Shown piece after piece: positions 1 to 64,000 of a DNA stretch of 64,000 nucleotides. Position 1 is the stretch's first letter; the number at the start of each line of letters is the position of its first letter. The translations under genes were made by a program, and so were the position numbers. The DNA is from a bacterium (lineage in GTDB: Bacteria; Elusimicrobiota; Elusimicrobia; UBA1565; UBA9628). Where the stretch lies: contig JAKAQO010000001.1 of NCBI GenBank assembly GCA_021822495.1, positions 62,001 to 126,000 on the forward strand, written 5' to 3'. A model generated the notes under the pieces. The model ran no database searches and was not told the origin of the DNA. It saw nothing but the letters and a program-made list of their open reading frames with translations.

Positions 1-697
1 CGGCAGGAGCGGCAGCTTCTTTTTTCTTCTTGGGAGAAGCGGGAGAAGACGCGGGCGGCAAGGTTCCAGGTAGTGGAGCGGCGGCGGTACCCCCGGATAA
101 ACTTCGAACCGGCGCCACAATCACTTTCCGAATTCCTTCCGCAAAAACAATCATCCCGGTTTTTTGCTCATAATAAAGCCTAAAGGGACTCTGCTTCATC
201 TGCGGATCATAAGCCTTTCCCAGATTAGCTTTCTCTTCCTCCCACCCGGGGTTATACACCAATTTTCCCCTGACGTCCACGATTCCGTCTACAATCGGCA
301 AAGAAAAACGAATTCGGTAAAAACCGTTTGAATCGCTGACCCCGGGATCGAAAGAACTAACCGCCAAGGCTTTTTCCCCCGTATCGAATTGATCTTGATT
401 CTCTTGTCCTTCAGCGGAAGCCACCGCGCGAACGACCACGCCTTGAATGGGATTATCCGCATAATCGGTGACCACTCCCTGAATATAGCCGTCTAAAAAA
501 TCGCTTTTCTTCGGAAGAGAGAAAAAAACGTAATCACTGACGCCCGTCAATTTTTCCGTGATGGAAAGGTCCACCACTCGGCCTTCGGCAAAATCCAGAA
601 CGACAATCTTTCGAGGAGCCCCGCCGCAACCCCAAAGAGTTAAAAGCGCGGCCAGGAAAAGCAGTCCCGCTTGATGGCGCGTTTTTATTTTTTTCAT
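1..697 (-). CDS. Lipoprotein with carboxypeptidase-regulatory-like domain (3' end beyond window)
   Basis: An open frame reads leftward from ATG at 697 to the window edge without a stop, so only about 232 N-terminal residues are visible. The start MKKIKTRHQAGLLFLAALL is a signal peptide ending in a lipobox-like LTLWGC, so the mature protein is probably lipid-anchored at Cys24. Around residues 70-135 there is a pattern (GYIQGVVTDYADNPIQGV, then SDSNGFYRIRF) typical of CarboxypepD_reg-like beta-sandwich modules. A Pro/Ala/Ser linker followed by KKKK comes just before the edge. The ATG overlaps the stop of the preceding gene as ATGA, so it is the last visible member of the giant-protein operon. 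Function unknown; a surface or periplasmic partner of that system is an inference. Confidence 0.75.
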   Translation of the reverse strand, partial: MKKIKTRHQAGLLFLAALLTLWGCGGAPRKIVVLDFAEGRVVDLSITEKLTGVSDYVFFSLPKKSDFLDGYIQGVVTDYADNPIQGVVVRAVASAEGQENQDQFDTGEKALAVSSFDPGVSDSNGFYRIRFSLPIVDGIVDVRGKLVYNPGWEEEKANLGKAYDPQMKQSPFRLYYEQKTGMIVFAEGIRKVIVAPVRSLSGGTAAAPLPGTLPPASSPASPKKKKEAAAPA

Positions 698-1830
698 AGA
701 AAGGAACGCCTGAAAAGGATGGCCGCAACCAGAATCGGCAAGAGGCTAAGCGAAAGCCACCACCGAGCCAAATTATCGGAGTCAGACAGAGGCGGCAATT
801 TCGGAAAGGAAACCGCGTTTAATTGAGCCTTGGAAGCGTCTGACCTGGAAACAGAAGAGAACGGAACGAAGAAATTCCATTTCGGATTTAATCTCGGAGA
901 AATTTGATCGCGCAAACCTTGATAGACTCCCCGCATTTGATCAAACAATGAGAAATCTAAAATCCGCCTAGAGACGGTCATGACAATCAAAACCGGAAAT
1001 CGGCCGATCTCGGAAATGCCTGAAAGAAAACCGCCTCCCACGCCGTTTCCGGCTTCATAAACTTGGGATGGGGCCGTCCACGAACGCAGCAAACCTCTTT
1101 TATTTGAATCTTCAGGAGAAGGAATTTCTCCAACCGGAGAAGCAGCAGGGTCTCGTCCCAAAGAAACAGACGACGCATAGTTATGGACAGTCCCTAATTC
1201 TTCTGTTGTTAGCTCCTCGCTCGCCTGAGACGGGGAAGCTAAATTCAGTAAACCAGTGGAATTTGGGACTGTCCCTAACTCCCCGATAGACAAACGCTGT
1301 TTTGAAGGCGTTTTGGATTTTCCTTGCGATAAAAGCCGCCAAAGATCATCGCTGATTTGGCGCCCCTCTTCAACTGATTTCTTTGCGCCCTTTTCCCAAA
1401 CCCTCAGATTCTGGAGAGGTTTTTTAATATCGAGTTCCCGACGCCGAATGTGTTTCGAGAAAGGCAAATTTTGGTTCCGCGGGAAAAGAACGGAAGCCCC
1501 AGCCGCTGGAACAGGCTCGACGTTATTGGTCGCCGGGCGAGTCTCCGGAGACTTTGAGGGTAAATTGGGGCTCATAGTCATCTCTGAAAGAACTCCCAAG
1601 GGAATCATTTGAGGAAGACCGGTTTGAGGATAGGTCTGGGTCAAGGGCGCGCCAATCCCTGAAGGCAAACCCGCATTTTGAGGCAAGGCCTCGAAATTCG
1701 CGGATCCCGAAAAAGCCATCGGCATCACGCCATTAGAGCCTACGATATTGCGCGAAAAAGTTCCGGCGAGGAGATTTCCCCCAAAAAGACAAAGGGCCAG
1801 AACTATTAACGCCGATGTTTTAATCTTCAT
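694..1830 (-). CDS. Exported protein with C-terminal membrane anchor, unknown function
   Basis: A 378-residue protein with an N-terminal signal peptide (roughly residues 1-23, ending near LLAG) and a C-terminal hydrophobic segment at about 355-373 followed by FRRSFL. This is a tripartite tail like that of anchored or sorted surface proteins. The middle is polar and rich in Ser, Pro and Asn, with no recognisable enzyme motif. Two stretches, LGTVPNS and LGTVHNY, are translations of palindromic DNA repeats (see 1181-1197 and 1262-1278). The start codon follows the giant gene by 9 nt. An AAGGA lies directly against the ATG, too close to act as a normal ribosome-binding site, so coupling to the upstream gene is likely. 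I do not recognise a family. Confidence 0.75.
   Translation of the reverse strand: MKIKTSALIVLALCLFGGNLLAGTFSRNIVGSNGVMPMAFSGSANFEALPQNAGLPSGIGAPLTQTYPQTGLPQMIPLGVLSEMTMSPNLPSKSPETRPATNNVEPVPAAGASVLFPRNQNLPFSKHIRRRELDIKKPLQNLRVWEKGAKKSVEEGRQISDDLWRLLSQGKSKTPSKQRLSIGELGTVPNSTGLLNLASPSQASEELTTEELGTVHNYASSVSLGRDPAASPVGEIPSPEDSNKRGLLRSWTAPSQVYEAGNGVGGGFLSGISEIGRFPVLIVMTVSRRILDFSLFDQMRGVYQGLRDQISPRLNPKWNFFVPFSSVSRSDASKAQLNAVSFPKLPPLSDSDNLARWWLSLSLLPILVAAILFRRSFL
1181..1197. repeat. Palindromic repeat inside the 694-1830 gene
   Basis: TTATGGACAGTCCCTAA is an imperfect copy of the GGGACAGTCCC palindrome. It is in frame and is read as LGTVHN on the minus strand. Confidence 0.65.
1262..1278. repeat. 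Palindromic repeat inside the 694-1830 gene
   Basis: TTTGGGACTGTCCCTAA is a near-perfect palindrome read in frame on the minus strand as LGTVPN, about 65 bp from the previous copy. Confidence 0.7.
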
Positions 1831-1839
1831 TCCTTAGAA

Positions 1840-4800
1840 TTATAGAACATTCTTCCCACGCTTTTTCTTCTTAAAAAGCGCGTTTAAAATTCCCGCCAGG
1901 CTTCCAAAGAAAAGCGTTATTTTAGCGGCATAGGAAAGAATTCTATCTTTAAGCGAAACCGCCGCATGAGGGATAAAGGAAACCGCGAGCGCAGGTTCTA
2001 GTTTTTGCAAGCGGCGAATGTAGCCTTTCCACCATGAAATCTGCCGCGCCAGGCTCTTTTCCCTTGCCCGGTCGGCTTTCAGGCGAGACTCAATTTCTTG
2101 TTGGGTCAAGACTCGAATCTCCCGCCCATAGACGTCTTCATGGAGCCGGTCCGCCGCGGCTTTAGCATTGGAATCTAACGTCGCATTTTCCTTTCTCATG
2201 CGCTCAATTTCGGCTTTTCTTTGGTTCAGGCTCGCCAAATCGCTTTTCTTTGCTGGAAGGTCTTTTTCAATTTGATCGACATATCCGCGAGCTTCCTTGT
2301 AATCGGATTGATACTCCCGCGCTCCCGCTTCTATGTGAACCGTTTTCTGGGCGCGGTTGACCCAAATATCCTCGGGCTTCCCTGAAAAGACAATCTCGCC
2401 CGAACCGGCGGCTTGAGGAGATAATCCCAGCTCTTTGTCGCTTAAAGCCTTGGCCAAGGATTGTTCCCCGACAGAGCCGTCCTTTTTAGATTCTTCGTAA
2501 GTCTTCTCCCGCCCCTGCATTTCGTTGACGACGACCTCAGACACTCCGCCGTTAAAATGAGCCAGGGTTCTTAAGCGCGCCGCGTTAATATCTTCCTGAT
2601 AATAGCGCAATAGCCGCGCCAAAAACTCCGCGCCAAAGTGAACATCCTTGTCTTTAAAGCGTCCGCTCAAAGACGCTTCGCTCTCTCCGGGCATGAGCGT
2701 CGTTTGTCCCACGCGCAAATCGGGCGGGAATTGGCTTAAGTCATAATAAGGAGTCACCGGGTCCGGAAGGAAATTAAGAACATCCAGGGCTCCCGCAACC
2801 TTACGGAAAAACCCATGATGATCAGTTTCTCCGCCTTCTGTTTTATACATCGCGACACGGCCAAGATAGTGCTGGAACCTGGGATCTCGCCCCGCCCATT
2901 CCGCCGGAAGTCCCACGATTTCGCGCGGAACCTCCATCATCAAACTCCCCCAACGCCAGGGCATCACGCCCCAATATTTTTTAAACGGCAAGTGGAAAGA
3001 AACGTTCTTGGCGCTCTGCTCCAAATATCTCTGATTCAAAAGGACGGGCAGTTCATCAATTCCCTCTTTCGATAAGCGGGTCTTAATCTCGGGGCGGATA
3101 CGCATTGCATAGTCCTCCGGGCTTTCATTCTGCTTACGCGGAATATCCTTTTTAACCGCATCAGAGACCTTGGCAATCTCCTCATGGATTTGGCTCTGAG
3201 TCTGGCCTTCCCGCCCTACCCAGACCTCATAATGGCTGACGCGCAAGGCGGGATTAAGCGTCTTGTTCTTCGCGTCAAATACGTTCTTTTTTCCCTCAAT
3301 CGTCCTTGATTTTAAGGTCCAGGATTTCGCGGCTTTTTCCATTTCAGAAGAATTGGTGTAGTATTCCTTCAAGCGTCCATCAGAATCCATCACCGCCGCA
3401 TAAATCGGGCCCCGCACATAGACAGCGGCGCTGCGCGGCGACAACCGGTCGTCCAGAACGGAACGGCCGTAGGTCGGGGAAGCCTGGGCATGGAGAACTG
3501 TTCCTTGTTTATCCAGCCCCAAAATCAAATCTCGACTGCGGTAAAGGCTCCAGGTCTTTGAATGTTGTTTGATTATGGACGCATCTTCAACCTGTTTCTT
3601 GGCGTCGGTAAACAACGCGGATTCAAGTTTTAAATTTTCGCGCGCGGCATTCAATTTCTTGGAAAGGACGCTTGCGCGTTTCTGGGCTTCTTTATAATCG
3701 TGATTAGCGGCCAATTCCTTTTTAATTTCTTTGTCCAACCGCTGGCCGTAATCCTGGTCTGACTCGTTATCTTTCCGGGGATTCTGCGCGCGAATGTCCG
3801 CTTTCACTTTTTCCAGAGTCTCGTTAGATATCCGAACTCCCTTTAACATCGCTTTCGCGGCTTCTTTTTCTTTTTTCTCGGCCGCCGCCTGAAGTTGTTG
3901 AGCCTTGACGAGTTTGAGTTGAGCGACCTTAAGGCCCGAATCCGCGTCAGAAAACGCTTTTCTCGCCGCGTTGAAATCATCCTGGCTTAAATAGATGTCT
4001 GAAACTTCTCCTTTCTCATTTCTCGCAAAACCGTATCCAGCCAATTTCAATTCCGCGTATCCGGTCCGGAGCTCCGCCTGCCTCCGATAATCAAAGAAAT
4101 CCGCCAAATCCGCGGCTCCTTTTTGGGAGAGATAAACCCGAGAAAAATCTCCCTTTAAGGAAGAAGCCTTCAGAGATTCTAGGGTCTCGAATTTATCCGA
4201 AGGCAAAACCGCTTTCCCATTATACACGTAGATTTCGTAATGGTCCGGAGACCGCGCCCAGGCCGCCAAGGCCGGAAGCCGGTAGTGCAAACGCCCCGTA
4301 TCCTTTGGATCATGAGTCTCGAAGAAAAGAACTTTTCCTTGGCTTAAAAGGCCTTGAGGGCCAAAAAGCTCTTGAACGGAATAACCCTTTTTGCCGCCGT
4401 CCTCGGCGAAATCATATCGGCTGAGGCGGTCCGCTAAATCAATCACGCGAGAATCTTCCTTAATGCCGTTTTGGGCTTCTGATTTCCGGCGTTCAAAAGC
4501 GTCCAGCCCTGGAACAAATTCAACCTTGGTATCTGATTTGAGGAAATAACGCCCTCCGCGTTCAATAATCTTATCGGCGCCTTGATATTGCGGATTAGAA
4601 CGCGTGGATAATTCCTCTTGAGTCAGCCAACCGTTTACCGCCCAAAGTCGTTGCCCATTCTTATCCACTTGAGTTTGAACATAAAGCGGATGAAGTTGCG
4701 CGCCGTTTTTGAGCCAGTCGGCCTTTTTATTTTCCAACTGCTCAATCTTAAGCGCGGCGGCATTGATGGACTCCTCCGAACGCCCTTCCCAGCGCTCCGC

Positions 4801-7800
4801 AAAAAGCCGTGATTTTTCAAGCATGATCAGGGCGTCCAAAGCGAGAATCCCCCGCCCAGCTTCCTTTGAATCAATTTGGCGGTTGAGGCTCTTTCTGGCG
4901 TCATAAAGAGCGTCCAGCGTGCGCATGAGTTCCACGTTTCCTTGAACCTCTTTGAGGTCCAAGGTCCGAATCAAATCCTCGTCAAAAACTTGCTGAGCCT
5001 TGAGATAATTGTCCAAAAGTTCGTCTCTTAGGATGAACTCGTCATTTTTCAAGGGCGAGGAGAAATAGGAATCAATCAGGGCGCCCTTGGCCAGAACTAA
5101 TTCCTGATGGTCCGCTTGAAGGGCTTTAAAGGCGGCTTCAGCCTTCGGAGAAACCGCAACCGCGTTCCAATAAGCGTCGCGAATATCCAAGGCGGCTTGG
5201 GAATATTCCGCCCGTTTCTCTTCGCTTGAGCTCAACTCCCGCTCCAAATCCTCGCGCAAAAACGTTAATTGGGGATCTTTCTTTAGAACTTCAGTTTTAA
5301 GCGCCTCAAGGCCGAACATCAAAAGATTTCTCTTTCCGCGCGCGTCATTTCTCGCCAAGAGGCGCAAGCGTTCTTGAGATGAAAAATCTTCCGCGGTCGC
5401 GTCCTTGGAATCTTGAATAGAAGTGCGGTAAAGGCGGGCAACCGAGTCAACGGAATCAATCATCTGCTGGGAAATTCCCAGGCTCTTAAGACGCTGATCT
5501 TGATCAAGGACAAAATTCGGGTCTTCCATGCGATCGGCCCAATAACTCAAAAGTCCCTTGTCGGAGGGCGGAGTAGGCAAACCCCTGTCTCCCAAAGCGC
5601 GCTGGTCCCCCAAACTAAAATTCTTAAGAGAAAGATTGGGCGCCGCTGAGTTTTCCTTCTGTCCCAAGGCCTTAAGTTCCGCGACCAGAGAAACGAAATT
5701 TGATTTTAAATCCGCCGACTGGCGAATCAGCCTTTCCCAGGCATGGACTAAATTTTTATTGGCCTCTAATAAATCTTGCTGGGCCTTAAGCGAGTCCTTG
5801 TTTTGATTAGCCGTCCATTCCTTTTGCTTTAAGTCATTGGCCGCCTCGGTCAACAGGCGGCTATCGGCCTGAACTTCCTTCATCCCGCCGGAAACGCGGG
5901 CCATTTGAGTATAGAGAACCAGTTCGAGTTTTTGAAACTGCCCCTGGGCCTTGAGCTGTTCGCGGATGGAATCAGACAGGATATTGGTCAAACCGCGCTC
6001 AATTTCCTGCGGGTCGGGGGCTTCTAAAAACCCGCCAAAAATGGGAGTTCCGCGGAAAATTCCAAACGCGGCAATAGGGGTAATTCCCTGATAGCTCATG
6101 TGTTGGGCCAATACATTAGCGCGAATTTGATTCATGAAAATATCTTTTTCGTTGTTGGGGCCAAAGGCGTCAAGCCCCAGCATTTGAGCGATGCGCGCTT
6201 TTTCCTCGGGAGAATTAATTTTTTTAACCAGACGGGGCAAATCGCCGGAAGAATCGGCGGCCGAAAATTCCGGAACAAGATTTGATAAAAGACGCAAGCG
6301 GTCCTCCGCCGTTTGCCCCACGGGTCTTGAAAGCCCCAAAAGCGCCCAAATCTCTTCCGTTTGAGCGATCGCTTTTTGATGAGCCGACTCAAACATTTTC
6401 TCCCAATCATCTCCGACTTTTTTCCCTGAATACGACTTAATCCAGTTAATAAAGCGAATATTTTCGGTGAAACTGGCCAATTCCGAATCGGCCAAAGCCG
6501 CCGCGCGCTCGCGGGCAATTTTATCCAGACGCTCGGCCTTGTCCTGGGATAATTGGGCCAGGGCGATTAAATCCGGAGCCGGAGTGTCTTTACTCTTAAG
6601 GCGCAACTCAATCCACGGCTCTAAAAAGCCGCGGTTAATCGGCGTCTCATCCAGAGTCTGCCGCGCGTAAAAATAGCGCATGAACATTTCCGCCGGAGCC
6701 TTGTCCAAGCCGGGCGCGGGAATCGGGGGCAAGGAATCCAAACGGGGAGTGCGGGTCACTTTTTCTTCGCCCTCAATCAAGCGGCGTCTGAGCTCCGCAA
6801 AACTCGCGGGAAGCGCGGCATGAGAGGGATTTGAGGAATCGCTTCCCAGGCTCATCAAAGAAGCTTCGATGACGGCTTTCTGTCCTTTAAGTTCTTCCAC
6901 CTTGGCGAGGCTAAGCGGGTCTCCCTTGGCCGACAAGCTTTGAATCTCGGAATCAATGATTTGAAGCCGGACTTGGCTGCGCGCGCGAAGAGTCGACAAA
7001 TGAGAGTCAAAGGAACCTTGCTGCCTTTCTTCCGTCAAAAGCCTCAGACGCGCGGCCATCACCTTATCGGCGCGGCCCGAATCTTCTTCCGATAAGGCGC
7101 TAATCAAACGTCCGATTGTTCGAGCCGTCAGTGAAATGGGGTCCGCCGAAACGTCCTGCACCTTCAAGTTCCTATCCACCATCTTTTGATACGCCTTGGC
7201 CACTTGAACGCGGGCCGCGAAAATGGTCTTTTGTGCCTCAACCAGATTCTGGCCTTTGAGCGTTTCCTGGAGCTGTTGATAAGCCTTCTCCGGAGAAATG
7301 TCAATGGACAAAGGAGAATCCGGCGGGCGGCCCATCAAGACATTGAGCGCCGAGTGGGCCTCATCATTAGTTAAAACCATTTGCGCTCGCCACAATTTCG
7401 CGCTGAAAATTTCTTTTTGTACTTTGTCAGCCCGCGCGCGATCATGAGAAGCCTGAGCTTGAGAGAATTGCCGCTCAAGATCGGGCAGAACTTTTTCATC
7501 CATTTGGGCGATAATGGACTGCGCGGCCTTGGCCTGAACGATATCCTGATACATTTGAAGGGCCGTCTCGACTTGAAGCTTTGATTCCAAGGCTCCGTAA
7601 TAAGCCGATTGCCCTCTATCGGCCTTGACTTGCAATTCTTTCAGTTCCTGCGGTTGGAAGCGCGCGCCGGGAATCGGCAGGATTGGAAATCCGGTAAAGC
7701 CAAAAGAAGGCAAAAACCCGGTGCCCGTGGCAGTGAGATCCGCTCCAATCATCAGGTTAATCCAGAATTTTTGGGTGACATGGTTGTCGGCTTTCGCCAA

Positions 7801-10800
7801 AGCCTGGAACTCCTCCTGATGAAGGGCCAAGGCCTCCAGGGATGAATTCTGAAACGCGGTTTGAAGGGCGCCTCCCAAATCCGAAACGCTAATGGGCGGC
7901 GCCGCTGAAGTTTTTTTACCGGCCACCACCTTATCCATTTCCGCCCAAGCCCCGGCCGTTGCGGCGCGAGATTGGGAATTGACCGTCGCCTGAGAGCTCA
8001 GATTCCACAGATTAACCGCCTGCCGAAGCTCATCTCCTGAAATCAGGCCGTTCCGATAAGCCTTTAGGGCAAATTCCAGTTCATGGCTAGTCTGGGAAAG
8101 ACCCGCCGTCATCTCTTGGGAGGTTTGCCCCCAAACCTCGGCTTCACGACGCTCATTATTGGCTAAAAGGCGGTATTGGGAATGAATATCTTCCATCTCT
8201 TTAAGATCCGCCGCCTTTTTAAACAAGTAGCTCTTCTTTTTATCTTTAGACGAGGGATCATAGAAAGGCAGGCGCAAGGTTCCGCCGACGCCAAAAATTT
8301 GCCCCGCCATCAAGTCTTGAATTTGAGTTCCGATGCCGAAAGTAAACTGATCCACAAAAGGAATCCAATCCATGATGTTAAAACGGTCTTCTCCAATTCG
8401 ATCTTCCAGAGAAGTCTTATCCAAGGATGCGAGAATTTTCTTTAAGCGGTCGGGGGCGGCCAATAGAGAATGAATCTCTTTAACTAAATTTTGAACGTCC
8501 GCGAGATTAAGATTATCAAACGGCGTTGAAGAATCAGGATTTTTTCCGGCCATGATGTTGTAGCGAACCCTGGCTTCGCTTAACTTCTCAAGGGCTTCCT
8601 GTAAACGCGCGTCGGCCTTTTCCTTTTCAACAACGGAAGAAGCGTTGCTGACCAAAAACCCCGCGCGCTCAGCCGCCAGCCGAGCCTTGACGATTTGAAG
8701 GGCGTTGTCCTCCCAATCCTTCGTCAACTCAACCAGGCGAGATTGAAGCAAAAGACCGTTTTTGTAAAGAGAGACCACCTTGCTGTCTAAAAGTTCTTTT
8801 TGCGTTTTCGTCAGCGTCATCATGGTTTCGGTGCCGCTCATAAAACCGCCGGTGGCGGCCAGTTCCGCCGGATCGTTTGAAACCGGGCCCGAAACAAAGC
8901 CGGCGTCTCCCACGACCTTGACGTTGTCTAAAATCGCGCCCGCCGATCTTAAGTCCTTGATATCATGATCCAAGGTTCCGATTTTCTGCTCAATGAGCCT
9001 TCTGCCAACGTCTTTCGCGAAAACTGTTTGAAGTTCCTTGAGTTCTTTTTGGCCTTTCTGAGGCTTAAGAAAACCCGTCATTTGCTTTTGATAGTCTTTA
9101 AGCGCTTTCCCCCCGTTTAAATCCTCCGCGGCGCTATGGGTTACGTCATCCCAGAGTTGAGAAAGACTCGCCGAGGTGTTGAACATCAAGGACAGGCGGT
9201 TATTGTAGCCGACAAACGGAGAACCGTATCCAATATCTACCTGTGAATGTTCATTCAGTTTCTTGCCAATCTGCGCGTAATAAGCGTCGGCGGGCCCCAA
9301 CATCTGGCCTTCAGCGCTGAAAACAATTCCATTTTTTGGAAGTTCCACCGACAGCTGATCAATCGCGATATTATATTGTTGTCCCAATTCCCCGGTCGCG
9401 GTGTTGGTGATATTAACCAAGGGCTTTCCGGAATCATCATGAATGGTAAAGCCTTTAAGAATCGTCGTTCCCAATGTTTGCTGGGTAATATCGTAAGTGC
9501 CGGCATAATTGGCGTAATAAAGGTCGACGGTAAACGGATTATTGTCGTCTTTAGAGACGACTCCCGCCTGTTTGAGAAGAGCCGCTACGTTAATTTTAGG
9601 CCCAAGCTGGGTTTCGTAAAAATTCGCGCTTGCCCCATGCGCGGCGATATCGAAGGTTTGGTTGAGGCTTGGATCAAGCCCCGTGAAGTCGAGATTAGCG
9701 GTCTCAAAAAATTGCCGTGGATCTTTGGCGAACAACGCCTGCTGATCGGCGTCCAAACTCATGATCGGAGTCAGTTGAATCGAGGTTTTGGCGTTAGCCC
9801 CGTAATAATAAGGTTGATTGGCTGAATTTTGCGCCGCCGCGTCCCCAAAGCCCGACAAACCTACGTAGAGTTTTCCATTCATTAAAAGCACTGCATAATC
9901 GTCAAAGAGGAGAAGACGCGACTCATTAGCCTGGGACGCAAACGACATATTGGGAGGAACGTCTAAAATATCGTGATGAATAATCGCCTCGAAATAGTTG
10001 ACGTCGTTTTTGCGCAAGGTTTCCACTTGAACGCCGACGCCCTTGTCTCCCCAAGGCGCATTTGAGGCCCCGCCGGTTTCCGGCGGAGAATAGGTGTCAT
10101 AAGCCATGACGCTGAGGTTGCTTCCCAGCGCATGAGCGACATTGCCCAAGGTCACATAGTTGGTCGAGCTCAGCCCGTAAGGAACGCCAAAACCGGTTTG
10201 ATAGACCAAATAGAAGCCGTCTTCCGAATCCCCCAGATTCATAACCTGCGCGCCAGGAACCAACTGAGAGATATTTTGAGGATTGGCGAGAATGCTTTGC
10301 CCCAAGGAACCGATATCAGCCGAGGAAGCGTTTTGTCCGCCTGTAAAGTTTGAAAGAATATTGTGGACAAAATCAGGGAAACTCGATTTTTTAATCACCA
10401 AAGCGGAAGCCCCAGAAGAAGAATTAAGCCCCATTCCCCAGCCGGAATCGCTTAGGTCAAGGGAAGCGACATCTTTCTTAATCTGATTGGGCAAGCGGTC
10501 CCATCCATCGTCTTTTAAGTTTTTGATCAAATCAGTCAACTGATCCTGTTTATCCTGAACCAAATCCATATCCGCTTTAAGGATTCTATCGGTCCGAGAG
10601 AGCTGCTCTTTCAATTTAGTCCATTTGTGATTGGATTCAAGAACCTTGCGGGTGTCATCCTGGATCTGGGAAATCGCGTCTGAAGTTCTTCGTAATGCAC
10701 TGTCATAAGGACTATTGAGTTGCCCCATCCATGATAAGAGTTCGGCTTTCGTGCTGTTGAGGCTGTTCATGGTATTTTGAAGCGCTGTCATCATCGAGTT

Positions 10801-13800
10801 CATCGCCGTTAAATTGCCTTGATCAACCGTCGTCCCAGAGCCGTAAACCTGATTGGCCATGGCTTGATAGTAGGTCGAGAGAAGGTTCACCGTCCCCAAG
10901 GACTGCGGATCGTATTGACTAATTTTGAGATTGTAGAAATTGATTCCTTCCTGAAGAACGGACTGAAGGGAATTGAGCATCGCGATTTGATTGGCGTATA
11001 CCGTCGCAGTCGGGGGGCTGTTCCCGCCGGAATTGACGTAGGATTGGTCTTGTTTCAATTGCGCCTGGGCGCTGTTAAGAGCGGCGGTTGCATCGTTTAA
11101 GAATTTCTCGGCCTGGGGAATTTCGGTGGTCAGTTCCTGCTGGGAGCTTTGAACCGTCGAAAAAGAATAGAGAAAACGCGCGATGGAATAAGAAATGGAG
11201 GGAGAATTAGGGCTACTTCCGGCTGAGGGAGCCAAGAATTTTGCCGCATCCAAAGCCAAAAGGGCCAGTTGTTGAGCATTGGAAACCGTCGGAGACGGCT
11301 GATGACCGGTTTGAACCCCCAACCCTCCTCCGCCGCCAACACTAATGGATGAGGCCGAACCTGATTGATTCGCGATATTTTTAAGCTCGGAGGCTAGTCC
11401 CGTTAGCTGTTGACTATTGGTCACGGAGAGAGAATAAATTTGATTATAGCCCGCTTGATTGGCCTGGACATTGGTCGGGAGTTGATAAGACGACAGATTA
11501 TATTTTCCGCCCGATAAAGTTTGAATTTTCGTCAAAATCTGATTGAGTTGCGCGTCCTGATCGTTAATTTGCTGGACGCGCTGGTTCATTTCGGTGGTAT
11601 AGAGCGTAATTTTTTTCGGAAGGCTGTATGGTCCGCCGCCGGGATAATTGCTGTCTTTTAAATAATCCACGGTTTCATTTCCGTTAAAATTCGGATCTTT
11701 TCTCTCATTGACCTCGGTTAGATTCGTCGAAACCGTCTGTTGAAGATTGGTGAAGTTGGTCTGCCAGGACTGCAAACTCGCTAAACTCCCGGCAGTATTT
11801 CCAGAACTGCCGCCCAAGGAGATAAGCCCCCAGGGAATGGTCTTATCGTTGAGTTGCTGAGTTTGGGTAATGAGCGAATTTTCAGCCGTGAAAAGCTGCT
11901 GGTAAACTCCGTTGGGAGACACCTGCTGAATCGAAGATTCCTGGTAAGGAATCAGTGTGTTTTGCACGGCTCCTTGAATGGCGGTTAAAGGAGTAATAAT
12001 GTCGTTTTGAAGCAGGTTTTCCTTGCGATTAATGAGAGCCTGCACCGCGCTAGTCGGAGGATTGGCGTTCGCATTGGGATATTGCGCCACGAAAGATTGG
12101 TCAGCCCCGACATCGTTAATGATATCCTGCACCATATTAACCGCCTGCTTCATGGCCGACTGAGCCTGCGGCACGGTATTTTGAAGCGCGCCCTGAATAG
12201 TCGTGACCGTCGTCTGCGCTTCGCTTCCCTGAATGACCAACCAAGCCGCCTGCGGCAAAAGGGAAGCGATTTTGACTAAATCTAATGAAGCCTGAAAAGA
12301 TTGAGGCGTCCCGTTATTGGGAATCTGGGCGTTTTGAAGAGCTGTTCCATAATTTTGAACAGCCGTCTGAAGCTGCGTCAAGGTGAGCCCCGACAGCCGC
12401 GGCAAACTCGGTCCCCCCGCCTGGCTAATTTGATCCGCCATCTGATCCATTTGAGAGGTTAGGGAGTTAATCGAGCTTTGCGCCTGGCTTAAGGTTTGAT
12501 TCGCCTGAGCTTCCCAAACCGGCAAGGACTGGGGATAAGAGCGCCCAAACTCATCAGTCACCATCGTCTGATTGTTGGGGTCCAACATGGCTTGAACGGA
12601 GTTCAAATCCTTTTGGAAAGTTTGAAGCTGCCCTTCCCAATAAGCCTTGCGGGCGCTTAAAATATCGCTTAAAGTCATTGAATTTGATATAGCCGGGCCG
12701 CCTGGAACGTCTTTAATGATAATGGGCCAAGCCTGAGTGGGAGCCGTCTTAATTTCGCTGAGTCCATTCTGGGCCGACGCAAGATTAGTCTGAACCTCGG
12801 CTAGAATACTTTTAAATTCCTTGAGCGAAAATGCCGAGGGATTGTTGGGATTTCCATTCGTGCGCCATTGGGCCACCTGCCCCAGTTCCTGCAAACGCAG
12901 TTGGAACTTCGCCTCCAAAGCCTGGGCCTCGGAATCAAAACTTCCGCTTGCGACCCCTTCATGCGAGGCGATGGTCGCCATGACCGAAGGCAAAACGTTT
13001 TGGACGGAGGTAAAAACTTGGACCGCTGAAGAAGCTTCGCTAAAATCGGAGGCTAATTGATTTTGCTGGGTTTGATCGGCCTGGGTCTGCTGAGACACTT
13101 CCTGTTGCCACTGCGGAAGATTGGACTCCATCTGTTGCGCCGCCGCCTGGTTTTGTTGCGACAAGGCCTGGGACTGGTTGATTTGCTGGATATTGGCGTT
13201 TAAAAGACCTTCCATGCCGCCAATGGCGTTTTCCGCGGAATTAATCTCGCGAAGACCCAAGGCAAAATCCATCACCGCTGAGACTTGGGAAAGGCTCTGG
13301 ATGAAGTTCATCATGTCCTGCCCGTTGCGGCGATTATTAAGGGCCTGCTGACGGGCTTTCGCCACTACTTCGAGCACTTTTCTCGTCGCATCTCTCATCT
13401 TCATCTGGGCCGCGGAATTAGTCCTCAAAACGCGAATCTGCTTCACGAGTTTTTCGATTTTGTTTTGAGTTTCTAAATCGACCTGGGAAGCAGAATCCTT
13501 GGAATTTTTGTCATTAATCCCGAGCTTTTGATCCAGACCGCTCAAAACCGATTTCAACATCCCAGAGCGCAATTCCTTGTCCTCGGCATATCCAATCCGA
13601 TCTTCCGCGCTTCTGGGAGAAAGGTCATCTAATTTTTGTTTCAACTGGTGAAGACGCTTATCTGAATTCAAGGCCCGATGGCTCAAATCATGGCTTTCCG
13701 CGAGTTTTGAGCGAATGTAACGTTCATTTTGAATCTGTCTTAATTTGGCGAGCCGGGCTTTATAGGCCTTGATTTCAGCCGCGCTCAAAGGCCGGTTTTG

Positions 13801-15966
13801 GGATTTAAGCGCCGCTTCATCTTTTTGGACCGAGGCTAAATCTTTTTGAAGCTTTAATTCCTTGGCGCGCGCGGATTTCATCTCGTCTTTGAAATTTCCC
13901 GCCGATTTTCCAAGTTCTTTAAGACGCGCCTCCCTTTGCTCCGGGGTCTTCTTGTAAAGATCGGGATCAAACGGAATGGGTTTACTTGGGGAAGAGGCCG
14001 CCGCCGTTAAAGCCGCGGCGGAAGCCCCTGAAGTGCGGGCATTTAAGCCGTGCATCACGGCATCGGACAAATTAAATCCCAGGGCCGATTCGGCCTTGTA
14101 GAGAAGAACGTTTCCCCAGGTAATCGCTCCGCCGAAAGGAATCACGCTTTGGCCTTTCGGCGCCTCAAAGGCCGAAAAAAGACCGTGAAAACCGTGGAAA
14201 TCATGTCCCGTGACCGCGTGCCAGGCGGGAGTGAGTCCCGTGTCAATCTGCGTTCCGTAGGAAAGAATCCCTTGGATTTCAGAGCCCACGGTCAAAAGCC
14301 CCAGGAAGAATTTCAGGTCCTGCCAGATAAAAAATTTCCAGAACTGGCGGGCGAAAACAGCCGAGGCCAAGGTCTGAGACCAACTGACGGAATCCAGGGG
14401 ATGCTCGGCCTCAAGCCGCCTTCGATGCTGATCCAAGGATTGCGGCAAGGTAAAAATGGTCGAGAGAATAAAGGTGTTGAGAAGAGGTCCCACGACAAAA
14501 TCTTTCATCAGGGCCTGGGTGGCGGCGGCCACGACCGGAGCGAAAATTCCCCCCAAGAATGGAATTCCAGAAATAAAAACAGGAAGGCCGTTGGCGGCCG
14601 AAACCAAAATCGGCCCCATCACGGGAATAGACAGAAGACTCAAGTGAAGAATTGCGACGCCCGGAGCCAAAGCTCCTAGAATTCCCATCGCCACCGCCGA
14701 AGCAACAGCCATTAAGAGACGCCGCCTCAAAAACGCGAGAAGCGGCAAGGGAGCGATATGGCCGAAGATTCTGACCAGGCGGCCCGGTCCGGTCGCAAGT
14801 AAACGGGAAGCCCAGGTTTCGCCGTTTCCCGATACCGCGCTCTCGCGCAGCACGCGGCGGAAAAATTTCTCGGCATTCTGGGTTTCTAGGACCAATCCTC
14901 CTTCCGCGTCGGCCAAACTTAAGAAATCCTCGGTCGAATGAGCAAAGGTATAGCTGATGTTTTGCCGGAAATAGCCCAGGACGAAAATATCGAACAAGTG
15001 GTAGGGGAAACGGACAAAAAAGCCAAGCAGATGCTTCTGAATCTCGAAGGTTCTTTTCAGGCGGCCCTTCCATCCCGGCTCGTAATGCACATTCGCCAAT
15101 TTTTGAAACCCGATGTGGTATTTCTGCGCGTCAAAGTGCTGGAACCTTTGGGCGTTGAGTCTTTGAAGTCCCAGATAAACCGCGTCCCACTCGGCATGGG
15201 GAGAGTCTTCTTTAAGCCCGACTTTAGAAGCAAGCTCTATTACGCGCGCGCGCGTAATATGAAATTGACGAGAGATTTGATCAATGATCTGGGGGGTCTT
15301 GGCGTTTAAGGGCAGACGGGAAAGTTTTGAATCGTGTTTAAGCCCGACCACCTTTCGGTATCCAAGAATATTCTCATAAAAAATCGAAACGCCCGGAGGG
15401 CCCTTGGAAGATTCCGGCGGCAAAGCCATTCCAGGGTCGTTCGGCGGCCCTATCGGCGGACCGGCGTCTCCGATTCTCCCCGCGCCGTCAAACAGAGCCG
15501 CGTTGGCCCAGGAGGAAAACTCGGCCGAGTTAGAAGCTGTCTCCGGGTCTTGGCCTTTTTCCCCGGCATTTTGTAGGCCGAGGCCCTGAACCGGATTAAG
15601 GACTGAGTTAGGGACTGTCCCTAACTTACCCTGACTTTCGCCGGAATGAAGAGAGGAATTAGGGACAGGCCCTAGTTTATTTTCGTTACCCCGGCGAAAG
15701 CCGGGGTCCAGGTTCTCGCGATGAACTGGATTCCGGCTTTCGCCGGAATGACCAGAGAAAACGGGAGCTTCGGCTCCCAAGCTAGGCGCCGCCGAGGGCT
15801 CCAGCGACTGATCCGGAAGAGAGATGGGATTTCCCAACGAATCGGAAGCGTCTTCCTTGGGGGTCTCGGCGGCTAAAACCGCGTAAAAGCGGGTTCCTGG
15901 AGACAAAAGAATCAAGCTGAGAGCCAAAAATACGGAAAGAGGCTGCTTGATCTTTTTTTGAATCAT
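1840..15966 (-). CDS. Giant exported protein with TolC/OEP-like hairpin-helix repeats
   Basis: One uninterrupted frame of 4,708 codons. Residues 1-33 form a signal peptide. About 45-105 is a low-complexity linker containing translated repeat DNA. Hydrophobic, probably membrane-inserted helices lie at about 405-520, and long Gln/Lys/Glu-rich coiled coils at about 670-1860. A beta-rich segment spans about 1865-2270. From about 2237 the pattern resembles outer-membrane efflux (OEP/TolC) repeats: short beta hairpins near 2237-2272, 2535-2570, 2736-2776 and 3292-3318, each followed by long helices. Typical OEP endings are visible (YNIMAGKNPDSSTPF; LNVLMGRPPDSPL). More coiled coil follows, with a hydrophobic helix at about 4670-4695 and a basic tail, KKKKRGKNVL. 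The ATG overlaps the upstream stop (ATGA) with no Shine-Dalgarno, so translation is coupled. Giant genes are known from Omnitrophota. The OEP assignment comes from pattern reading only; function unknown. Confidence 0.85.
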   Translation of the reverse strand: MIQKKIKQPLSVFLALSLILLSPGTRFYAVLAAETPKEDASDSLGNPISLPDQSLEPSAAPSLGAEAPVFSGHSGESRNPVHRENLDPGFRRGNENKLGPVPNSSLHSGESQGKLGTVPNSVLNPVQGLGLQNAGEKGQDPETASNSAEFSSWANAALFDGAGRIGDAGPPIGPPNDPGMALPPESSKGPPGVSIFYENILGYRKVVGLKHDSKLSRLPLNAKTPQIIDQISRQFHITRARVIELASKVGLKEDSPHAEWDAVYLGLQRLNAQRFQHFDAQKYHIGFQKLANVHYEPGWKGRLKRTFEIQKHLLGFFVRFPYHLFDIFVLGYFRQNISYTFAHSTEDFLSLADAEGGLVLETQNAEKFFRRVLRESAVSGNGETWASRLLATGPGRLVRIFGHIAPLPLLAFLRRRLLMAVASAVAMGILGALAPGVAILHLSLLSIPVMGPILVSAANGLPVFISGIPFLGGIFAPVVAAATQALMKDFVVGPLLNTFILSTIFTLPQSLDQHRRRLEAEHPLDSVSWSQTLASAVFARQFWKFFIWQDLKFFLGLLTVGSEIQGILSYGTQIDTGLTPAWHAVTGHDFHGFHGLFSAFEAPKGQSVIPFGGAITWGNVLLYKAESALGFNLSDAVMHGLNARTSGASAAALTAAASSPSKPIPFDPDLYKKTPEQREARLKELGKSAGNFKDEMKSARAKELKLQKDLASVQKDEAALKSQNRPLSAAEIKAYKARLAKLRQIQNERYIRSKLAESHDLSHRALNSDKRLHQLKQKLDDLSPRSAEDRIGYAEDKELRSGMLKSVLSGLDQKLGINDKNSKDSASQVDLETQNKIEKLVKQIRVLRTNSAAQMKMRDATRKVLEVVAKARQQALNNRRNGQDMMNFIQSLSQVSAVMDFALGLREINSAENAIGGMEGLLNANIQQINQSQALSQQNQAAAQQMESNLPQWQQEVSQQTQADQTQQNQLASDFSEASSAVQVFTSVQNVLPSVMATIASHEGVASGSFDSEAQALEAKFQLRLQELGQVAQWRTNGNPNNPSAFSLKEFKSILAEVQTNLASAQNGLSEIKTAPTQAWPIIIKDVPGGPAISNSMTLSDILSARKAYWEGQLQTFQKDLNSVQAMLDPNNQTMVTDEFGRSYPQSLPVWEAQANQTLSQAQSSINSLTSQMDQMADQISQAGGPSLPRLSGLTLTQLQTAVQNYGTALQNAQIPNNGTPQSFQASLDLVKIASLLPQAAWLVIQGSEAQTTVTTIQGALQNTVPQAQSAMKQAVNMVQDIINDVGADQSFVAQYPNANANPPTSAVQALINRKENLLQNDIITPLTAIQGAVQNTLIPYQESSIQQVSPNGVYQQLFTAENSLITQTQQLNDKTIPWGLISLGGSSGNTAGSLASLQSWQTNFTNLQQTVSTNLTEVNERKDPNFNGNETVDYLKDSNYPGGGPYSLPKKITLYTTEMNQRVQQINDQDAQLNQILTKIQTLSGGKYNLSSYQLPTNVQANQAGYNQIYSLSVTNSQQLTGLASELKNIANQSGSASSISVGGGGGLGVQTGHQPSPTVSNAQQLALLALDAAKFLAPSAGSSPNSPSISYSIARFLYSFSTVQSSQQELTTEIPQAEKFLNDATAALNSAQAQLKQDQSYVNSGGNSPPTATVYANQIAMLNSLQSVLQEGINFYNLKISQYDPQSLGTVNLLSTYYQAMANQVYGSGTTVDQGNLTAMNSMMTALQNTMNSLNSTKAELLSWMGQLNSPYDSALRRTSDAISQIQDDTRKVLESNHKWTKLKEQLSRTDRILKADMDLVQDKQDQLTDLIKNLKDDGWDRLPNQIKKDVASLDLSDSGWGMGLNSSSGASALVIKKSSFPDFVHNILSNFTGGQNASSADIGSLGQSILANPQNISQLVPGAQVMNLGDSEDGFYLVYQTGFGVPYGLSSTNYVTLGNVAHALGSNLSVMAYDTYSPPETGGASNAPWGDKGVGVQVETLRKNDVNYFEAIIHHDILDVPPNMSFASQANESRLLLFDDYAVLLMNGKLYVGLSGFGDAAAQNSANQPYYYGANAKTSIQLTPIMSLDADQQALFAKDPRQFFETANLDFTGLDPSLNQTFDIAAHGASANFYETQLGPKINVAALLKQAGVVSKDDNNPFTVDLYYANYAGTYDITQQTLGTTILKGFTIHDDSGKPLVNITNTATGELGQQYNIAIDQLSVELPKNGIVFSAEGQMLGPADAYYAQIGKKLNEHSQVDIGYGSPFVGYNNRLSLMFNTSASLSQLWDDVTHSAAEDLNGGKALKDYQKQMTGFLKPQKGQKELKELQTVFAKDVGRRLIEQKIGTLDHDIKDLRSAGAILDNVKVVGDAGFVSGPVSNDPAELAATGGFMSGTETMMTLTKTQKELLDSKVVSLYKNGLLLQSRLVELTKDWEDNALQIVKARLAAERAGFLVSNASSVVEKEKADARLQEALEKLSEARVRYNIMAGKNPDSSTPFDNLNLADVQNLVKEIHSLLAAPDRLKKILASLDKTSLEDRIGEDRFNIMDWIPFVDQFTFGIGTQIQDLMAGQIFGVGGTLRLPFYDPSSKDKKKSYLFKKAADLKEMEDIHSQYRLLANNERREAEVWGQTSQEMTAGLSQTSHELEFALKAYRNGLISGDELRQAVNLWNLSSQATVNSQSRAATAGAWAEMDKVVAGKKTSAAPPISVSDLGGALQTAFQNSSLEALALHQEEFQALAKADNHVTQKFWINLMIGADLTATGTGFLPSFGFTGFPILPIPGARFQPQELKELQVKADRGQSAYYGALESKLQVETALQMYQDIVQAKAAQSIIAQMDEKVLPDLERQFSQAQASHDRARADKVQKEIFSAKLWRAQMVLTNDEAHSALNVLMGRPPDSPLSIDISPEKAYQQLQETLKGQNLVEAQKTIFAARVQVAKAYQKMVDRNLKVQDVSADPISLTARTIGRLISALSEEDSGRADKVMAARLRLLTEERQQGSFDSHLSTLRARSQVRLQIIDSEIQSLSAKGDPLSLAKVEELKGQKAVIEASLMSLGSDSSNPSHAALPASFAELRRRLIEGEEKVTRTPRLDSLPPIPAPGLDKAPAEMFMRYFYARQTLDETPINRGFLEPWIELRLKSKDTPAPDLIALAQLSQDKAERLDKIARERAAALADSELASFTENIRFINWIKSYSGKKVGDDWEKMFESAHQKAIAQTEEIWALLGLSRPVGQTAEDRLRLLSNLVPEFSAADSSGDLPRLVKKINSPEEKARIAQMLGLDAFGPNNEKDIFMNQIRANVLAQHMSYQGITPIAAFGIFRGTPIFGGFLEAPDPQEIERGLTNILSDSIREQLKAQGQFQKLELVLYTQMARVSGGMKEVQADSRLLTEAANDLKQKEWTANQNKDSLKAQQDLLEANKNLVHAWERLIRQSADLKSNFVSLVAELKALGQKENSAAPNLSLKNFSLGDQRALGDRGLPTPPSDKGLLSYWADRMEDPNFVLDQDQRLKSLGISQQMIDSVDSVARLYRTSIQDSKDATAEDFSSQERLRLLARNDARGKRNLLMFGLEALKTEVLKKDPQLTFLREDLERELSSSEEKRAEYSQAALDIRDAYWNAVAVSPKAEAAFKALQADHQELVLAKGALIDSYFSSPLKNDEFILRDELLDNYLKAQQVFDEDLIRTLDLKEVQGNVELMRTLDALYDARKSLNRQIDSKEAGRGILALDALIMLEKSRLFAERWEGRSEESINAAALKIEQLENKKADWLKNGAQLHPLYVQTQVDKNGQRLWAVNGWLTQEELSTRSNPQYQGADKIIERGGRYFLKSDTKVEFVPGLDAFERRKSEAQNGIKEDSRVIDLADRLSRYDFAEDGGKKGYSVQELFGPQGLLSQGKVLFFETHDPKDTGRLHYRLPALAAWARSPDHYEIYVYNGKAVLPSDKFETLESLKASSLKGDFSRVYLSQKGAADLADFFDYRRQAELRTGYAELKLAGYGFARNEKGEVSDIYLSQDDFNAARKAFSDADSGLKVAQLKLVKAQQLQAAAEKKEKEAAKAMLKGVRISNETLEKVKADIRAQNPRKDNESDQDYGQRLDKEIKKELAANHDYKEAQKRASVLSKKLNAARENLKLESALFTDAKKQVEDASIIKQHSKTWSLYRSRDLILGLDKQGTVLHAQASPTYGRSVLDDRLSPRSAAVYVRGPIYAAVMDSDGRLKEYYTNSSEMEKAAKSWTLKSRTIEGKKNVFDAKNKTLNPALRVSHYEVWVGREGQTQSQIHEEIAKVSDAVKKDIPRKQNESPEDYAMRIRPEIKTRLSKEGIDELPVLLNQRYLEQSAKNVSFHLPFKKYWGVMPWRWGSLMMEVPREIVGLPAEWAGRDPRFQHYLGRVAMYKTEGGETDHHGFFRKVAGALDVLNFLPDPVTPYYDLSQFPPDLRVGQTTLMPGESEASLSGRFKDKDVHFGAEFLARLLRYYQEDINAARLRTLAHFNGGVSEVVVNEMQGREKTYEESKKDGSVGEQSLAKALSDKELGLSPQAAGSGEIVFSGKPEDIWVNRAQKTVHIEAGAREYQSDYKEARGYVDQIEKDLPAKKSDLASLNQRKAEIERMRKENATLDSNAKAAADRLHEDVYGREIRVLTQQEIESRLKADRAREKSLARQISWWKGYIRRLQKLEPALAVSFIPHAAVSLKDRILSYAAKITLFFGSLAGILNALFKKKKRGKNVL
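15608..15624. repeat. Palindromic repeat in the giant gene's N-terminal linker
   Basis: TTAGGGACTGTCCCTAA, a perfect inverted repeat about one central base, read in frame as KLGTVPNS-type sequence. Confidence 0.75.
15632..15649. repeat. Half copy of the TTTCGCCGGAATGA repeat in the giant gene
   Basis: TGACTTTCGCCGGAATGA matches the right arm of the element at 15685-15752 and is translated as HSGESQ. Confidence 0.6.
15659..15675. repeat. Palindromic repeat in the giant gene's N-terminal linker
   Basis: TTAGGGACAGGCCCTAG is a slightly diverged copy of the same palindrome, translated as LGPVPNS. Confidence 0.7.
15685..15752. repeat. REP-like inverted element inside the giant gene
   Basis: Two inverted arms (CCCCGGCGAAAGCCGGGGTC and GGATTCCGGCTTTCGCCGG) separated by about 22 nt, each itself a small hairpin. 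This is the widespread REP-type sequence that appears in many bacterial proteins as SGESRNP...DPGFRRG. Here it is translated in frame in the disordered linker after the signal peptide. Confidence 0.8.
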
Positions 15967-17453
15967 GCGTAGACGAGAGAAAATCGGCGCGGCGAGTTGA
16001 CAGCCAGCGGGCCCTCCTTTTTACCGCTGGAATCCGGGCGTTTAAGCGCGCGATAGGTGATGAAAGAAAATAAGAACTGTAGGACGTTGGACGCCGCGAC
16101 CAGAATCAAATCAATATGCTTGGCCGGGTTTTGCCAAGCCTGAGTTCCTCCCCAAACGACAAAGCATGCGGCAATGAGGCAAAAAATCAGAACGAAACTC
16201 GGGGCGAAACTATTCGGCTTTTCTCCCCGCCGGATGGCCATCAAATCCGGAACAAACAAGGACAAATAGAAACCCTGGACTAAAATCTGAATTCCCGCGC
16301 TAATAAGAGGCAATGAAACCGGGGAGAAAGACGCAATGAGTGAGGGCATAAAAACCCCCAGGCCGAAATACATCCCAAAGCCCGCAGCAATGAGAAGAGG
16401 CGCCAAGGCCACGGTCATTTGAAGAGCACGGTCGGTCTTAAGCTCGCTCAACCATCTCCGAATCCACGACCCTTCTTGGGAAGGAACGTTGGGTTGCGTT
16501 TTTTCCTTGGGAAGAAATTTCGCCAACATAATTCCCACGGCCAAAACAGCGGAAACCGACAAACATTCCGAACCCCATAAGAATTTATCCGCCGCGGTCT
16601 GCGCCGGAGCGACAATGAGCCCCACCATGAGGTTCGCCGCAATCACCCCGTAAGTTCTCCAGTTATAGCTTCTCTTCTTGATGAGATCATGAAGTTCCGG
16701 AATCGCCATCACAAAACCCAAAGCCATGCTGACCCAATACGCCCCCCGCGCAAAAAGAGGCCAGGCCGCCGCCAAGAAGGCCAGGCTTCCATGGGTCGCC
16801 GGAGCGCTGTGAAGCGCCTCGGCATAGGCGGGGAGAGCCACCGCCGCTGAAACGCCCGCCGCCCCGACGGCTACCGAGGCTTTTCTAAGCCTCGATCGCA
16901 ACGAACCTGAAATCTTTCCGGCAACCACTTCTCCCGAGGGCAACGCGCGAGAAGAAGCGTTCTCTCCATCATAAAGCCGTCGAATCGCCTGTAAGCCGGA
17001 AGATACGCCCTGCTTAGACCCGAATACGCGAGAGCTCAGTCGACCTAAAATCGAATTTTTCGCCCGCGCCCCATTTTCCGGCCCCAAAGGCGTCGAGGAA
17101 GACAAAAGCTCTGATTGTTGTCTGGCTGGCAAATCCAGAGCGGATGAGGGGGTTACTTTCTTTTCGAGTTTCCCTACCGCCTTTTCTCGAAGAGCGGCCT
17201 TGGGAAGCGAAAGAGCCTCTGGCGCATTCAATAGAGTCGAACGAAGGGAATTGAGTTCCGTTTGGGAGACATCAGGTAACGACAGAGCTCCGGAATTTAA
17301 ACCTTGGGAAAGAGCGGGCACGGACTCAATTGAAGAATCCGTCTGTTGCCCGATATCCTTGGCCAACGCTTGATAAGCCTCACCGGGCCACAAAATCCCC
17401 ATGGAAAAGGCTAGACCCAAGGCGATCACGCGCTTAAATAACTTCTCTTTCAT
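15963..17453 (-). CDS. Polytopic membrane protein with signal peptide and two PQ-loop-like halves
   Basis: I place the start at ATG 17453 because AAAGGAAACC lies just upstream and the protein then begins with a good signal peptide (MKEKLFKRVIALGLAFSMG). The open frame itself extends further, to 17576. The 496-residue product has a polar Ser/Leu-rich region to about residue 200. Two similar membrane halves of about three helices follow. Each half carries a Pro-acidic motif before a basic loop (GFVMAIPELHDLIKKRSYN and LFVPDLMAIRRGEKPN). This recalls PQ-loop/SemiSWEET transporters with the Gln replaced by an acidic residue, a weak resemblance. It is the first gene of the giant-protein operon, and its stop overlaps the giant gene's start. 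Confidence 0.7.
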   Translation of the reverse strand: MKEKLFKRVIALGLAFSMGILWPGEAYQALAKDIGQQTDSSIESVPALSQGLNSGALSLPDVSQTELNSLRSTLLNAPEALSLPKAALREKAVGKLEKKVTPSSALDLPARQQSELLSSSTPLGPENGARAKNSILGRLSSRVFGSKQGVSSGLQAIRRLYDGENASSRALPSGEVVAGKISGSLRSRLRKASVAVGAAGVSAAVALPAYAEALHSAPATHGSLAFLAAAWPLFARGAYWVSMALGFVMAIPELHDLIKKRSYNWRTYGVIAANLMVGLIVAPAQTAADKFLWGSECLSVSAVLAVGIMLAKFLPKEKTQPNVPSQEGSWIRRWLSELKTDRALQMTVALAPLLIAAGFGMYFGLGVFMPSLIASFSPVSLPLISAGIQILVQGFYLSLFVPDLMAIRRGEKPNSFAPSFVLIFCLIAACFVVWGGTQAWQNPAKHIDLILVAASNVLQFLFSFITYRALKRPDSSGKKEGPLAVNSPRRFSLVYA

Positions 17454-17489
17454 GGTTTCCTTTTGAAACGAACACTGGAACCAACCATT

Positions 17490-17509
17490 TCCTCGCTTAA
17501 GCTCGGTCA
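17490..17509 (-). repeat. Copy of the ATGACYGAGCTTAAGCGAGG repeat
   Basis: On the minus strand this 20-mer differs at one base from the start of the small ORF at 62999-63018. It lies in the leader of the giant-protein operon, in frame with its first gene (MTELKRG), 36 nt before the chosen start. Confidence 0.6.
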
Positions 17510-17624
17510 TATTCTTAGGGTAAATCATTTTCAATTTAAAGACATGGGCCAAAGGTCCTAGAAAAGACCCCGCCAAAAGACCTAGACATTTTCGCCCTTT
17601 TTTGGGGATTTCGGCCCACGGGAT

Positions 17625-17654
17625 AGGTTAATGTCTGTTTAAAGCAAAGTCAAG
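17625..17654 (-). promoter_or_regulatory. Sigma-70-like promoter for the giant-protein operon
   Basis: On the minus strand TTGACT (17649-17654) and TAACCT (17625-17630) are separated by 18 bp. The pair sits in the only non-coding gap upstream of the operon's first gene, giving a leader of roughly 165 nt. Match to consensus is moderate, and no start-site data are available. Confidence 0.4.
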
Positions 17655-17676
17655 AGCTAATATCTTGGAAAAAATT

Positions 17677-18567
17677 TTACTTCTTCAAACAAAAATTTAA
17701 GGCTGATGAAATATCATCGAACTGAAACTTAAAGCCCGCGGCTTCCATTTTCCTTGGGAAAACCCTTTGACTCGATAAAATAACGGAGGAAACCTCGCCC
17801 AAGGCCAGGTTCAAGGCCCAACGAGGAATGAAAGTCCAAGACGGCCTACTGAGGGTTTTCGCGAGAGAAAGCGCAAAATCGCTATTGCGAACGGGTTGAG
17901 AAGAGACCACGTTGACCGGCCCCAAAATATCGGAATCAACCAAAAAAAGAATCATGGCGATCAAATCCTCAAGGGCAATCCAACTCATCCATTGCCTTCC
18001 GCTTCCCAATCGGCCGCCCAAGCCCCAGCGAAAGGGAACAGCCATTCGCTCTAAAGCTCCGCCTTTTCGAGATAAAACGATTCCCATCCGGAGGCACACC
18101 GTGCGCACGCCCAAACTCTGGGCCATCAAGGCTTCTCTCTCCCAATCCACGCACAATTTTGCGAGAAAATCATCGCCCGACCTTGAAGATTCGCTCAGTT
18201 CTTCATCCGCCCGGTCTCCGTAAAAACCGCAAGCCGATGTATTAATGAAAACCTTGGGCTTTTCTTTAGCTTGGGAGATGGCCGCGACCAAGGCGCGCGT
18301 AGAAAGAATTCGGCTGTCATAAATTTGTTTTTTTCGGCGCAAATTCCAGCGCCCATTCACAATGGACTCTCCGCACAAATTAATAACCGCACCCGCTTGT
18401 TCGATTGCGGCCTGCCATTCTCCGGAACTTCTCCCATCCCAGATGAGCGCCGGAAAGTCTTGGCCGCCTTTTCGGGATAAAACCACGACTTCATGACCCT
18501 GGGAAAGCAAGGCCTTTCGCAACTGATCTCCGATAAAACCCGTTCCGCCCGCGATGACAATCTTCAT
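17677..18567 (-). CDS. TIGR01777-type NAD(P)-dependent epimerase (SDR39U1/YfcH family)
   Basis: A 296-residue short-chain dehydrogenase of the atypical SDR39U1 class. The dinucleotide-binding GGTGFIG lies at residues 7-13. INLCGESIVNGRW and the NTSACGFYG segment are characteristic of the family, as is the C-terminal region with RWALNLALGE. Length is normal (about 295-300). The natural substrate of the family is not established, so no reaction is claimed. The ATG overlaps the stop of the upstream RDD gene as TAATG, so the two are translationally coupled. Confidence 0.85.
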   Translation of the reverse strand: MKIVIAGGTGFIGDQLRKALLSQGHEVVVLSRKGGQDFPALIWDGRSSGEWQAAIEQAGAVINLCGESIVNGRWNLRRKKQIYDSRILSTRALVAAISQAKEKPKVFINTSACGFYGDRADEELSESSRSGDDFLAKLCVDWEREALMAQSLGVRTVCLRMGIVLSRKGGALERMAVPFRWGLGGRLGSGRQWMSWIALEDLIAMILFLVDSDILGPVNVVSSQPVRNSDFALSLAKTLSRPSWTFIPRWALNLALGEVSSVILSSQRVFPRKMEAAGFKFQFDDISSALNFCLKK

Positions 18568-19385
18568 TAGCGGTGAACTCTAGGCGGCGGACCTTCCACG
18601 ATCAAGCGCGTATGCCTCTGATCCAGGCAAACCGCTGAAATCCAATAGACATCCGTTCCCGCGCGCATCTGAAAACGATCCGGCTGAAACATCATCTTGA
18701 GAGCGTTCCTAAATTCATCGGCATTACCGCTGGCCTTCGCCAAATCCGCCAAGGAATCCGTGTAAGTTCCATGTTGAGCCTTATAATCATCTTCAATTTT
18801 AGCGAGGAAATAAAGAGCGTCCGCAGATTTTTTAACTTGTTCTTGTTCGCTAAAAGTTGGGGCCGAAAAAAGCCCGTGAAGAAGAACCCCGTAAATAAAA
18901 ACAAGCACGCAAACCGCCGCCGCGAAAAGCGCGTTGGATTCCCCCCTGCTTTTCGGGCGCAGCTGCACTACAAAGGTCCCGGAAAGCAGATCATGGAGCG
19001 TTCTTGAATCTGCGCGAAAAAAAGCGAACCAGAAGCCGAAATTAAAGAAAACCGAACTCAGAATTTGTCCAAACGCCCGAATCAAGGACTGCAAGAAACC
19101 GGGATGGCGCCCGTTTCCATCAATAACCACAATCCCCATCAGCCGCTTGCCGATAGTTCCACCCATACGCACTCCGAGACATTGATAGATTCCATAGAGA
19201 AATATCCAAAAAGCGGAAACCTTGAGAGGGGTTAAAAAAACAGGCCACGAATAAGAATGAGCCATCGCCCATAGGCTCAGCGTCCACGCGAAGATAAAGG
19301 GAGACAAATCCAAGACGTAAGCGATGAAGCGCTCGTTAATCATAGCCGGCGTCAAAACCTGCTCTTGAGAACTTCCCTGTTCCAT
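18567..19385 (-). CDS. RDD-family membrane protein
   Basis: A 272-residue protein starting at ATG 19385; a TTG 11 codons upstream is in frame but would run into the divergent gene. The N-terminal half is an RDD domain: a first helix after NERFIAYVLD, a second helix, then GGTIGKRLMGIVVID, and the signature FRADSRTLHDLLSGT. A further hydrophobic helix near residue 190 precedes a small polar C-terminal domain (about 75 residues) that looks like the tail of a pilin-like or similar periplasmic domain (YFLAKIEDDYKAQHGTYTDS). RDD proteins are often transporters or membrane accessory proteins. No substrate can be inferred. It is divergent from the ACT-domain gene with only 32 bp between starts. Confidence 0.8.
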   Translation of the reverse strand: MEQGSSQEQVLTPAMINERFIAYVLDLSPFIFAWTLSLWAMAHSYSWPVFLTPLKVSAFWIFLYGIYQCLGVRMGGTIGKRLMGIVVIDGNGRHPGFLQSLIRAFGQILSSVFFNFGFWFAFFRADSRTLHDLLSGTFVVQLRPKSRGESNALFAAAVCVLVFIYGVLLHGLFSAPTFSEQEQVKKSADALYFLAKIEDDYKAQHGTYTDSLADLAKASGNADEFRNALKMMFQPDRFQMRAGTDVYWISAVCLDQRHTRLIVEGPPPRVHR

Positions 19386-19404
19386 AATTGTTCGTTTCTT
19401 ATGA

Positions 19405-19410
19405 TAGAAT
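19405..19410 (+). promoter_or_regulatory. -10-like hexamer 7 nt before the ACT gene start
   Basis: TAGAAT ends 7 nt upstream of ATG 19418. There is no Shine-Dalgarno sequence, so the transcript may be leaderless. No good -35 box is visible. Confidence 0.3.
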
Positions 19411-19417
19411 AAAAACA

Positions 19418-19828
19418 ATGAAAATCGAACTCCTCAAGCAATTTAGCATCTTCATGCCGAACCGCCCAGGGGCACTGGCCGCGATGACGCGGCTTTTCGC
19501 CAATCAGGGAGTCAACCTCATCGGCATCGCGTCCGAAATCTCAAATGATTCAGGTCTCGTTCGGGTCGCGGTTCCAGAAGGAACAGATGTATCAGGAATT
19601 CTCACCCAAGCCGGATTTGCCAGCGTGGAAACCAGTCTTCTCTCGATTGAACTCCCGGACAAGCCGGGAGAGCTCTCCAGAATTACAAAAACACTCGCCG
19701 ACAACCACGTCAACATCACCACTATTTATGGAACCGCGGTCGGTGGAAACCAAACTCGTATTTTAATCGCGGCGGAAAATACCCCCAAGGCCAAAAGCGT
19801 CCTGGAAAGCCTTACCTTTGATGTTTGA
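19418..19828 (+). CDS. Protein of two ACT domains
   Basis: A 136-residue protein made of two tandem ACT domains and nothing else. Domain 1, about residues 4-70, begins FSIFMPNRPGALAAM; domain 2, about 71-136, begins LSIELPDKPGELSRI. ACT domains bind small ligands, most often amino acids, and regulate enzymes. A free-standing pair probably acts as a ligand sensor, but its partner is not evident here. ATG 19418 was chosen because it gives the conserved ACT start; a TTG 10 codons upstream is in frame. Its 3' end overlaps the convergent htpX by 17 bp. Confidence 0.85.
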   Translation: MKIELLKQFSIFMPNRPGALAAMTRLFANQGVNLIGIASEISNDSGLVRVAVPEGTDVSGILTQAGFASVETSLLSIELPDKPGELSRITKTLADNHVNITTIYGTAVGGNQTRILIAAENTPKAKSVLESLTFDV

Positions 19829-20714
19829 GGGCTTCGATTCGAGCGTCCAGGGGCGGATGACTGGCAAAAAGTGCCGCGATGAGCCCCCGACCATGCCCGT
19901 TGATCTTAAAGGTTGAAAGGGCTGGAGCCCGGTTATCTTCCCCTGACATCGCAGTCTGAAGAGACTCAAGGGCATGAATCATCGTCTGCGGGCTCGTCAA
20001 ACGAGCGGAACTTGAATCGGCGGCATATTCTCTCCTGCGCGAAAACCAATAAATAATGGGCGAAGCCAAAATAAACAACACCGTCTCTAAAGCGTTGATT
20101 AAAAGAAACTGCGCGATAAAGCCCATTCCCCCGCGCTCATCTTCTCTTTTCTGCATCGCATTTTCAATTAAGAACGCTAAAATTTGAGAAACGAAAATAA
20201 CAAAGGTATTGACCACTCCCTGTAAAAGCGTCATCGTTACCATGTCGCCGTTGACGATGTGGGAGATTTCGTGGCCGATGACTCCATCTACCGCAGTTGA
20301 ATCCATATTTTCCAAAAGCGAACTAGATATCGCCAAAAGAGCGCGTCGCCGGCTGGGCCCGGTGGCGAAAGCGTTGATCTCAGGGCTCTGGTAAATTCCG
20401 ATTTCCGGAACGGTCTCAAGTCCGGCCCTCTGGCAAAGACTTCGCACCTTGGCCACGATTTGGGCTTCCAAATCTCCTCGAGGATTTTGCGCGTCAATGA
20501 CTTGAACCCCTAAAGACATTTTCGCCATCCAGCGAGACATTTGAAGCGAAATAAAAGCGCCGCCAAATCCAAAAAGGGCGCACATAATCAGAAGAGACTG
20601 ATAATTAATCCCGCGCGCACCCAGCCACGGCTGGAGACCCAAAAGACTGATGACGGAAGAAATAACCAAAAGAACCAGCAAATTGACGGCGATAAAGAGA
20701 ACGATTCGCTTCAT
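19812..20714 (-). CDS. htpX: Zinc metalloprotease HtpX
   Basis: A 300-residue M48-family membrane protease for quality control of damaged membrane proteins. Two N-terminal transmembrane helices (about 7-27 and 37-57) are followed by the zinc motif GHEISHI with His148, Glu149 and His152. Two more hydrophobic segments follow at about 160-182 and 197-217. The third ligand region is RRREYAADSSSARL, with the Glu. The C-terminus has FASHPPLDARIEAL, typical of HtpX. AGGAGG sits 5 nt before ATG 20714, one of the strongest ribosome-binding sites in the window. It is divergent from the response regulator at 20821. Confidence 0.95.
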   Translation of the reverse strand: MKRIVLFIAVNLLVLLVISSVISLLGLQPWLGARGINYQSLLIMCALFGFGGAFISLQMSRWMAKMSLGVQVIDAQNPRGDLEAQIVAKVRSLCQRAGLETVPEIGIYQSPEINAFATGPSRRRALLAISSSLLENMDSTAVDGVIGHEISHIVNGDMVTMTLLQGVVNTFVIFVSQILAFLIENAMQKREDERGGMGFIAQFLLINALETVLFILASPIIYWFSRRREYAADSSSARLTSPQTMIHALESLQTAMSGEDNRAPALSTFKINGHGRGLIAALFASHPPLDARIEALKHQR

Positions 20715-20805
20715 GGAAGCCTCCTAAGAACTTGACCGCTTAGAGCCTTAGCTCTCAAACTGCGGTTCTGATTTCATTATACTATTTTGTACTGGTTCAA
20801 TATGT

Positions 20806-20811
20806 TAGAAT
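20806..20811 (+). promoter_or_regulatory. -10-like hexamer 9 nt before the response-regulator start
   Basis: TAGAAT ends 9 nt before ATG 20821. There is no Shine-Dalgarno and no convincing -35 at the normal distance. It shares its spacing with several other genes in this window. Confidence 0.3.
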
Positions 20812-20820
20812 CATTGGTAT

Positions 20821-21564
20821 ATGCCAACCCGAAAAAACGCAAAAAAGAAAAAATCAATAACCGCGAAAAAAACCAGCGCTTCCTCTACAAACAATAGGAA
20901 AGTGCGAGTCATCATCGCCGACGACCAAACTCTTTTTCGAGAAGGAATTAAAGATATGCTCGCCGATGAGAGAACCATCGAAGTTATCGGGGAAGCCGCG
21001 GATGGGAAAGAAGCTCTTAAACTAGTTAAAACCCTTAAACCCAATGTCATCCTCCTTGATATCAAACTGCCCCACATGGACGGAATCCAGGCCGCGCGGC
21101 AAATCCATAAGGAATGCCCGCGCACCAATGTCCTCATCTTATCGTCTTTCGAGGATGAATCCCATGTCATGGAGGCCATTCAAGCCGGCGCTAACGGATA
21201 TCTGTCGAAAATGCTTCCTTCTTACGAACTCGTCAACGCCCTTAAAGCCTTCGCCAACAAAAACGTCATGATTCCTCAACCCGTCATGAGCCGTTTGATG
21301 GATAGTCTCCGAAAAGCCAATAATGCCATTCCCGACTCTTCACTGGTCGCATTGACCCGAATGGAAGTCAAGATTCTCGCCTTATTAGGCCGCGGGCAAT
21401 CAAACAAAGAGATCGCAGTTAAGCTCGGCCTCAGCGTCAAGACCGTCAAAAATCACCTCAATAATATGTTCCAAAAACTCGGCGTCACCAATCGAACGGA
21501 AGCGGTGGTCAAGGGAATCGACCTGGGAATTATTTCCGCTGAAAAAGAGACGGATGGAGCGTAA
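20821..21564 (+). CDS. NarL/FixJ-type response regulator
   Basis: A 247-residue regulator. A Lys-rich N-terminal extension of about 27 residues precedes a receiver domain beginning VRVIIADDQTLFREGI. The phosphoacceptor Asp is in ILLDIKLPHMDG (about residue 80). A C-terminal LuxR helix-turn-helix spans about 178-240 (LTRMEVKILALLGRGQSNKE, then SVKTVKNHLNNMFQKLGV). It should bind DNA as a phosphorylation-dependent dimer. No sensor kinase is adjacent, so it is an orphan here. It leads a plus-strand run with a membrane unknown, rocD, glucan phosphorylase and rnd, which it might control, but no operator is visible. Confidence 0.9.
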   Translation: MPTRKNAKKKKSITAKKTSASSTNNRKVRVIIADDQTLFREGIKDMLADERTIEVIGEAADGKEALKLVKTLKPNVILLDIKLPHMDGIQAARQIHKECPRTNVLILSSFEDESHVMEAIQAGANGYLSKMLPSYELVNALKAFANKNVMIPQPVMSRLMDSLRKANNAIPDSSLVALTRMEVKILALLGRGQSNKEIAVKLGLSVKTVKNHLNNMFQKLGVTNRTEAVVKGIDLGIISAEKETDGA

Positions 21565-21570
21565 AGCAAA

Positions 21571-22371
21571 ATGGGGAATTCGCAAGAACAGAAAAAAAGC
21601 AGCGGTTTTTGGGGATTATTGGCGCTGATTGTTTTCATCGGAGCGGGAGCCGCTATTTTCTATTTCTCCAGAAAAGAAAATAGTCCGCTCAGCGTCTCCA
21701 GCTCAGAATTTAACGTGACTTCCCTGCCTCAAGAAGAGAACTCAAAAGCCTCTTCAACGCCGTCTTCCTCAGCCTCCCAAACCAACCAATCCGGACTCGG
21801 TATGATCAAGGGAGTCATCCCGGGGCTTTTCAGCGGCTCTAAAGCCAAGCCTTCCGCCGCACAGACTTTAGCCGATCAATTTACCGCTCTCTGCCGCGCC
21901 AATGAGGGCAAGGTTCAAGCCTTGGCCATGGCCTACACCCGAAAGTATCCGGCCATTCAACAATACGGGCGTGATTGGATGAGTTATCCCGATCTCAAGC
22001 AACTCAATGACAATTACATGAAAAACCACGATCCCATTGCGTTTCTCAAAGGCTTGTCCGCCTCCCAGAATTTCGGAAAACTGGTGAAAAAATACGCCAA
22101 ACACCCGGAAATCCGGCAATTCGCCCAAGACGCCATTCATCAAGCCCCCCCAGAATTTATGTCGGTAGGAATGAGCGTCATCAGCCAAGACGGAACCGTC
22201 AAGGGAGTGGCTTCCAACGTTTCTCAAGCGCTGGGATTGCCGCCGAGTTTATTTAATTCCCTGGGTGGCCAATCGCCTCAAGCCGATCAAAAAGCGATCA
22301 TGAATTCCGTGAACTCCCAGATGCAGCAACTCCAAAATGTCCTTCCTCAAGCTCAAGGAAACGGGCAGTAA
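21571..22371 (+). CDS. Membrane-anchored protein of unknown function
   Basis: A 266-residue protein with a single N-terminal transmembrane helix (about residues 13-32) and then a Ser-rich linker to about 100. A mostly helical domain follows at about 100-210 with AMAYTRKYPAIQQYGRDWM and LKGLSASQNFGKLVKKYA, and the tail is Gln-rich. There are no enzyme motifs I recognise. It lies 6 nt after the response regulator and 5 nt before rocD, so it is probably cotranscribed with both. GGAG precedes the ATG by about 11 nt. Confidence 0.7.
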   Translation: MGNSQEQKKSSGFWGLLALIVFIGAGAAIFYFSRKENSPLSVSSSEFNVTSLPQEENSKASSTPSSSASQTNQSGLGMIKGVIPGLFSGSKAKPSAAQTLADQFTALCRANEGKVQALAMAYTRKYPAIQQYGRDWMSYPDLKQLNDNYMKNHDPIAFLKGLSASQNFGKLVKKYAKHPEIRQFAQDAIHQAPPEFMSVGMSVISQDGTVKGVASNVSQALGLPPSLFNSLGGQSPQADQKAIMNSVNSQMQQLQNVLPQAQGNGQ

Positions 22372-22376
22372 TCTCC

Positions 22377-23576
22377 ATGAGCCGGTTAGACCAGCGCTTT
22401 ATTTCTCTTGATGAGCGTTACGGCGCGCCTAATTATCACCCGCTCCCCGTCGTGCTTAAAAAGGGTAAAGGAGTTTACGTCTGGGACGTGAATGGAAACC
22501 GCTATTTCGATATGCTCTCGGCCTACTCAGCCTTAAACCAAGGCCACAATCACCCGAAGATTGTCGCGGCGGCAAAAGCCCAGCTCAATCGGCTTACGCT
22601 CACTTCCCGAGCCTTTCATAACGCGCTCATGGGCCCCTTGCTTAAGGAAATTTGCCGCTTGACCAGACAAGACAAGGCGATTCTCATGAATTCCGGAGCC
22701 GAGGCGGTTGAAACCGCGATTAAAGCTATGCGCCTATGGGGATACCAGGTTAAGAAAATTCCCAAAGATCGCGCCGAGATTATCGTGTGCCGCAATAATT
22801 TTCACGGAAGAACGACGACGATTGTCGGATTTTCCTCCGATCCCAATTCCTACGAGGGTTTTGGGCCTAAAACCCCGGGATTTATTGAGATCGAATACGG
22901 TTCGGGAAAGTCTCTTGAATCGGCCATCACCTCTAACACTTGCGGTTTTCTTTTCGAGCCTCTCCAAGGAGAAGCTGGGGTTCTCATCCCGCCCACCGGA
23001 TACCTCAAGGAAATTCGCGCCCTCTGTTCCAAACATAACGTTCTTATGTGCGCCGATGAAATACAGACGGGCCTAGGCCGAACAGGAAAACTCTTTTGTT
23101 GCGATCATGAGAAGGTCCGCCCCGATCTCATGATTTTAGGTAAAGCCCTCTCAGGAGGGCTTTACCCCATTTCTGCCGTCGCCGCCCGTTCCGATATCAT
23201 GGATTTATTCACCGCAGGAAAACACGGTAGCACCTTTGGTGGAAACCCTCTGGCCTCTTCCATCGGCCTTGCGGCCCTCAAGGTTATCGTCGAGGAAAGA
23301 TTGCCCCAAAAAGCGGCCGCGACAGGAGAATATTTTAGGAGTTTACTTCAAACCCTCAAATTAGACTTCATTCAAGAGGTTCGCGGCAAAGGACTGCTCA
23401 TCGGAGTCGAACTAAAGAAACCCGCTCGCCCCTTTTGCGAGGCTCTCGCGAAAAACGGAATATTGGCCAAGGAAACCCACGAGAAAACCATCCGTTTCGC
23501 CCCTCCTTTGACCATTACCAGAGCCCAAATTCAAGAAGCCTTCAATCTCATTCGGAGCGCTCTGTCCTATCGTTAA
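22377..23576 (+). CDS. rocD: Ornithine aminotransferase
   Basis: A 399-residue class III PLP aminotransferase converting ornithine and 2-oxoglutarate to glutamate semialdehyde (then pyrroline-5-carboxylate) and glutamate. The N-terminus DERYGAPNYHPLPVVLKKG and FDMLSAYSALNQGHNHPKI are characteristic of ornithine, rather than acetylornithine, aminotransferases. The PLP-binding lysine is K256 in LILGKALSGG. The GRTTTIVGFSSDP and EPLQGEAGVLIP motifs are intact. Length is normal. Start spacing (5 nt from the previous gene) supports an operon. Confidence 0.93.
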   Translation: MSRLDQRFISLDERYGAPNYHPLPVVLKKGKGVYVWDVNGNRYFDMLSAYSALNQGHNHPKIVAAAKAQLNRLTLTSRAFHNALMGPLLKEICRLTRQDKAILMNSGAEAVETAIKAMRLWGYQVKKIPKDRAEIIVCRNNFHGRTTTIVGFSSDPNSYEGFGPKTPGFIEIEYGSGKSLESAITSNTCGFLFEPLQGEAGVLIPPTGYLKEIRALCSKHNVLMCADEIQTGLGRTGKLFCCDHEKVRPDLMILGKALSGGLYPISAVAARSDIMDLFTAGKHGSTFGGNPLASSIGLAALKVIVEERLPQKAAATGEYFRSLLQTLKLDFIQEVRGKGLLIGVELKKPARPFCEALAKNGILAKETHEKTIRFAPPLTITRAQIQEAFNLIRSALSYR

Positions 23577-23584
23577 AATTTTTG

Positions 23585-23590
23585 TAGAAT
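23585..23590 (+). promoter_or_regulatory. -10-like hexamer 9 nt before the glucan phosphorylase start
   Basis: TAGAAT ends 9 nt before ATG 23600 in the short gap after rocD, with no Shine-Dalgarno. It could be an internal promoter giving a leaderless message. Confidence 0.3.
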
Positions 23591-23599
23591 GAATCTCCA

Positions 23600-25747
23600 A
23601 TGAACCCTCAAAATCATCAAGAACTCGCGCTTCCGCAAAGACTTTCTAGACTCAAAGATTTGGCCTATAACCTCTGGTGGTCTTGGCATCACGACGCGCG
23701 CTTTCTCTTTAGAGAAATTGACCCTATTTTGTGGGAATCATCCAATCACAATCCCGTTCTCCTTCTTAAACGCTCAAAAGACAAACTGATCCAATTGGCG
23801 GACAATCAGCGGTTTCTGGCGCATTACGATCAGGTCGTGGACGCCTTTGATCATGACACCAGCTGTTCCGACACTTGGTCTGAAAGACGGTTCGGCGCTG
23901 ACGCCCGGGATAAAGCCATCGCTTACTTTTCCGCTGAATTCGGCCTCCACGCGTCCTTACCGCTTTATTCCGGAGGGTTGGGAATTTTGGCCGGAGACCA
24001 TTTAAAATCGGCTTCCGATCTCAATCTGCCCCTGGTCGGGGTTGGATTTATGTATCCCAAGGGCTACGTCACGCAAAGACTGGGCTCCGATGGCTGGCAA
24101 CAAAACGTTTATCACGATCTCAATTGGGATCATGCCCCCATCTTACCCTTGTGCCGTCCTAACGGGGAACATGTTATTTTCGATTTTTCGCTTGGTTCGT
24201 GGAAACTTAAAATCGCCGTCTGGCTGGTTCACATTGGGCGGGTATCCCTTTATTTAATGGACACCAACATCGATGGAAATTCTCCCGCTGACCGCGACAT
24301 CACGACCCAGCTTTACGGCGGAGACCACAGCATGCGCCTTAAACAGGAAATCGTTTTAGGAATCGGAGGCCTCAGGCTTTTAAGATTTCTGGGTATTCCC
24401 GCGGCATTTTTTCACGCCAATGAGGGGCACGCCTCCTTTTTATTCGTGGAACTTCTCCGAGAAAAAATTGCCGCCGGCTTATCTCTTGAAGAAGCGAAAA
24501 GCGAGACCGCTCATGAAACCCTTTTTACGACCCATACCCCTGTTCCCGCCGGTCACGACGTTTTTGAAACGCAACTTTTGATGCCCTTTTTCCAAGATTA
24601 TATCAACGAGCTCAATCTCACGCAAGAACAATTCTTGGAGTTAGGCCAATCTCCCAATGAAGTCGGTTGGAATATGACGGCCTTAGCCTTAAAATTAGCG
24701 GGACATAAAAACGCGGTCAGTAAAAGACATGGCCAGGTTTCCCGAGAGATGTGGCATAAATTATGGCCGGGAAAAGAGCTTCACGATGTCCCAATTGATT
24801 CTATCACTAACGGAGTCCATCTCGGGTTTTGGGTCCAATCAGACCTCCAACAACTCTTCAACTTGCGCCTCGGCATCCATTGGGTTAAGGCTCAGGACAA
24901 TCCTGGATTCTGGGAAGGCATTGAAAACATCCCGGACGAAGAAATTTGGCGCGCGCATCTCAGAGCTAAGGGAAGGCTTTTAAGCATTCTCGAACATCGG
25001 CTAAAATCCCGCTGGCAAGAAGGCGCGGAACCAAGCCAAATATTAGCGCAGGGAGCTCTCCTGGACCGTGAAATTTTAACCATCGGATTTGCCCGAAGGT
25101 TCGCCACCTATAAAAGAGCTGATCTCATTTTCCATGATATCGAACGCTTAAAGCGAATGATTCTCAACTCCGCCCGTCCCGTACAACTTATCTTCGCGGG
25201 AAAAGCCCACCCAGCCGACAATAATGGAAAAACCCTCATTCAACAGATATTTCACCTCGCGAAGGATCCTGCTTTTGCCGGTCATATCTCTTTTGTCGAA
25301 GATTATGATATGCAGCTGGCTCGATATTTGGTGCAGGGTTGTGACCTATGGCTCAATAACCCGATTCCTCCTCTTGAAGCCTGTGGAACCAGCGGGCAAA
25401 AGGCGGCTTCCAATGGAGTCCCCAATCTCAGTATCCTGGACGGCTGGTGGGAAGAAGGCTTCACGGGAACAAATGGTTGGGGAATCGAGGGCATCGGCAA
25501 GGAATCTTCTGATAGAAACGCAGAAGAGGCCAATAAAATTTACCAGACGCTTGAATCTCAAATCATTCCTCTTTTTTACGACCGAGACTCCGATTCCATC
25601 CCTCACGGGTGGGTTAAGGTCATGAAAGAATCCATCCGAACTTCCGCCCCGCGTTTTTCCGCCCAGAGAATGGTTAAAGAATACGCGGAAAAATTCTATT
25701 CCAAGGCTTTTGAACAAGTTCCTGTTCCTCTGAGAAACCAACCCTAA
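23600..25747 (+). CDS. glgP: Alpha-glucan phosphorylase (short form, GT35)
   Basis: A 715-residue glycogen/maltodextrin phosphorylase of the shorter TIGR02094-like type, releasing glucose-1-phosphate from alpha-1,4-glucans. Visible landmarks: the N-terminal LKDLAYNLWWSWHHDARFLF typical of this subfamily, YFSAEFGLHASLPLYSGGLG, and HANEGHASFLFVELLRE. TTHTPVPAGHDVF, the substrate/PLP loop RRFATYKRADL and EACGTSGQKAASNG followed by SILDGWW are also present. The usual GTSGMK reads GTSGQK here. It abuts rnd exactly: its TAA is followed immediately by that gene's ATG. No glycogen synthase or branching enzyme is in the window. Confidence 0.92.
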   Translation: MNPQNHQELALPQRLSRLKDLAYNLWWSWHHDARFLFREIDPILWESSNHNPVLLLKRSKDKLIQLADNQRFLAHYDQVVDAFDHDTSCSDTWSERRFGADARDKAIAYFSAEFGLHASLPLYSGGLGILAGDHLKSASDLNLPLVGVGFMYPKGYVTQRLGSDGWQQNVYHDLNWDHAPILPLCRPNGEHVIFDFSLGSWKLKIAVWLVHIGRVSLYLMDTNIDGNSPADRDITTQLYGGDHSMRLKQEIVLGIGGLRLLRFLGIPAAFFHANEGHASFLFVELLREKIAAGLSLEEAKSETAHETLFTTHTPVPAGHDVFETQLLMPFFQDYINELNLTQEQFLELGQSPNEVGWNMTALALKLAGHKNAVSKRHGQVSREMWHKLWPGKELHDVPIDSITNGVHLGFWVQSDLQQLFNLRLGIHWVKAQDNPGFWEGIENIPDEEIWRAHLRAKGRLLSILEHRLKSRWQEGAEPSQILAQGALLDREILTIGFARRFATYKRADLIFHDIERLKRMILNSARPVQLIFAGKAHPADNNGKTLIQQIFHLAKDPAFAGHISFVEDYDMQLARYLVQGCDLWLNNPIPPLEACGTSGQKAASNGVPNLSILDGWWEEGFTGTNGWGIEGIGKESSDRNAEEANKIYQTLESQIIPLFYDRDSDSIPHGWVKVMKESIRTSAPRFSAQRMVKEYAEKFYSKAFEQVPVPLRNQP

Positions 25748-26896
25748 ATGGGAAACCTGGAAATTTTCCCCCCTTGGATTGTCACCTCGACCAAGGAACT
25801 CGCGGAAGCCGTCAAAGAAATAGAAAATTCTCCGCAACTCGCAATCGACATCGAATCCGACAGTTTTTACGCCTACCGGGAAAGGGTCTGCCTTATTCAA
25901 ATTTCATCTTCGTCCAAAGACTATATCGTCGATCCCCTGGCCATTCAAGACTTATCCCTTCTCGGGAAGATATTCTCCAATCCTAATATGGAAAAGATAT
26001 TCCACGCCGGGGAATACGACGTTTTATGTCTTAAACGCGACTATCAATTTGAATTTAAAAATCTCTTCGACACGATGATCGCGGCCCGGTTTCTTGGAGA
26101 GAAAGAACTGGGGCTTAAAGCGGCGATTTCAAAGCACTTTAAAATCGAGCTGTGCAAAAAACATCAGCGAGCGGATTGGAGCAAAAGACCTTTGACCGAC
26201 GATCAACTGCGTTACGCTCAATTGGATACGCATTTCTTAATTTCTCTTTCCGACATCCAAAAGAAATCCCTGCTTGAGCGCGGACGCCTTGAAGACGCAA
26301 AAGAAGCCTCGGAAAACTTATCCGCCCTTAAAGCGCAAACAAGACCCTTTGACGCCGAGGGATATCGCAAACTCAAAGGAAGCCGCGATCTGTCGCCAGA
26401 AGGCCGCGGGATTCTCAAGGAACTTTATCTCTGCCGGGAAGAGATAGCCCGAATGAGAAACAAGGCCCGGTTTCGAATCATGAACGATGAACTTCTCCTT
26501 CAAATCGCGAAAGTATGCCCCAAGGACGTCTCGGACCTTTCCCAGGTTAAAGGCATGACCCCCTATCTTCTTCAAGCTTTTGGCCGGCACATTGTCGACT
26601 GCGTCTTGCGCGGAGAGAAGTCTCCGGAAGCGCCGGTTTGCTGGGCTGATAAAACTCGTAGCCGCCGCACGCCCCCAGAAGAAGTCAACCTCTTTGAAAA
26701 ATTGCGCCTCTGGAGAAAAACTCAAGGCGAAACCGAAGGTCTTGATCCGGCGGCAATTCTTTCAACCGAACAGCTTAAAGACATCGCCCATGCCCTTTGG
26801 GCTAAGAAAAAAGACGTCTTTCGCTCGTTGAGCGATTTAAAGAAAAACCGCTATGAACAAAGTCTGCTTAAGTTCATATCTTCTATCCAGGAATGA
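25748..26896 (+). CDS. rnd: Ribonuclease D
   Basis: A 382-residue DEDD-family 3'-5' exoribonuclease involved in tRNA and stable RNA 3'-end trimming. The Exo I motif is LAIDIESDSFYAYRERVCLI (about residues 32-51). Exo II is in HAGEYDVLCLKRDY, and Exo III, with Tyr, in DDQLRYAQLDTHFLI. After the nuclease domain there are two HRDC-like helical regions (about 210-290 and 315-380), the usual RNase D plan. The start directly abuts the glucan phosphorylase stop, so translation is probably coupled. Confidence 0.92.
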   Translation: MGNLEIFPPWIVTSTKELAEAVKEIENSPQLAIDIESDSFYAYRERVCLIQISSSSKDYIVDPLAIQDLSLLGKIFSNPNMEKIFHAGEYDVLCLKRDYQFEFKNLFDTMIAARFLGEKELGLKAAISKHFKIELCKKHQRADWSKRPLTDDQLRYAQLDTHFLISLSDIQKKSLLERGRLEDAKEASENLSALKAQTRPFDAEGYRKLKGSRDLSPEGRGILKELYLCREEIARMRNKARFRIMNDELLLQIAKVCPKDVSDLSQVKGMTPYLLQAFGRHIVDCVLRGEKSPEAPVCWADKTRSRRTPPEEVNLFEKLRLWRKTQGETEGLDPAAILSTEQLKDIAHALWAKKKDVFRSLSDLKKNRYEQSLLKFISSIQE

Positions 26897-26958
26897 TATA
26901 ATGAATGCGGAACTTTCCAAAAGCGAGCTTATAAATAGCCCGCTTCTAGAGAGTTTCG

Positions 26959-28932
26959 ATGTTTCAAAAAATTAAACGCATCGTCTTCGGGGAACCCCAA
27001 GACGTCAGAGACCCGGAAGTTTTTCACCGTATTTCGCTAGTCGCCTTCTTGGCCTGGATAGGGCTGGGAGCCGACGGACTTTCTTCATCCTGTTACGGGC
27101 CTGACGAGTCTTTTCGGGTTCTAGGTTCCAACCATTATCTGCTGATCTTGGTCGCCCTCGCGGTGGCACTCAGTATTTTCATTATTTCCTACGCCTATTC
27201 TCGGGTCATCGAACATTTTCCTTTCGGCGGCGGCGGCTATGTCGTCGCCACAAAACTTTTAGGACCCTCTTTCGGAGTCGTTTCCGGCTCGGCTCTCCTT
27301 ATTGATTATGTTCTGACTATTACCACCTCCATCGCCGCGGGAACCGACGCTTTTTTCAGTTTTCTGCCTTATTCATATCAGGTATGGAAATTTCCACTTG
27401 AGTTTTGCATTATCGGTTTCCTAGCCGGACTCAATTTGCGCGGAGTCAAGGAATCGGTCGAGGCGATGATGCCGGTTTTTCTATTTTTCATCTTAAGCCA
27501 CGCCCTTCTGATTTTCGGGACGATCGCGCTGAAACTCGGTTCTTTTCCCCTCGTCACGCATGAAGTTCACGCTGGATTTTCAAACGGAATGGCCACCATC
27601 GGCCTCATGGGAATGGCAGCTCTTTTCCTCCGTTCTTACTCCATGGGAGCCGGAACCTACACGGGTCTTGAAGCGGTCTCAAATGGTCTGGCCATCATGC
27701 GGGAACCCAAGGTCGAAACGGGGAAAAAAACCATGACTTATATGGCGGTTTCATTGGCCGTCACCGCCGGAGGAATTCTTTTGGCCTATCTTCTGGTTCA
27801 CGCCGAACCCGCGCCCGGACAGACCATGAACGCCGTTTTGTCTGCGCGATTCGTGGAACTTTTGGGACTTTCTCCCGCTTTGGGAAAATGGTTTATTATC
27901 CCGACCCTTCTTTCGGAAGCGGCCCTTCTCTATGTCGCGGCCCAAACTGGGTTTATCGACGGTCCACGGGTCATGGCCAACATGGCTCATGATTCATGGC
28001 TTCCTCACCGGTTTTCGACTCTCTCCGACCGATTAACGACCCAGGACGGAATTTTACTTATCTCCGGGGCTTCCGCCTTGATGCTTCTTTACGCCCGCGG
28101 GAACACTGAAACCCTGGTCTTAATGTATGCCATTAACGTCTTCATCACCTTCTGTCTGACGGAAGCCTCCATGATTCGATTCTGGATTCATGGGCGAAAA
28201 AGCCACCCGGATTGGTACAAAAAAATCAGCGTTCATATCATCGGTTTTTGCCTTTGTTTTTCGATTTTAACGCTCAACACCATTGAAAAGTTTACCCAAG
28301 GGGGATGGGTCACCTTGGCGACAACGGCCGCCCTCATCGGAATATGTTTTTTGATCAAAAACCATTACGTTTCTCTCCAAAAAGATTTTAAACGCTTGGA
28401 CGATATTCTGACAAACCTCCCGCAGTCGGAGAAAACCGATTTTCCAAACACCGATCCCAAGGCGCCAACGGCCATCATCATGGTCGGAGGATACAGCGGA
28501 CTCGGGGTCCACTGTATTCTCTCCATCCAAAAGTTATTTCCCAATTATTTTAAGAACTTCATATTTATCTCCGTGGGAGTCGTCGATACCGCGTCTTTTA
28601 AAGGCGTGCAGGCGGTCGAAGAAGTGCAAAAAGAAACGGAGGCTTCTCTTAAACGATACGTGGCGCTCGCCCACAGTTTTGGGTTTGCCTCGGATTTTCG
28701 ATTCGGCATCGGAACCGAAGTCGTCACCGAAGCTGAAAAAATCTGCGTGGACCTTTCCAAGGAATACCCGCGCGCGATTATTTTCGCCGGAAAACTCATC
28801 TTCCAAAACGAGCATTGGTTTCATAGAATGCTCCACAACGAAACGGCCTATCAAATGCAAAAGCGCCTGCAATTTTTAGGGCTGAACTCAATGGTGTTAC
28901 CGGTGAGAGTTCTCTCCTCAGTCGCAAACTAA
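26959..28932 (+). CDS. APC-superfamily amino-acid permease with cytosolic C-terminal domain
   Basis: A 657-residue transporter. About twelve hydrophobic segments lie between residues 25 and 460; the first contains the APC-type unwound-helix pattern GLGADGLSSSCYGPDESFR. A C-terminal soluble domain of about 170 residues (from about 485) alternates beta and alpha elements (AIIMVGGYSGLGVHCILSI; FKNFIFISVGVVDTASF). It resembles a universal-stress-protein-like domain, as in several APC permeases with regulatory tails. The substrate cannot be told from sequence. A weak GAGAG precedes the ATG, and a TAGAGA hexamer lies 6 nt upstream. Its stop interleaves with that of the convergent symporter (CTAA at 28929-28932). 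Confidence 0.85.
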   Translation: MFQKIKRIVFGEPQDVRDPEVFHRISLVAFLAWIGLGADGLSSSCYGPDESFRVLGSNHYLLILVALAVALSIFIISYAYSRVIEHFPFGGGGYVVATKLLGPSFGVVSGSALLIDYVLTITTSIAAGTDAFFSFLPYSYQVWKFPLEFCIIGFLAGLNLRGVKESVEAMMPVFLFFILSHALLIFGTIALKLGSFPLVTHEVHAGFSNGMATIGLMGMAALFLRSYSMGAGTYTGLEAVSNGLAIMREPKVETGKKTMTYMAVSLAVTAGGILLAYLLVHAEPAPGQTMNAVLSARFVELLGLSPALGKWFIIPTLLSEAALLYVAAQTGFIDGPRVMANMAHDSWLPHRFSTLSDRLTTQDGILLISGASALMLLYARGNTETLVLMYAINVFITFCLTEASMIRFWIHGRKSHPDWYKKISVHIIGFCLCFSILTLNTIEKFTQGGWVTLATTAALIGICFLIKNHYVSLQKDFKRLDDILTNLPQSEKTDFPNTDPKAPTAIIMVGGYSGLGVHCILSIQKLFPNYFKNFIFISVGVVDTASFKGVQAVEEVQKETEASLKRYVALAHSFGFASDFRFGIGTEVVTEAEKICVDLSKEYPRAIIFAGKLIFQNEHWFHRMLHNETAYQMQKRLQFLGLNSMVLPVRVLSSVAN

Positions 28933-30449
28933 TTTCTTTCCCGCAGACAATAGGAACCAAACACGACAAACAAGGCTCCGAACACGACGTAAAGCGGCCA
29001 ATAGGTTTGGTGCAAATTTTTCCAAAAACCTTGAGCTCCGTGAAGAGTCAAAACCCAGGCTGTCATGGCCATGAGCGCGGTCAAAAAAGTCGTCGAGAGC
29101 GCCAAAATTACGAGTCTCCTTCCTTCAATCTTCCAACCGGTTAAAATCGCGACCAAAAAAATCCCGAGCAAGGGCCCATAGGTAAACGCGGTCACGCGAA
29201 AAGCCATCCATAAAAGATTGTCCAAGCGCCTTAAAATCAGCGCAAAAACGATGAAGAAAACGCCAAAGCCCAAAAATGAAAGTTTAGAGGCTTTTAGCCG
29301 CTCCTCTTCGGAGGACTCAGGGCTAATAAAAGGACTATAAAAATCAATGACAAAAGAAGTCGACAAGGACGCCATGGCGGAATCCGCGCTTCCCATGGCG
29401 GCGGAAAAAACCGCGGCCAGCAAAAGCCCTCTTAGTCCGCTAGGCACGACCGTCAAAATAAAGCGCGGAAAAACGTGATCAGGGTCTTTCATTCCCGCGA
29501 CAAATGCGGGATAAAAATGGGCATAGGCGTAAAGAGAAGCTCCAATACTTAAAAATAGAAAAACGATCGGGATGCTTGAGATTCCCCAGAACATCAAACT
29601 TAAGCGCGCGCCTTTCTCATCCCGGCAAGCCAAGAGTCTTTGAACCATGTCCTGATCGGTTCCGTATCCGGCCGAGGAATTAAAAAACCCCCAAACAATC
29701 ATAAGACCTAGGATTCCGAGATTTTGAGGACTCAACAGATCCAAGAAGTTAAATTTATTATAGACCGTCCCATCGGGTTTAACCGCATGGCAGCCCAAAG
29801 CAATAATCGTTGAAACGCCCCCGGGGATATGAGTGGTTAGGTAAAACAAAGCCGCCAAGGCTCCCCCAATGAGAAGAAAAAATTGAACGGTGTCAGTCCA
29901 CGCGACCGCCCGCCCGCCCCCTATCGTGGCATAGGCTAAAATAAGACCGACGATAATTAAAACGCTGTTTGAATAGGACAATCCTCCGCCACTGACGACC
30001 TCAAGAACCTTGGCCACGGCCACCACGCGAACCGTCGAGGCCAAAAGGCGAGTGAGCAGGAAATAAGCCGAGGACAAAGTCCGGACGGAAGAGCCAAAAC
30101 GCCGACCAATGGCCTCATAAATCGAGGTCACTCGCAATTTTTGAAAGTGCGGCAAAAAAGCGTAGGCGATAAAAAAAGTCGCGGCGATATCCCCGAAACT
30201 ACTCAACAAATATCTAAAATCGGAAGAATAGCCCTCCGACGGAGTTCCAATAAAAGTAACCGCGCTCAAACAGGTGGCGACAAAGCTGGCCCAGGTCACA
30301 AAAGAGGGAATGGAACGCCCCGCCAAAAAATAATCGTCCGTATTTTTTTGAGCGCGCCGCGCGGCCCAGAAACCAATGCCGGAAAGCGTCGCGATATAAA
30401 TAACAAGAATCGCCCAATCCAAAACGCCTAAATGAATAAAATGACCCAC
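28929..30449 (-). CDS. Sodium:solute symporter (SSS family)
   Basis: A 506-residue protein with about 13 hydrophobic helices and the SSS N-terminal signature: LDWAILVIYIATLSGIGFWA, then NTDDYFLAGRSIPSFVTWAS and SAVTFIGTPSEGYS. RVVAVAKVLEV and IGGGRAVAWTDTVQFFLLI are also typical. The family imports sugars, amino acids, vitamins or anions with sodium. The substrate is not predictable here. The start codon is GTG (30449) without a clear ribosome-binding site. It lies downstream of the GYF-like gene, separated by a 74-nt gap holding an inverted repeat. Confidence 0.88.
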   Translation of the reverse strand: MGHFIHLGVLDWAILVIYIATLSGIGFWAARRAQKNTDDYFLAGRSIPSFVTWASFVATCLSAVTFIGTPSEGYSSDFRYLLSSFGDIAATFFIAYAFLPHFQKLRVTSIYEAIGRRFGSSVRTLSSAYFLLTRLLASTVRVVAVAKVLEVVSGGGLSYSNSVLIIVGLILAYATIGGGRAVAWTDTVQFFLLIGGALAALFYLTTHIPGGVSTIIALGCHAVKPDGTVYNKFNFLDLLSPQNLGILGLMIVWGFFNSSAGYGTDQDMVQRLLACRDEKGARLSLMFWGISSIPIVFLFLSIGASLYAYAHFYPAFVAGMKDPDHVFPRFILTVVPSGLRGLLLAAVFSAAMGSADSAMASLSTSFVIDFYSPFISPESSEEERLKASKLSFLGFGVFFIVFALILRRLDNLLWMAFRVTAFTYGPLLGIFLVAILTGWKIEGRRLVILALSTTFLTALMAMTAWVLTLHGAQGFWKNLHQTYWPLYVVFGALFVVFGSYCLRERN

Positions 30450-30474
30450 ACGTCAAATTAGCATTTTAGCGATG

Positions 30475-30518
30475 AATCTTGGTCCCGTTCCTCAATATAA
30501 TCTTAAGGGCGGGACAAT
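30475..30518. repeat. Imperfect inverted repeat between two minus-strand genes
   Basis: TTGGTCCCGTTCC and GGGCGGGACAA form an inverted pair separated by about 16 nt between the GYF-like gene and the symporter. The arms look like degenerate copies of the GGGAC/GTCCC palindrome found elsewhere in this window. It could fold into a hairpin in the mRNA. There is no T-run after it, so it is not a standard terminator. Confidence 0.4.
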
Positions 30519-30523
30519 GCCAT

Positions 30524-32911
30524 CTAAGAATGATGAGGAAAAGGCATGGGCGCCTCACCCGAGAGAAGCCGTCGAGCCGCGCCATTATCTCCCAAAACCA
30601 TTCCGCCGGCTATATCAGACTGAAACAAATAGACCACCGCTTTCCGTTTGGAAGAACGCCCAAAGGTGACGCGATAGCGAACCAAATAAACTCCCTTGGA
30701 TAATTTCCCGGCGCTCCATTCTTCCTTGGCGGCTGAATCTCCTCCGAAAGCGTAATCAAACCATTTTCCGACATTCGCCTTAGGCCCCTCCAATGGATAC
30801 TGTTTGACGAGTTCAATGGATTGTTCAGATGGAGTGAGAGTTTTAGGCGTTTGAGGTTTCTCGGGACTCTGCGGGAGAGGAGAACTTAAATTTTGAGAAG
30901 GCGTAGGACTTGGATTTGAAGTCGGGCTTCCTGTTTGCGCGGAAGACGCAGGAGAAGTCACGCTCGCCGGAGAAGCCGCTGTTTGCGCCGGCGCTCCTGC
31001 TGAAGGCATAGGAAGCCCTTGAGATGGTTGCGCGCCCTGAACCGGGGGTTGAGAAGACTGATCTAAGCCTAGAGGCCTTTGAGTCGCGCCTGGGCTCAGC
31101 ATGTTGCTCAAATCCTTCGGATTTCTAAAAAAGAGAAAAAATGAAACTGCCGCCAAGACAACCACCCCAAGGCCCAAAACTGGAAGAAGTTTCGAACGAG
31201 ATTTTTTCGCGGCTTTTTTCGCTTGGTTTTTATCTGGAATTGAAGAATCGGGCTTGGCAAAACGCTCCAATAAATCCTGAGAACCGGGAGCAGTCTGAAA
31301 AGGACTTGGGGCGCCCACCTCAAGCGGAGCCGAAAGATTAACGCCTTCCGAAGCGGCTCCTAAAGAAGAGGAAGGAGAACCCGGTTGATTGAAAATCGGA
31401 GTAATCAAAGGTTCTGATGATTGACCTTGAGCGGCTTCTATGGAACTTTCAATCACGATTTGAGCGCTTGGTTCCGGACTTGGGCTTGGCGACGCCAACT
31501 GAACGGGCGTGGAGACGCCCACATCGGAAAAAGAAGGAGCTTGGATCAAGCTCTCCAGGCCTCCTGAAGAAGATGAGCTCCCGGCCAGAGGCGGATTTTC
31601 GGGATTTTGATTGATGGTGGGAAACACAAAGGAGTTCGCGCCAGCCGAAGAAGGATTCTCAACAGCAGGCGCCGACGCTTCAGAAGCAACCGAAACAGGC
31701 GCATCTTGAGCGGATACGGCCGGAGTTAATTCTAATCCGGGACCATTTTGCGGCGCAGGCAATTCTTGAGGCGGCTCTTCCGAAATAGAAGGAGCTTGAG
31801 ACTGAGGGACCGCCAATTCCAAAGAAGAGGGCAATGGGGATTCAAGCTCCATCGGCGGTGAAGTTTCGACGGCTTCAACCGAAGAAGCCGAAGACGCCTG
31901 GATCGGCGGGAGGTTCGTTTCTTGAGACATCGGCTCGGAAACGTGAAGGGCTAAATCTTGATTTTCTTGAACGCCTTCATCAACAATTTCGAAAGAATCT
32001 CCCATCTGAATTTGCAAACCGCCGCCGGTTGATTCAGCGGCTTCTCTGGAAGAATCCCAAGATTCTCCTACCTGAAAGTGAAGTTCCCCTGCCGGAGCTT
32101 CCTCCTGATGAATTGGCTCTTGTTCAACGGGAGCTGAATCTGAAACCTTCTCCGGAAGCGCTGGCAAAACTGCCGCCATGTCGCTGATTTCCTTATTTTC
32201 TCTTTCTTTCGCGGAAATAGAAGCCTCCTGCGCTTTTTCCCCTTCATTTTGAGGCATGGCCTCTTCTTGAGCTAAAGAGGGAGGGAGAGGCTTAAGATTT
32301 AATTGAACAGGCTCCGGCGGAGGAGGCGACGGCATTTGAACCGCCAATGGCGGAGAAACGGAAGGCGGATGAGGAATTAAAACGGCCAGAGATTCCATCG
32401 CAATAGGCGAAGCGTCTTTGGCCTGTTCCACTCTTCTCAGGGATTCGATTTTTTCTTCGAGCGTTTGCAAATAACGCTTGAGTTCCTCAAAATCAGATCG
32501 GCTCGGCTCCATGCGTGATTCCGCAGGAGCCGCCGGAGGATTTGAAGACTCGGACTTCCGAGGCTCCATTTCAAAAAGAGAGGTTTCCGGGACATCAAAC
32601 AAGACGTCTTTTGTTTTCTTATTAATCTCCGAAAACTTTTCCCTGCTCTTTTCTACGCCCTTTCTGAAAAAGGGAGCAGCCCATTTTAATTCGTCAAACT
32701 CCTCATTTAAAGATTGCCCTTCATTGACAAGGAAATCAACGGGAAAAGACTTTTCTCCAACTAAATCCGTTAGCGAATACCAGCGTCCATCGGGAAGGCC
32801 CGATTCCTCTTCGCAAATCAAGGCATCGGGGTCTACCCTTAAGGATAATCGGATATCATCTAGTTTATACGGGCCGGAAACTTGATGGTCTCTGTAGAGA
32901 TAATAAGGCAT
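30524..32911 (-). CDS. GYF-like domain protein with Pro/Ser-rich stalks and one transmembrane helix
   Basis: A 795-residue protein. Residues 1-55 resemble a GYF_2/DUF4339-type adaptor module: MPYYLYRDHQVSGPYKLDD, then PDGRWYSLTDL. A short coiled coil follows at about 130-155, then a very long low-complexity region rich in Pro, Ser, Glu and Gln. One transmembrane helix lies near 595-615, preceded by KKAAKKSRSK. After a second Pro/Ser linker comes a folded C-terminal domain of about 105 residues with a lysine-rich strand, KGVYLVRYRVTF. With a positive N-flank, the GYF end should be cytosolic and the C-terminal domain periplasmic, suggesting a trans-envelope adaptor. That role is an inference. 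TATTTA lies 6 nt before the ATG with no ribosome-binding site. Confidence 0.75.
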   Translation of the reverse strand: MPYYLYRDHQVSGPYKLDDIRLSLRVDPDALICEEESGLPDGRWYSLTDLVGEKSFPVDFLVNEGQSLNEEFDELKWAAPFFRKGVEKSREKFSEINKKTKDVLFDVPETSLFEMEPRKSESSNPPAAPAESRMEPSRSDFEELKRYLQTLEEKIESLRRVEQAKDASPIAMESLAVLIPHPPSVSPPLAVQMPSPPPPEPVQLNLKPLPPSLAQEEAMPQNEGEKAQEASISAKERENKEISDMAAVLPALPEKVSDSAPVEQEPIHQEEAPAGELHFQVGESWDSSREAAESTGGGLQIQMGDSFEIVDEGVQENQDLALHVSEPMSQETNLPPIQASSASSVEAVETSPPMELESPLPSSLELAVPQSQAPSISEEPPQELPAPQNGPGLELTPAVSAQDAPVSVASEASAPAVENPSSAGANSFVFPTINQNPENPPLAGSSSSSGGLESLIQAPSFSDVGVSTPVQLASPSPSPEPSAQIVIESSIEAAQGQSSEPLITPIFNQPGSPSSSLGAASEGVNLSAPLEVGAPSPFQTAPGSQDLLERFAKPDSSIPDKNQAKKAAKKSRSKLLPVLGLGVVVLAAVSFFLFFRNPKDLSNMLSPGATQRPLGLDQSSQPPVQGAQPSQGLPMPSAGAPAQTAASPASVTSPASSAQTGSPTSNPSPTPSQNLSSPLPQSPEKPQTPKTLTPSEQSIELVKQYPLEGPKANVGKWFDYAFGGDSAAKEEWSAGKLSKGVYLVRYRVTFGRSSKRKAVVYLFQSDIAGGMVLGDNGAARRLLSGEAPMPFPHHS

Positions 32912-32981
32912 AGAAATTAAATAGCGCTAACCGCTAAAAAGAAGTGTAGATGAAAGTTGTTAAAAATTCAATACATAAAAA

Positions 32982-33015
32982 AATCCCCCCTCTCACGATA
33001 GAGAAGGGGGATTTT
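32982..33015 (-). terminator. Intrinsic terminator after the DksA/TraR-like gene
   Basis: Read on the minus strand, AATCCCCCTTCTC, a 6-nt loop and GAGAGGGGGGATT form a strong stem, followed by a run of T. It begins about 18 nt past the stop of the zinc-finger gene. It is the only textbook rho-independent terminator I see in the window. Confidence 0.9.
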
Positions 33016-33033
33016 ATCGTTTTTCGTTTTGAA

Positions 33034-33504
33034 TTAGCTCGCCGCGCCGAAGTCGGAATCCTTGTCGTCGCCGCCGACTGCGACATCCGCCAATTCTTCC
33101 GCGGATTCCTCAAAGGAAGCGTGCTCAGAAGCGCTTTGGCAAGAAATGCAGTAGCGGGCAAAAGGAAGGGCTTTCAACCGGGGTTTTGGAATCGGATTGT
33201 GACAAGATTCGCATAGCCCGTAAATTCCTTTCTCGATCTTCCTGATCGCGGCCTCGATTTGATCCAAGGTCACGCGCTCATTATCCGACAGTTCGAAAAT
33301 AAGCTCTTTTTCTGTTGAGAGATTGGCCTGGTCCATGGAATCTCCCATTTCGGAATCATCCGGCAATGACTTTCTGGACACGGTTTTCAGAAGATCCTCT
33401 TTCATGGCCAAAAGCTCTTTATGGATAGCGGAAAAATTCCCGGAGACGGCGGGTTTGGCGGACGTTTTTTTTGAAACTATTTTTCTCTTGGTTGCGGTTT
33501 TCAT
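33034..33504 (-). CDS. DksA/TraR-family zinc-finger regulator
   Basis: A 156-residue protein. A Lys/Thr-rich N-terminus is followed by a helical region (about 25-100) and the C4 zinc finger CESCHNPI...CISC (about residues 107-131), the hallmark of DksA/TraR proteins. These act in the RNA polymerase secondary channel and modulate transcription initiation, often with ppGpp. The tail after the finger is acidic (EESAEELADVAVGGDDKDSD), longer than usual. AAAGGAG precedes ATG 33504 by 8 nt. It has its own strong terminator and appears to be monocistronic. I cannot tell whether it is a functional DksA or another family member. Confidence 0.85.
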   Translation of the reverse strand: MKTATKRKIVSKKTSAKPAVSGNFSAIHKELLAMKEDLLKTVSRKSLPDDSEMGDSMDQANLSTEKELIFELSDNERVTLDQIEAAIRKIEKGIYGLCESCHNPIPKPRLKALPFARYCISCQSASEHASFEESAEELADVAVGGDDKDSDFGAAS

Positions 33505-33588
33505 GGATTTGCTCCTTTATTTCTATTCGGACAAACTTAATACGCTAAGAAACGCAAAAAGTTCATTCTCACAAATTAGCATATTTTT

Positions 33589-35058
33589 TTAAATTTTACC
33601 CGCGGTCAAAAGCCGACAAGACTCCTTTAGTCTTTGGACAACCTCATCCCGTCCAAAAACCTCCAGCATCAAAAACAGGGTGGGGCCGTCAGTTCGCCCT
33701 GAAACGGCCGCGCGCAAAGGATGAAAAACCTGCCCGGCTTTAAAGCCTTTTTCCTGGGCGTATTGACGCACGGCGCCCTCGATGGCCTTTTCCTTAAATT
33801 CGGGCAATTTCTCAAGACGAACGGACAAATCCTCAAGAATACCGGGCGCCTCGGGGTTTGAGAGAGATTTTTCCCGCGCTTGAGAAGTCAATTCCAAGGG
33901 TTTATAGAAAAAATTAATCAAGCCTGGAATCTCAGTCAACTTCTTATATTTCTGATGTTCCAAGGAAATCGCGGACTCCAAGGAAGGAGAACCGGAAGCG
34001 GGCTTAATTCCGGACTGTTCGAGAAAAGGCTCGGCGGCCTTGACAAGTTCAGTAATCGGCATTTTGCGAATATATTCTCCGTTCATCCAAGTGAGCTTAA
34101 CGTTATCAAAGGTCGCGGGGTTTTTCTGGCAACCTTCGATGTCAAAACTCGAAATAAGTTCGTCATAAGAGAATAAATCCTGGGAATTTTTCGTGGCCCA
34201 GCCTAAAAGCGCGAGGTAATTTCTCAAGGCTCCGGGAATAAAGCCCTCGTTTTTATATTCCAAAACCGAGGTCGCTCCGTGGCGTTTGGAGAGTTTGGCG
34301 CCGTCCGGCCCCAAAATCATGGATAAATGAGCGAAAGCCGGAGGCGTCCATCCCAAGGCCTCGTAAAGTTTTAACTGGGACGGGGTATTGGACAAATGCT
34401 CGTCTCCACGAATAACATGGCTAATCTCCATTAAATGGTCATCAATGACGCAGGCAAAATTGTAGGTCGGGACTCCGCTGGTCTTGATAATGACAAAATC
34501 CTGAAGAAGATTGTTTTCAAAGGAGACCTTGTCGCGAATCAGATCGTCTACAACCGTCGTTCCAGAATCCGGCATCTTAAAGCGAATGGAGTACTTTTTA
34601 CCAGACGCGTCATAATCTTCTTTCTGTTTTTCGCTCAGATTCCGGCACCTGCCGTCGTAGCGCGGCGGACGTTTTTCCAACGTAGCCAAGCGGCGCATTT
34701 CATCCAAATCCTCTTTCGAACAATAGCAACGATAGGCCTTTCCATCCCGCATTAACTGATCCAGAAATTTCTTGTAGATGTCCAGGCGTTGCATTTGAAA
34801 ATAAGGCTTATAGGGGCCATCACTCAAGCGACTGTCCTTGGGACCCTCGTCCCAATTAAGTCCCAGCCAGCGGATGGAATCGAGAATGGCTTGAACGGAA
34901 TCTTCGGTCGAGCGCACCTCGTCGGTATCCTCGATTCTAAGGACGAAGGTTCCCTGATGTTTTCGCGCAAAAAGCCAGTTAAAAAGGGCCGTCCGCGCCC
35001 CGCCAATATGAAGAAATCCCGTTGGAGATGGAGCAAAACGAGTTCTTATTTTATTCAT
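33589..35058 (-). CDS. gltX: Glutamyl-tRNA synthetase
   Basis: A 489-residue class I synthetase charging tRNA-Glu. The HIGH-type motif is in PSPTGFLHIGGARTALFNWL, and the KMSKS-type motif is AKLSKRHGATSV. The Rossmann-fold core and the alpha-helical anticodon-binding C-terminus are both present at normal length. The ATG overlaps the recN stop as ATGA, and AGGGAAAAG precedes it inside recN. It is the last gene of the comEC-nadK-recN-gltX chain. Whether the enzyme also misacylates tRNA-Gln cannot be judged from this window. Confidence 0.96.
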   Translation of the reverse strand: MNKIRTRFAPSPTGFLHIGGARTALFNWLFARKHQGTFVLRIEDTDEVRSTEDSVQAILDSIRWLGLNWDEGPKDSRLSDGPYKPYFQMQRLDIYKKFLDQLMRDGKAYRCYCSKEDLDEMRRLATLEKRPPRYDGRCRNLSEKQKEDYDASGKKYSIRFKMPDSGTTVVDDLIRDKVSFENNLLQDFVIIKTSGVPTYNFACVIDDHLMEISHVIRGDEHLSNTPSQLKLYEALGWTPPAFAHLSMILGPDGAKLSKRHGATSVLEYKNEGFIPGALRNYLALLGWATKNSQDLFSYDELISSFDIEGCQKNPATFDNVKLTWMNGEYIRKMPITELVKAAEPFLEQSGIKPASGSPSLESAISLEHQKYKKLTEIPGLINFFYKPLELTSQAREKSLSNPEAPGILEDLSVRLEKLPEFKEKAIEGAVRQYAQEKGFKAGQVFHPLRAAVSGRTDGPTLFLMLEVFGRDEVVQRLKESCRLLTAGKI

Positions 35059-36734
35059 CTTTTCCCTGCCTTTTCCATAGATTCTTTTTCAACTCCCAAA
35101 AGTTCTCGGGCATGTCGGCGGCTGGTCTCGGTCGGGGTCCCTCCCAGCATCACCGCCAAAACCTCAAGGCGGTCATCGCCCAATAATCGCCGAACCTGGG
35201 TTTTTGCCGCTTTCAATCCCATTTCTTTTGAAACATGAAATTGGGTTTGAGCCAGGCTCGCAACCTGGGGCAAATGGGTCACGCATAAAATTTGGCGCCC
35301 CTGGGCTAAACGAAGGAGCTTATCTCCAACGGCGCGAGCCGCCGCGCCGCCCACGCCCGCGTCCACTTCGTCAAAAATCAAAATCGGAGTCTTATCCGCT
35401 TTAGCCAAAACCGTTTTAAGCCCCAACATCACGCGCGACAATTCTCCGCCGGAAGCGGTTTCTCTCAAAGGTCTCAGCGGAGAACCGGGATTGGCGGAAA
35501 ACATAAACTCAATGGCATCCCCGCCAAAGGCATGATACTGCCCGTCTTCCATCTCAACTGAAATTTTAAATTCCGCGTGCAAAAGGCCCAAGCCTTTGAA
35601 TTCAAGCGCCAGGGCTTTCTCGAGTTTTTTGGCCCCTTGAGTTCTCCGAAGATGAAGTTCCTCGCACAAGCTCTTTAAATGAGACTCCGCTTTATTTTTT
35701 TGGCGTTCAAGTTCTTCCAGTCCCGCGGCCCTATTTTCAAGGCGAAACACTTCCTCGGCCAAAATGTTTTTCTCGTTTAGAAGTCCGGGGAAATCTTTCC
35801 CATACTTTTTCTTCAACCGCGCGATTTGGTCCAAGCGCTCAAGGATTGAATCAAGCTTCGCCGGGTCGAGACTTAAATGGGATTGATACTCCGACAAAGT
35901 CTCGGAAATATTTGAAAGGGTAATCCTCGCTTCCGACAAAGAGGTCTTCAAGGGCTCTAAAGACGCGTCCATCTTGGCTAGTTCCTGTATTTGGCGATCC
36001 AGCTCTTGAATCTGAGCCAGACAAGAGGATTCCCTAGCGTATAATATCCCGTAGGCCTCTAAAGCCGCGGATTTTAGACGTTCCGCGTTTCTCAAAGCGG
36101 GAAGTTCCGTCTCTAATTTTTCTTCCTCGCCTTCCTTTAAGTTGGCCGCCTCAAGCTCAGACAAGCGAAACCGGAGGTATTCCAATTTCTCGCTTCTTTC
36201 CGCCTCCGATAAATTCAAAGATTCGATCTGGCGCCTGAGGGTTGACCAGTTATCGAAAGCGACCTTCACTTCCTTGAGGAGCCCCTCTTGCTCCGAAAAA
36301 GAATCCAAAAATTCCCGCTGAAACGCCGGCTTCATCAGCTTCTGGTGCTGGTTTTGCCCGTGAAAATCAATCAGCGAATCCGCCAGTTGAGACAATGCCG
36401 CGGATGAAACAGCTTCGTCATTAACAAAGGCCCGGCTTTTTCCGCTCTCATCCATTTCGCGGCGAATGCGGATATCCAAACTCTGCTTAGCCGCTTTTCC
36501 CGGCAACGACCGCGCCCAATCTCCGGAATCAAAAACAGCCTCGATTTGAAGCGTCTTCGCCCCTGGACGAACCCAAGCCGAGCTGCCCCGTCCGCCCATT
36601 AAAAACCCCAAGGCTTCCATTAAGATAGATTTTCCAGCTCCGGTTTCTCCCGTCAGAACGTTAAAACCGGCGGAAAAATCAAGCGCGGCTTCCTCGATGA
36701 CGGCGAAATTTTTAACGCGGAGAGTTCTAAGCAT
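35055..36734 (-). CDS. recN: DNA repair protein RecN
   Basis: A 559-residue SMC-like ATPase acting in double-strand break repair. Walker A is LTGETGAGKSILMEALGFL (about residues 30-48). A long central coiled coil (about 145-380) is followed by the ABC signature TASGGELSRVMLGL and Walker B ILIFDEVDAGVGG near residues 430-465. I chose ATG 36734 because the RecN start MLRTLRVKNFAVIEEA is conserved and GGGGAG lies 7 nt upstream; in-frame codons before it are not conserved. TAATG overlaps the nadK stop. Confidence 0.95.
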   Translation of the reverse strand: MLRTLRVKNFAVIEEAALDFSAGFNVLTGETGAGKSILMEALGFLMGGRGSSAWVRPGAKTLQIEAVFDSGDWARSLPGKAAKQSLDIRIRREMDESGKSRAFVNDEAVSSAALSQLADSLIDFHGQNQHQKLMKPAFQREFLDSFSEQEGLLKEVKVAFDNWSTLRRQIESLNLSEAERSEKLEYLRFRLSELEAANLKEGEEEKLETELPALRNAERLKSAALEAYGILYARESSCLAQIQELDRQIQELAKMDASLEPLKTSLSEARITLSNISETLSEYQSHLSLDPAKLDSILERLDQIARLKKKYGKDFPGLLNEKNILAEEVFRLENRAAGLEELERQKNKAESHLKSLCEELHLRRTQGAKKLEKALALEFKGLGLLHAEFKISVEMEDGQYHAFGGDAIEFMFSANPGSPLRPLRETASGGELSRVMLGLKTVLAKADKTPILIFDEVDAGVGGAAARAVGDKLLRLAQGRQILCVTHLPQVASLAQTQFHVSKEMGLKAAKTQVRRLLGDDRLEVLAVMLGGTPTETSRRHARELLGVEKESMEKAGKR

Positions 36735-37582
36735 TATCTTTCTCCCCAATGGATTTTACGCCTCAAGGTCTCATAATAAGAAGATTCCGGACTGAGCAAA
36801 ATTTTAAGCGGCTTTTTAAACCGGCGAATATGAACCTCATCTTCCGCATCCATCGGACGGGAAATTTGTCCGTCTATGGAAAGAAAAACTTGGGGAATAT
36901 CGTTGGAGCGGCGTTTGCGCAAAACAACGGAGACGCATTCCGAGGCTGGGAAGATAAGCGGGCGATGCGTCATCGCGTGGGAACAGATAGGCAAGGACAA
37001 TAGAACCTGTAACGACGGCTCGACGAGCGGCCCAGAAGCCGCCAGGGCGTACGCGCTTGAACCCGTGGGAGTTGAAACAATCAACCCATCTCCCAAATAA
37101 TCCGCGATTTTAAGGCCTTCCGATTTCATTTCCAAAAGGACCGCGCGCGCTTGATCCCCGCAACGAATCACGCAGTCATTGAGGGCCAAGACGGGGCCAA
37201 AAATTTTTTCATTGGCGCGCCGCAATTCCGCTTCAATCATCAGGCGACTTTCCATCCGAAACCCTCCGGAGAAAATTTCAGAAATTCGACGAGAAAAATC
37301 AGAAGCCTCAAGGCCGGCCAAAAAACCAAGCCCCCCCGAGTTGACGCCTAAAAGAGGAATTCCCAATGGCGCGACAGAGCGCGCCGCTTTGAGCATCGTT
37401 CCATCTCCGCCAACCGCAATCGCTAAATCGGAGCGGACAAGGCCATTTGAAAAATCAGAGGCGCCTTCCGCATTAATCAAAATGCGATGCGAACGCAAGA
37501 CCTGGGCCACTTTTTTGAAGTTGTAAACCGCCTCAGGCTTTTCAGCGTTTAAGAAGATGGAGACCGACTTAAAATGTCGCAT
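36734..37582 (-). CDS. nadK: NAD kinase
   Basis: A 282-residue enzyme phosphorylating NAD to NADP. The catalytic GGDG motif is at residues 58-61 (AIAVGGDGTMLKAAR). The NE/D-type motif is in LALNDCVIRCGD, and the conserved GDGLIVSTPTGSSAYALAAS segment is intact. Length is normal. It overlaps the 3' end of comEC by 14 bp and the start of recN by 1 bp. The nadK-recN pairing is a common bacterial arrangement. Confidence 0.95.
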   Translation of the reverse strand: MRHFKSVSIFLNAEKPEAVYNFKKVAQVLRSHRILINAEGASDFSNGLVRSDLAIAVGGDGTMLKAARSVAPLGIPLLGVNSGGLGFLAGLEASDFSRRISEIFSGGFRMESRLMIEAELRRANEKIFGPVLALNDCVIRCGDQARAVLLEMKSEGLKIADYLGDGLIVSTPTGSSAYALAASGPLVEPSLQVLLSLPICSHAMTHRPLIFPASECVSVVLRKRRSNDIPQVFLSIDGQISRPMDAEDEVHIRRFKKPLKILLSPESSYYETLRRKIHWGER

Positions 37583-39380
37583 TGATTTTAATCCCGCGGT
37601 TATAAATCTTCGCCCTCACCGCGCGGCGGCGCAGCGAATTGATTATATCAAACTTCCTTCCTCCCTCTTGAATCATGGGAGGTTGGAAATAAAAACGCCA
37701 AACCCCTCTGGAAATTTTAAAATCCGCGCTCTCGCGCGAAATAGAAGCAATTTTTAAATGAGTGGCAAGATTTTCCGCGCCAGCGAGAGACGCGGGAGAG
37801 AGCAAAAAAAGAGTCTTGATTTTACGAATGCCTTTCGAGTGGAGAATCCTAAGAATGGCTCCTGTTTTCCGGCTTGATAAGACCAAGGATGGTTCATGGC
37901 CCTTTTCACAAATCAAGGCCGCTTGACCATCATCAAGACTGAAATAACTTACTTCCAAAAGCGGCTGGGAAACTTTAACTATGAACTTATGGAAGACAAA
38001 AATCATCAAAGCCAGGGAGGCCAGGCTCGCGGAAACTTTCCACTTGGGAGCAATTAGAACCGCGAGAACGAACAGGTAATAAACAAGGATTGAGACCTCG
38101 TTCCAGCGGGACAAATAAACGAAAGAAAACGGAAGTCCCGAAAAAAACCGGCAGACGCCGCAAAAAAATGACAATTCTCCTTTTAGAGCCCAGGTCAAAA
38201 GACAAGACAAAAGTTCAATGCGCATTAAGACGCTCAACCATAAAAAAATCCCGCCCAACATGAAAGCCCCCGCCAAAGGAAACAAAATCAAATTAGCCAG
38301 GGCTCCCAGGAAAGGGGCTCGCCCAAATCCGACGGCAAATATCGGCCAAAGGGCGATTTCAACAATCAAGGTCGCGCCCAGTATCTGAGAAACCCGCCCA
38401 AGCCAAGATTTTCCCCTCGCTTTCTCCCCGCGTTCCCAATGGGAAAATCCGATAATAAGCGCGAAAGCGGCCGCATAGCTCATCTGAAAGCCCATTGAAA
38501 ACAAAGACAATGGATTCCACAAAAGTTCAACCCAGGCCGCGAGCGTCAAGGCTTGAAACGGAACCGCGTCTTTCCCGCTTCTCAGTCCCCATTCAAAAAA
38601 CAGGGCGGCAAAAAGAGCCCTCGTATAAGGCGGATCTCCGCCCACGGCGGCGGCATAAAAACCGCCGCCTAAAGCGGCGATAAAAAGGCGCGGGAAGGGC
38701 CTTAAGGCCGCAAGGCGGCCCAAAAACCAAACTCCCGCCAAAACTAATGCGACCTTAGTCCCGGAGGGAACCAAAAGATGCATGACACCCGCATCCTGAA
38801 TTTGCCGGTTGAGAATTTTTGGTAAGCGTCCTTTAATCCCCAAGACCATCCCGCTTAAAAGTCGCGCGTCAACCCCATTGAGGCGCGAATTAAAAGCCTT
38901 CTGAAGGGATTTTCTAAACGATGCCGCCCATGATAAAACCGTCCAGCGCGCATTGATCGGATGGGAAACCCAATGCAACGCATAAGCGTTGAGCTCATAG
39001 GAGATTCCGTTGACGGAAAAGAAAGAACGGACGTCAAAATCCCCGGGGTTTCGCGCGGGTTCGGGAGTCTTAAGCTGGCCTTTAACCCAAACAATATCTC
39101 CGGGAGAAAGGTCTGCTAATGGAAAATTTCGCGGGAAACGCGCTAAGACAAGCCCTTGAAGCCGCGAGTTAAGAATTTTCCCTTCGAAAGTCCATCCACC
39201 CCACCCCTCCCGGCCCGGCGTTTTAGCCAATATCTCAAAGCTGGCCCCAAAGTAAAGCGGGGGCCTTGCATTGCGCGCGAAATGAACGCCTAAATACCCA
39301 AAACGATAGGCCACCGACAAAATGGCCATATAAAGGCAAAGCCCGATAAAAGAAGCCCGGCGGAAATAGCAAAGCGGCAT
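37569..39380 (-). CDS. comEC: ComEC/Rec2-type DNA-uptake channel with degenerate C-terminal domain
   Basis: A 603-residue membrane protein. Two N-terminal helices flank an OB-like DUF4131 region with VWVKGQL, GDFDVRSFFSVNGI and surrounding residues. The Competence domain has about eight helices with the typical LLVPSGTKVALVLAGVWFLG and GGDPPYTRALFAALFF (usually SGLH and P-xxR-A). In ComEC a metallo-beta-lactamase-like nuclease domain normally follows. Here the remaining 140 residues begin VSYFSLDDGQAALIC, the counterpart of the usual DVGQGDA. Where THxDxDH zinc ligands should follow, the sequence is LLSPASLAGAENL. The nuclease is therefore probably inactive. First gene of a four-gene overlapping chain. 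Confidence 0.85.
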   Translation of the reverse strand: MPLCYFRRASFIGLCLYMAILSVAYRFGYLGVHFARNARPPLYFGASFEILAKTPGREGWGGWTFEGKILNSRLQGLVLARFPRNFPLADLSPGDIVWVKGQLKTPEPARNPGDFDVRSFFSVNGISYELNAYALHWVSHPINARWTVLSWAASFRKSLQKAFNSRLNGVDARLLSGMVLGIKGRLPKILNRQIQDAGVMHLLVPSGTKVALVLAGVWFLGRLAALRPFPRLFIAALGGGFYAAAVGGDPPYTRALFAALFFEWGLRSGKDAVPFQALTLAAWVELLWNPLSLFSMGFQMSYAAAFALIIGFSHWERGEKARGKSWLGRVSQILGATLIVEIALWPIFAVGFGRAPFLGALANLILFPLAGAFMLGGIFLWLSVLMRIELLSCLLTWALKGELSFFCGVCRFFSGLPFSFVYLSRWNEVSILVYYLFVLAVLIAPKWKVSASLASLALMIFVFHKFIVKVSQPLLEVSYFSLDDGQAALICEKGHEPSLVLSSRKTGAILRILHSKGIRKIKTLFLLSPASLAGAENLATHLKIASISRESADFKISRGVWRFYFQPPMIQEGGRKFDIINSLRRRAVRAKIYNRGIKINATF

Positions 39381-39440
39381 ACCTCTCTTACGGCCTTAAG
39401 CCCTCATTTGTTCCCTGGAATTTCTGGAGATCAGGAAAGT

Positions 39441-40586
39441 TTAGGGCTTGGAAAGAAATAAGGTTGATTTTTTGGGGGTGAAAAATCCAATTTCATGCCG
39501 CACGGCGTTGACGGTTCGCCGGGAAACGGAAATCCCGCGCTCCGCTTTCAACTTCGCCGTCAATTCCGCGTCCGTCATAACCGGAGAATTTTTAAGCCAA
39601 GTCTCCACAATCTCCCGCAGAACGCGGCGCCTCCCCGGAAGAAGAAAAATGACGGGAACTTCCTCCTCCCAAGGGAGCCTGACCGAACGGCGAGAAAGAG
39701 CGCGGCTAACTGTTGAAGGAGACAAATCCAAACGCCGGGCAAGCCCTCTAAGACTGATGGGACGCAAGTTTTCAATGATCCGGCTGGATAAATAGTCCAT
39801 TTGAATTTTAGACAGCGATTCAAACACACGGTAAAGAGCGCTTTGCCTTAAATTGAGGCTCTCCATGCGCTTAATCAAAAACGGCAATCGTTTTCTCTCA
39901 TCGAGAGATAGAGCCTCCGTTTTCCAGCCATCAATGAGATCATAGCGGATATGATAAAGGCCCCTGGCCCAATAAGGAGCGTAGAACTCAAAACGAACTT
40001 CTCCATCTAAAACTTTTAAATGGGCAATACAGGCCGCCCCGCGCTGAGGAGTCTTGGCTGGCAAAGAAGAGGGAACTTCAAACTCAGAGCGAATTTCAAC
40101 GTCCAGCAAAAAATCATGAATCGAGAGAATTTCTTCTTTTGAAAAGCCGAGCCGTTTTGATATTTCTCCGAGAGAAAGACCCTGCCCCCTCAAAAAATAC
40201 TTCTCGAAATTCTCGCGGCCCATTTTTTTGATCGCCGAAACGGCCAAGCCCTGCTCCTCGGCTAATTTCTCGACAGGAACCCTTTCCCCGCTTCCCGCCA
40301 CCCGTCTCTCGTCGATTTCATAAAAAGAAGAATGGAGTTCGCCGGACGGCCACTTTTGCCTTTGAAACGCGGGAGGCATTTTCCCGTCGCCGAAATAGAG
40401 TTTGCGAAACAACTCGTCTTTCTCTATTTTCGCAACTTCAGCCGCGAAATCAGCTTCCGGCTTCTCAATGAGTTCCGCAATTTGCATGCGCCCCAGGATG
40501 GAAAGGCGTTGTTGGGTTTTTAAGGCCAGCGTCTGATCCATCTTCGCCATCATTACGAGTGTAGCAGATGTTCCCGGCGTTTTCAT
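39441..40586 (-). CDS. rpoN: Divergent RNA polymerase sigma-54 factor
   Basis: A 381-residue protein, shorter than typical RpoN (430-500). The N-terminus has a region-I-like Gln/Leu pattern (MDQTLALKTQQRLSILGRMQ) followed by ELIEKP and an acidic helix. A middle core-binding region is followed by the HTH-like ISLRGLARRLDLSPSTVSRA (canonical STVSRA kept). The C-terminal SRRTVNAVRHEIG corresponds to the RpoN box, normally ARRTVAKYRE. Sigma-54 recognises -24/-12 promoters and needs AAA+ activators, and an NtrBC-like pair is divergently encoded next door. No ribosome-binding site precedes ATG 40586; ATG 40553 or 40541 are alternatives. Confidence 0.8.
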   Translation of the reverse strand: MKTPGTSATLVMMAKMDQTLALKTQQRLSILGRMQIAELIEKPEADFAAEVAKIEKDELFRKLYFGDGKMPPAFQRQKWPSGELHSSFYEIDERRVAGSGERVPVEKLAEEQGLAVSAIKKMGRENFEKYFLRGQGLSLGEISKRLGFSKEEILSIHDFLLDVEIRSEFEVPSSLPAKTPQRGAACIAHLKVLDGEVRFEFYAPYWARGLYHIRYDLIDGWKTEALSLDERKRLPFLIKRMESLNLRQSALYRVFESLSKIQMDYLSSRIIENLRPISLRGLARRLDLSPSTVSRALSRRSVRLPWEEEVPVIFLLPGRRRVLREIVETWLKNSPVMTDAELTAKLKAERGISVSRRTVNAVRHEIGFFTPKKSTLFLSKP

Positions 40587-40626
40587 AGCGACGATAATTT
40601 GCTAAAAATGAGGAAGAGACAACCCC

Positions 40627-42066
40627 ATGAAGGCCCCCTCCTTATTTAAAGATTGCGCGGATGAACTGATTGAATTTCTCGACCACGCTCCCGATTTTGT
40701 CATGCTGAGAAACCCGGACGGGACGATTCTCATGGCCAATGAAACCCTCTGCCAAAGGCTGGGGGTTCCGCGAGAAAAGCTCATTGGACAATCTATCTAC
40801 GATTTCTACATTGACCCCGAGCAGCGTCCCATCAGCCATAAATATACGGATACTCTTCTCCGCCAAGGGAGCAACCGGATTACCTTGCTCATGAGAGACA
40901 AAAACGGCTCCCCCGTTCAAGTCGAAGTGCGCGGTTGCCTGGTCTCTCATAAAGGAAAAAATATCATCTTTGGAATTGGAAGGGAGATCGGCCATTCGGA
41001 AAGAGACGAACGCCTCTCCGCCATCTTAAGAATGGGATTTCAAACCTCAAACGATATTATGTTTTACACCGGTCCCAACGGCATGATTTTAGACGTCAAC
41101 AACGCCTTTGTCGAGCATTACGGTTATTCAAGAGAAGAGGCCATTGGAAAAACTCCTGGAATTCTGAGATCCCGCCATTCAACAGATGAGTTCTACCAAC
41201 GAATATGGAAAGACATTCTCAATCCCAAAAAAGGATTTTGGAAGGGGGAAATCATCAACCGCTCCAAAGACGGACGGGAAATTCCCATTATCTTGACCAT
41301 TTCCGCGGCCCGCAACGCCGTAGGAGAACTGATCGGTTTTATTTCGAGCGCGACTGATATCCATAAACATAAAGAACTGGAAGAAAAAATCGCCCAAACC
41401 CAGGCCTTGGCCGATATTGGAGAGATGGCGGCCTCCATCGCGCATGAAATTAGAAATCCCCTGGGTTCAATTTCAATGTCGGCAAAGCGCCTGACTTTGA
41501 AGGATTTGACCTGGGAGGAGCGAGAATCTACGACGAAAACTATCGAACGGGAAAGCGCTCGGCTAAACCAAATTCTCAGCAATCTTCTTTCTTTTGCTCG
41601 ACCGCGCGCGCTTAAGCGAAAATTATCCAATCTCAACACTCTCATCAAGGAAACCACGCAACTCATCCAAGCTAATCGAGATATTGCGCCCCACATCGAA
41701 CTCACGCTATCTTTAGATGAAGAGCTCTCTCCCTTTTTGTTCGATTCCGATCAAATTCTGCAGGTGATATGGAATATGCTCCTCAACGCCATTCAAGCGA
41801 TGGAAGGGAAAGGCTCTCTCACCGTGCGCTCCGGGCGTTCGGGCGATTTCGCCTATTTTGCTGTTGCCGATACCGGCGGCGGCATGACGGAAGAAGAACA
41901 ACGCGAAATTTTCAAGCCTTTTCACACAACCAAAAGCCAAGGCGTGGGTTTAGGACTTCCCACCGCGAAAAGAATTGTTCTGGCGCATGGCGGACGAATC
42001 GAGGTTGACACCAGACCAAGACAAGGAACCATTTTCACGGTTTGGCTGCCTTATTTGGAGCGCTAA
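40627..42066 (+). CDS. NtrB-like soluble PAS histidine kinase
   Basis: A 479-residue kinase without membrane segments. PAS domains lie at about 10-125 (PDFVMLRNPDGTILMANETL) and 135-250 (DIMFYTGPNGMILDVNNAF). HisKA has the phosphoacceptor His273 in SIAHEIRNPLGSI. The HATPase has an N box, QVIWNMLLNAIQAM, then VADTGGGMTEEE and GVGLGLPTAKRIV. GAGGAAGAG precedes the ATG. Its stop is 1 nt before the start of the sigma-54 activator gene, so that protein is the obvious partner. It is divergent from rpoN with 40 nt between starts. The signal is probably cytosolic; the PAS ligand is unknown. Confidence 0.93.
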   Translation: MKAPSLFKDCADELIEFLDHAPDFVMLRNPDGTILMANETLCQRLGVPREKLIGQSIYDFYIDPEQRPISHKYTDTLLRQGSNRITLLMRDKNGSPVQVEVRGCLVSHKGKNIIFGIGREIGHSERDERLSAILRMGFQTSNDIMFYTGPNGMILDVNNAFVEHYGYSREEAIGKTPGILRSRHSTDEFYQRIWKDILNPKKGFWKGEIINRSKDGREIPIILTISAARNAVGELIGFISSATDIHKHKELEEKIAQTQALADIGEMAASIAHEIRNPLGSISMSAKRLTLKDLTWEERESTTKTIERESARLNQILSNLLSFARPRALKRKLSNLNTLIKETTQLIQANRDIAPHIELTLSLDEELSPFLFDSDQILQVIWNMLLNAIQAMEGKGSLTVRSGRSGDFAYFAVADTGGGMTEEEQREIFKPFHTTKSQGVGLGLPTAKRIVLAHGGRIEVDTRPRQGTIFTVWLPYLER

Positions 42067-42067
42067 A

Positions 42068-43294
42068 TTGAAAAAAATATCCATTCTCCTAATTGAAGAT
42101 GACCCGTCTTTAAACGCCTTGACCACTCTGGAACTCAAACGGCGGGGCTATGAAGTTGACTCAGCCAAATCCGGAGAGGAAGGATGCCGTAAATTTGAAA
42201 ATAACCCCGACATTGTCATCACCGATTTAAAACTCGGCGATATGGACGGCCTTGAAGTTCTTAAACGCGTAAAAAAATATGACCCCAAAATCGAAGTCAT
42301 CGTCGTCACCGGACACGGTTCCATCGACAACGCGGTAGACGCCATCAAAGCCGGAGCGTTTGATTATCTCACCAAGCCCGTGGACCCCGAAGAATTGGCT
42401 CTGACGCTGGAAAAAGCCGTCGAACACCGAAATTTAATCGCCGAAGTTGAAACTTTGAAAGCGAATGTTCGCGACAAATACAGCCTCCACGGCATCGTTT
42501 ACGCCAGTTCCAAGATTCATAAAGTTCTCGATCTAGTCAACAAAGTCGCTAAAACAGAATCCACGGTTCTCATCCTGGGAGAATCGGGAACAGGCAAGGA
42601 ACTTATCGCCCGAGCGATTCATGAACAAAGTTCCCGCCGCCACGGCTCTTTCGTGGCTATTAACTGCGGGGCCCTTCCCGAAGGACTTTTGGAAAGCGAA
42701 CTTTTTGGCCACGTCAAGGGTTCTTTTACCGGAGCCGACCGAAATAAAAGAGGTCTTTTTGAGGAAGCCTCGGAGGGCACTCTCTTTTTAGATGAAATCA
42801 GCGAGACAACGCCCGCCCTTCAAGTCAAACTCTTGCGCGCCTTGCAAGAAGGAGAAATCCGCCGCGTCGGGGATAATCACCCTATTAAAGTTTCGGGGCG
42901 ATTGCTCGCGGCCTCAAACAAGAATTTAGAAAAATTAGTGGCAACGGAAAAATTTAGAGATGATCTCTATTACCGCCTCAAGGTTTTTCCGATTGAAATT
43001 CCGCCTCTGAGAGAACGGGCCGAAGACATTCTCCCACTAGCTGAATATTTCTTAAGAAAAGCGCAAAAGAAAATATCCGGTTCGGCCCAACGCTTTTCGC
43101 CGGAAGCGGCCAAAGCCCTCAAAGATTATTCCTGGCCCGGCAACGTGAGAGAATTGGAACATACGGTTGAGCGTATGCTGATTCTCGCTTCTCAAGCCGA
43201 AATCGGACTTGAGGACGTCCCCGCTGAAATTCGCATGGTCCGCAAAAAAATTTCGCGAAAAGCGCCAGAGAAAGCTCCCCTAAAAGGCGTCTAA
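42068..43294 (+). CDS. NtrC-type sigma-54 activator lacking a DNA-binding domain
   Basis: I place the start at TTG 42068, giving MKKISILLIEDD; TTGGAGCG lies upstream and the longer frame would run inside the kinase gene. The 408-residue product has a receiver domain with Asp53 (VITDLKLGDMDG). Its AAA+ domain has Walker A GESGTGKELIARA, a GSFTGA loop at about residues 218-223 that contacts sigma-54 (GAFTGA in most members), and EGTLFLDEIS. After the arginine-finger region and WPGNVRELEHTVERM only about 40 residues remain, ending in basic KKISRKAPEKAPLKGV. The Fis-type helix-turn-helix is absent, and the convergent comF gene leaves no room for it. Confidence 0.93.
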   Translation: MKKISILLIEDDPSLNALTTLELKRRGYEVDSAKSGEEGCRKFENNPDIVITDLKLGDMDGLEVLKRVKKYDPKIEVIVVTGHGSIDNAVDAIKAGAFDYLTKPVDPEELALTLEKAVEHRNLIAEVETLKANVRDKYSLHGIVYASSKIHKVLDLVNKVAKTESTVLILGESGTGKELIARAIHEQSSRRHGSFVAINCGALPEGLLESELFGHVKGSFTGADRNKRGLFEEASEGTLFLDEISETTPALQVKLLRALQEGEIRRVGDNHPIKVSGRLLAASNKNLEKLVATEKFRDDLYYRLKVFPIEIPPLRERAEDILPLAEYFLRKAQKKISGSAQRFSPEAAKALKDYSWPGNVRELEHTVERMLILASQAEIGLEDVPAEIRMVRKKISRKAPEKAPLKGV

Positions 43295-44007
43295 ACCTCG
43301 CGCGCGAAAGCGTAAGCGCAAACATCCACCGCGCCGGAACGCTTAAGCTCAAGAGCGCAAGCCTCAAGAGAAAAGCCGGTCGTACAGACATCGTCAATCA
43401 AGACTAACTTCCGCCCCAAGATATCCCCCGGACGCGCAACCTTAAAGGCCCCGGCAATATTTTGTTTGCGATCTTTTTTGTCCAGTTCCCACTGAGGTTT
43501 CGTTTTGCGAACGCGGATGAGGGGATTTAAGACGGGGATGCCGGTTTCTTTTGAGATAGCCCCCGCCAAAATTTCCGCCTGATTATACCCCCGTTCATTT
43601 TCCCGCCGAAAGTGAAGAGGCACTGGAACAAGGATTTCCGGCGCCGGAAGTTCCCGAAAACGCGCCCAATGCCGCGCCATAAGCCGCCCCGCTTCCTGGG
43701 CGGCGGGAAACCGCCCCCGATATTTAAAAGAATAAACCCAGGAATGAATCGGCCCCCGGTACAAAAAGGCCGCGCGAATTAATCGGCAGGCAAATTTTTC
43801 ACCTTGACAAGAGGCGCAAACGCCATGCCTCAGAGGGGAAATGTCCGCGCACCTTAAGCAAAAGGGCGCCTCTAACGGAACTAATTGCGTGCGGCAGGCA
43901 AGGCAAAGAGTTCCGCTATAGCTTCCGGGCAAATCCTTTCGGCAATGCGCGCACACTGGCGGCCAAAGAAAATCAAGACATTTCTGTTTCCAAATCCGAA
44001 GCTCCAC
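43291..44007 (-). CDS. comF: ComF-family phosphoribosyltransferase-like protein
   Basis: A 238-residue protein. The N-terminal zinc-ribbon cysteines are CAHC, CLAC, CLRC and CASC, spaced as in ComF. The C-terminal phosphoribosyltransferase fold has the PRPP loop VLIDDVCTTGFSLEACALEL and the family segment NERGYNQAEILAGAIS. ComF proteins are needed for natural transformation in several bacteria, and comEC lies a few kilobases away. The start is GTG 44007. Its stop interleaves with that of the sigma-54 activator (CTAA). Confidence 0.9.
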   Translation of the reverse strand: MELRIWKQKCLDFLWPPVCAHCRKDLPGSYSGTLCLACRTQLVPLEAPFCLRCADISPLRHGVCASCQGEKFACRLIRAAFLYRGPIHSWVYSFKYRGRFPAAQEAGRLMARHWARFRELPAPEILVPVPLHFRRENERGYNQAEILAGAISKETGIPVLNPLIRVRKTKPQWELDKKDRKQNIAGAFKVARPGDILGRKLVLIDDVCTTGFSLEACALELKRSGAVDVCAYAFAREV

Positions 44008-44047
44008 CCCTTTCTTACGGAAAAAGAATCAAAAAAGTTCCCTCAAT

Positions 44048-44068
44048 AAAAAAGGACAGTCCTTTTTT
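44048..44068. repeat. Palindromic repeat, also a possible terminator
   Basis: AAAAAAGGACAGTCCTTTTTT is a near-perfect palindrome with the GGACAGTCC core shared by other copies in this window. It overlaps the stop codon of the 44067 gene. On the minus strand it gives a short stem followed by T residues, so it may also end that transcript. Confidence 0.65.
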
Positions 44069-44501
44069 ACAAGTAGCGGTTGATGACGATTCCCACCCGG
44101 CTTTGGCGTGGGCTGACGGAATTGGGATAGACGCCGACGAAATCTCCGGGAACGGGCGGCCCGATTTTGCCTTTTGAACTGAGCTGGGCCTCCACGGTCA
44201 GCGGATATTTCAAATGAGCATCCGGAAGCAAAAGATCAGCGGAACCAACCTTATAAAAAACGGGAAAACGCGGGTTGACGATGCGCTTGACTGCAATCGG
44301 AGTTCCGCCGGCGTCTTTAACGATAATGAATAAGGACTCTTCCCGATGCTCCACCTCATTCATCAGATTTCCTGAAATGGTAATGGAACCCGAGATGGCG
44401 AGATTTCCGCGAAATTTTTGACAAGAGGAAAGGCCCAGGGCCAAAAGCCCTATTAAGCCCGCCGTTTTAATTTTTGAGATTTTAACGCCGGCTTCTTCCA
44501 T
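44067..44501 (-). CDS. Lipoprotein with CcmI (CycH) C-terminal-like domain
   Basis: A 144-residue protein starting at ATG 44501. The longer open frame lacks a signal; this start gives a signal peptide ending in the lipobox LGLSSC. The mature part fits the beta-sandwich domain at the end of cytochrome c assembly protein CcmI/CycH. It has SGSITISGNL at the front, then ESLFIIVKDAGGTPIAVKRI. FPVFYKVGSADLLLPDA, EAQLSSKGKIGPPVPGDFVG and a final VGIVINRYL follow in the expected order. Here it is a free lipoprotein, without the TPR or membrane parts. A perfect TATAAT lies 6 nt before the ATG. Role unknown; no cytochrome genes are nearby. Confidence 0.75.
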   Translation of the reverse strand: MEEAGVKISKIKTAGLIGLLALGLSSCQKFRGNLAISGSITISGNLMNEVEHREESLFIIVKDAGGTPIAVKRIVNPRFPVFYKVGSADLLLPDAHLKYPLTVEAQLSSKGKIGPPVPGDFVGVYPNSVSPRQSRVGIVINRYL

Positions 44502-44507
44502 AATTGA

Positions 44508-44513
44508 ATTATA
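44508..44513 (-). promoter_or_regulatory. -10 box (TATAAT) 6 nt before the CcmI-C-like lipoprotein
   Basis: On the minus strand a consensus TATAAT ends 6 nt upstream of ATG 44501. A start site at the usual distance would fall on or next to the A of ATG. The GGAG further upstream would lie outside the message. Confidence 0.4.
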
Positions 44514-44532
44514 ACACTCCCTCCGCGAAAAT

Positions 44533-44561
44533 TTGACAGAGGCAAAGCCCCTTTGATATCT
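44533..44561 (+). promoter_or_regulatory. Sigma-70-like promoter for the doxX-dnaX-recR run
   Basis: Consensus TTGACA (44533-44538), a 17-bp spacer and ATATCT (44556-44561). The downstream GTG start at 44570 is only 8 nt past the -10 box, so the transcript should be leaderless or nearly so. Best promoter match I found in the window. Confidence 0.55.
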
Positions 44562-44569
44562 TCGTCTAA

Positions 44570-44953
44570 GTGGCCCGTCAAGATTACTGCGCCTTTTTAG
44601 GACGCCAACTCCTGGCATTAACCTTCATCGCCGCCGCATTTGGGAAGATGATCCATTTCGATGCAACGACTAATATGATGAGCGTTTACGGAATTCCCAT
44701 CCCCTCTTTTCTGTGCGCCTTGGCCATTCTCATCGAAGCGGCCGGAGGCCTTTCCCTGGCTCTCGGCTTTTACAGCCGCTGGGGCGCGGCCGTACTTGCC
44801 GCCTTCTTAATTCCGGTCACATTGATTTTTCATTTAACCCCCGATCAGCGAACCACTTTCATTGCCAACATCGCCATCATGGGAGGACTCCTCATGGTTT
44901 TGGCCTTCGGCCCCGGCGCGATCAGTTTTGACGGGGAGACCGCTTTAAGATGA
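44570..44953 (+). CDS. DoxX-family membrane protein
   Basis: A 127-residue protein of four hydrophobic helices. It has the DoxX pattern: a first helix with LLALTFIAAAFGKMIHF, then IPIPSFLCALAILIEAAGGL and LGFYSRWGAAVLAAFLIPVT. The family holds quinol-linked or stress-related membrane proteins of uncertain activity. The start is GTG 44570, 8 nt after a sigma-70-like -10 box. Its stop overlaps the dnaX ATG as ATGA, so this small protein leads an operon of DNA-metabolism genes. An ATG start further in would delete the first helix. Confidence 0.85.
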   Translation: MARQDYCAFLGRQLLALTFIAAAFGKMIHFDATTNMMSVYGIPIPSFLCALAILIEAAGGLSLALGFYSRWGAAVLAAFLIPVTLIFHLTPDQRTTFIANIAIMGGLLMVLAFGPGAISFDGETALR

Positions 44954-46518
44954 GCGATTATCTTCCGCTGGCAAGAAAGTTCAGGCCCCGCAACTTCGAT
45001 GAGGTCATCGGCCAGGAAACGATCTCAAGAACCCTTAAAAACGCCCTCAAAGCCGGAAAAATTTATCCCGCTTATCTTTTCACCGGCCCCCGCGGAATTG
45101 GGAAAACCACGACGGCAAGAATTCTCGCAAAATCCCTGAACTGTTCAACGGGCCTTTCTCCCGAGCCCTGCCTTAAATGCGACTCCTGCGTTGAAATCGC
45201 GCGCTCGGGCTCCTTGGATGTTCTTGAAATGGACGCCGCCTCCAACACCGGGGTTGATAACGTTCGGGAAGCGATTATCGAAACCATCAGTCTCGTCCCC
45301 CATCGGGACCGCTATAAAGTTTTCATTATTGACGAAGCCCACATGCTTTCAACCGCCGCGTTCAACGCGCTTCTTAAGACGCTTGAAGAACCGCCGCCCA
45401 GAGTGGTTTTTATCTTGGCGACGACCGAGGTCTCCAAAATTCCGCCGACGATTGTCTCTCGATGTCAGCGTTTCCGCTTTCGCCCTTTATCCATTGAAAT
45501 CTTGACTCAACATTTGGCTTCAATCGCTGAGCAGGAAAAAATCGAAGCGGACCAACAAGCCCTTTTTCTTTTAGCCCAGGCTTCCGAAGGCGCGGCCAGA
45601 GACGCCATCAGCCTTCTTGATCAATGTCGTTCCGCAAACGCCGGGCCTCTCACCGAGACCTCCGTCAGAAATTTACTCGGATTTTCGCCGAAAGAAACAA
45701 TTGAAAATTTCGCCCAAGCCCTCATTGAAAAAAATAAAGAGAATTTAGCGCATCTCATCTTTCAAGCGGAAGAAGAAGGGCTTGACCCCGCTCAGATCGT
45801 CAAAGACCTCCGCGCTTTTTTTCACGAAATTTATCGGAGTTTCTATCAACCTAAAATCACTCTTAAAGACCCGGTGGAAAACCTTAAGAAAAAAATAAGC
45901 CAAGCAGCCTTAACCTTTATTCTCAAACGCCTTAACGCCGTGATGGAAGACTTGCGCTTCAGCGATTCCCCTTTTCTGAGTCTTGAGCTGGGACTTGTGG
46001 GAACCTTGGAAGCGGCTACGGATTTATCAGAATGGGTCAAACGCCTGGAAGCCTTGGAGTCGAGAATCTCCCAAGGAAAAACTTCCCCGCCAAGCTCGTC
46101 AGCGCCCGCAAAAATATTGGAAGAGTCGGACTCCTTGGAACCTTTAGACGAAGCTCCGCTTGAAGAATCCTCTCTTTCGAAACCCGCCGGCAAAACCGCC
46201 CATCCCGAGCTTTGGACTCAATTTCTCGCTTCTCTTGAATCCGACAAACCAGCTCTCTCAGCCGCTTTGGCCAAGGCTGAAGTATCCAAAGACTCTCCCA
46301 AAAGTTGGCGTCTTATCTTCGCTCAATCTTTTGACGCTTCACAAGCGAAGAAGAATCTAGCTTTTATTCAGGAAACCCTGGGCAAAATGACGGGAAACCC
46401 CGTTTCCATTGAAATCGTGGAAAAAGTCCCCGCGCGCCCGTCTCCCGATCAGGATGCTGCCGCTGAATCTTTGACGAAAGCTCAACAAATTTTCGGCGGA
46501 CGAGTGCTCAAGAAATGA
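44950..46518 (+). CDS. dnaX: DNA polymerase III subunits gamma/tau
   Basis: A 522-residue clamp-loader ATPase. YLPLARKFRPRNFDEVIGQE opens the protein. Walker A is GPRGIGKTTTAR (about residues 46-57). Zinc cysteines lie in the CSTGLSPEPCLKCDSC region. Walker B is FIIDEAHMLS, and the SRC motif with Arg finger is IVSRCQRFRF. Domain III lies at about 225-360, followed by a low-complexity linker and a C-terminal tau-like domain. I saw no obvious slippery A-run for a programmed frameshift. The ATG overlaps the doxX-like stop, and its own stop overlaps the recR start (ATGA). Confidence 0.95.
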   Translation: MSDYLPLARKFRPRNFDEVIGQETISRTLKNALKAGKIYPAYLFTGPRGIGKTTTARILAKSLNCSTGLSPEPCLKCDSCVEIARSGSLDVLEMDAASNTGVDNVREAIIETISLVPHRDRYKVFIIDEAHMLSTAAFNALLKTLEEPPPRVVFILATTEVSKIPPTIVSRCQRFRFRPLSIEILTQHLASIAEQEKIEADQQALFLLAQASEGAARDAISLLDQCRSANAGPLTETSVRNLLGFSPKETIENFAQALIEKNKENLAHLIFQAEEEGLDPAQIVKDLRAFFHEIYRSFYQPKITLKDPVENLKKKISQAALTFILKRLNAVMEDLRFSDSPFLSLELGLVGTLEAATDLSEWVKRLEALESRISQGKTSPPSSSAPAKILEESDSLEPLDEAPLEESSLSKPAGKTAHPELWTQFLASLESDKPALSAALAKAEVSKDSPKSWRLIFAQSFDASQAKKNLAFIQETLGKMTGNPVSIEIVEKVPARPSPDQDAAAESLTKAQQIFGGRVLKK

Positions 46519-47117
46519 AATCTTTCCAAAAGCTTATCTCTTCCTTAAAACGCCTGCCGGGCATCGGCCCCAAGCAGGCGGAACGCATGGCTCTTTTTCT
46601 TTTGCGCTCGCCTCAAAATGAAGCCGAGGGTTTAATTTCCGCCATTCGAGAAGCGAAAAGCGCGATGCGCCTTTGCCGAAAATGCCTGGATTTTACGGAA
46701 GAAGAGCTTTGCCGCATTTGCGCGGATAAGGACCGGGATTCCGCGATTGTCTGCGTGGTCGAGGAGCCCCAGGACGTGGTCGCCTTTGAACGCGCCCGGA
46801 GTTACCGCGGACTTTATCATGTCCTTCACGGAGCGTTGTCCCCTTTGGACGGAAAATTTCCCCAGCATTTAAAAATAGAAGAGCTTCTTTCCCGAGCCAA
46901 GGCTTTTTCTCCGGGAAGCGGAGAAATTATTTTGGCCACCGATCCGGACACCGAGGGAGAAGCGACCGCCCTTTATCTGACCCGGCTTTTAAAAGACTTT
47001 CCCGTCAGAATCACCCGCATCGCCCACGGCGTTCCTTTAGGGGGAGATCTGGACTATTTAGATGAAAGAACGCTTTCAGAAGCGCTCACTCGAAGACAAG
47101 AAGTCTCACAAGGATAA
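46515..47117 (+). CDS. recR: Recombination protein RecR
   Basis: A 200-residue member of the RecFOR pathway, which loads RecA at gaps. The HhH motif is LKRLPGIGPKQAERMALFLL, the zinc finger CRKCLDFTEEELCRIC, and the Toprim domain carries VVEEPQDVVAFE and LATDPDTEGEATALYL. Length is standard. The ATG overlaps the dnaX stop by 4 nt. The ybaB/ebfC gene that often lies between dnaX and recR is missing. Confidence 0.96.
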   Translation: MKSFQKLISSLKRLPGIGPKQAERMALFLLRSPQNEAEGLISAIREAKSAMRLCRKCLDFTEEELCRICADKDRDSAIVCVVEEPQDVVAFERARSYRGLYHVLHGALSPLDGKFPQHLKIEELLSRAKAFSPGSGEIILATDPDTEGEATALYLTRLLKDFPVRITRIAHGVPLGGDLDYLDERTLSEALTRRQEVSQG

Positions 47118-47120
47118 AAC

Positions 47121-48143
47121 ATGAAATACGAAAATATACTTCAAACCGTCGGGAACACGCCCTTGGTTCGCCTCAACCGGATGACCAAAGACCTCAAGGC
47201 CGCCGTTTACGCCAAATGCGAATTTTTTAACCCGGGAGGATCGGTCAAAGACCGCATCGGAATCTCGATGATTGAAGACGCCGAAAGACGCGGCGTTTTA
47301 AAGCCCGGCGGCACCATTATTGAGGGAACCTCCGGAAATACCGGAATTGGGCTAGCACTGGCCGCCTCGATTAAAGGATACAAGCTCATTTTTACCATTA
47401 CCGACAAACAGTCCAAGGAAAAAATTAATCTTCTCAAAGCTCTTGGCGCGGAAGTCATCGTCTGCCCAACTGCGGTTGAACCTGACGATCCTCAAAGTTT
47501 TTATTCCGTCGCGGAAAGACTTTCCAAGGAAATCCCCAATTCCTTTTATCCAAACCAATACTTCAACCCCGAGAACCCAAAAACTCACTACCGCACCACG
47601 GGCCCGGAAATCTGGAAAGACACGGAAGGGAAAGTGACCCATTTCGTCGCCGGAATGGGAACCGGAGGCACCATTAGCGGAACTGGGCGCTATTTAAAGG
47701 ACCAAAACCCCAAAGTCAAAGTCGTCGGCGCGGACCCCATCGGCTCCATTTACTACGAAAAAATTAAATTCGACCGGAAGGGCGAAGCCAAACCCTACGT
47801 CATTGAAGGAATCGGGGAAGACATGTTTCCCGCGACGATGGATTTAAAACTCCCCGATGACGTGATCCAGGTCACTGACAAAGACGCTTTCCTGGCGACC
47901 CGAAGGCTTGCCGCCGAAGAAGGAATTTTCGCGGGAGGTTCTTCCGGAGCCGCGGTCTGGGCCGCCTTGGAGTTGGCCAAAAAACTCACCGAAAAAGACC
48001 TCGTCGTGGTTTTGCTGCCGGACACCGGTATGAGATACCTCTCCAAAATTTATAACGACGACTGGATGGAGGAAAAAGAATATATGGGGCGCGAGCCAAA
48101 AACAAAAAAATCCGCTCCCAAAAAAGCGCCCGTCGCGCGTTAG
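47121..48143 (+). CDS. cysK: Cysteine synthase (O-acetylserine sulfhydrylase)
   Basis: A 340-residue fold-type II PLP enzyme making cysteine from O-acetylserine and sulfide. PLP lysine K43 lies in NPGGSVKDRIG. The substrate loop is EGTSGNTGIGLAL, the phosphate-binding loop AGMGTGGTISGTGRYL, and the C-terminal Ser region AGGSSGAAVWAA. A C-terminal extension of about 25 residues ending in KTKKSAPKKAPVAR is not part of the family core. It follows recR by 3 nt. A cystathionine beta-synthase-like activity cannot be excluded from sequence. Confidence 0.9.
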   Translation: MKYENILQTVGNTPLVRLNRMTKDLKAAVYAKCEFFNPGGSVKDRIGISMIEDAERRGVLKPGGTIIEGTSGNTGIGLALAASIKGYKLIFTITDKQSKEKINLLKALGAEVIVCPTAVEPDDPQSFYSVAERLSKEIPNSFYPNQYFNPENPKTHYRTTGPEIWKDTEGKVTHFVAGMGTGGTISGTGRYLKDQNPKVKVVGADPIGSIYYEKIKFDRKGEAKPYVIEGIGEDMFPATMDLKLPDDVIQVTDKDAFLATRRLAAEEGIFAGGSSGAAVWAALELAKKLTEKDLVVVLLPDTGMRYLSKIYNDDWMEEKEYMGREPKTKKSAPKKAPVAR

Positions 48144-48152
48144 GAGTTTTTA

Positions 48153-49187
48153 ATGAAGGCCGTCGTTCTCGAAAACTTCGGAGGTCCCGAAAACCTTAAA
48201 TGGACGGAACTTCCCAAGCCCGCGCCCAAGGAAGGCGAGGTCTTGGTGCGCGTGCGCTTTTGCGCCCTCAATCATCTCGATCTCTGGATTCGGGAAGGAA
48301 TTCCTTCCTACAAAATCAAATTGCCGCATATCCCAGGCTCCGATGTTTCCGGGGAAATCGCCGAACTGGGGCCAGGGGTTTCCTCGCTGAATGTGGGAGA
48401 CCGCGTCGCCGTCTCTCCCGGACGTTCCTGCGGCGCTTGCGATTTTTGCGTCGCCGGTCAAGACAGTTATTGCCCAGATTACGGCATCATCGGAGCCCAA
48501 GGCGGGCCGGGCGGATACGCGGAATATCTTTGCGTTCCCGAAAGATACGTCTTGCCGCTTTCAAACTCCGTCAGTTTTGAAGAAGGCGCGGCCTACCCGC
48601 TGACTTTCTTGACCGCCTGGCATATGTTGATGGGTCTGGGACATCTGCGTCCCCATCAAACCGTTCTTGTCATGGGCGCGGGAAGCGGAGTAGCCACCGC
48701 CGCCATTCAAATCGCAAAACTCCACCAGGCCTTTGTCATCGCCGTCTCCCGCTCCGAGGAAAAACTAGAAAAAGCAAAAGCCCTTAAGGCCGATGCCGTC
48801 ATTCACTCTCCCCCGCAAGACATTGCCCGGCAGGTCATTAAAATCACGGGCGGGAAAATGGTCGATCTAGTCTTTGAACACATTGGCCCGGCTGTTTTTG
48901 AAGCCGCGATTAAAAGCCTCTCTTTTGGCGGGAAACTCATCACCTGCGGCTCCACTAGCGGCCCGAATGTTCAACTCGATATGCGCTACCTCTTTAGCCG
49001 TCAACTTCAAATTCTAGGAGCGAAGATGGGAAATCTCTCCGAGATGCGCGAAGTGACAAAGCTCATTAACCTGGGTCAATTACGACCGATTATAGACAAG
49101 ACTTTCCCGCTCAAAGACGCGGCCAAAGCCCACCAGTATCTGGCGGAACAAAATCAATTTGGGAAGGTGCTTCTTGAAGTGGCTTGA
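48153..49187 (+). CDS. Zinc-type medium-chain dehydrogenase
   Basis: A 344-residue MDR-superfamily oxidoreductase. The N-terminal GroES-like domain has FCALNHLDLWIREGIP and PHIPGSDVSGEIAELG. The structural zinc loop has four cysteines (SCGACDFCVAGQDSYC). The Rossmann domain has VMGAGSGVATAAIQIAKL, with GSGVA rather than the usual GxGxxG. It resembles the ALNHLDLW group of alcohol dehydrogenase/quinone oxidoreductase-like enzymes; substrate unknown. A TAGGAG precedes ATG 48153 by 8 nt. The end overlaps the glycosyltransferase gene by 14 bp. Confidence 0.87.
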   Translation: MKAVVLENFGGPENLKWTELPKPAPKEGEVLVRVRFCALNHLDLWIREGIPSYKIKLPHIPGSDVSGEIAELGPGVSSLNVGDRVAVSPGRSCGACDFCVAGQDSYCPDYGIIGAQGGPGGYAEYLCVPERYVLPLSNSVSFEEGAAYPLTFLTAWHMLMGLGHLRPHQTVLVMGAGSGVATAAIQIAKLHQAFVIAVSRSEEKLEKAKALKADAVIHSPPQDIARQVIKITGGKMVDLVFEHIGPAVFEAAIKSLSFGGKLITCGSTSGPNVQLDMRYLFSRQLQILGAKMGNLSEMREVTKLINLGQLRPIIDKTFPLKDAAKAHQYLAEQNQFGKVLLEVA

Positions 49188-50880
49188 AAATTTCAAACGC
49201 CTCCCCTCGTCTTTTGCCTGGCTATTTTTGCTCACTCTTTCAATGCCCTTCTGGAGCCTTGGGCACCCTTTAATTGAAGTGGATGATGCCCGGTACGCGG
49301 AAGTGCCAAGAGAAATGCTGGTTCTCAACCATTGGGCGACCCCGACCTTGGACTATTTCGATTACGTCGAGAAACCCCCCATGGGCTATTGGCTGGCTAT
49401 CACGAGCTACAAAATTTTTGGAGTCAATGAAGCCGCCGCCCGCCTTCCCACCGCGCTTTTGTCCATTCTGGGAATTTTGCTTCTTATGTGGACCGGTTCG
49501 TGGCTGTTTGATTTTGAAACCGGGTTTTTAGCCGGCATTTTTCTTTCAACGAGTCTTCTCTACTTTTTCCTTTCCCATTACATCACGCCGGATTTGCCGG
49601 TCACGGTTTTTTTACTCGGCTCTTTTTCCCTCATTTTGAGAACTCTTTTCCATCCCGAGGACGCTTCCTGGTCCGTTCCCGGCGCCTGGGCTTTTTCAGC
49701 TCTCGCTTTTCTATCCAAGGGTCTCATTGGTCTTGTTTTCCCCGGAGGCTGGGCCATTCTGTCGGTTTTGGCCATGCCCTCATTAAGAAAAAACTTTTCT
49801 CTTCTCTTTAAAATCCAAGGGATTCTTCTTTTTGCCGCTCTTCTTTTTCCCTGGTTTTGGATCATGGAAAAACATCATCCCGGATTTTTTAAATTTTTCT
49901 TCTGGGACCAACACGTCCTTCGCTTTTTAACCCCTAAATATCACCGCTCAAACCCCTGGTACTTCTTCATTTTGATTTTTCCGCTGGCGGTTTTGCCCTG
50001 GAGCCCGCTAGCTTTAGCCGGCTTATGGAATGGGATCGTGAAGACAAAAGATGAAATTCCGGAAACTTCCCTCGCCATTTGGGTTTTGATGATCACGGCC
50101 TTTTTTTCCATCTCTCACTCCAAACTCATTACTTACATTTTACCCGTGATTCCCCAGGCGTGTCTGCTTGCGGCCAGGGAGTTTAAAAAACCCTTGGCGC
50201 GTTGGGCCAAGAACACGGCCCTCTTTCTTTCCGCTATTTTTATCGCGGCCGCAATCGGCGCTCTTATTTTTTTTCATACGCATTTTGGGACAAAATTCAT
50301 CCCCCCGGGCCTTCCAAGAATCAATCTCAACATCAGTTGCGCCGTCGCGGTTTTACTTCTTTTCGCCGCCGCGCTTTGGAGTTTTGTCTTTGAAAAAGAC
50401 GCACCCTCGGCCGCGACTGCGCCCGCACAAATACTCGGCCCTAAAATCCCTCCCCGGCTTTGGAAGCCTTTTGCCTGCGCATGGCTGGCGGGATTTTTAG
50501 GCCTCTACGCCTTTCAATTTGATTCCGGATTTTTGAGCGCAAAAAATATCGGGGGTTTCATCAATCAGTTCATCAAACCCGGAGATTTAATTTACACCGA
50601 TGGCATCTATCTTCAGGGAATTCCGTTTTATACCCAGCATCCGGTAGACAAGGTGCTCAACTGGACGGGGGAACTGGCCTACGCCAAGAATCTGAAAATT
50701 AATCAAGACCGCTTTGGAGACGATGCGGCCATCAAGGATTTGCCCATTCAAGGAAAGCAAGTTTTTATCGTTCTTCAAAAACGCGATATTCCCCATATCC
50801 TTAAAACGCTTAATGCCAAGAAAATGACCGGAAACAGAATCTACCTATCCGGCCCCTGGGCCTGTATTGATGTATACTAA
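49174..50880 (+). CDS. ArnT/PMT-type lipid-linked glycosyltransferase
   Basis: A 568-residue GT-C enzyme. After the first helix it has the catalytic-loop signature EVDDARYAEVPREML, as in ArnT-like transferases, then FDYVEKPPMGYWLAITSYKI. Eleven to twelve membrane helices and a C-terminal periplasmic domain of about 120 residues follow. Such enzymes move a sugar from an undecaprenyl-phosphate donor onto lipid A, glycan or protein. The acceptor is unknown. I prefer TTG 49174, which has GGAAGG 6 nt upstream; the open frame begins five codons earlier. It overlaps the dehydrogenase by 14 bp. Confidence 0.87.
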   Translation: MKWLENFKRLPSSFAWLFLLTLSMPFWSLGHPLIEVDDARYAEVPREMLVLNHWATPTLDYFDYVEKPPMGYWLAITSYKIFGVNEAAARLPTALLSILGILLLMWTGSWLFDFETGFLAGIFLSTSLLYFFLSHYITPDLPVTVFLLGSFSLILRTLFHPEDASWSVPGAWAFSALAFLSKGLIGLVFPGGWAILSVLAMPSLRKNFSLLFKIQGILLFAALLFPWFWIMEKHHPGFFKFFFWDQHVLRFLTPKYHRSNPWYFFILIFPLAVLPWSPLALAGLWNGIVKTKDEIPETSLAIWVLMITAFFSISHSKLITYILPVIPQACLLAAREFKKPLARWAKNTALFLSAIFIAAAIGALIFFHTHFGTKFIPPGLPRINLNISCAVAVLLLFAAALWSFVFEKDAPSAATAPAQILGPKIPPRLWKPFACAWLAGFLGLYAFQFDSGFLSAKNIGGFINQFIKPGDLIYTDGIYLQGIPFYTQHPVDKVLNWTGELAYAKNLKINQDRFGDDAAIKDLPIQGKQVFIVLQKRDIPHILKTLNAKKMTGNRIYLSGPWACIDVY

Positions 50881-50895
50881 GATTGAGGCCTATCC

Positions 50896-52581
50896 ATGCG
50901 CATCCGTTTTTCTCTCAAAAGCGAAGTCGCCGTCAGCTTTGTTTCCGCGTTTTTAATTTTAAGCATTATCGGCTTTGCCTCGTATGAAAGTCTCTATGGA
51001 TTCATCCAAACCCAAAAATGGGTCACCCACACCCAAGAAGATCTTCATCTTCTCAACCGGCTGTTGTCTGAGATTGAAACCGCAGGAAGCGAACAAAGGC
51101 TTTATATCATCACCGGACAAGAAAAATACATAGACTCCTACTCCGACTACAAACAGCGCGCTCTAAAGACTCTTGAGGAAGTAAACGCCCTCCTGGCTCC
51201 TCCAGACATTGGGCAAAAGCAAATCAGGATGCTTGAGCCTTTCATCATCGAGCGTTTTAAAATCGCCGATATCCTCATTAAAATTCGCAAGAAAGACGGC
51301 CTTGCCGCCGCGCAGAAAATCATAAGGACTGGGCGCACTGACGGCATTACGACCTTAATTAGGAAATATATCGAGATTGTTAAAGACGAACAACAAAAGA
51401 GGCTTGCTGTCCGCATCGCCGCCGCCGGGAAAAGCGCGAAAAAAATGATCTCAGCCATTACGGCCGCGGTTCTAGCCGCGCTCATTTTTCTCTCCCTGGC
51501 GACTTGGATTATTTACCAAGACCTCGATGAGAGGCTACGGCTTGAGGAAGAGCGCGCGCGCTTTTTTAGGCTTTCCATCGATTTATTTTGCGTCGCCAAC
51601 TTTTCCGGGTCTTTCGAACAAATCAATCCCGCCTGGGAAAGAGCCTTGGGATACTCTCCCTCTGAAATCATTTCCCGTCCCGTCATGGATTTTTTCCTTC
51701 CAGAAGACCGGGAAAAAGTTTCCAGTGAGATTGAACGCCTCACCCTGGGTTTTTCTCTCAAGGATTTTGAAGCCCGCATTCTCTGCAAGGACGGCTCTTC
51801 CAAATGGCTGAGATGGAACGCTGTTTCATCCATTCCCGAGAGACTCATCTACGCCTCCGCCCGCGACATCACTGAACAAAAGAAGGTCATCCAAATGAAA
51901 GATGAAGTTATCGCGATGGCAACCCATGAGATGAGAAATCCGCTCACCGCCATTCACGCCTCTCTTTCGGTCTTGGTCGAGGAAATAAAACCGGTCCGAA
52001 CCCCCTCAATTGACAAACTCCTTTCCATCGCCCATCAAAGCAGCGCGCATCTCATCGAACTCGTCAATGATTTCTTGGACATCCAAAAGCTGGAATACGG
52101 GCGCATGGAATTTCACATGAGGACACTCGCCATTGAACCTCTTATAAAAAAAGCCGCGGAGCTAAACTCAGCCTACGCTCAAAAACAGGGCGTAAACATC
52201 CATATTCGCGGCCTCATTCCGCCAGTTGAAACAAGCGTGGATGAAGGACGATTTTTGCAGGTCATGGCGAATTTAATCACCAACGCCGTCAAATATTCCG
52301 CTCAGGGCCAGACCGTGGATATTACCGCCGCCCAATGGGATGATTTTGTCCGCGTTTCCGTCATCGATTCCGGCTCTGGAATTCCAGAAGAATTTCACGA
52401 ACGGGTTTTTCAAAAATTTTCACAGGCCGCCGGCTCAAAACAAGGAACGGGTCTCGGGCTATCCATTTCCAAGGCCATTGTCGAAAAGATGGGCGGAACA
52501 ATCGGCTTTAATACCAAAAAAGGCAAGGGAACCGAATTTTTCTTTGATTTGCCGATTGTTCCAAAGTCCAACCAGCCTTAA
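50896..52581 (+). CDS. CHASE3-PAS membrane histidine kinase
   Basis: A 561-residue sensor. A transmembrane helix at about 14-34 and another at about 182-206 flank a helical CHASE3-like periplasmic domain (LLSEIETAGSEQRLYIITGQ is diagnostic). A PAS domain follows (about 225-335). HisKA has His near residue 345 in MATHEMRNPLTAI. The HATPase has MANLITNAVKYS, VIDSGSGIPEE and GTGLGLSISKAIV. GAGG precedes ATG 50896. No response regulator is adjacent. It ends 6 nt from the convergent lipoprotein's stop. Confidence 0.92.
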   Translation: MRIRFSLKSEVAVSFVSAFLILSIIGFASYESLYGFIQTQKWVTHTQEDLHLLNRLLSEIETAGSEQRLYIITGQEKYIDSYSDYKQRALKTLEEVNALLAPPDIGQKQIRMLEPFIIERFKIADILIKIRKKDGLAAAQKIIRTGRTDGITTLIRKYIEIVKDEQQKRLAVRIAAAGKSAKKMISAITAAVLAALIFLSLATWIIYQDLDERLRLEEERARFFRLSIDLFCVANFSGSFEQINPAWERALGYSPSEIISRPVMDFFLPEDREKVSSEIERLTLGFSLKDFEARILCKDGSSKWLRWNAVSSIPERLIYASARDITEQKKVIQMKDEVIAMATHEMRNPLTAIHASLSVLVEEIKPVRTPSIDKLLSIAHQSSAHLIELVNDFLDIQKLEYGRMEFHMRTLAIEPLIKKAAELNSAYAQKQGVNIHIRGLIPPVETSVDEGRFLQVMANLITNAVKYSAQGQTVDITAAQWDDFVRVSVIDSGSGIPEEFHERVFQKFSQAAGSKQGTGLGLSISKAIVEKMGGTIGFNTKKGKGTEFFFDLPIVPKSNQP

Positions 52582-52587
52582 TAATCC

Positions 52588-53211
52588 TTATTGTTGCGCG
52601 GTCACGGAGAAAGAATTGCCATCGCAGGCGGTGGCAGTGGCAGCATACCCAGTCGCAACTCCGCCTGACATGCCTAATACTAGCGGGATGCTTAGAGAGC
52701 AACTAGAATATGAAATTCCATTCCCCGCGATATTTAGTCCCGGCGAAGTTAAATCAATAGTTCCACTGACATTATCAATTACACCTGAGCTATTCATGCA
52801 GACAATCTCATTGGATCCATTAAATCCTAAATTGAACTGGCCAGAAAAAGTGTAACCGCTAGTCGTACAGCTTGAAAAAGTCATATTCTCAGTGCCGGAA
52901 AAAGCTTCCGCGCTATCGGTCTGTGGATTTGGACATCCAGACGGATCATAAGGCGCGGCTTGAGTTTGAAAACCAAACGAGGCGCAACTACTAAAATTTC
53001 GGGGTTTTAAATGCCCTGCATGAAACCCTTCTGCTCGAACCGCCGCAGGAGTAACCTCAGAAAAGCCCAGAGCGAAATTAGCAATATCTCCGGTTGCCGC
53101 GCTGATTGATCCCGAAGAAGAAGAGCTGGAACTGCTTTTTTTACAAGCTGTAAAAATCGCGGCCAAAGCCAAGAAAACCAGTCCCAAACCCCATTTTTTT
53201 CTTGTGTCCAT
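52588..53211 (-). CDS. Ser-rich, Cys-containing lipoprotein of unknown function
   Basis: A 207-residue protein. The signal peptide ends in lipobox IFTAC, giving lipidation at Cys23, followed by KK and a run of eight serines as a tether. The mature part is Gly/Ser/Thr/Asn-rich and probably all-beta. Seven cysteines in short SSC, SGC or SSCT contexts suggest disulfides. No family is recognised. Its codon choices look more even than the strongly biased genes around it, a visual impression that may point to a different history. GGAG lies about 10 nt before ATG 53211. Confidence 0.75.
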   Translation of the reverse strand: MDTRKKWGLGLVFLALAAIFTACKKSSSSSSSSGSISAATGDIANFALGFSEVTPAAVRAEGFHAGHLKPRNFSSCASFGFQTQAAPYDPSGCPNPQTDSAEAFSGTENMTFSSCTTSGYTFSGQFNLGFNGSNEIVCMNSSGVIDNVSGTIDLTSPGLNIAGNGISYSSCSLSIPLVLGMSGGVATGYAATATACDGNSFSVTAQQ

Positions 53212-53276
53212 TTTTAATAGTCTCCGCCCTTAATCCCTAATATACAATACCTCCCACGCACAACGCGATAATTTTA

Positions 53277-53282
53277 TAAAAT
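53277..53282 (+). promoter_or_regulatory. -10-like hexamer 6 nt before ispG
   Basis: TAAAAT ends 6 nt before the GTG start at 53289. No Shine-Dalgarno is present and no good -35 is seen, so a leaderless message is possible. Confidence 0.3.
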
Positions 53283-53288
53283 AGCTTT

Positions 53289-55280
53289 GTGAGTCAAATA
53301 GAAACTTTGTCAAACACGCTAAAATACTGCGAAGGCCTTTTTCACTACCACCGCCGCAAGACGAGAGTCGTCATGGTAGGAAACGTCGGCGTTGGAGGCG
53401 ACAACCCCATTCGCCTTCAATCCATGACGACGACCGACACCCTTAACGTAGAAGCGACTATTCTTCAGTCCATTCGCATGGCCGAAGCGGGATGCGAAAT
53501 TATCCGCATTACCGCTCCCACTCCGGCGGACTCCAAAGCTCTTGGGAAAATCAAAGAAGGTCTTCTTAAGCGCGGAATCAATGTTCCCTTAGTCGCCGAT
53601 ATTCATTTTTCTCCCGCCGCCGCCATGGAAGCCGCGGAATACGTCGAAAAGGTGCGCATCAACCCCGGAAATTTCGTCGATACCAAGCGCTTTGCCGTCA
53701 AAGAATACACCGACGCTGAATACTTAAAAGAAATCGAGCGAATTGAAGAACGTTTTACCCCCTTAGTTGAAAAACTTAAGCGACTCAAAAGAGCCCTCCG
53801 AATCGGAACGAACCACGGTTCTCTTTCCGATCGCATCATGAATCGCTACGGAGATTCTCCTCTGGGAATGGTCGAAAGCGCTCTTGAATTTGTCCGTATC
53901 TGTGAGAAAAACGGTTTTCATGATATTGTCTTGTCCATGAAAGCCTCAAACCCGAAAATCATGATCGCGGCTTATCGTCTTTTAGCGGCGCGCATGAATG
54001 AACTAGGCATGGATTATCCCTTTCACTTGGGAGTGACCGAAGCCGGCGGCGGGGAAGACGGACGGATTAAATCCGCAATTGGAATCGGAAGCCTCTTGGC
54101 CGATGGCATTGGAGACACTATTCGAGTTTCTCTCACCGAAGACCCTGAGTTTGAAATCCCTGTTTGCAAAGCCTTGGCTCAACCTTATCAAAAAAAACCC
54201 GCGCAAAAAGCCTCTCCGGAAAACGCCGAATTAAAATATACCCCCGATTTTTATAGCTATGCCCGCCGCCTAAGTTCTCTTCTTCGCGTTGGTCCCTTTA
54301 TGATCGGGAAAGAGAATCCAATTCGCGTGATCACCTCCATCCCCGCCTCATGGACCGCCCAGCAGATTCTTTCCTGGTTTGAAACTCAGCTTAAAAATGG
54401 AAACGGAGCCGATCCGGAAATTTTAGCCTTTGACATTAGAAATTCCGCCGAAGCCGAGGCTTTTATTGAGTTAAGAAAATCTCTTGCCTCGGAAACTTCT
54501 CGCCTGGCCTTTTTAGGCCGCTTTGAAACCCAAGAGGCCGAAACGCTTTCAGCTCTCAAACATTTTGATCTCATCAGCTGGACCAAAGACCCAAAGGATT
54601 TTCCCGCTTTTTGTCAAAAAGCCGCATCCACGGGTCTTCCGCTTTTAATTGAAGGAAAAAGCGCGGATGAAACGCTTCAAATGGCGAAAGAGGCTCAAAA
54701 AGAAGGCCTTCCGGTTTTATTAAGCCTTGTGGGACAAGAAACCGCCGCTTTAATTTATGAGTACCGCAAACTCGCCGCCAAAGCGAGTTCTCTTCCCATT
54801 CACATCCACGCGCCGCATTTTGAACAACCGGAAACTCGACTTCTGGAATCCTCCGTTTTAACGGGAAGTCTCCTCAGCGACGGAATCGGCGACTCTTTTG
54901 AGCTTAATTCGCTGGGAAACCCGAAAGAAGATTTACGGCTCTCTTACGACATTCTCCAGGGCGCTCAAAGCCGGATTACCAAAACCGAATTTGTCTCCTG
55001 CCCTTCCTGTGGTAGAACCCTTTTTGATCTTCAAACGACAACCGAGCGTATCAAGAAAAAAACCGGGCATCTGAAAGGCGTTAAGATCGCAATTATGGGT
55101 TGCATCGTAAACGGCCCCGGAGAAATGGCCGACGCCGATTTTGGATACGTAGGCGGCGCGCCGGACAAAATCAATCTCTATGTCGGCAAGGAATGCGTCA
55201 AAAAAGGCGTTCCCGCTGTAGAGGCCGACCAGGCGCTTATTGACCTCATCAAAACCCACGGCAAATGGGTCGAGCCTTAA
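53289..55280 (+). CDS. ispG: 4-hydroxy-3-methylbut-2-en-1-yl diphosphate synthase, long three-domain form
   Basis: A 663-residue IspG/GcpE of the methylerythritol phosphate isoprenoid pathway. The N-terminal TIM barrel begins RRKTRVVMVGNVGVGGDNPI. The iron-sulfur domain has SCPSCGRT (about residue 570) and MGCIVNGPGEMADADFGYVG, supplying the three [4Fe-4S] cysteines. Between them, roughly residues 305-560, is the extra domain of the long form known from plants, Chlamydiae and Bacteroidetes; most proteobacterial enzymes lack it. The start is GTG 53289, with TAAAAT 6 nt upstream. Its stop interleaves with the convergent tsaE stop (TTAA at 55277-55280). Confidence 0.94.
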   Translation: MSQIETLSNTLKYCEGLFHYHRRKTRVVMVGNVGVGGDNPIRLQSMTTTDTLNVEATILQSIRMAEAGCEIIRITAPTPADSKALGKIKEGLLKRGINVPLVADIHFSPAAAMEAAEYVEKVRINPGNFVDTKRFAVKEYTDAEYLKEIERIEERFTPLVEKLKRLKRALRIGTNHGSLSDRIMNRYGDSPLGMVESALEFVRICEKNGFHDIVLSMKASNPKIMIAAYRLLAARMNELGMDYPFHLGVTEAGGGEDGRIKSAIGIGSLLADGIGDTIRVSLTEDPEFEIPVCKALAQPYQKKPAQKASPENAELKYTPDFYSYARRLSSLLRVGPFMIGKENPIRVITSIPASWTAQQILSWFETQLKNGNGADPEILAFDIRNSAEAEAFIELRKSLASETSRLAFLGRFETQEAETLSALKHFDLISWTKDPKDFPAFCQKAASTGLPLLIEGKSADETLQMAKEAQKEGLPVLLSLVGQETAALIYEYRKLAAKASSLPIHIHAPHFEQPETRLLESSVLTGSLLSDGIGDSFELNSLGNPKEDLRLSYDILQGAQSRITKTEFVSCPSCGRTLFDLQTTTERIKKKTGHLKGVKIAIMGCIVNGPGEMADADFGYVGGAPDKINLYVGKECVKKGVPAVEADQALIDLIKTHGKWVEP

Positions 55281-55762
55281 AGCGATTCTAAAAGCTTCCG
55301 CGCCCGCGCGCCCAAGGCGCGAAAAGAAATTTGACGTCCCTCTTTTTGATACTCAAATGAAATTTCAAGCCGGTCAGAAGGAAGATAAAGACGGCCGGAA
55401 GCGGCCCATTCAATCAAAGACGCGCCCTTGGGATCTCCAAAACAATCTTCAAGGCCGATTTCGCTGGTCTCAAGTTCAGAAACGCGGAATAAATCCAGGT
55501 GATAAAGATTGAGTTTCTGCGTTCGGTAAATCCGGACTAAGCCAAAACTGGGGCTCATGACGTCTCCTTTAAAGCCCGCGCCTCGGGCCGCTCCTTCCAC
55601 AAAAGCGGTTTTACCGGCGCCCAGGTTTCCTTGAAGACACACAATATCCAAGGACTTTAAAGCGCGACCCAGTTTTTTTCCCAAGGCTTTGGTCTCATCC
55701 ACGCTGGAAGAATAAAAAGAAAAATCCGCTCCCTTTTCCTTAATGACCCTTACTTTCGGCAT
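55277..55762 (-). CDS. tsaE: tRNA threonylcarbamoyladenosine biosynthesis ATPase TsaE
   Basis: A 161-residue P-loop protein required, with TsaB and TsaD, for t6A37 modification of ANN-decoding tRNAs. Walker A is LQGNLGAGKTAFVEGAARG. SPSFGLVRIYRT (usually SPTFtLv) and LYHLDLFRVSELE follow, as in the family. Length is normal. It overlaps the 3' end of nnrD by 13 bp and has no clear ribosome-binding site, which suggests coupled translation at the end of the ten-gene minus-strand run. Confidence 0.93.
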   Translation of the reverse strand: MPKVRVIKEKGADFSFYSSSVDETKALGKKLGRALKSLDIVCLQGNLGAGKTAFVEGAARGAGFKGDVMSPSFGLVRIYRTQKLNLYHLDLFRVSELETSEIGLEDCFGDPKGASLIEWAASGRLYLPSDRLEISFEYQKEGRQISFRALGARARKLLESL

Positions 55763-56652
55763 ATCTTTTTAAACGCTTGTGGGAAAAAAGAAATGAGGTC
55801 TTGAGCGCTCATCGCATAGGGAGTAAGCGCTTCTTCGGCGAAGTCTCCAGCTAACCCATGCAAATAGGCGCCAAGCACGGCCGTTTCAAACGCACCGACA
55901 TTCTTAAGCCGCCGGGAAGACAGGTTTTGCGCCCACAAGCCAGAGACAAGTCCGGTCAAAATATCCCCACTTCCTCCGCGGGAAAGCCCTGTGTTTCCGC
56001 TTGAGTTGACCGCTTCCTTGCCATTTCCAACAATGAGACTCGGATGCCCTTTAAAAATTACGACCGCATTAAATTTTTCAGCCAGATGGTGGGCGCACCA
56101 AGAACGCTCGGAAAGCGCTTTTGAAAGAGAAATTCCCAAACACCGCGCCATTTCTCCGGCATGCGGGGTCAAAATAGACGGGCTCTTTCGCCGCTTCATA
56201 ATTTTTGTAAATTCTTGAGGGTTCTTGGCCATCAAATTGAGGGCATCGGCGTCTATCACTGAAGGAATATCCATCTCCAAGATTAAGCGCAGACACTTTC
56301 CCGTTTCCGAGCTTTGGGAGATTCCCGGCCCTACGGCCAGAACGTCAAAACGCCTCATTTGATGAGCGCGTTCAATTTGTTTAAACGCCCGTTTTGAGAT
56401 AGCGCCGCTTGAGGTCTCATCCAACCCCACGGTCAAGGCTTCAGGAATAAAAGAAACGGCCGCAACCTCAAAGCTTTTTGGAATTCCAAGACTGACCAAC
56501 CCCACGCCGGATTTTAAACAGGCTTTGGCCGCTAATAAAGCCGCTCCCATCATCCCGCGAGAACCCGCTACAATTAAAGCATGGCCGAAAACGCCTTTGT
56601 GGTCCTCCGGATAGCGAGGAGTTAAAGAAAAAGGGACTGTCCCTTTTTTCAT
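55750..56652 (-). CDS. nnrD: ADP/ATP-dependent (S)-NAD(P)H-hydrate dehydratase
   Basis: A 300-residue ribokinase-fold repair enzyme that restores damaged NAD(P)H. Landmarks: GHALIVAGSRGMMGAALLAA, a central AVGPGISQSSETGKCL, VIDADALNLMAKNP, LTPHAGEMARCLG and the catalytic GNTGLSRGGSGDILTGLVSG. It lacks the NnrE epimerase domain that is often fused. I chose ATG 56652. Its first residues, MKKGTVPFSL, are the translation of the palindromic repeat at 56628-56649. The open frame continues 12 codons upstream into acpS. Overlaps tsaE downstream by 13 bp. Confidence 0.9.
   Translation of the reverse strand: MKKGTVPFSLTPRYPEDHKGVFGHALIVAGSRGMMGAALLAAKACLKSGVGLVSLGIPKSFEVAAVSFIPEALTVGLDETSSGAISKRAFKQIERAHQMRRFDVLAVGPGISQSSETGKCLRLILEMDIPSVIDADALNLMAKNPQEFTKIMKRRKSPSILTPHAGEMARCLGISLSKALSERSWCAHHLAEKFNAVVIFKGHPSLIVGNGKEAVNSSGNTGLSRGGSGDILTGLVSGLWAQNLSSRRLKNVGAFETAVLGAYLHGLAGDFAEEALTPYAMSAQDLISFFPQAFKKICRK
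56628..56649. repeat. Palindromic repeat forming the nnrD N-terminus
   Basis: AAAAAGGGACTGTCCC followed by TTTTTT is a palindrome with the GGGACTGTCCC core. It starts directly after the nnrD ATG on the minus strand and is translated as KKGTVPF. In mRNA it could hide or pause initiation at that start. Confidence 0.75.
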
Positions 56653-56656
56653 ATTT

Positions 56657-57028
56657 TCACCGCGACCTCGCCGCGACCGCCAAGGCATAGTCCCGGCTGT
56701 GCGTCAGAGACAACTGAATGTCCTCCGCCTTTTTCCCGCGCAAGAGAACGCTGGGACGCCCATTTTTATCGCGGTCAACAGAAATATCCTTAAGGGTCAA
56801 TCCTTTTTGCCCCAAAGCCTTCCAGACCGCTTCCTTGGCGGCAAATCGAACCGCGAAATGAGGCCAGGGATTTTTCTTGGGACGGCAATAGGCGATTTCT
56901 TCTTCTGTAAAAATCCGCGGCAAGAATTTTTTTGATCGCCCGGCCAAGGACTTAATGCGAGAGACTTCGATGATGTCCAGCCCCAAATTCAAGCCGGATA
57001 AACTATTCGACTGTGACGCTTTTGGCAA
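56657..57028 (-). CDS. acpS: Holo-[acyl-carrier-protein] synthase
   Basis: A 123-residue enzyme (fewer if a later start is used) moving phosphopantetheine from CoA to acyl carrier protein. Family motifs are LGLDIIEVSRI, IFTEEEIAYC, HFAVRFAAKEAVWKALG and LSLTHSRDYALAVA. The open frame begins at TTG 57028, inside the glmS 3' end (26-bp overlap). TTG 56992, giving MNLGLDIIEV, would match family length better, but neither has a good ribosome-binding site. Neighbours are glmS and nnrD. Confidence 0.92.
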   Translation of the reverse strand: MPKASQSNSLSGLNLGLDIIEVSRIKSLAGRSKKFLPRIFTEEEIAYCRPKKNPWPHFAVRFAAKEAVWKALGQKGLTLKDISVDRDKNGRPSVLLRGKKAEDIQLSLTHSRDYALAVAARSR

Positions 57029-58871
57029 GATTTCTAGGCTGGTCGATATCCAGCCCCCTCAACGCCGCGACGTAATAGGCCAGCATCTGAAGCGGAATGA
57101 CCGCGAGAATGGGGGCCAAGGCTTCTGAAGTCATCGGGACCTCAAGGACATAATCCGCCCGCGCTTCGGGATCGCCTTTACTTTTGACCATAATCACCTG
57201 TCCGCCGCGCGCGCGAATCTCCTCGCAATTAGAAACCGTTTTATCAAAGACCGGAGAATGGGTCGCAATGGCGACGACCGGCATTTCCTCGTCAATCAAG
57301 GCAATCGAACCGTGCTTAAGTTCCCCCGCGGCAAAACCCTCCGCGTGAATATAGGAAATTTCCTTAAGTTTCAAAGCCGCTTCCAAGGCGATGGGATAAT
57401 TGAGGCGGCGGCCAATAAAAATAAAGTTACGGCTCTTAAAAAAGTGCTTGGCGATTTGGCGGGTCTTTTCCTCAAGTTTCAAAGTCTCGCGAACTAACGT
57501 TGGGATATGCGCGGCCTCACGCGCCAGTTCCAAGGCCTTGGCTTTCGGCAAGGTCTTTCTTGAAAGGCCCATGTGAACTGAAAACGCAAACAAAGCCGCT
57601 AATTGCCCAGTAAAAGCCTTGGTTGAAGCGACCCCGAGTTCCGGGCCGCAGCGGGTATAGAGATTGTAGTTGGCTTCCCGCGAAATGGCGGAGCCCAGGG
57701 TGTTGGTAATCGCTAAAACCGGAATATTCTTTGATTTCGCGAGGCGAATAGAAGCCAGAGTATCGGCGGTTTCTCCGGATTGGCTGACCGCGACCACTAA
57801 ATCTCCTTCTTCAAGGCGCACGTCGCGGTATCTAAATTCCGATCCAATCTCGACAAAGATAGGAAGCCCGACCATTTCTTCCAGCCAAAATTTCGCCACC
57901 CGGCAAGCGTGATAGGCCGTTCCGCAACCCACCATATAAATGGTTTTGACGGATTTAAGGTATCCGCTCTTAAACCCCGCTTCTTTTTCAAGCGCGCCTT
58001 CGATTAATGGAAAAATCCGGCCGCGCAGGGTTTCCTCGCAAGCCTCGGGCTGTTCGTGAATTTCCTTAAGCATGAAGTGGCGGTATCCGCCTTTTTCCGC
58101 CATGCTCCGGTCCCAGGAGATTTGAACCGGCTTTTTTTGAATCGGATTTCCGGAAATATCGAAGAATTCGCAGGAATCCGCCTTCAGTAGCGCCATTTCT
58201 CCATCCTCGAGAAAAACCGCCTGTCGGGTGTATTCCAAAAAGGCCGGAACATCCGAAGCCAAGAAATTTTCTCCATCACCAAGACCAATCACTAAGGGAG
58301 AAGCGGTCTTAGCGGCAATTAAAGACCCCGGCGCGTGCGCGGAAACAATGGCCAAAGCATAAGCGCCTTTTAAATCCCTCAGCGTCAGACGCACCGCTTC
58401 AAAAAAGTTTTTCTCTCCGCTTTGCTTACTTCCATTAGAAGATTTCTTCATCAAGACCGCGAAATTTTCCTCGATTAGATGCGCGATGACCTCGGTGTCG
58501 GTGTCGGAGGCGAAATGATGCCCTTGTTCCGTCAAGCGGTCTTTGAGTTCCGAAAAATTTTCAATAATCCCGTTATGGATGACGACCAAGGACCCCGAAC
58601 AATCCGCGTGCGGATGGGCGTTTTCTTCCGAGGGGCGCCCGTGCGTCGCCCAACGGGTATGCCCCAAGGCCGGAGTTCCCTCCAAGGGTTCCTTGCGCAA
58701 CAAATTTTTAAGGTTGACGAGTTTTCCGGAAGCTCGTCTTCGGACAATTTTTCCGCCGGATAAAACCGCGATGCCCGCCGAATCATATCCCCTGTATTCA
58801 AGGCTCTTAAGCCCGTCTAAGACTAAAGGGACCGCTTCTCTTTCCCCAACATAGCCAACAATTCCGCACAT
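57003..58871 (-). CDS. glmS: Glutamine--fructose-6-phosphate aminotransferase (isomerising)
   Basis: A 622-residue enzyme, first step of UDP-GlcNAc synthesis. Catalytic Cys2 starts MCGIVGYVGEREAV, then LKSLEYRGYDSAGIAVL and GHTRWATHGRPSEENAHPH. Two SIS isomerase domains follow (VGCGTAYHACRVAKFWLEE; SQSGETADTLASIRLAK; FIGRRLNYPIALEAALKLKE), ending NLAKSVTVE as in canonical GlmS. GGAG lies 5 nt before ATG 58871. It shares its run with glmM, the next enzyme of the pathway. The leader is only 9 nt after the preceding gene, leaving no room for a glmS ribozyme. Confidence 0.97.
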   Translation of the reverse strand: MCGIVGYVGEREAVPLVLDGLKSLEYRGYDSAGIAVLSGGKIVRRRASGKLVNLKNLLRKEPLEGTPALGHTRWATHGRPSEENAHPHADCSGSLVVIHNGIIENFSELKDRLTEQGHHFASDTDTEVIAHLIEENFAVLMKKSSNGSKQSGEKNFFEAVRLTLRDLKGAYALAIVSAHAPGSLIAAKTASPLVIGLGDGENFLASDVPAFLEYTRQAVFLEDGEMALLKADSCEFFDISGNPIQKKPVQISWDRSMAEKGGYRHFMLKEIHEQPEACEETLRGRIFPLIEGALEKEAGFKSGYLKSVKTIYMVGCGTAYHACRVAKFWLEEMVGLPIFVEIGSEFRYRDVRLEEGDLVVAVSQSGETADTLASIRLAKSKNIPVLAITNTLGSAISREANYNLYTRCGPELGVASTKAFTGQLAALFAFSVHMGLSRKTLPKAKALELAREAAHIPTLVRETLKLEEKTRQIAKHFFKSRNFIFIGRRLNYPIALEAALKLKEISYIHAEGFAAGELKHGSIALIDEEMPVVAIATHSPVFDKTVSNCEEIRARGGQVIMVKSKGDPEARADYVLEVPMTSEALAPILAVIPLQMLAYYVAALRGLDIDQPRNLAKSVTVE

Positions 58872-58880
58872 AAAAACTCC

Positions 58881-59618
58881 TTAAGCGATTAAAACCTTCA
58901 TTTCACTGATGGCGGACTTAAGTCCCCAGAGAATGGAATGAGCGGCGACCGCCCAACCGACATTGACCCCAAATAAGCGCGTGATTTGGGACACGGCCCG
59001 CGCGTTTTGATAGTTGATTCCGCACCCCAGCCAAGGTTTTAGGCCCAACTCAGAGGCAAGATAGACGGCTAATTGCAGCTGTTCCAGTTCCTCTTTAAGT
59101 CTTTTACCGGAAACTTGGGCGTAATCCGAGGCGCAAATCTCGACAAAATCAGCGCCTAAAGCGCGAACGCGCCTTAAACTTACCGCCTCGGCCTTGACCG
59201 AGATTCCAACCAAAATCTTTCGAGCTTTAAGGGCCAAAACCGCTTTTTTTACCGTATCCAGAGAGGAATCGGAAAGTGTCATCGGCGCGGGCCGCCCGTC
59301 AGTTCTTGAAACCAAACACACCGAAGAAGGCGCGGCGGTTAAGGCCGCCGCCACGAGATCGGGTTTCGGCTCGATTTTCAGGCAAATCTTCCCTGGGCCC
59401 TTGCATAGTTTTAAAATCTCGGTTTCGGATTTAGATCTTAAATGAAGAACTATTTGATCCGCGCCGGAACGCCTCGCAATCGCGGAAACAGTCGGTAAGT
59501 CTAAAGGCGAGTTTGTTCGCACCTGAGACAAGGAACAGAAAGGGTCCAAATCAAACCCCAAATCAACTCCGCCTGAAAACGACTTATATTTTCCGTCTTT
59601 CTTTTTATCCTTGGCCAT
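58881..59618 (-). CDS. PdxJ-like protein lacking catalytic residues
   Basis: A 245-residue protein clearly related over its length to pyridoxine 5'-phosphate synthase PdxJ: SGADQIVLHLRSKSETEI, LGADFVEICASDYAQ, CGINYQNARAV, FGVNVGWAVAAHSILWGL and EMKVLI. Residues that matter in PdxJ are changed. REDRRHI reads RSKSETEI. The Glu of NLEMA aligns with a Lys, and the GHG loop reads GCG. The IGH near the end reads VGW, and the VPEKREE loop is replaced by VSRTDGRPAP. It is therefore unlikely to make pyridoxine phosphate. ATG 59618 was chosen: GGGAG lies 8 nt upstream. It overlaps the glmM end by 14 bp. Confidence 0.8.
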   Translation of the reverse strand: MAKDKKKDGKYKSFSGGVDLGFDLDPFCSLSQVRTNSPLDLPTVSAIARRSGADQIVLHLRSKSETEILKLCKGPGKICLKIEPKPDLVAAALTAAPSSVCLVSRTDGRPAPMTLSDSSLDTVKKAVLALKARKILVGISVKAEAVSLRRVRALGADFVEICASDYAQVSGKRLKEELEQLQLAVYLASELGLKPWLGCGINYQNARAVSQITRLFGVNVGWAVAAHSILWGLKSAISEMKVLIA

Positions 59619-60990
59619 GAACTTTCTCCCGGGAATTTGCGCCCACATCTTGACGATAGGCGCCCGCAATTTTTTTGGCGATTTCCCTCACCCAATTTAA
59701 CTTTGGTCCTTCAACCATAATCCGCAAAAGGGGCTCTGTCCCTGAATAGCGAACGAAAAGCCGCCCTCGCCCTTTGAGAGCCGCTTCCTGTTTTTTTAGT
59801 TCCTCCTGGAAATGAGGCAACGATTCAAGAGAAACCTTAGAAGACACTTTAACATTTTCAATGACCTGCGGGAACGGCTTAAAATCTTGAATAATCCGCG
59901 AAAAGGGCTTCCCGGATTCAGCCAAGGCCGCCAAGGTCTCAACCGCCGTCAGCATCCCATCGCCGGTCCTTAAAAAACGCCGAAATACGATGTGGCCTGA
60001 AGGTTCTCCGCCCAAACTTAAATCGTTTTTCTCAAGAGCCTGGGTCACGTGGCGATCTCCAACACCCACGCTCAGAGCGGTAATGCCGCGCTCAGATAAA
60101 AATTTTTCCAAGGCGACATTTGACATCGTCGTTAAGACGACGCTTTGCTTTTTAAGGAGCCCGCATTTCTGCATGCGAAGGGCCGCGACGGCAAGGACAA
60201 AATCCCCGTCTTTAATACGGCCTTTTTCATCGCAAAAAACGGCGCGGTCCGCGTCTCCATCAAAAGCGATGCCGATATCCGCCTTAAAAGCCGAAACCGC
60301 CGTTTTGAGCGGACCAGTTTCAAGAGCCCCGCATCCACGATTAATGTTATAGCCATTGGGAGAAACGCCCAGACAATGAACCTTGGCGCCCAAACTTTCA
60401 AAAAGAGGTCGCGCGATTTTATAAGAAGCGCCGTTGGCGCAATCTAAGACTATAGTGATTTTGGATAAATCCAACGCCGCTGGAAAAATACTTTTTAAAA
60501 AATCGGCGTATTCTTTTTCGTAAATTTCTCCATTTTCCAAAACCGGCTTTCCCAAGAGTTTCAAAGCGGAGCTTTTCTTCACGGCTTTTTCAATTCTTTG
60601 CTCCAAATCCCCGCTGATTTTAAGTCCCTGGGAGTCAAAAAACTTGATGCCGTTAAACTCCGCGGGATTATGAGACGCCGAAATCACGATGCCGCCCGCG
60701 GCTTTTAAATGCGGAACCAGATAAGAAATAGCGGGAGTGGGAATGACCCCGCAATCAATCATCTTCATCCGGGATCCAATTCCTAAAGCCAGATTTTTGA
60801 GGATGGACGGCCCTGAAGCGCGGGTATCTCTTCCAATCAATATTTTTGGCGCGCTTCCGTTGGGAGAAAATACTTTCTCCCGCGGCAACAGCTCCGACAC
60901 AACCGCTCCCAAAGCTCTAAGAAAGGACGGGATAAAAGGATATTCCCCCGGAATACCACGAATGCCGTCAGTCCCAAAAAGCCTCTCCAT
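59605..60990 (-). CDS. glmM: Phosphoglucosamine mutase
   Basis: A 461-residue alpha-D-phosphohexomutase converting GlcN-6-P to GlcN-1-P. It starts MERLFGTDGIRGIPGEYPF. The phosphoserine is S106 in VISASHNPAEFNGIKFF, the metal loop is AFDGDADRAVFCDEKGR, the sugar loop GGEPSGHIVF, and the phosphate-binding RYSGTEPLLRIMVEG closes the protein. ATG 60990 overlaps the folP stop as TAATG; a longer frame upstream is not conserved. Works with glmS two genes downstream. Confidence 0.96.
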   Translation of the reverse strand: MERLFGTDGIRGIPGEYPFIPSFLRALGAVVSELLPREKVFSPNGSAPKILIGRDTRASGPSILKNLALGIGSRMKMIDCGVIPTPAISYLVPHLKAAGGIVISASHNPAEFNGIKFFDSQGLKISGDLEQRIEKAVKKSSALKLLGKPVLENGEIYEKEYADFLKSIFPAALDLSKITIVLDCANGASYKIARPLFESLGAKVHCLGVSPNGYNINRGCGALETGPLKTAVSAFKADIGIAFDGDADRAVFCDEKGRIKDGDFVLAVAALRMQKCGLLKKQSVVLTTMSNVALEKFLSERGITALSVGVGDRHVTQALEKNDLSLGGEPSGHIVFRRFLRTGDGMLTAVETLAALAESGKPFSRIIQDFKPFPQVIENVKVSSKVSLESLPHFQEELKKQEAALKGRGRLFVRYSGTEPLLRIMVEGPKLNWVREIAKKIAGAYRQDVGANSREKVHGQG

Positions 60991-61862
60991 TAGTTTAAAT
61001 AAACTCCCAAGGACATTGCATGCCACACTTCAAGCGCGCGCACGGTCTCTAAAACATCGTGAACCCGAAGCATCGCTGCCTTTTGAAGCGAGGCCCAGCA
61101 GGCAATCGCGACAGAACCCGGCAAACGCTCTTCTGGTTTGATATCCGCACAGATTTTTCCAATAAATCCCTTTCTCGAAGCGCCAACCACCACCGGAGAT
61201 ATTTTTGAAAATTTATAGAGATGCTTTAATATCTCCAGATTGTGATCAAGTTTTTTTCCAAAACCGATGCCCGGGTCGACCAAAACCTGTTCGAGTCTTC
61301 CTCCGGCTTGAATAAAAAAGTTTTTGCGTTCTTCTAAAAAAGAATAAATTTCCCCTACTACGTCCGCATAAACCGGGTTTTCCTGCATGGTCTTCGGATT
61401 TTCTCCGCCGCGGTGCATGAGTATGACGGATTGAAAATGAACCGCTTCCTGAATCATCTTTTTATCAAAACGCAGGGCTGAAATATCGTTTAAAATGGAA
61501 GCCCCAAGGGATCGCGCTTGATGGGCCACTTCCGCTTTTTGAGTGTCAATGGAAAGCGGGAGGGGGAAATCTTTGAGTAGTTCCAAAACCGGAAGAACGC
61601 GGTCCAGTTCTTCTTGAAGAGAAATTGAGTCCGATCCCGGTCTGGTTGATTCTCCGCCTAAATCAATGACATCCGCGCCTTCATCCAAGAATTGAAAGGC
61701 CTTGTCCGCAGCGGCTTTGGGCGAAAAAGATCGGCTGTGGGAATAAAATGAATCCGGGGTCGCGTTGACAATCCCCATGACCAGCGGCCGCTTAAGACTT
61801 TTGAATTTTTCCAAAACTCCCGGCGAAGAGTTTAAGTCTTGAGTTTCTTTCACGGCAGTCAA
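60990..61862 (-). CDS. folP: Dihydropteroate synthase
   Basis: A 290-residue TIM-barrel enzyme joining p-aminobenzoate and dihydropterin pyrophosphate in folate synthesis. Motifs: VMGIVNATPDSFYSHSRSF, VIDLGGESTRPGSDSIS, ILNDISALRFD, ILMHRGGENPKTMQ, VDPGIGFGKKLDHNLEIL and a final RVHDVLETVRALEVWHAM. The start codon is TTG 61862, overlapping the pdhB stop as TTGA, with GAGGAAG about 10 nt upstream. The order folP-glmM is common in bacteria. Confidence 0.95.
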   Translation of the reverse strand: MTAVKETQDLNSSPGVLEKFKSLKRPLVMGIVNATPDSFYSHSRSFSPKAAADKAFQFLDEGADVIDLGGESTRPGSDSISLQEELDRVLPVLELLKDFPLPLSIDTQKAEVAHQARSLGASILNDISALRFDKKMIQEAVHFQSVILMHRGGENPKTMQENPVYADVVGEIYSFLEERKNFFIQAGGRLEQVLVDPGIGFGKKLDHNLEILKHLYKFSKISPVVVGASRKGFIGKICADIKPEERLPGSVAIACWASLQKAAMLRVHDVLETVRALEVWHAMSLGVYLN

Positions 61863-62857
61863 AAGGCTAGAACTTCCTCGGCGGCCATGAGTAATCGGTC
61901 CACATCCGGAATGTAATAGCGTTCCAAGCGGAAAAGTGGCATCCGAATATCCCAGCCTCCCACTCTTTTAACCGGGGCCTTGAGCACAGTTAACGCACGC
62001 TCGGAAATTTCCGCACTGATCTCAGCCGCCCAGGATCCGGAATTAGGAGCTTCATGGGCGATCAGCGCTCGACCGGTTTTAGAAACGCTTTTGAGAATGG
62101 CGTCTAAATCAAGCGGAGTGAGAGTTCTTAAATCCAAAACTTCAGCCGAAGTTCCATTTTGAGACAAACGCTCGGCAGACTTAAGACAGGTCCCAACCAT
62201 CGCCCCCCAAGAAATCATCGTCAAATCCGAGCCTTCCCGGCGCACGCGCGCGCTTCCAATTTGAATCTCATAGGGCTCTTCCTGAACCGGCCCGCGAGCC
62301 GCCCGGTAAAGAGCTTTGGGTTCAAAGAAAATGACGGGATCCGGATCTCGAACGGCGGCAATCAAAAGCCCCTTGGCGTCTTCTGGAGTCGACGGGCAAA
62401 CGACCTTGATTCCCGGGGTGTGGCAAAAATAAGCCTCTGGAGATTCCGAGTGATGCTCAGGGGCATGAATAAGCCCGCCGTGAGGCGAGCGAATAACCAA
62501 AGGCAAGGAGTAGCGTCCGCGAGTCCGGCTTCGAATTCTCCCTAAGTGAGAAACGACCTGATCAAAAATAGAGGGCGTAAATCCGTCAAATTGAATTTCA
62601 CAAACCGGCCGATACCCGGCAATGGCCAGCCCCATCGCCGAACCGATGATGCCTAGTTCTGCCAAGGGAGTGTCAACCACTCTTTCACTTCCAAAACGGT
62701 CAAACAAGCCTTCAGTCGCGCGAAAAACGCCGCCATTTTTGCCGACATCTTCGCCCAGAATAATCACGCGCTCATCTTTTTCCATCTCCTGGCGCAAGGC
62801 CTCGTTGATGGCCCCAACCAAATTGAGTTCTCGGGTTTTCACCACCGTCTTTGTCAT
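61859..62857 (-). CDS. pdhB: Pyruvate dehydrogenase E1 component, beta subunit (or related 2-oxoacid dehydrogenase)
   Basis: A 332-residue E1-beta subunit. REEL-like TRELNLVGAINEALRQEMEK opens it, then ILGEDVGKNGGVFRATEGL, ELGIIGSAMGLAIAGYRPV and EIQFDGFTPSIFDQ. HHSESPEAYFCHTPGIKVV and a C-terminal transketolase domain with VGGWDIRMPLF complete the chain. It forms a heterotetramer with an alpha subunit. No alpha, E2 or E3 gene is in this window, so the partner must lie elsewhere, and a branched-chain specificity is not excluded. GGAAGGAG precedes ATG 62857 by 4 nt. Confidence 0.9.
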   Translation of the reverse strand: MTKTVVKTRELNLVGAINEALRQEMEKDERVIILGEDVGKNGGVFRATEGLFDRFGSERVVDTPLAELGIIGSAMGLAIAGYRPVCEIQFDGFTPSIFDQVVSHLGRIRSRTRGRYSLPLVIRSPHGGLIHAPEHHSESPEAYFCHTPGIKVVCPSTPEDAKGLLIAAVRDPDPVIFFEPKALYRAARGPVQEEPYEIQIGSARVRREGSDLTMISWGAMVGTCLKSAERLSQNGTSAEVLDLRTLTPLDLDAILKSVSKTGRALIAHEAPNSGSWAAEISAEISERALTVLKAPVKRVGGWDIRMPLFRLERYYIPDVDRLLMAAEEVLAF

Positions 62858-63018
62858 GGTCTCCTTCCGTACAGACTCTGGCCGTTCTCCAACGAATCTG
62901 GAAACGGCACTTCCTCGCCTATGCTCGGTCGGAGCCGACCATTTCTGACCGAATATAAATGAGGGAATGCCGCTTCCAAATTCCGTTTAAGATAGCGACC
63001 TCGCTTAAGCTCAGTCAT
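62854..63018 (-). CDS. Small ORF of 54 codons between parA and pdhB
   Basis: An ATG at 63018 overlaps the parA stop (ATGA), and its TGA overlaps the pdhB ATG (ATGA), so it fills the gap exactly. The 54-residue basic product starts MTELKRGRYLKRNLEAAF and ends NGQSLYGRRP. No family is recognised. The pdhB ribosome-binding site lies within its last codons. Its first 20 bases recur almost exactly at 17490-17509, and a related stretch lies inside it at about 62893-62934. It may be a real coupling gene or a repeat that happens to be open. Confidence 0.5.
   Translation of the reverse strand: MTELKRGRYLKRNLEAAFPHLYSVRNGRLRPSIGEEVPFPDSLENGQSLYGRRP
62999..63018 (-). repeat. Second copy of the ATGACYGAGCTTAAGCGAGG repeat
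   Basis: It differs from the 17490-17509 copy at one of 20 bases. A diverged third stretch, with GAGCATAGGCGAGGAAGTG, lies about 62899-62917 on the same strand. Confidence 0.6.
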
Positions 63019-64000
63019 GAAATAGAAATCCCCATCTTATTGACAATCTTGTTCGCCATATTCTTAAAATCCTCACGGGCGTCTTGCGCCGCCAGAGCGT
63101 GGGATCCAATAGCGCCATCGGCCGGCTTGAGTAAAAACATAGGCTTACGCGCCTCCTGAGCCATGGCCATGAGACTTCGATAATGCTTGAGAAGGCCAAA
63201 ACAATGCGGATCCTCGGAAACCGTGTAGTCGCCCTCTATCTCCTCAAGCACGTATTTTCGATAGGCGCCAGGCATACGATGAATCCATTTTTCATAGGAT
63301 TTAGCGGGACGATCCTGGCGGATTGAATGTTGCATGACAATATAGCCGATGGGACTCATCTCGCCTTGCGGCAATTGGAGCTGGGGATCGGGATTTTTTT
63401 TCAATCGCTCACCCCACTCTTTCCGCCATTTTCTCAGAGTCGGGCCTAAATTTCTCAACCCTTGGAGAGAAAAGAGATCGGGCGCCAGCGGCACGACCAC
63501 ATGGCTTGATGAAATTAAGGCGGCTCGATTAATGGCGCCGAGATTAGGACCAATATCTACAAGCACGATTTTTGCCTTCTGCCTTTCAGCGGCTTCTTGG
63601 ATGACCCGCCAGAATGCCGATATCACCCGAAACGCGCGTTCCTTGCTGTCCAGACATTCAGGCCAAACCTGGGAAAGGTCATCCTCAAAACCGCTCAACG
63701 CCATATCTCCGGGAACAAGGAAAAGCGTATCGCTAATTTTTTGAGTCTCGGGAGTTTTAATATCGCCAACCCCGCGCCTAAGAGGCTCAATCGCTCCAAA
63801 AATCGTCCGCGAACTCCCATTCTCCGGCCATAATTTTTCTAATTCTTCATCATCAAGGAAAGCGGCGGAGAGGTTCCCCTGGGGATCAAGATCGGCGGTT
63901 AAAACGCTCAACCCCATATCTGAAAGCATCCATGCGACATGATAGATGAGAGACGTCTTGCCGACGCCGCCCTTGTTATTAAAGAATGTCAATACGGGAA
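63015..64000 (-). CDS. ParA-family ATPase (5' end beyond window)
   Basis: At least 328 codons; the frame stays open to the window edge, so the first few residues are missing. The deviant Walker A is NNKGGVGKTSLIYHVAW and the DLDPQGNLS motif follows. The Walker B-like segment is KIVLVDIGPNLGAINRAALI, and AHVVVPLAPDLFSLQG-type residues (SSHVVVPLAPDLFSL) follow. The C-terminal half is longer than in minimal ParA/Soj. No parB or centromere-like repeat is visible downstream, so chromosome, plasmid or other cargo segregation cannot be told apart. Confidence 0.85.
   Translation of the reverse strand, partial: PVLTFFNNKGGVGKTSLIYHVAWMLSDMGLSVLTADLDPQGNLSAAFLDDEELEKLWPENGSSRTIFGAIEPLRRGVGDIKTPETQKISDTLFLVPGDMALSGFEDDLSQVWPECLDSKERAFRVISAFWRVIQEAAERQKAKIVLVDIGPNLGAINRAALISSSHVVVPLAPDLFSLQGLRNLGPTLRKWRKEWGERLKKNPDPQLQLPQGEMSPIGYIVMQHSIRQDRPAKSYEKWIHRMPGAYRKYVLEEIEGDYTVSEDPHCFGLLKHYRSLMAMAQEARKPMFLLKPADGAIGSHALAAQDAREDFKNMANKIVNKMGISIS

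Follow-up and report, generated by a model that had tools for sequence, protein, structure and literature searches.

Our analysis concerns a window of 64,000 nucleotides from an Elusimicrobiota MAG (2.2 Mb, 15 contigs), in which a giant open reading frame (P0001) of 4,708 codons occupies positions 1840..15966. A first-pass annotation, made from the letters of the window, had described a single open frame over this interval, and so it proves to be; the frame runs on the minus strand, from 15966 to 1840, while the plus strand of the same interval is rich in stops and without a long frame. Nucleotide positions given below are those of the window, residue numbers are those of the giant protein, and the genes and protein features named lie on the minus strand. 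About 20 full-length relatives are colinear with the giant protein over about residues 170-4660, and full-length orthologues outside the genus are 29-40% identical to it. Conservation extends along the whole length, except in the first 170 residues and in an insert near 4251-4300 that is specific to the genus, and dN/dS within the genus is about 0.1, with its minimum in 1880-2690. Counted from a table of 97 related genomes, the gene is present in 46 of the 56 genomes of the same order (its own genome counted) and in 5 of the 41 genomes from elsewhere in the class, and residues 2200-3450 are matched in 51 of the 97; in a sample of the phylum, 38 of 294 genomes gave a match. A dN/dS of about 0.1 and presence in this many genomes of the order argue that the frame did not arise by chance, and it is a genuine, conserved gene.

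The relatives are likewise giant open reading frames, of about 3,300 to 5,650 residues, and the family was found in Elusimicrobiota only. A fully supported branch separates two paralogue groups, a long one (4,200-5,650 residues) and a short one (3,300-3,900 residues), both of which retain the TolC region described below. Many genomes carry a long and a short paralogue together; the genome of the window has a single copy. The short forms align only from near residue 750 and have few transmembrane (TM) segments, and therefore do without the N-terminal TM bundle. In one single-contig genome (G037; L103 / L076 / L077) both giant copies are broken into several frames, as pseudogenes or through sequencing frameshifts.

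Upstream of the giant gene lies a gene for a 537-residue protein with eight predicted TM segments (15963..17576), whose stop overlaps the start of the giant frame (ATGA). In three relatives (L088, E 2e-8; L085; L110) the giant protein carries the TM part of this neighbour as an in-frame fusion at its N-terminus, an arrangement which suggests that the two proteins act jointly. A PQ-loop identity for the neighbour, an idea formed by eye, was dropped when Pfam gave it no support; neither of the two same-strand neighbours, nor the TM region of the giant protein itself, has a Pfam match. In the N-terminal extension of the long relatives, as seen in L088:698-3997, the eight-TM part precedes two or more mutually similar repeats, each about 120 residues long, which look PepSY-like by eye and have no Pfam match. 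Downstream, a 378-residue protein with hydrophobic segments at its N- and C-terminus (694..1830) is found in the same genus only. Short palindromic repeats, of the TTAGGGACTGTCCCTAA type and of the form CATTCCGGCGAAAGCCGGAATCC...GGCTTTCGCCGGGGT, occur at window positions 15608-15750 and 1181-1278. They lie inside coding sequence, in the variable N-terminus of the giant protein and in the downstream 378-residue gene, and are translated as LGTVPNS and SGESRNPV...LDPGFRRG; a REP-element pattern search of the genome itself returned nothing.

Within the giant protein, hydropathy marks a signal-peptide-like N-terminal segment (residues 12-30; 15877..15933), four predicted TM segments (about residues 409-508; 14443..14742), which are also present in most long relatives, and a C-terminal TM segment (residues 4676-4694; 1885..1941) followed by a KKKKRGK tail. 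The N-terminal hydrophobic stretch and the hydrophobic helices of the first-pass annotation are thereby recovered, the set of four at 417-508, and the membrane topology assumed throughout is the one predicted from hydropathy. Residues 700-1880 (10327..13869) make up a helical region rich in Q/N/S/T that has matches of coiled-coil type only; these 1,180 residues are presumably a periplasmic coiled coil. Next comes a conserved beta-rich domain (residues 1880-2300; 9067..10329; dN/dS 0.05-0.09), in which conservation across the family is highest and which matches no known family. The TolC signal discussed below is absent from the helical and mixed region towards the C-terminus (residues 3450-4660; 1987..5619). 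Pfam profile searches of the giant protein detected neither a transporter domain of the ABC, RND or MFS type nor an adaptor domain of the HlyD type. Weak Pfam names such as DNA_pol3_tau_5, divDNApol and ATG17 lay far below the cut-off and were set aside as coiled-coil or chance matches, and an isolated weak HMM match at 4051-4129 (5 bits) was not accepted either.

What, then, is the part of the chain between the beta-rich domain and residue 3450? We divide it into three TolC-like protomers, A (residues 2340-2690; 7897..8949), B (residues 2690-3045; 6832..7899) and C (residues 3045-3440; 5647..6834), each with a first and a second half (A1, A2 and so on). Profile, AlphaFold2 and VIA-align results mark out A and B, while C is delimited by a separate model, Foldseek and VIA-align, its sequence signal being weak. 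Taken alone, the window protein finds no useful match in Pfam, NCBIfam or PDB sequences, and no Pfam OEP (PF02321). This family is, however, matched by 5 of 30 relatives, at best with 1e-6. In L096 the match exceeds the curated cut-off (27 vs 22 bits) and falls at the position of residues 2559-2654, in A2; in L108 a weak, sub-threshold match falls at about 3305-3385, in C2. In a sliding profile-profile scan of the giant family against 28 ordinary Elusimicrobiota TolCs, the probability reached up to 93% over 2251-3150 and was weak over 3151-3600 (10.7% at best). Everywhere outside about 2300-3450, the N- and C-terminal thirds included, the TolC signal was at background (under 1%; under 0.6% in a reversed control).

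Comparing half-units by profile-profile alignment, we found a match to the second half of TolC in A2 (2485-2690), at 91%, and one to its first half in B1 (2685-2890), at 94% and in full register (profile columns 1-201 of 201, residues 2694-2886). A1 matches the first half at 25% and C2 the second half at 17%, values that are weak yet above those of five helical stretches of the giant protein used as controls (at most 1.7%); B2 and C1 gave no sequence-level TolC signal in this comparison, remaining at background. The first-pass annotation had singled out two motifs as the beginning and end of an OEP repeat, and the stretch that they bound, PPISVSDLGG...LNVLMGRPPDSPL, does cover exactly one first OEP half; in the profile alignment LNVLMGRPPDSPL ends the first half of protomer B (residues 2874-2886; 7309..7347). 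The distance from the end motif of A1 (YNIMAGKNP, G2474) to that of B1 (LNVLMGRPP, G2879) is 405 residues, which is close to one TolC core (395 residues in the template), and around these motifs A1 and B1 match each other at 62-67% by profile. Profile self-comparisons of A with C and of B with C stayed at background. Homology to PF02321 is thus seen in A2 and B1 and in the relative L096, and at the level of profiles A2 and B1 are shown to be homologous to TolC.

Structure prediction extends this picture. An AlphaFold2 model of residues 2250-3445, built from 35 sequences and of middling quality (pLDDT 69, pTM 0.68), places beta hairpins at 2349-2386 (A1; 8809..8922), 2540-2569 (A2; 8260..8349), 2731-2770 (B1; 7657..7776), 3092-3122 (C1; 6601..6693) and 3296-3316 (C2; 6019..6081), with two long helices after each, and, between the units of B1 and C1, a helix pair that has no hairpin (2965-3039). 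Amphipathic alternation also marks A2 and B1, the profile marks A2, and C1 and C2 recur in both of our models. Hairpins near 2535, 2736 and 3292 had been proposed in the first-pass annotation and are present in the models, while a fourth that it proposed, near 2237, falls just short of residue 2250, where the model starts; those at 2349-2386 and 3092-3122 are additions by AlphaFold2. The predicted helix pairs of A2 (66+38 residues), B1 (67+35) and C2 (70+41) agree in length with those of OprM and other OMFs, where H3/H7 have 67 and H4/H8 36 residues (PMC8277102), whereas the pairs of A1, B2 and C1 are shorter, about 50+25, and B2 is the one without a hairpin.

Searched with Foldseek against the PDB, this model returned TolC-family chains throughout the top 40 rows (best E 2e-4, with prob at or close to 1.0), and VIA-align gave TolC, CusC, OprM and OprN as the best PDB matches, at Z 16-17.4. 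The VIA-align matches fall in two registers, one covering residues 2400-2881 and the other aligning residues 2694-3041 with whole OprN / 5azo chains at Z 16.7. Since the first model hardly probed residues 3040-3450, we predicted that part separately (37 sequences, pLDDT 62.5). Here the TolC family takes every one of the top 43 Foldseek rows, with E from 1.9e-5 and the first unrelated row at 0.11, and VIA-align covers the whole of protomer C at Z 9.7-11.6, the next unrelated rows being at 9.4 and 8.5 and the best value, 11.6, falling short of the figure of about 13 that is recommended when proteins are helical. While TM-scores are low and the placement of hairpins in the models is uncertain, the match in topology is clear, and protomers A, B and C are shown by these models to have a TolC-like predicted fold. 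Because controlled profile-profile matches, the Pfam OEP match of a relative and the fold matches all concur, a TolC origin of residues 2340-3440 is supported by sequence and model alike.

The hairpins of the first halves begin at 2349, 2731 and 3092 (spacing 382 and 361) and those of the second halves at 2540 and 3296, so that A-B-C holds six half-units, five of them with a beta hairpin. The simplest reading of sequence and models is that three TolC protomers, A, B and C, follow one another head to tail. The earlier suggestion that the chain carries part or all of a TolC channel stands as regards TolC origin and needs correction as regards number, there being three protomer-like units rather than one; likewise the hairpins near 2535 and 2736, which had been taken for the two halves of one protomer, are by parity the second half of A and the first half of B. 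Since profile self-comparisons with C are at background, the case for a third protomer is made by its fold, by the layout and by the weak signal in C2. The second hairpin of protomer B is missing, with a vestige near 2937. Read by eye, a relative with about 21% identity to the giant protein (L069) follows the same pattern and likewise misses the B2 hairpin, and the loss is therefore old. With this hairpin absent, only ten strands are predicted for the barrel, compared with 12 in TolC and the OMFs. Residues 2203-2264 (9175..9360) form amphipathic strands, some of them among the most alternating in the chain, with alternation high near 2237; they could add two strands and are a candidate sixth hairpin that would close the barrel.

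What could such a chain do? We think it probable, if far from assured, that it forms a three-protomer, single-chain, pseudo-trimeric outer-membrane channel within a covalent conduit or export machine that crosses the envelope. With three TolC-type protomers joined, one chain could supply what the TolC homotrimer supplies. Residues 2340-3440 would then be the single-chain channel in the outer membrane, with an alpha-helical periplasmic tunnel, A, B and C closing into one barrel and tunnel and the strands at 2203-2264 replacing the missing hairpin. Anchorage in the inner membrane would come from the signal peptide, the N-terminal TM bundle and the C-terminal TM helix of the same chain, and its coiled coil of 1,180 residues would bridge the periplasm. 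The giant protein, together with its co-encoded and sometimes fused eight-TM partner, would constitute the covalent conduit or export machine, spanning both membranes and exporting some substrate. The fullest version, a whole trans-envelope export machine made of one polypeptide and a small TM partner, with inner-membrane bundle, coiled-coil bridge and a closed 12-stranded TolC channel completed by 2203-2264, we put forward only tentatively, and it is rather doubtful that all of its parts hold at once.

The main rival to the channel reading is a degenerate scaffold, in which the TolC-derived units lack an open pore and serve as an outer-membrane anchor for the giant protein or as a rigid periplasmic strut tethering the two membranes. 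One hairpin is gone even in L069 (as read by eye), three of the six helix pairs are shortened, to about 50+25 against 67+36, the sequence signal is lost in B2 and C1, and the 2.2 Mb genome retains, in addition to the giant gene, about 11 ordinary genes of the TolC family. On the other hand, purifying selection is strong in exactly the TolC region (dN/dS 0.07-0.11), A2, B1 and C2 retain full-length 67+36 helix pairs, and the candidate sixth hairpin sits directly upstream; such a scaffold is a serious but improbable alternative. It is less likely again that at least two giant chains, or a long and a short paralogue, build a larger barrel (e.g. of 20-24 strands) or a hetero-complex: the co-occurrence of the two fully supported groups in many genomes, with the TolC region in both, would fit such an assembly, but the single copy in the genome of the window would not, and three protomers per chain already amount to a TolC ring. 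Finally, a generic coiled coil with chance hairpins and a spurious likeness to TolC, the outcome that would have spoken against the first-pass annotation, is largely refuted and very improbable indeed, for although much of the chain is helical and the window protein has no Pfam OEP match, equally helical stretches of it score at background, and in fold searches with two independent models TolC-family chains rank ahead of every other helical protein.

How does the proposed pseudo-trimeric channel relate to known systems? Known OMFs are homotrimers of chains of about 450 residues, and the OMF channels covered by a review are all trimers of separate chains (PMC8277102). The giant protein resembles TolC, OprM and CusC (PF02321) in a half-unit that combines a beta hairpin with a helix of 67 residues and shorter helices in pairs, in an LxGRPP-type motif at the end of the first half and a YxxG-type motif in the second, and in predicted fold (Z 16-17). 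It differs from them in that a single chain of 4,708 residues holds the equivalent of three protomers, with one hairpin missing, and in the TM anchors and long coiled-coil region fused onto its TolC units. Because it is not a separate chain of about 450 residues that forms a homotrimer, we regard it as a derived TolC module and not as a standard OMF. Like tripartite efflux pumps and type 1 secretion systems, the proposed machine would cross the envelope by combining an inner-membrane part with long helices in the periplasm and a TolC-like part in the outer membrane; unlike in those systems, this would be done by one chain and its eight-TM partner, with no transporter or HlyD-type adaptor domain detected.

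Elusimicrobiota belong to those bacterial phyla in which huge proteins are most frequent, proteins to which no function has been assigned (PMC11573180), and giant open reading frames with TM helices occur in Omnitrophota (PMC10066038). The huge proteins of Elusimicrobiota, Planctomycetota and Omnitrophota have been reported as without assigned function, as poorly conserved or as adhesin-like, whereas the family described here is well conserved and has a recognisable TolC triplet. We found no paper on a tandem, single-chain or giant TolC in the open-licence literature. What is new here is the covalent architecture; the fold is the known one of TolC. With three TolC units in one chain, a single molecule may make a whole outer-membrane channel that is tethered to the inner membrane. 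If this is true, a conserved giant envelope protein contains a concatenated, asymmetric TolC, a channel could be built from one gene, and each third of it could be mutated independently. More generally, it would offer a first point of entry into the structures of the uncharacterised giant proteins that Elusimicrobiota are known for.
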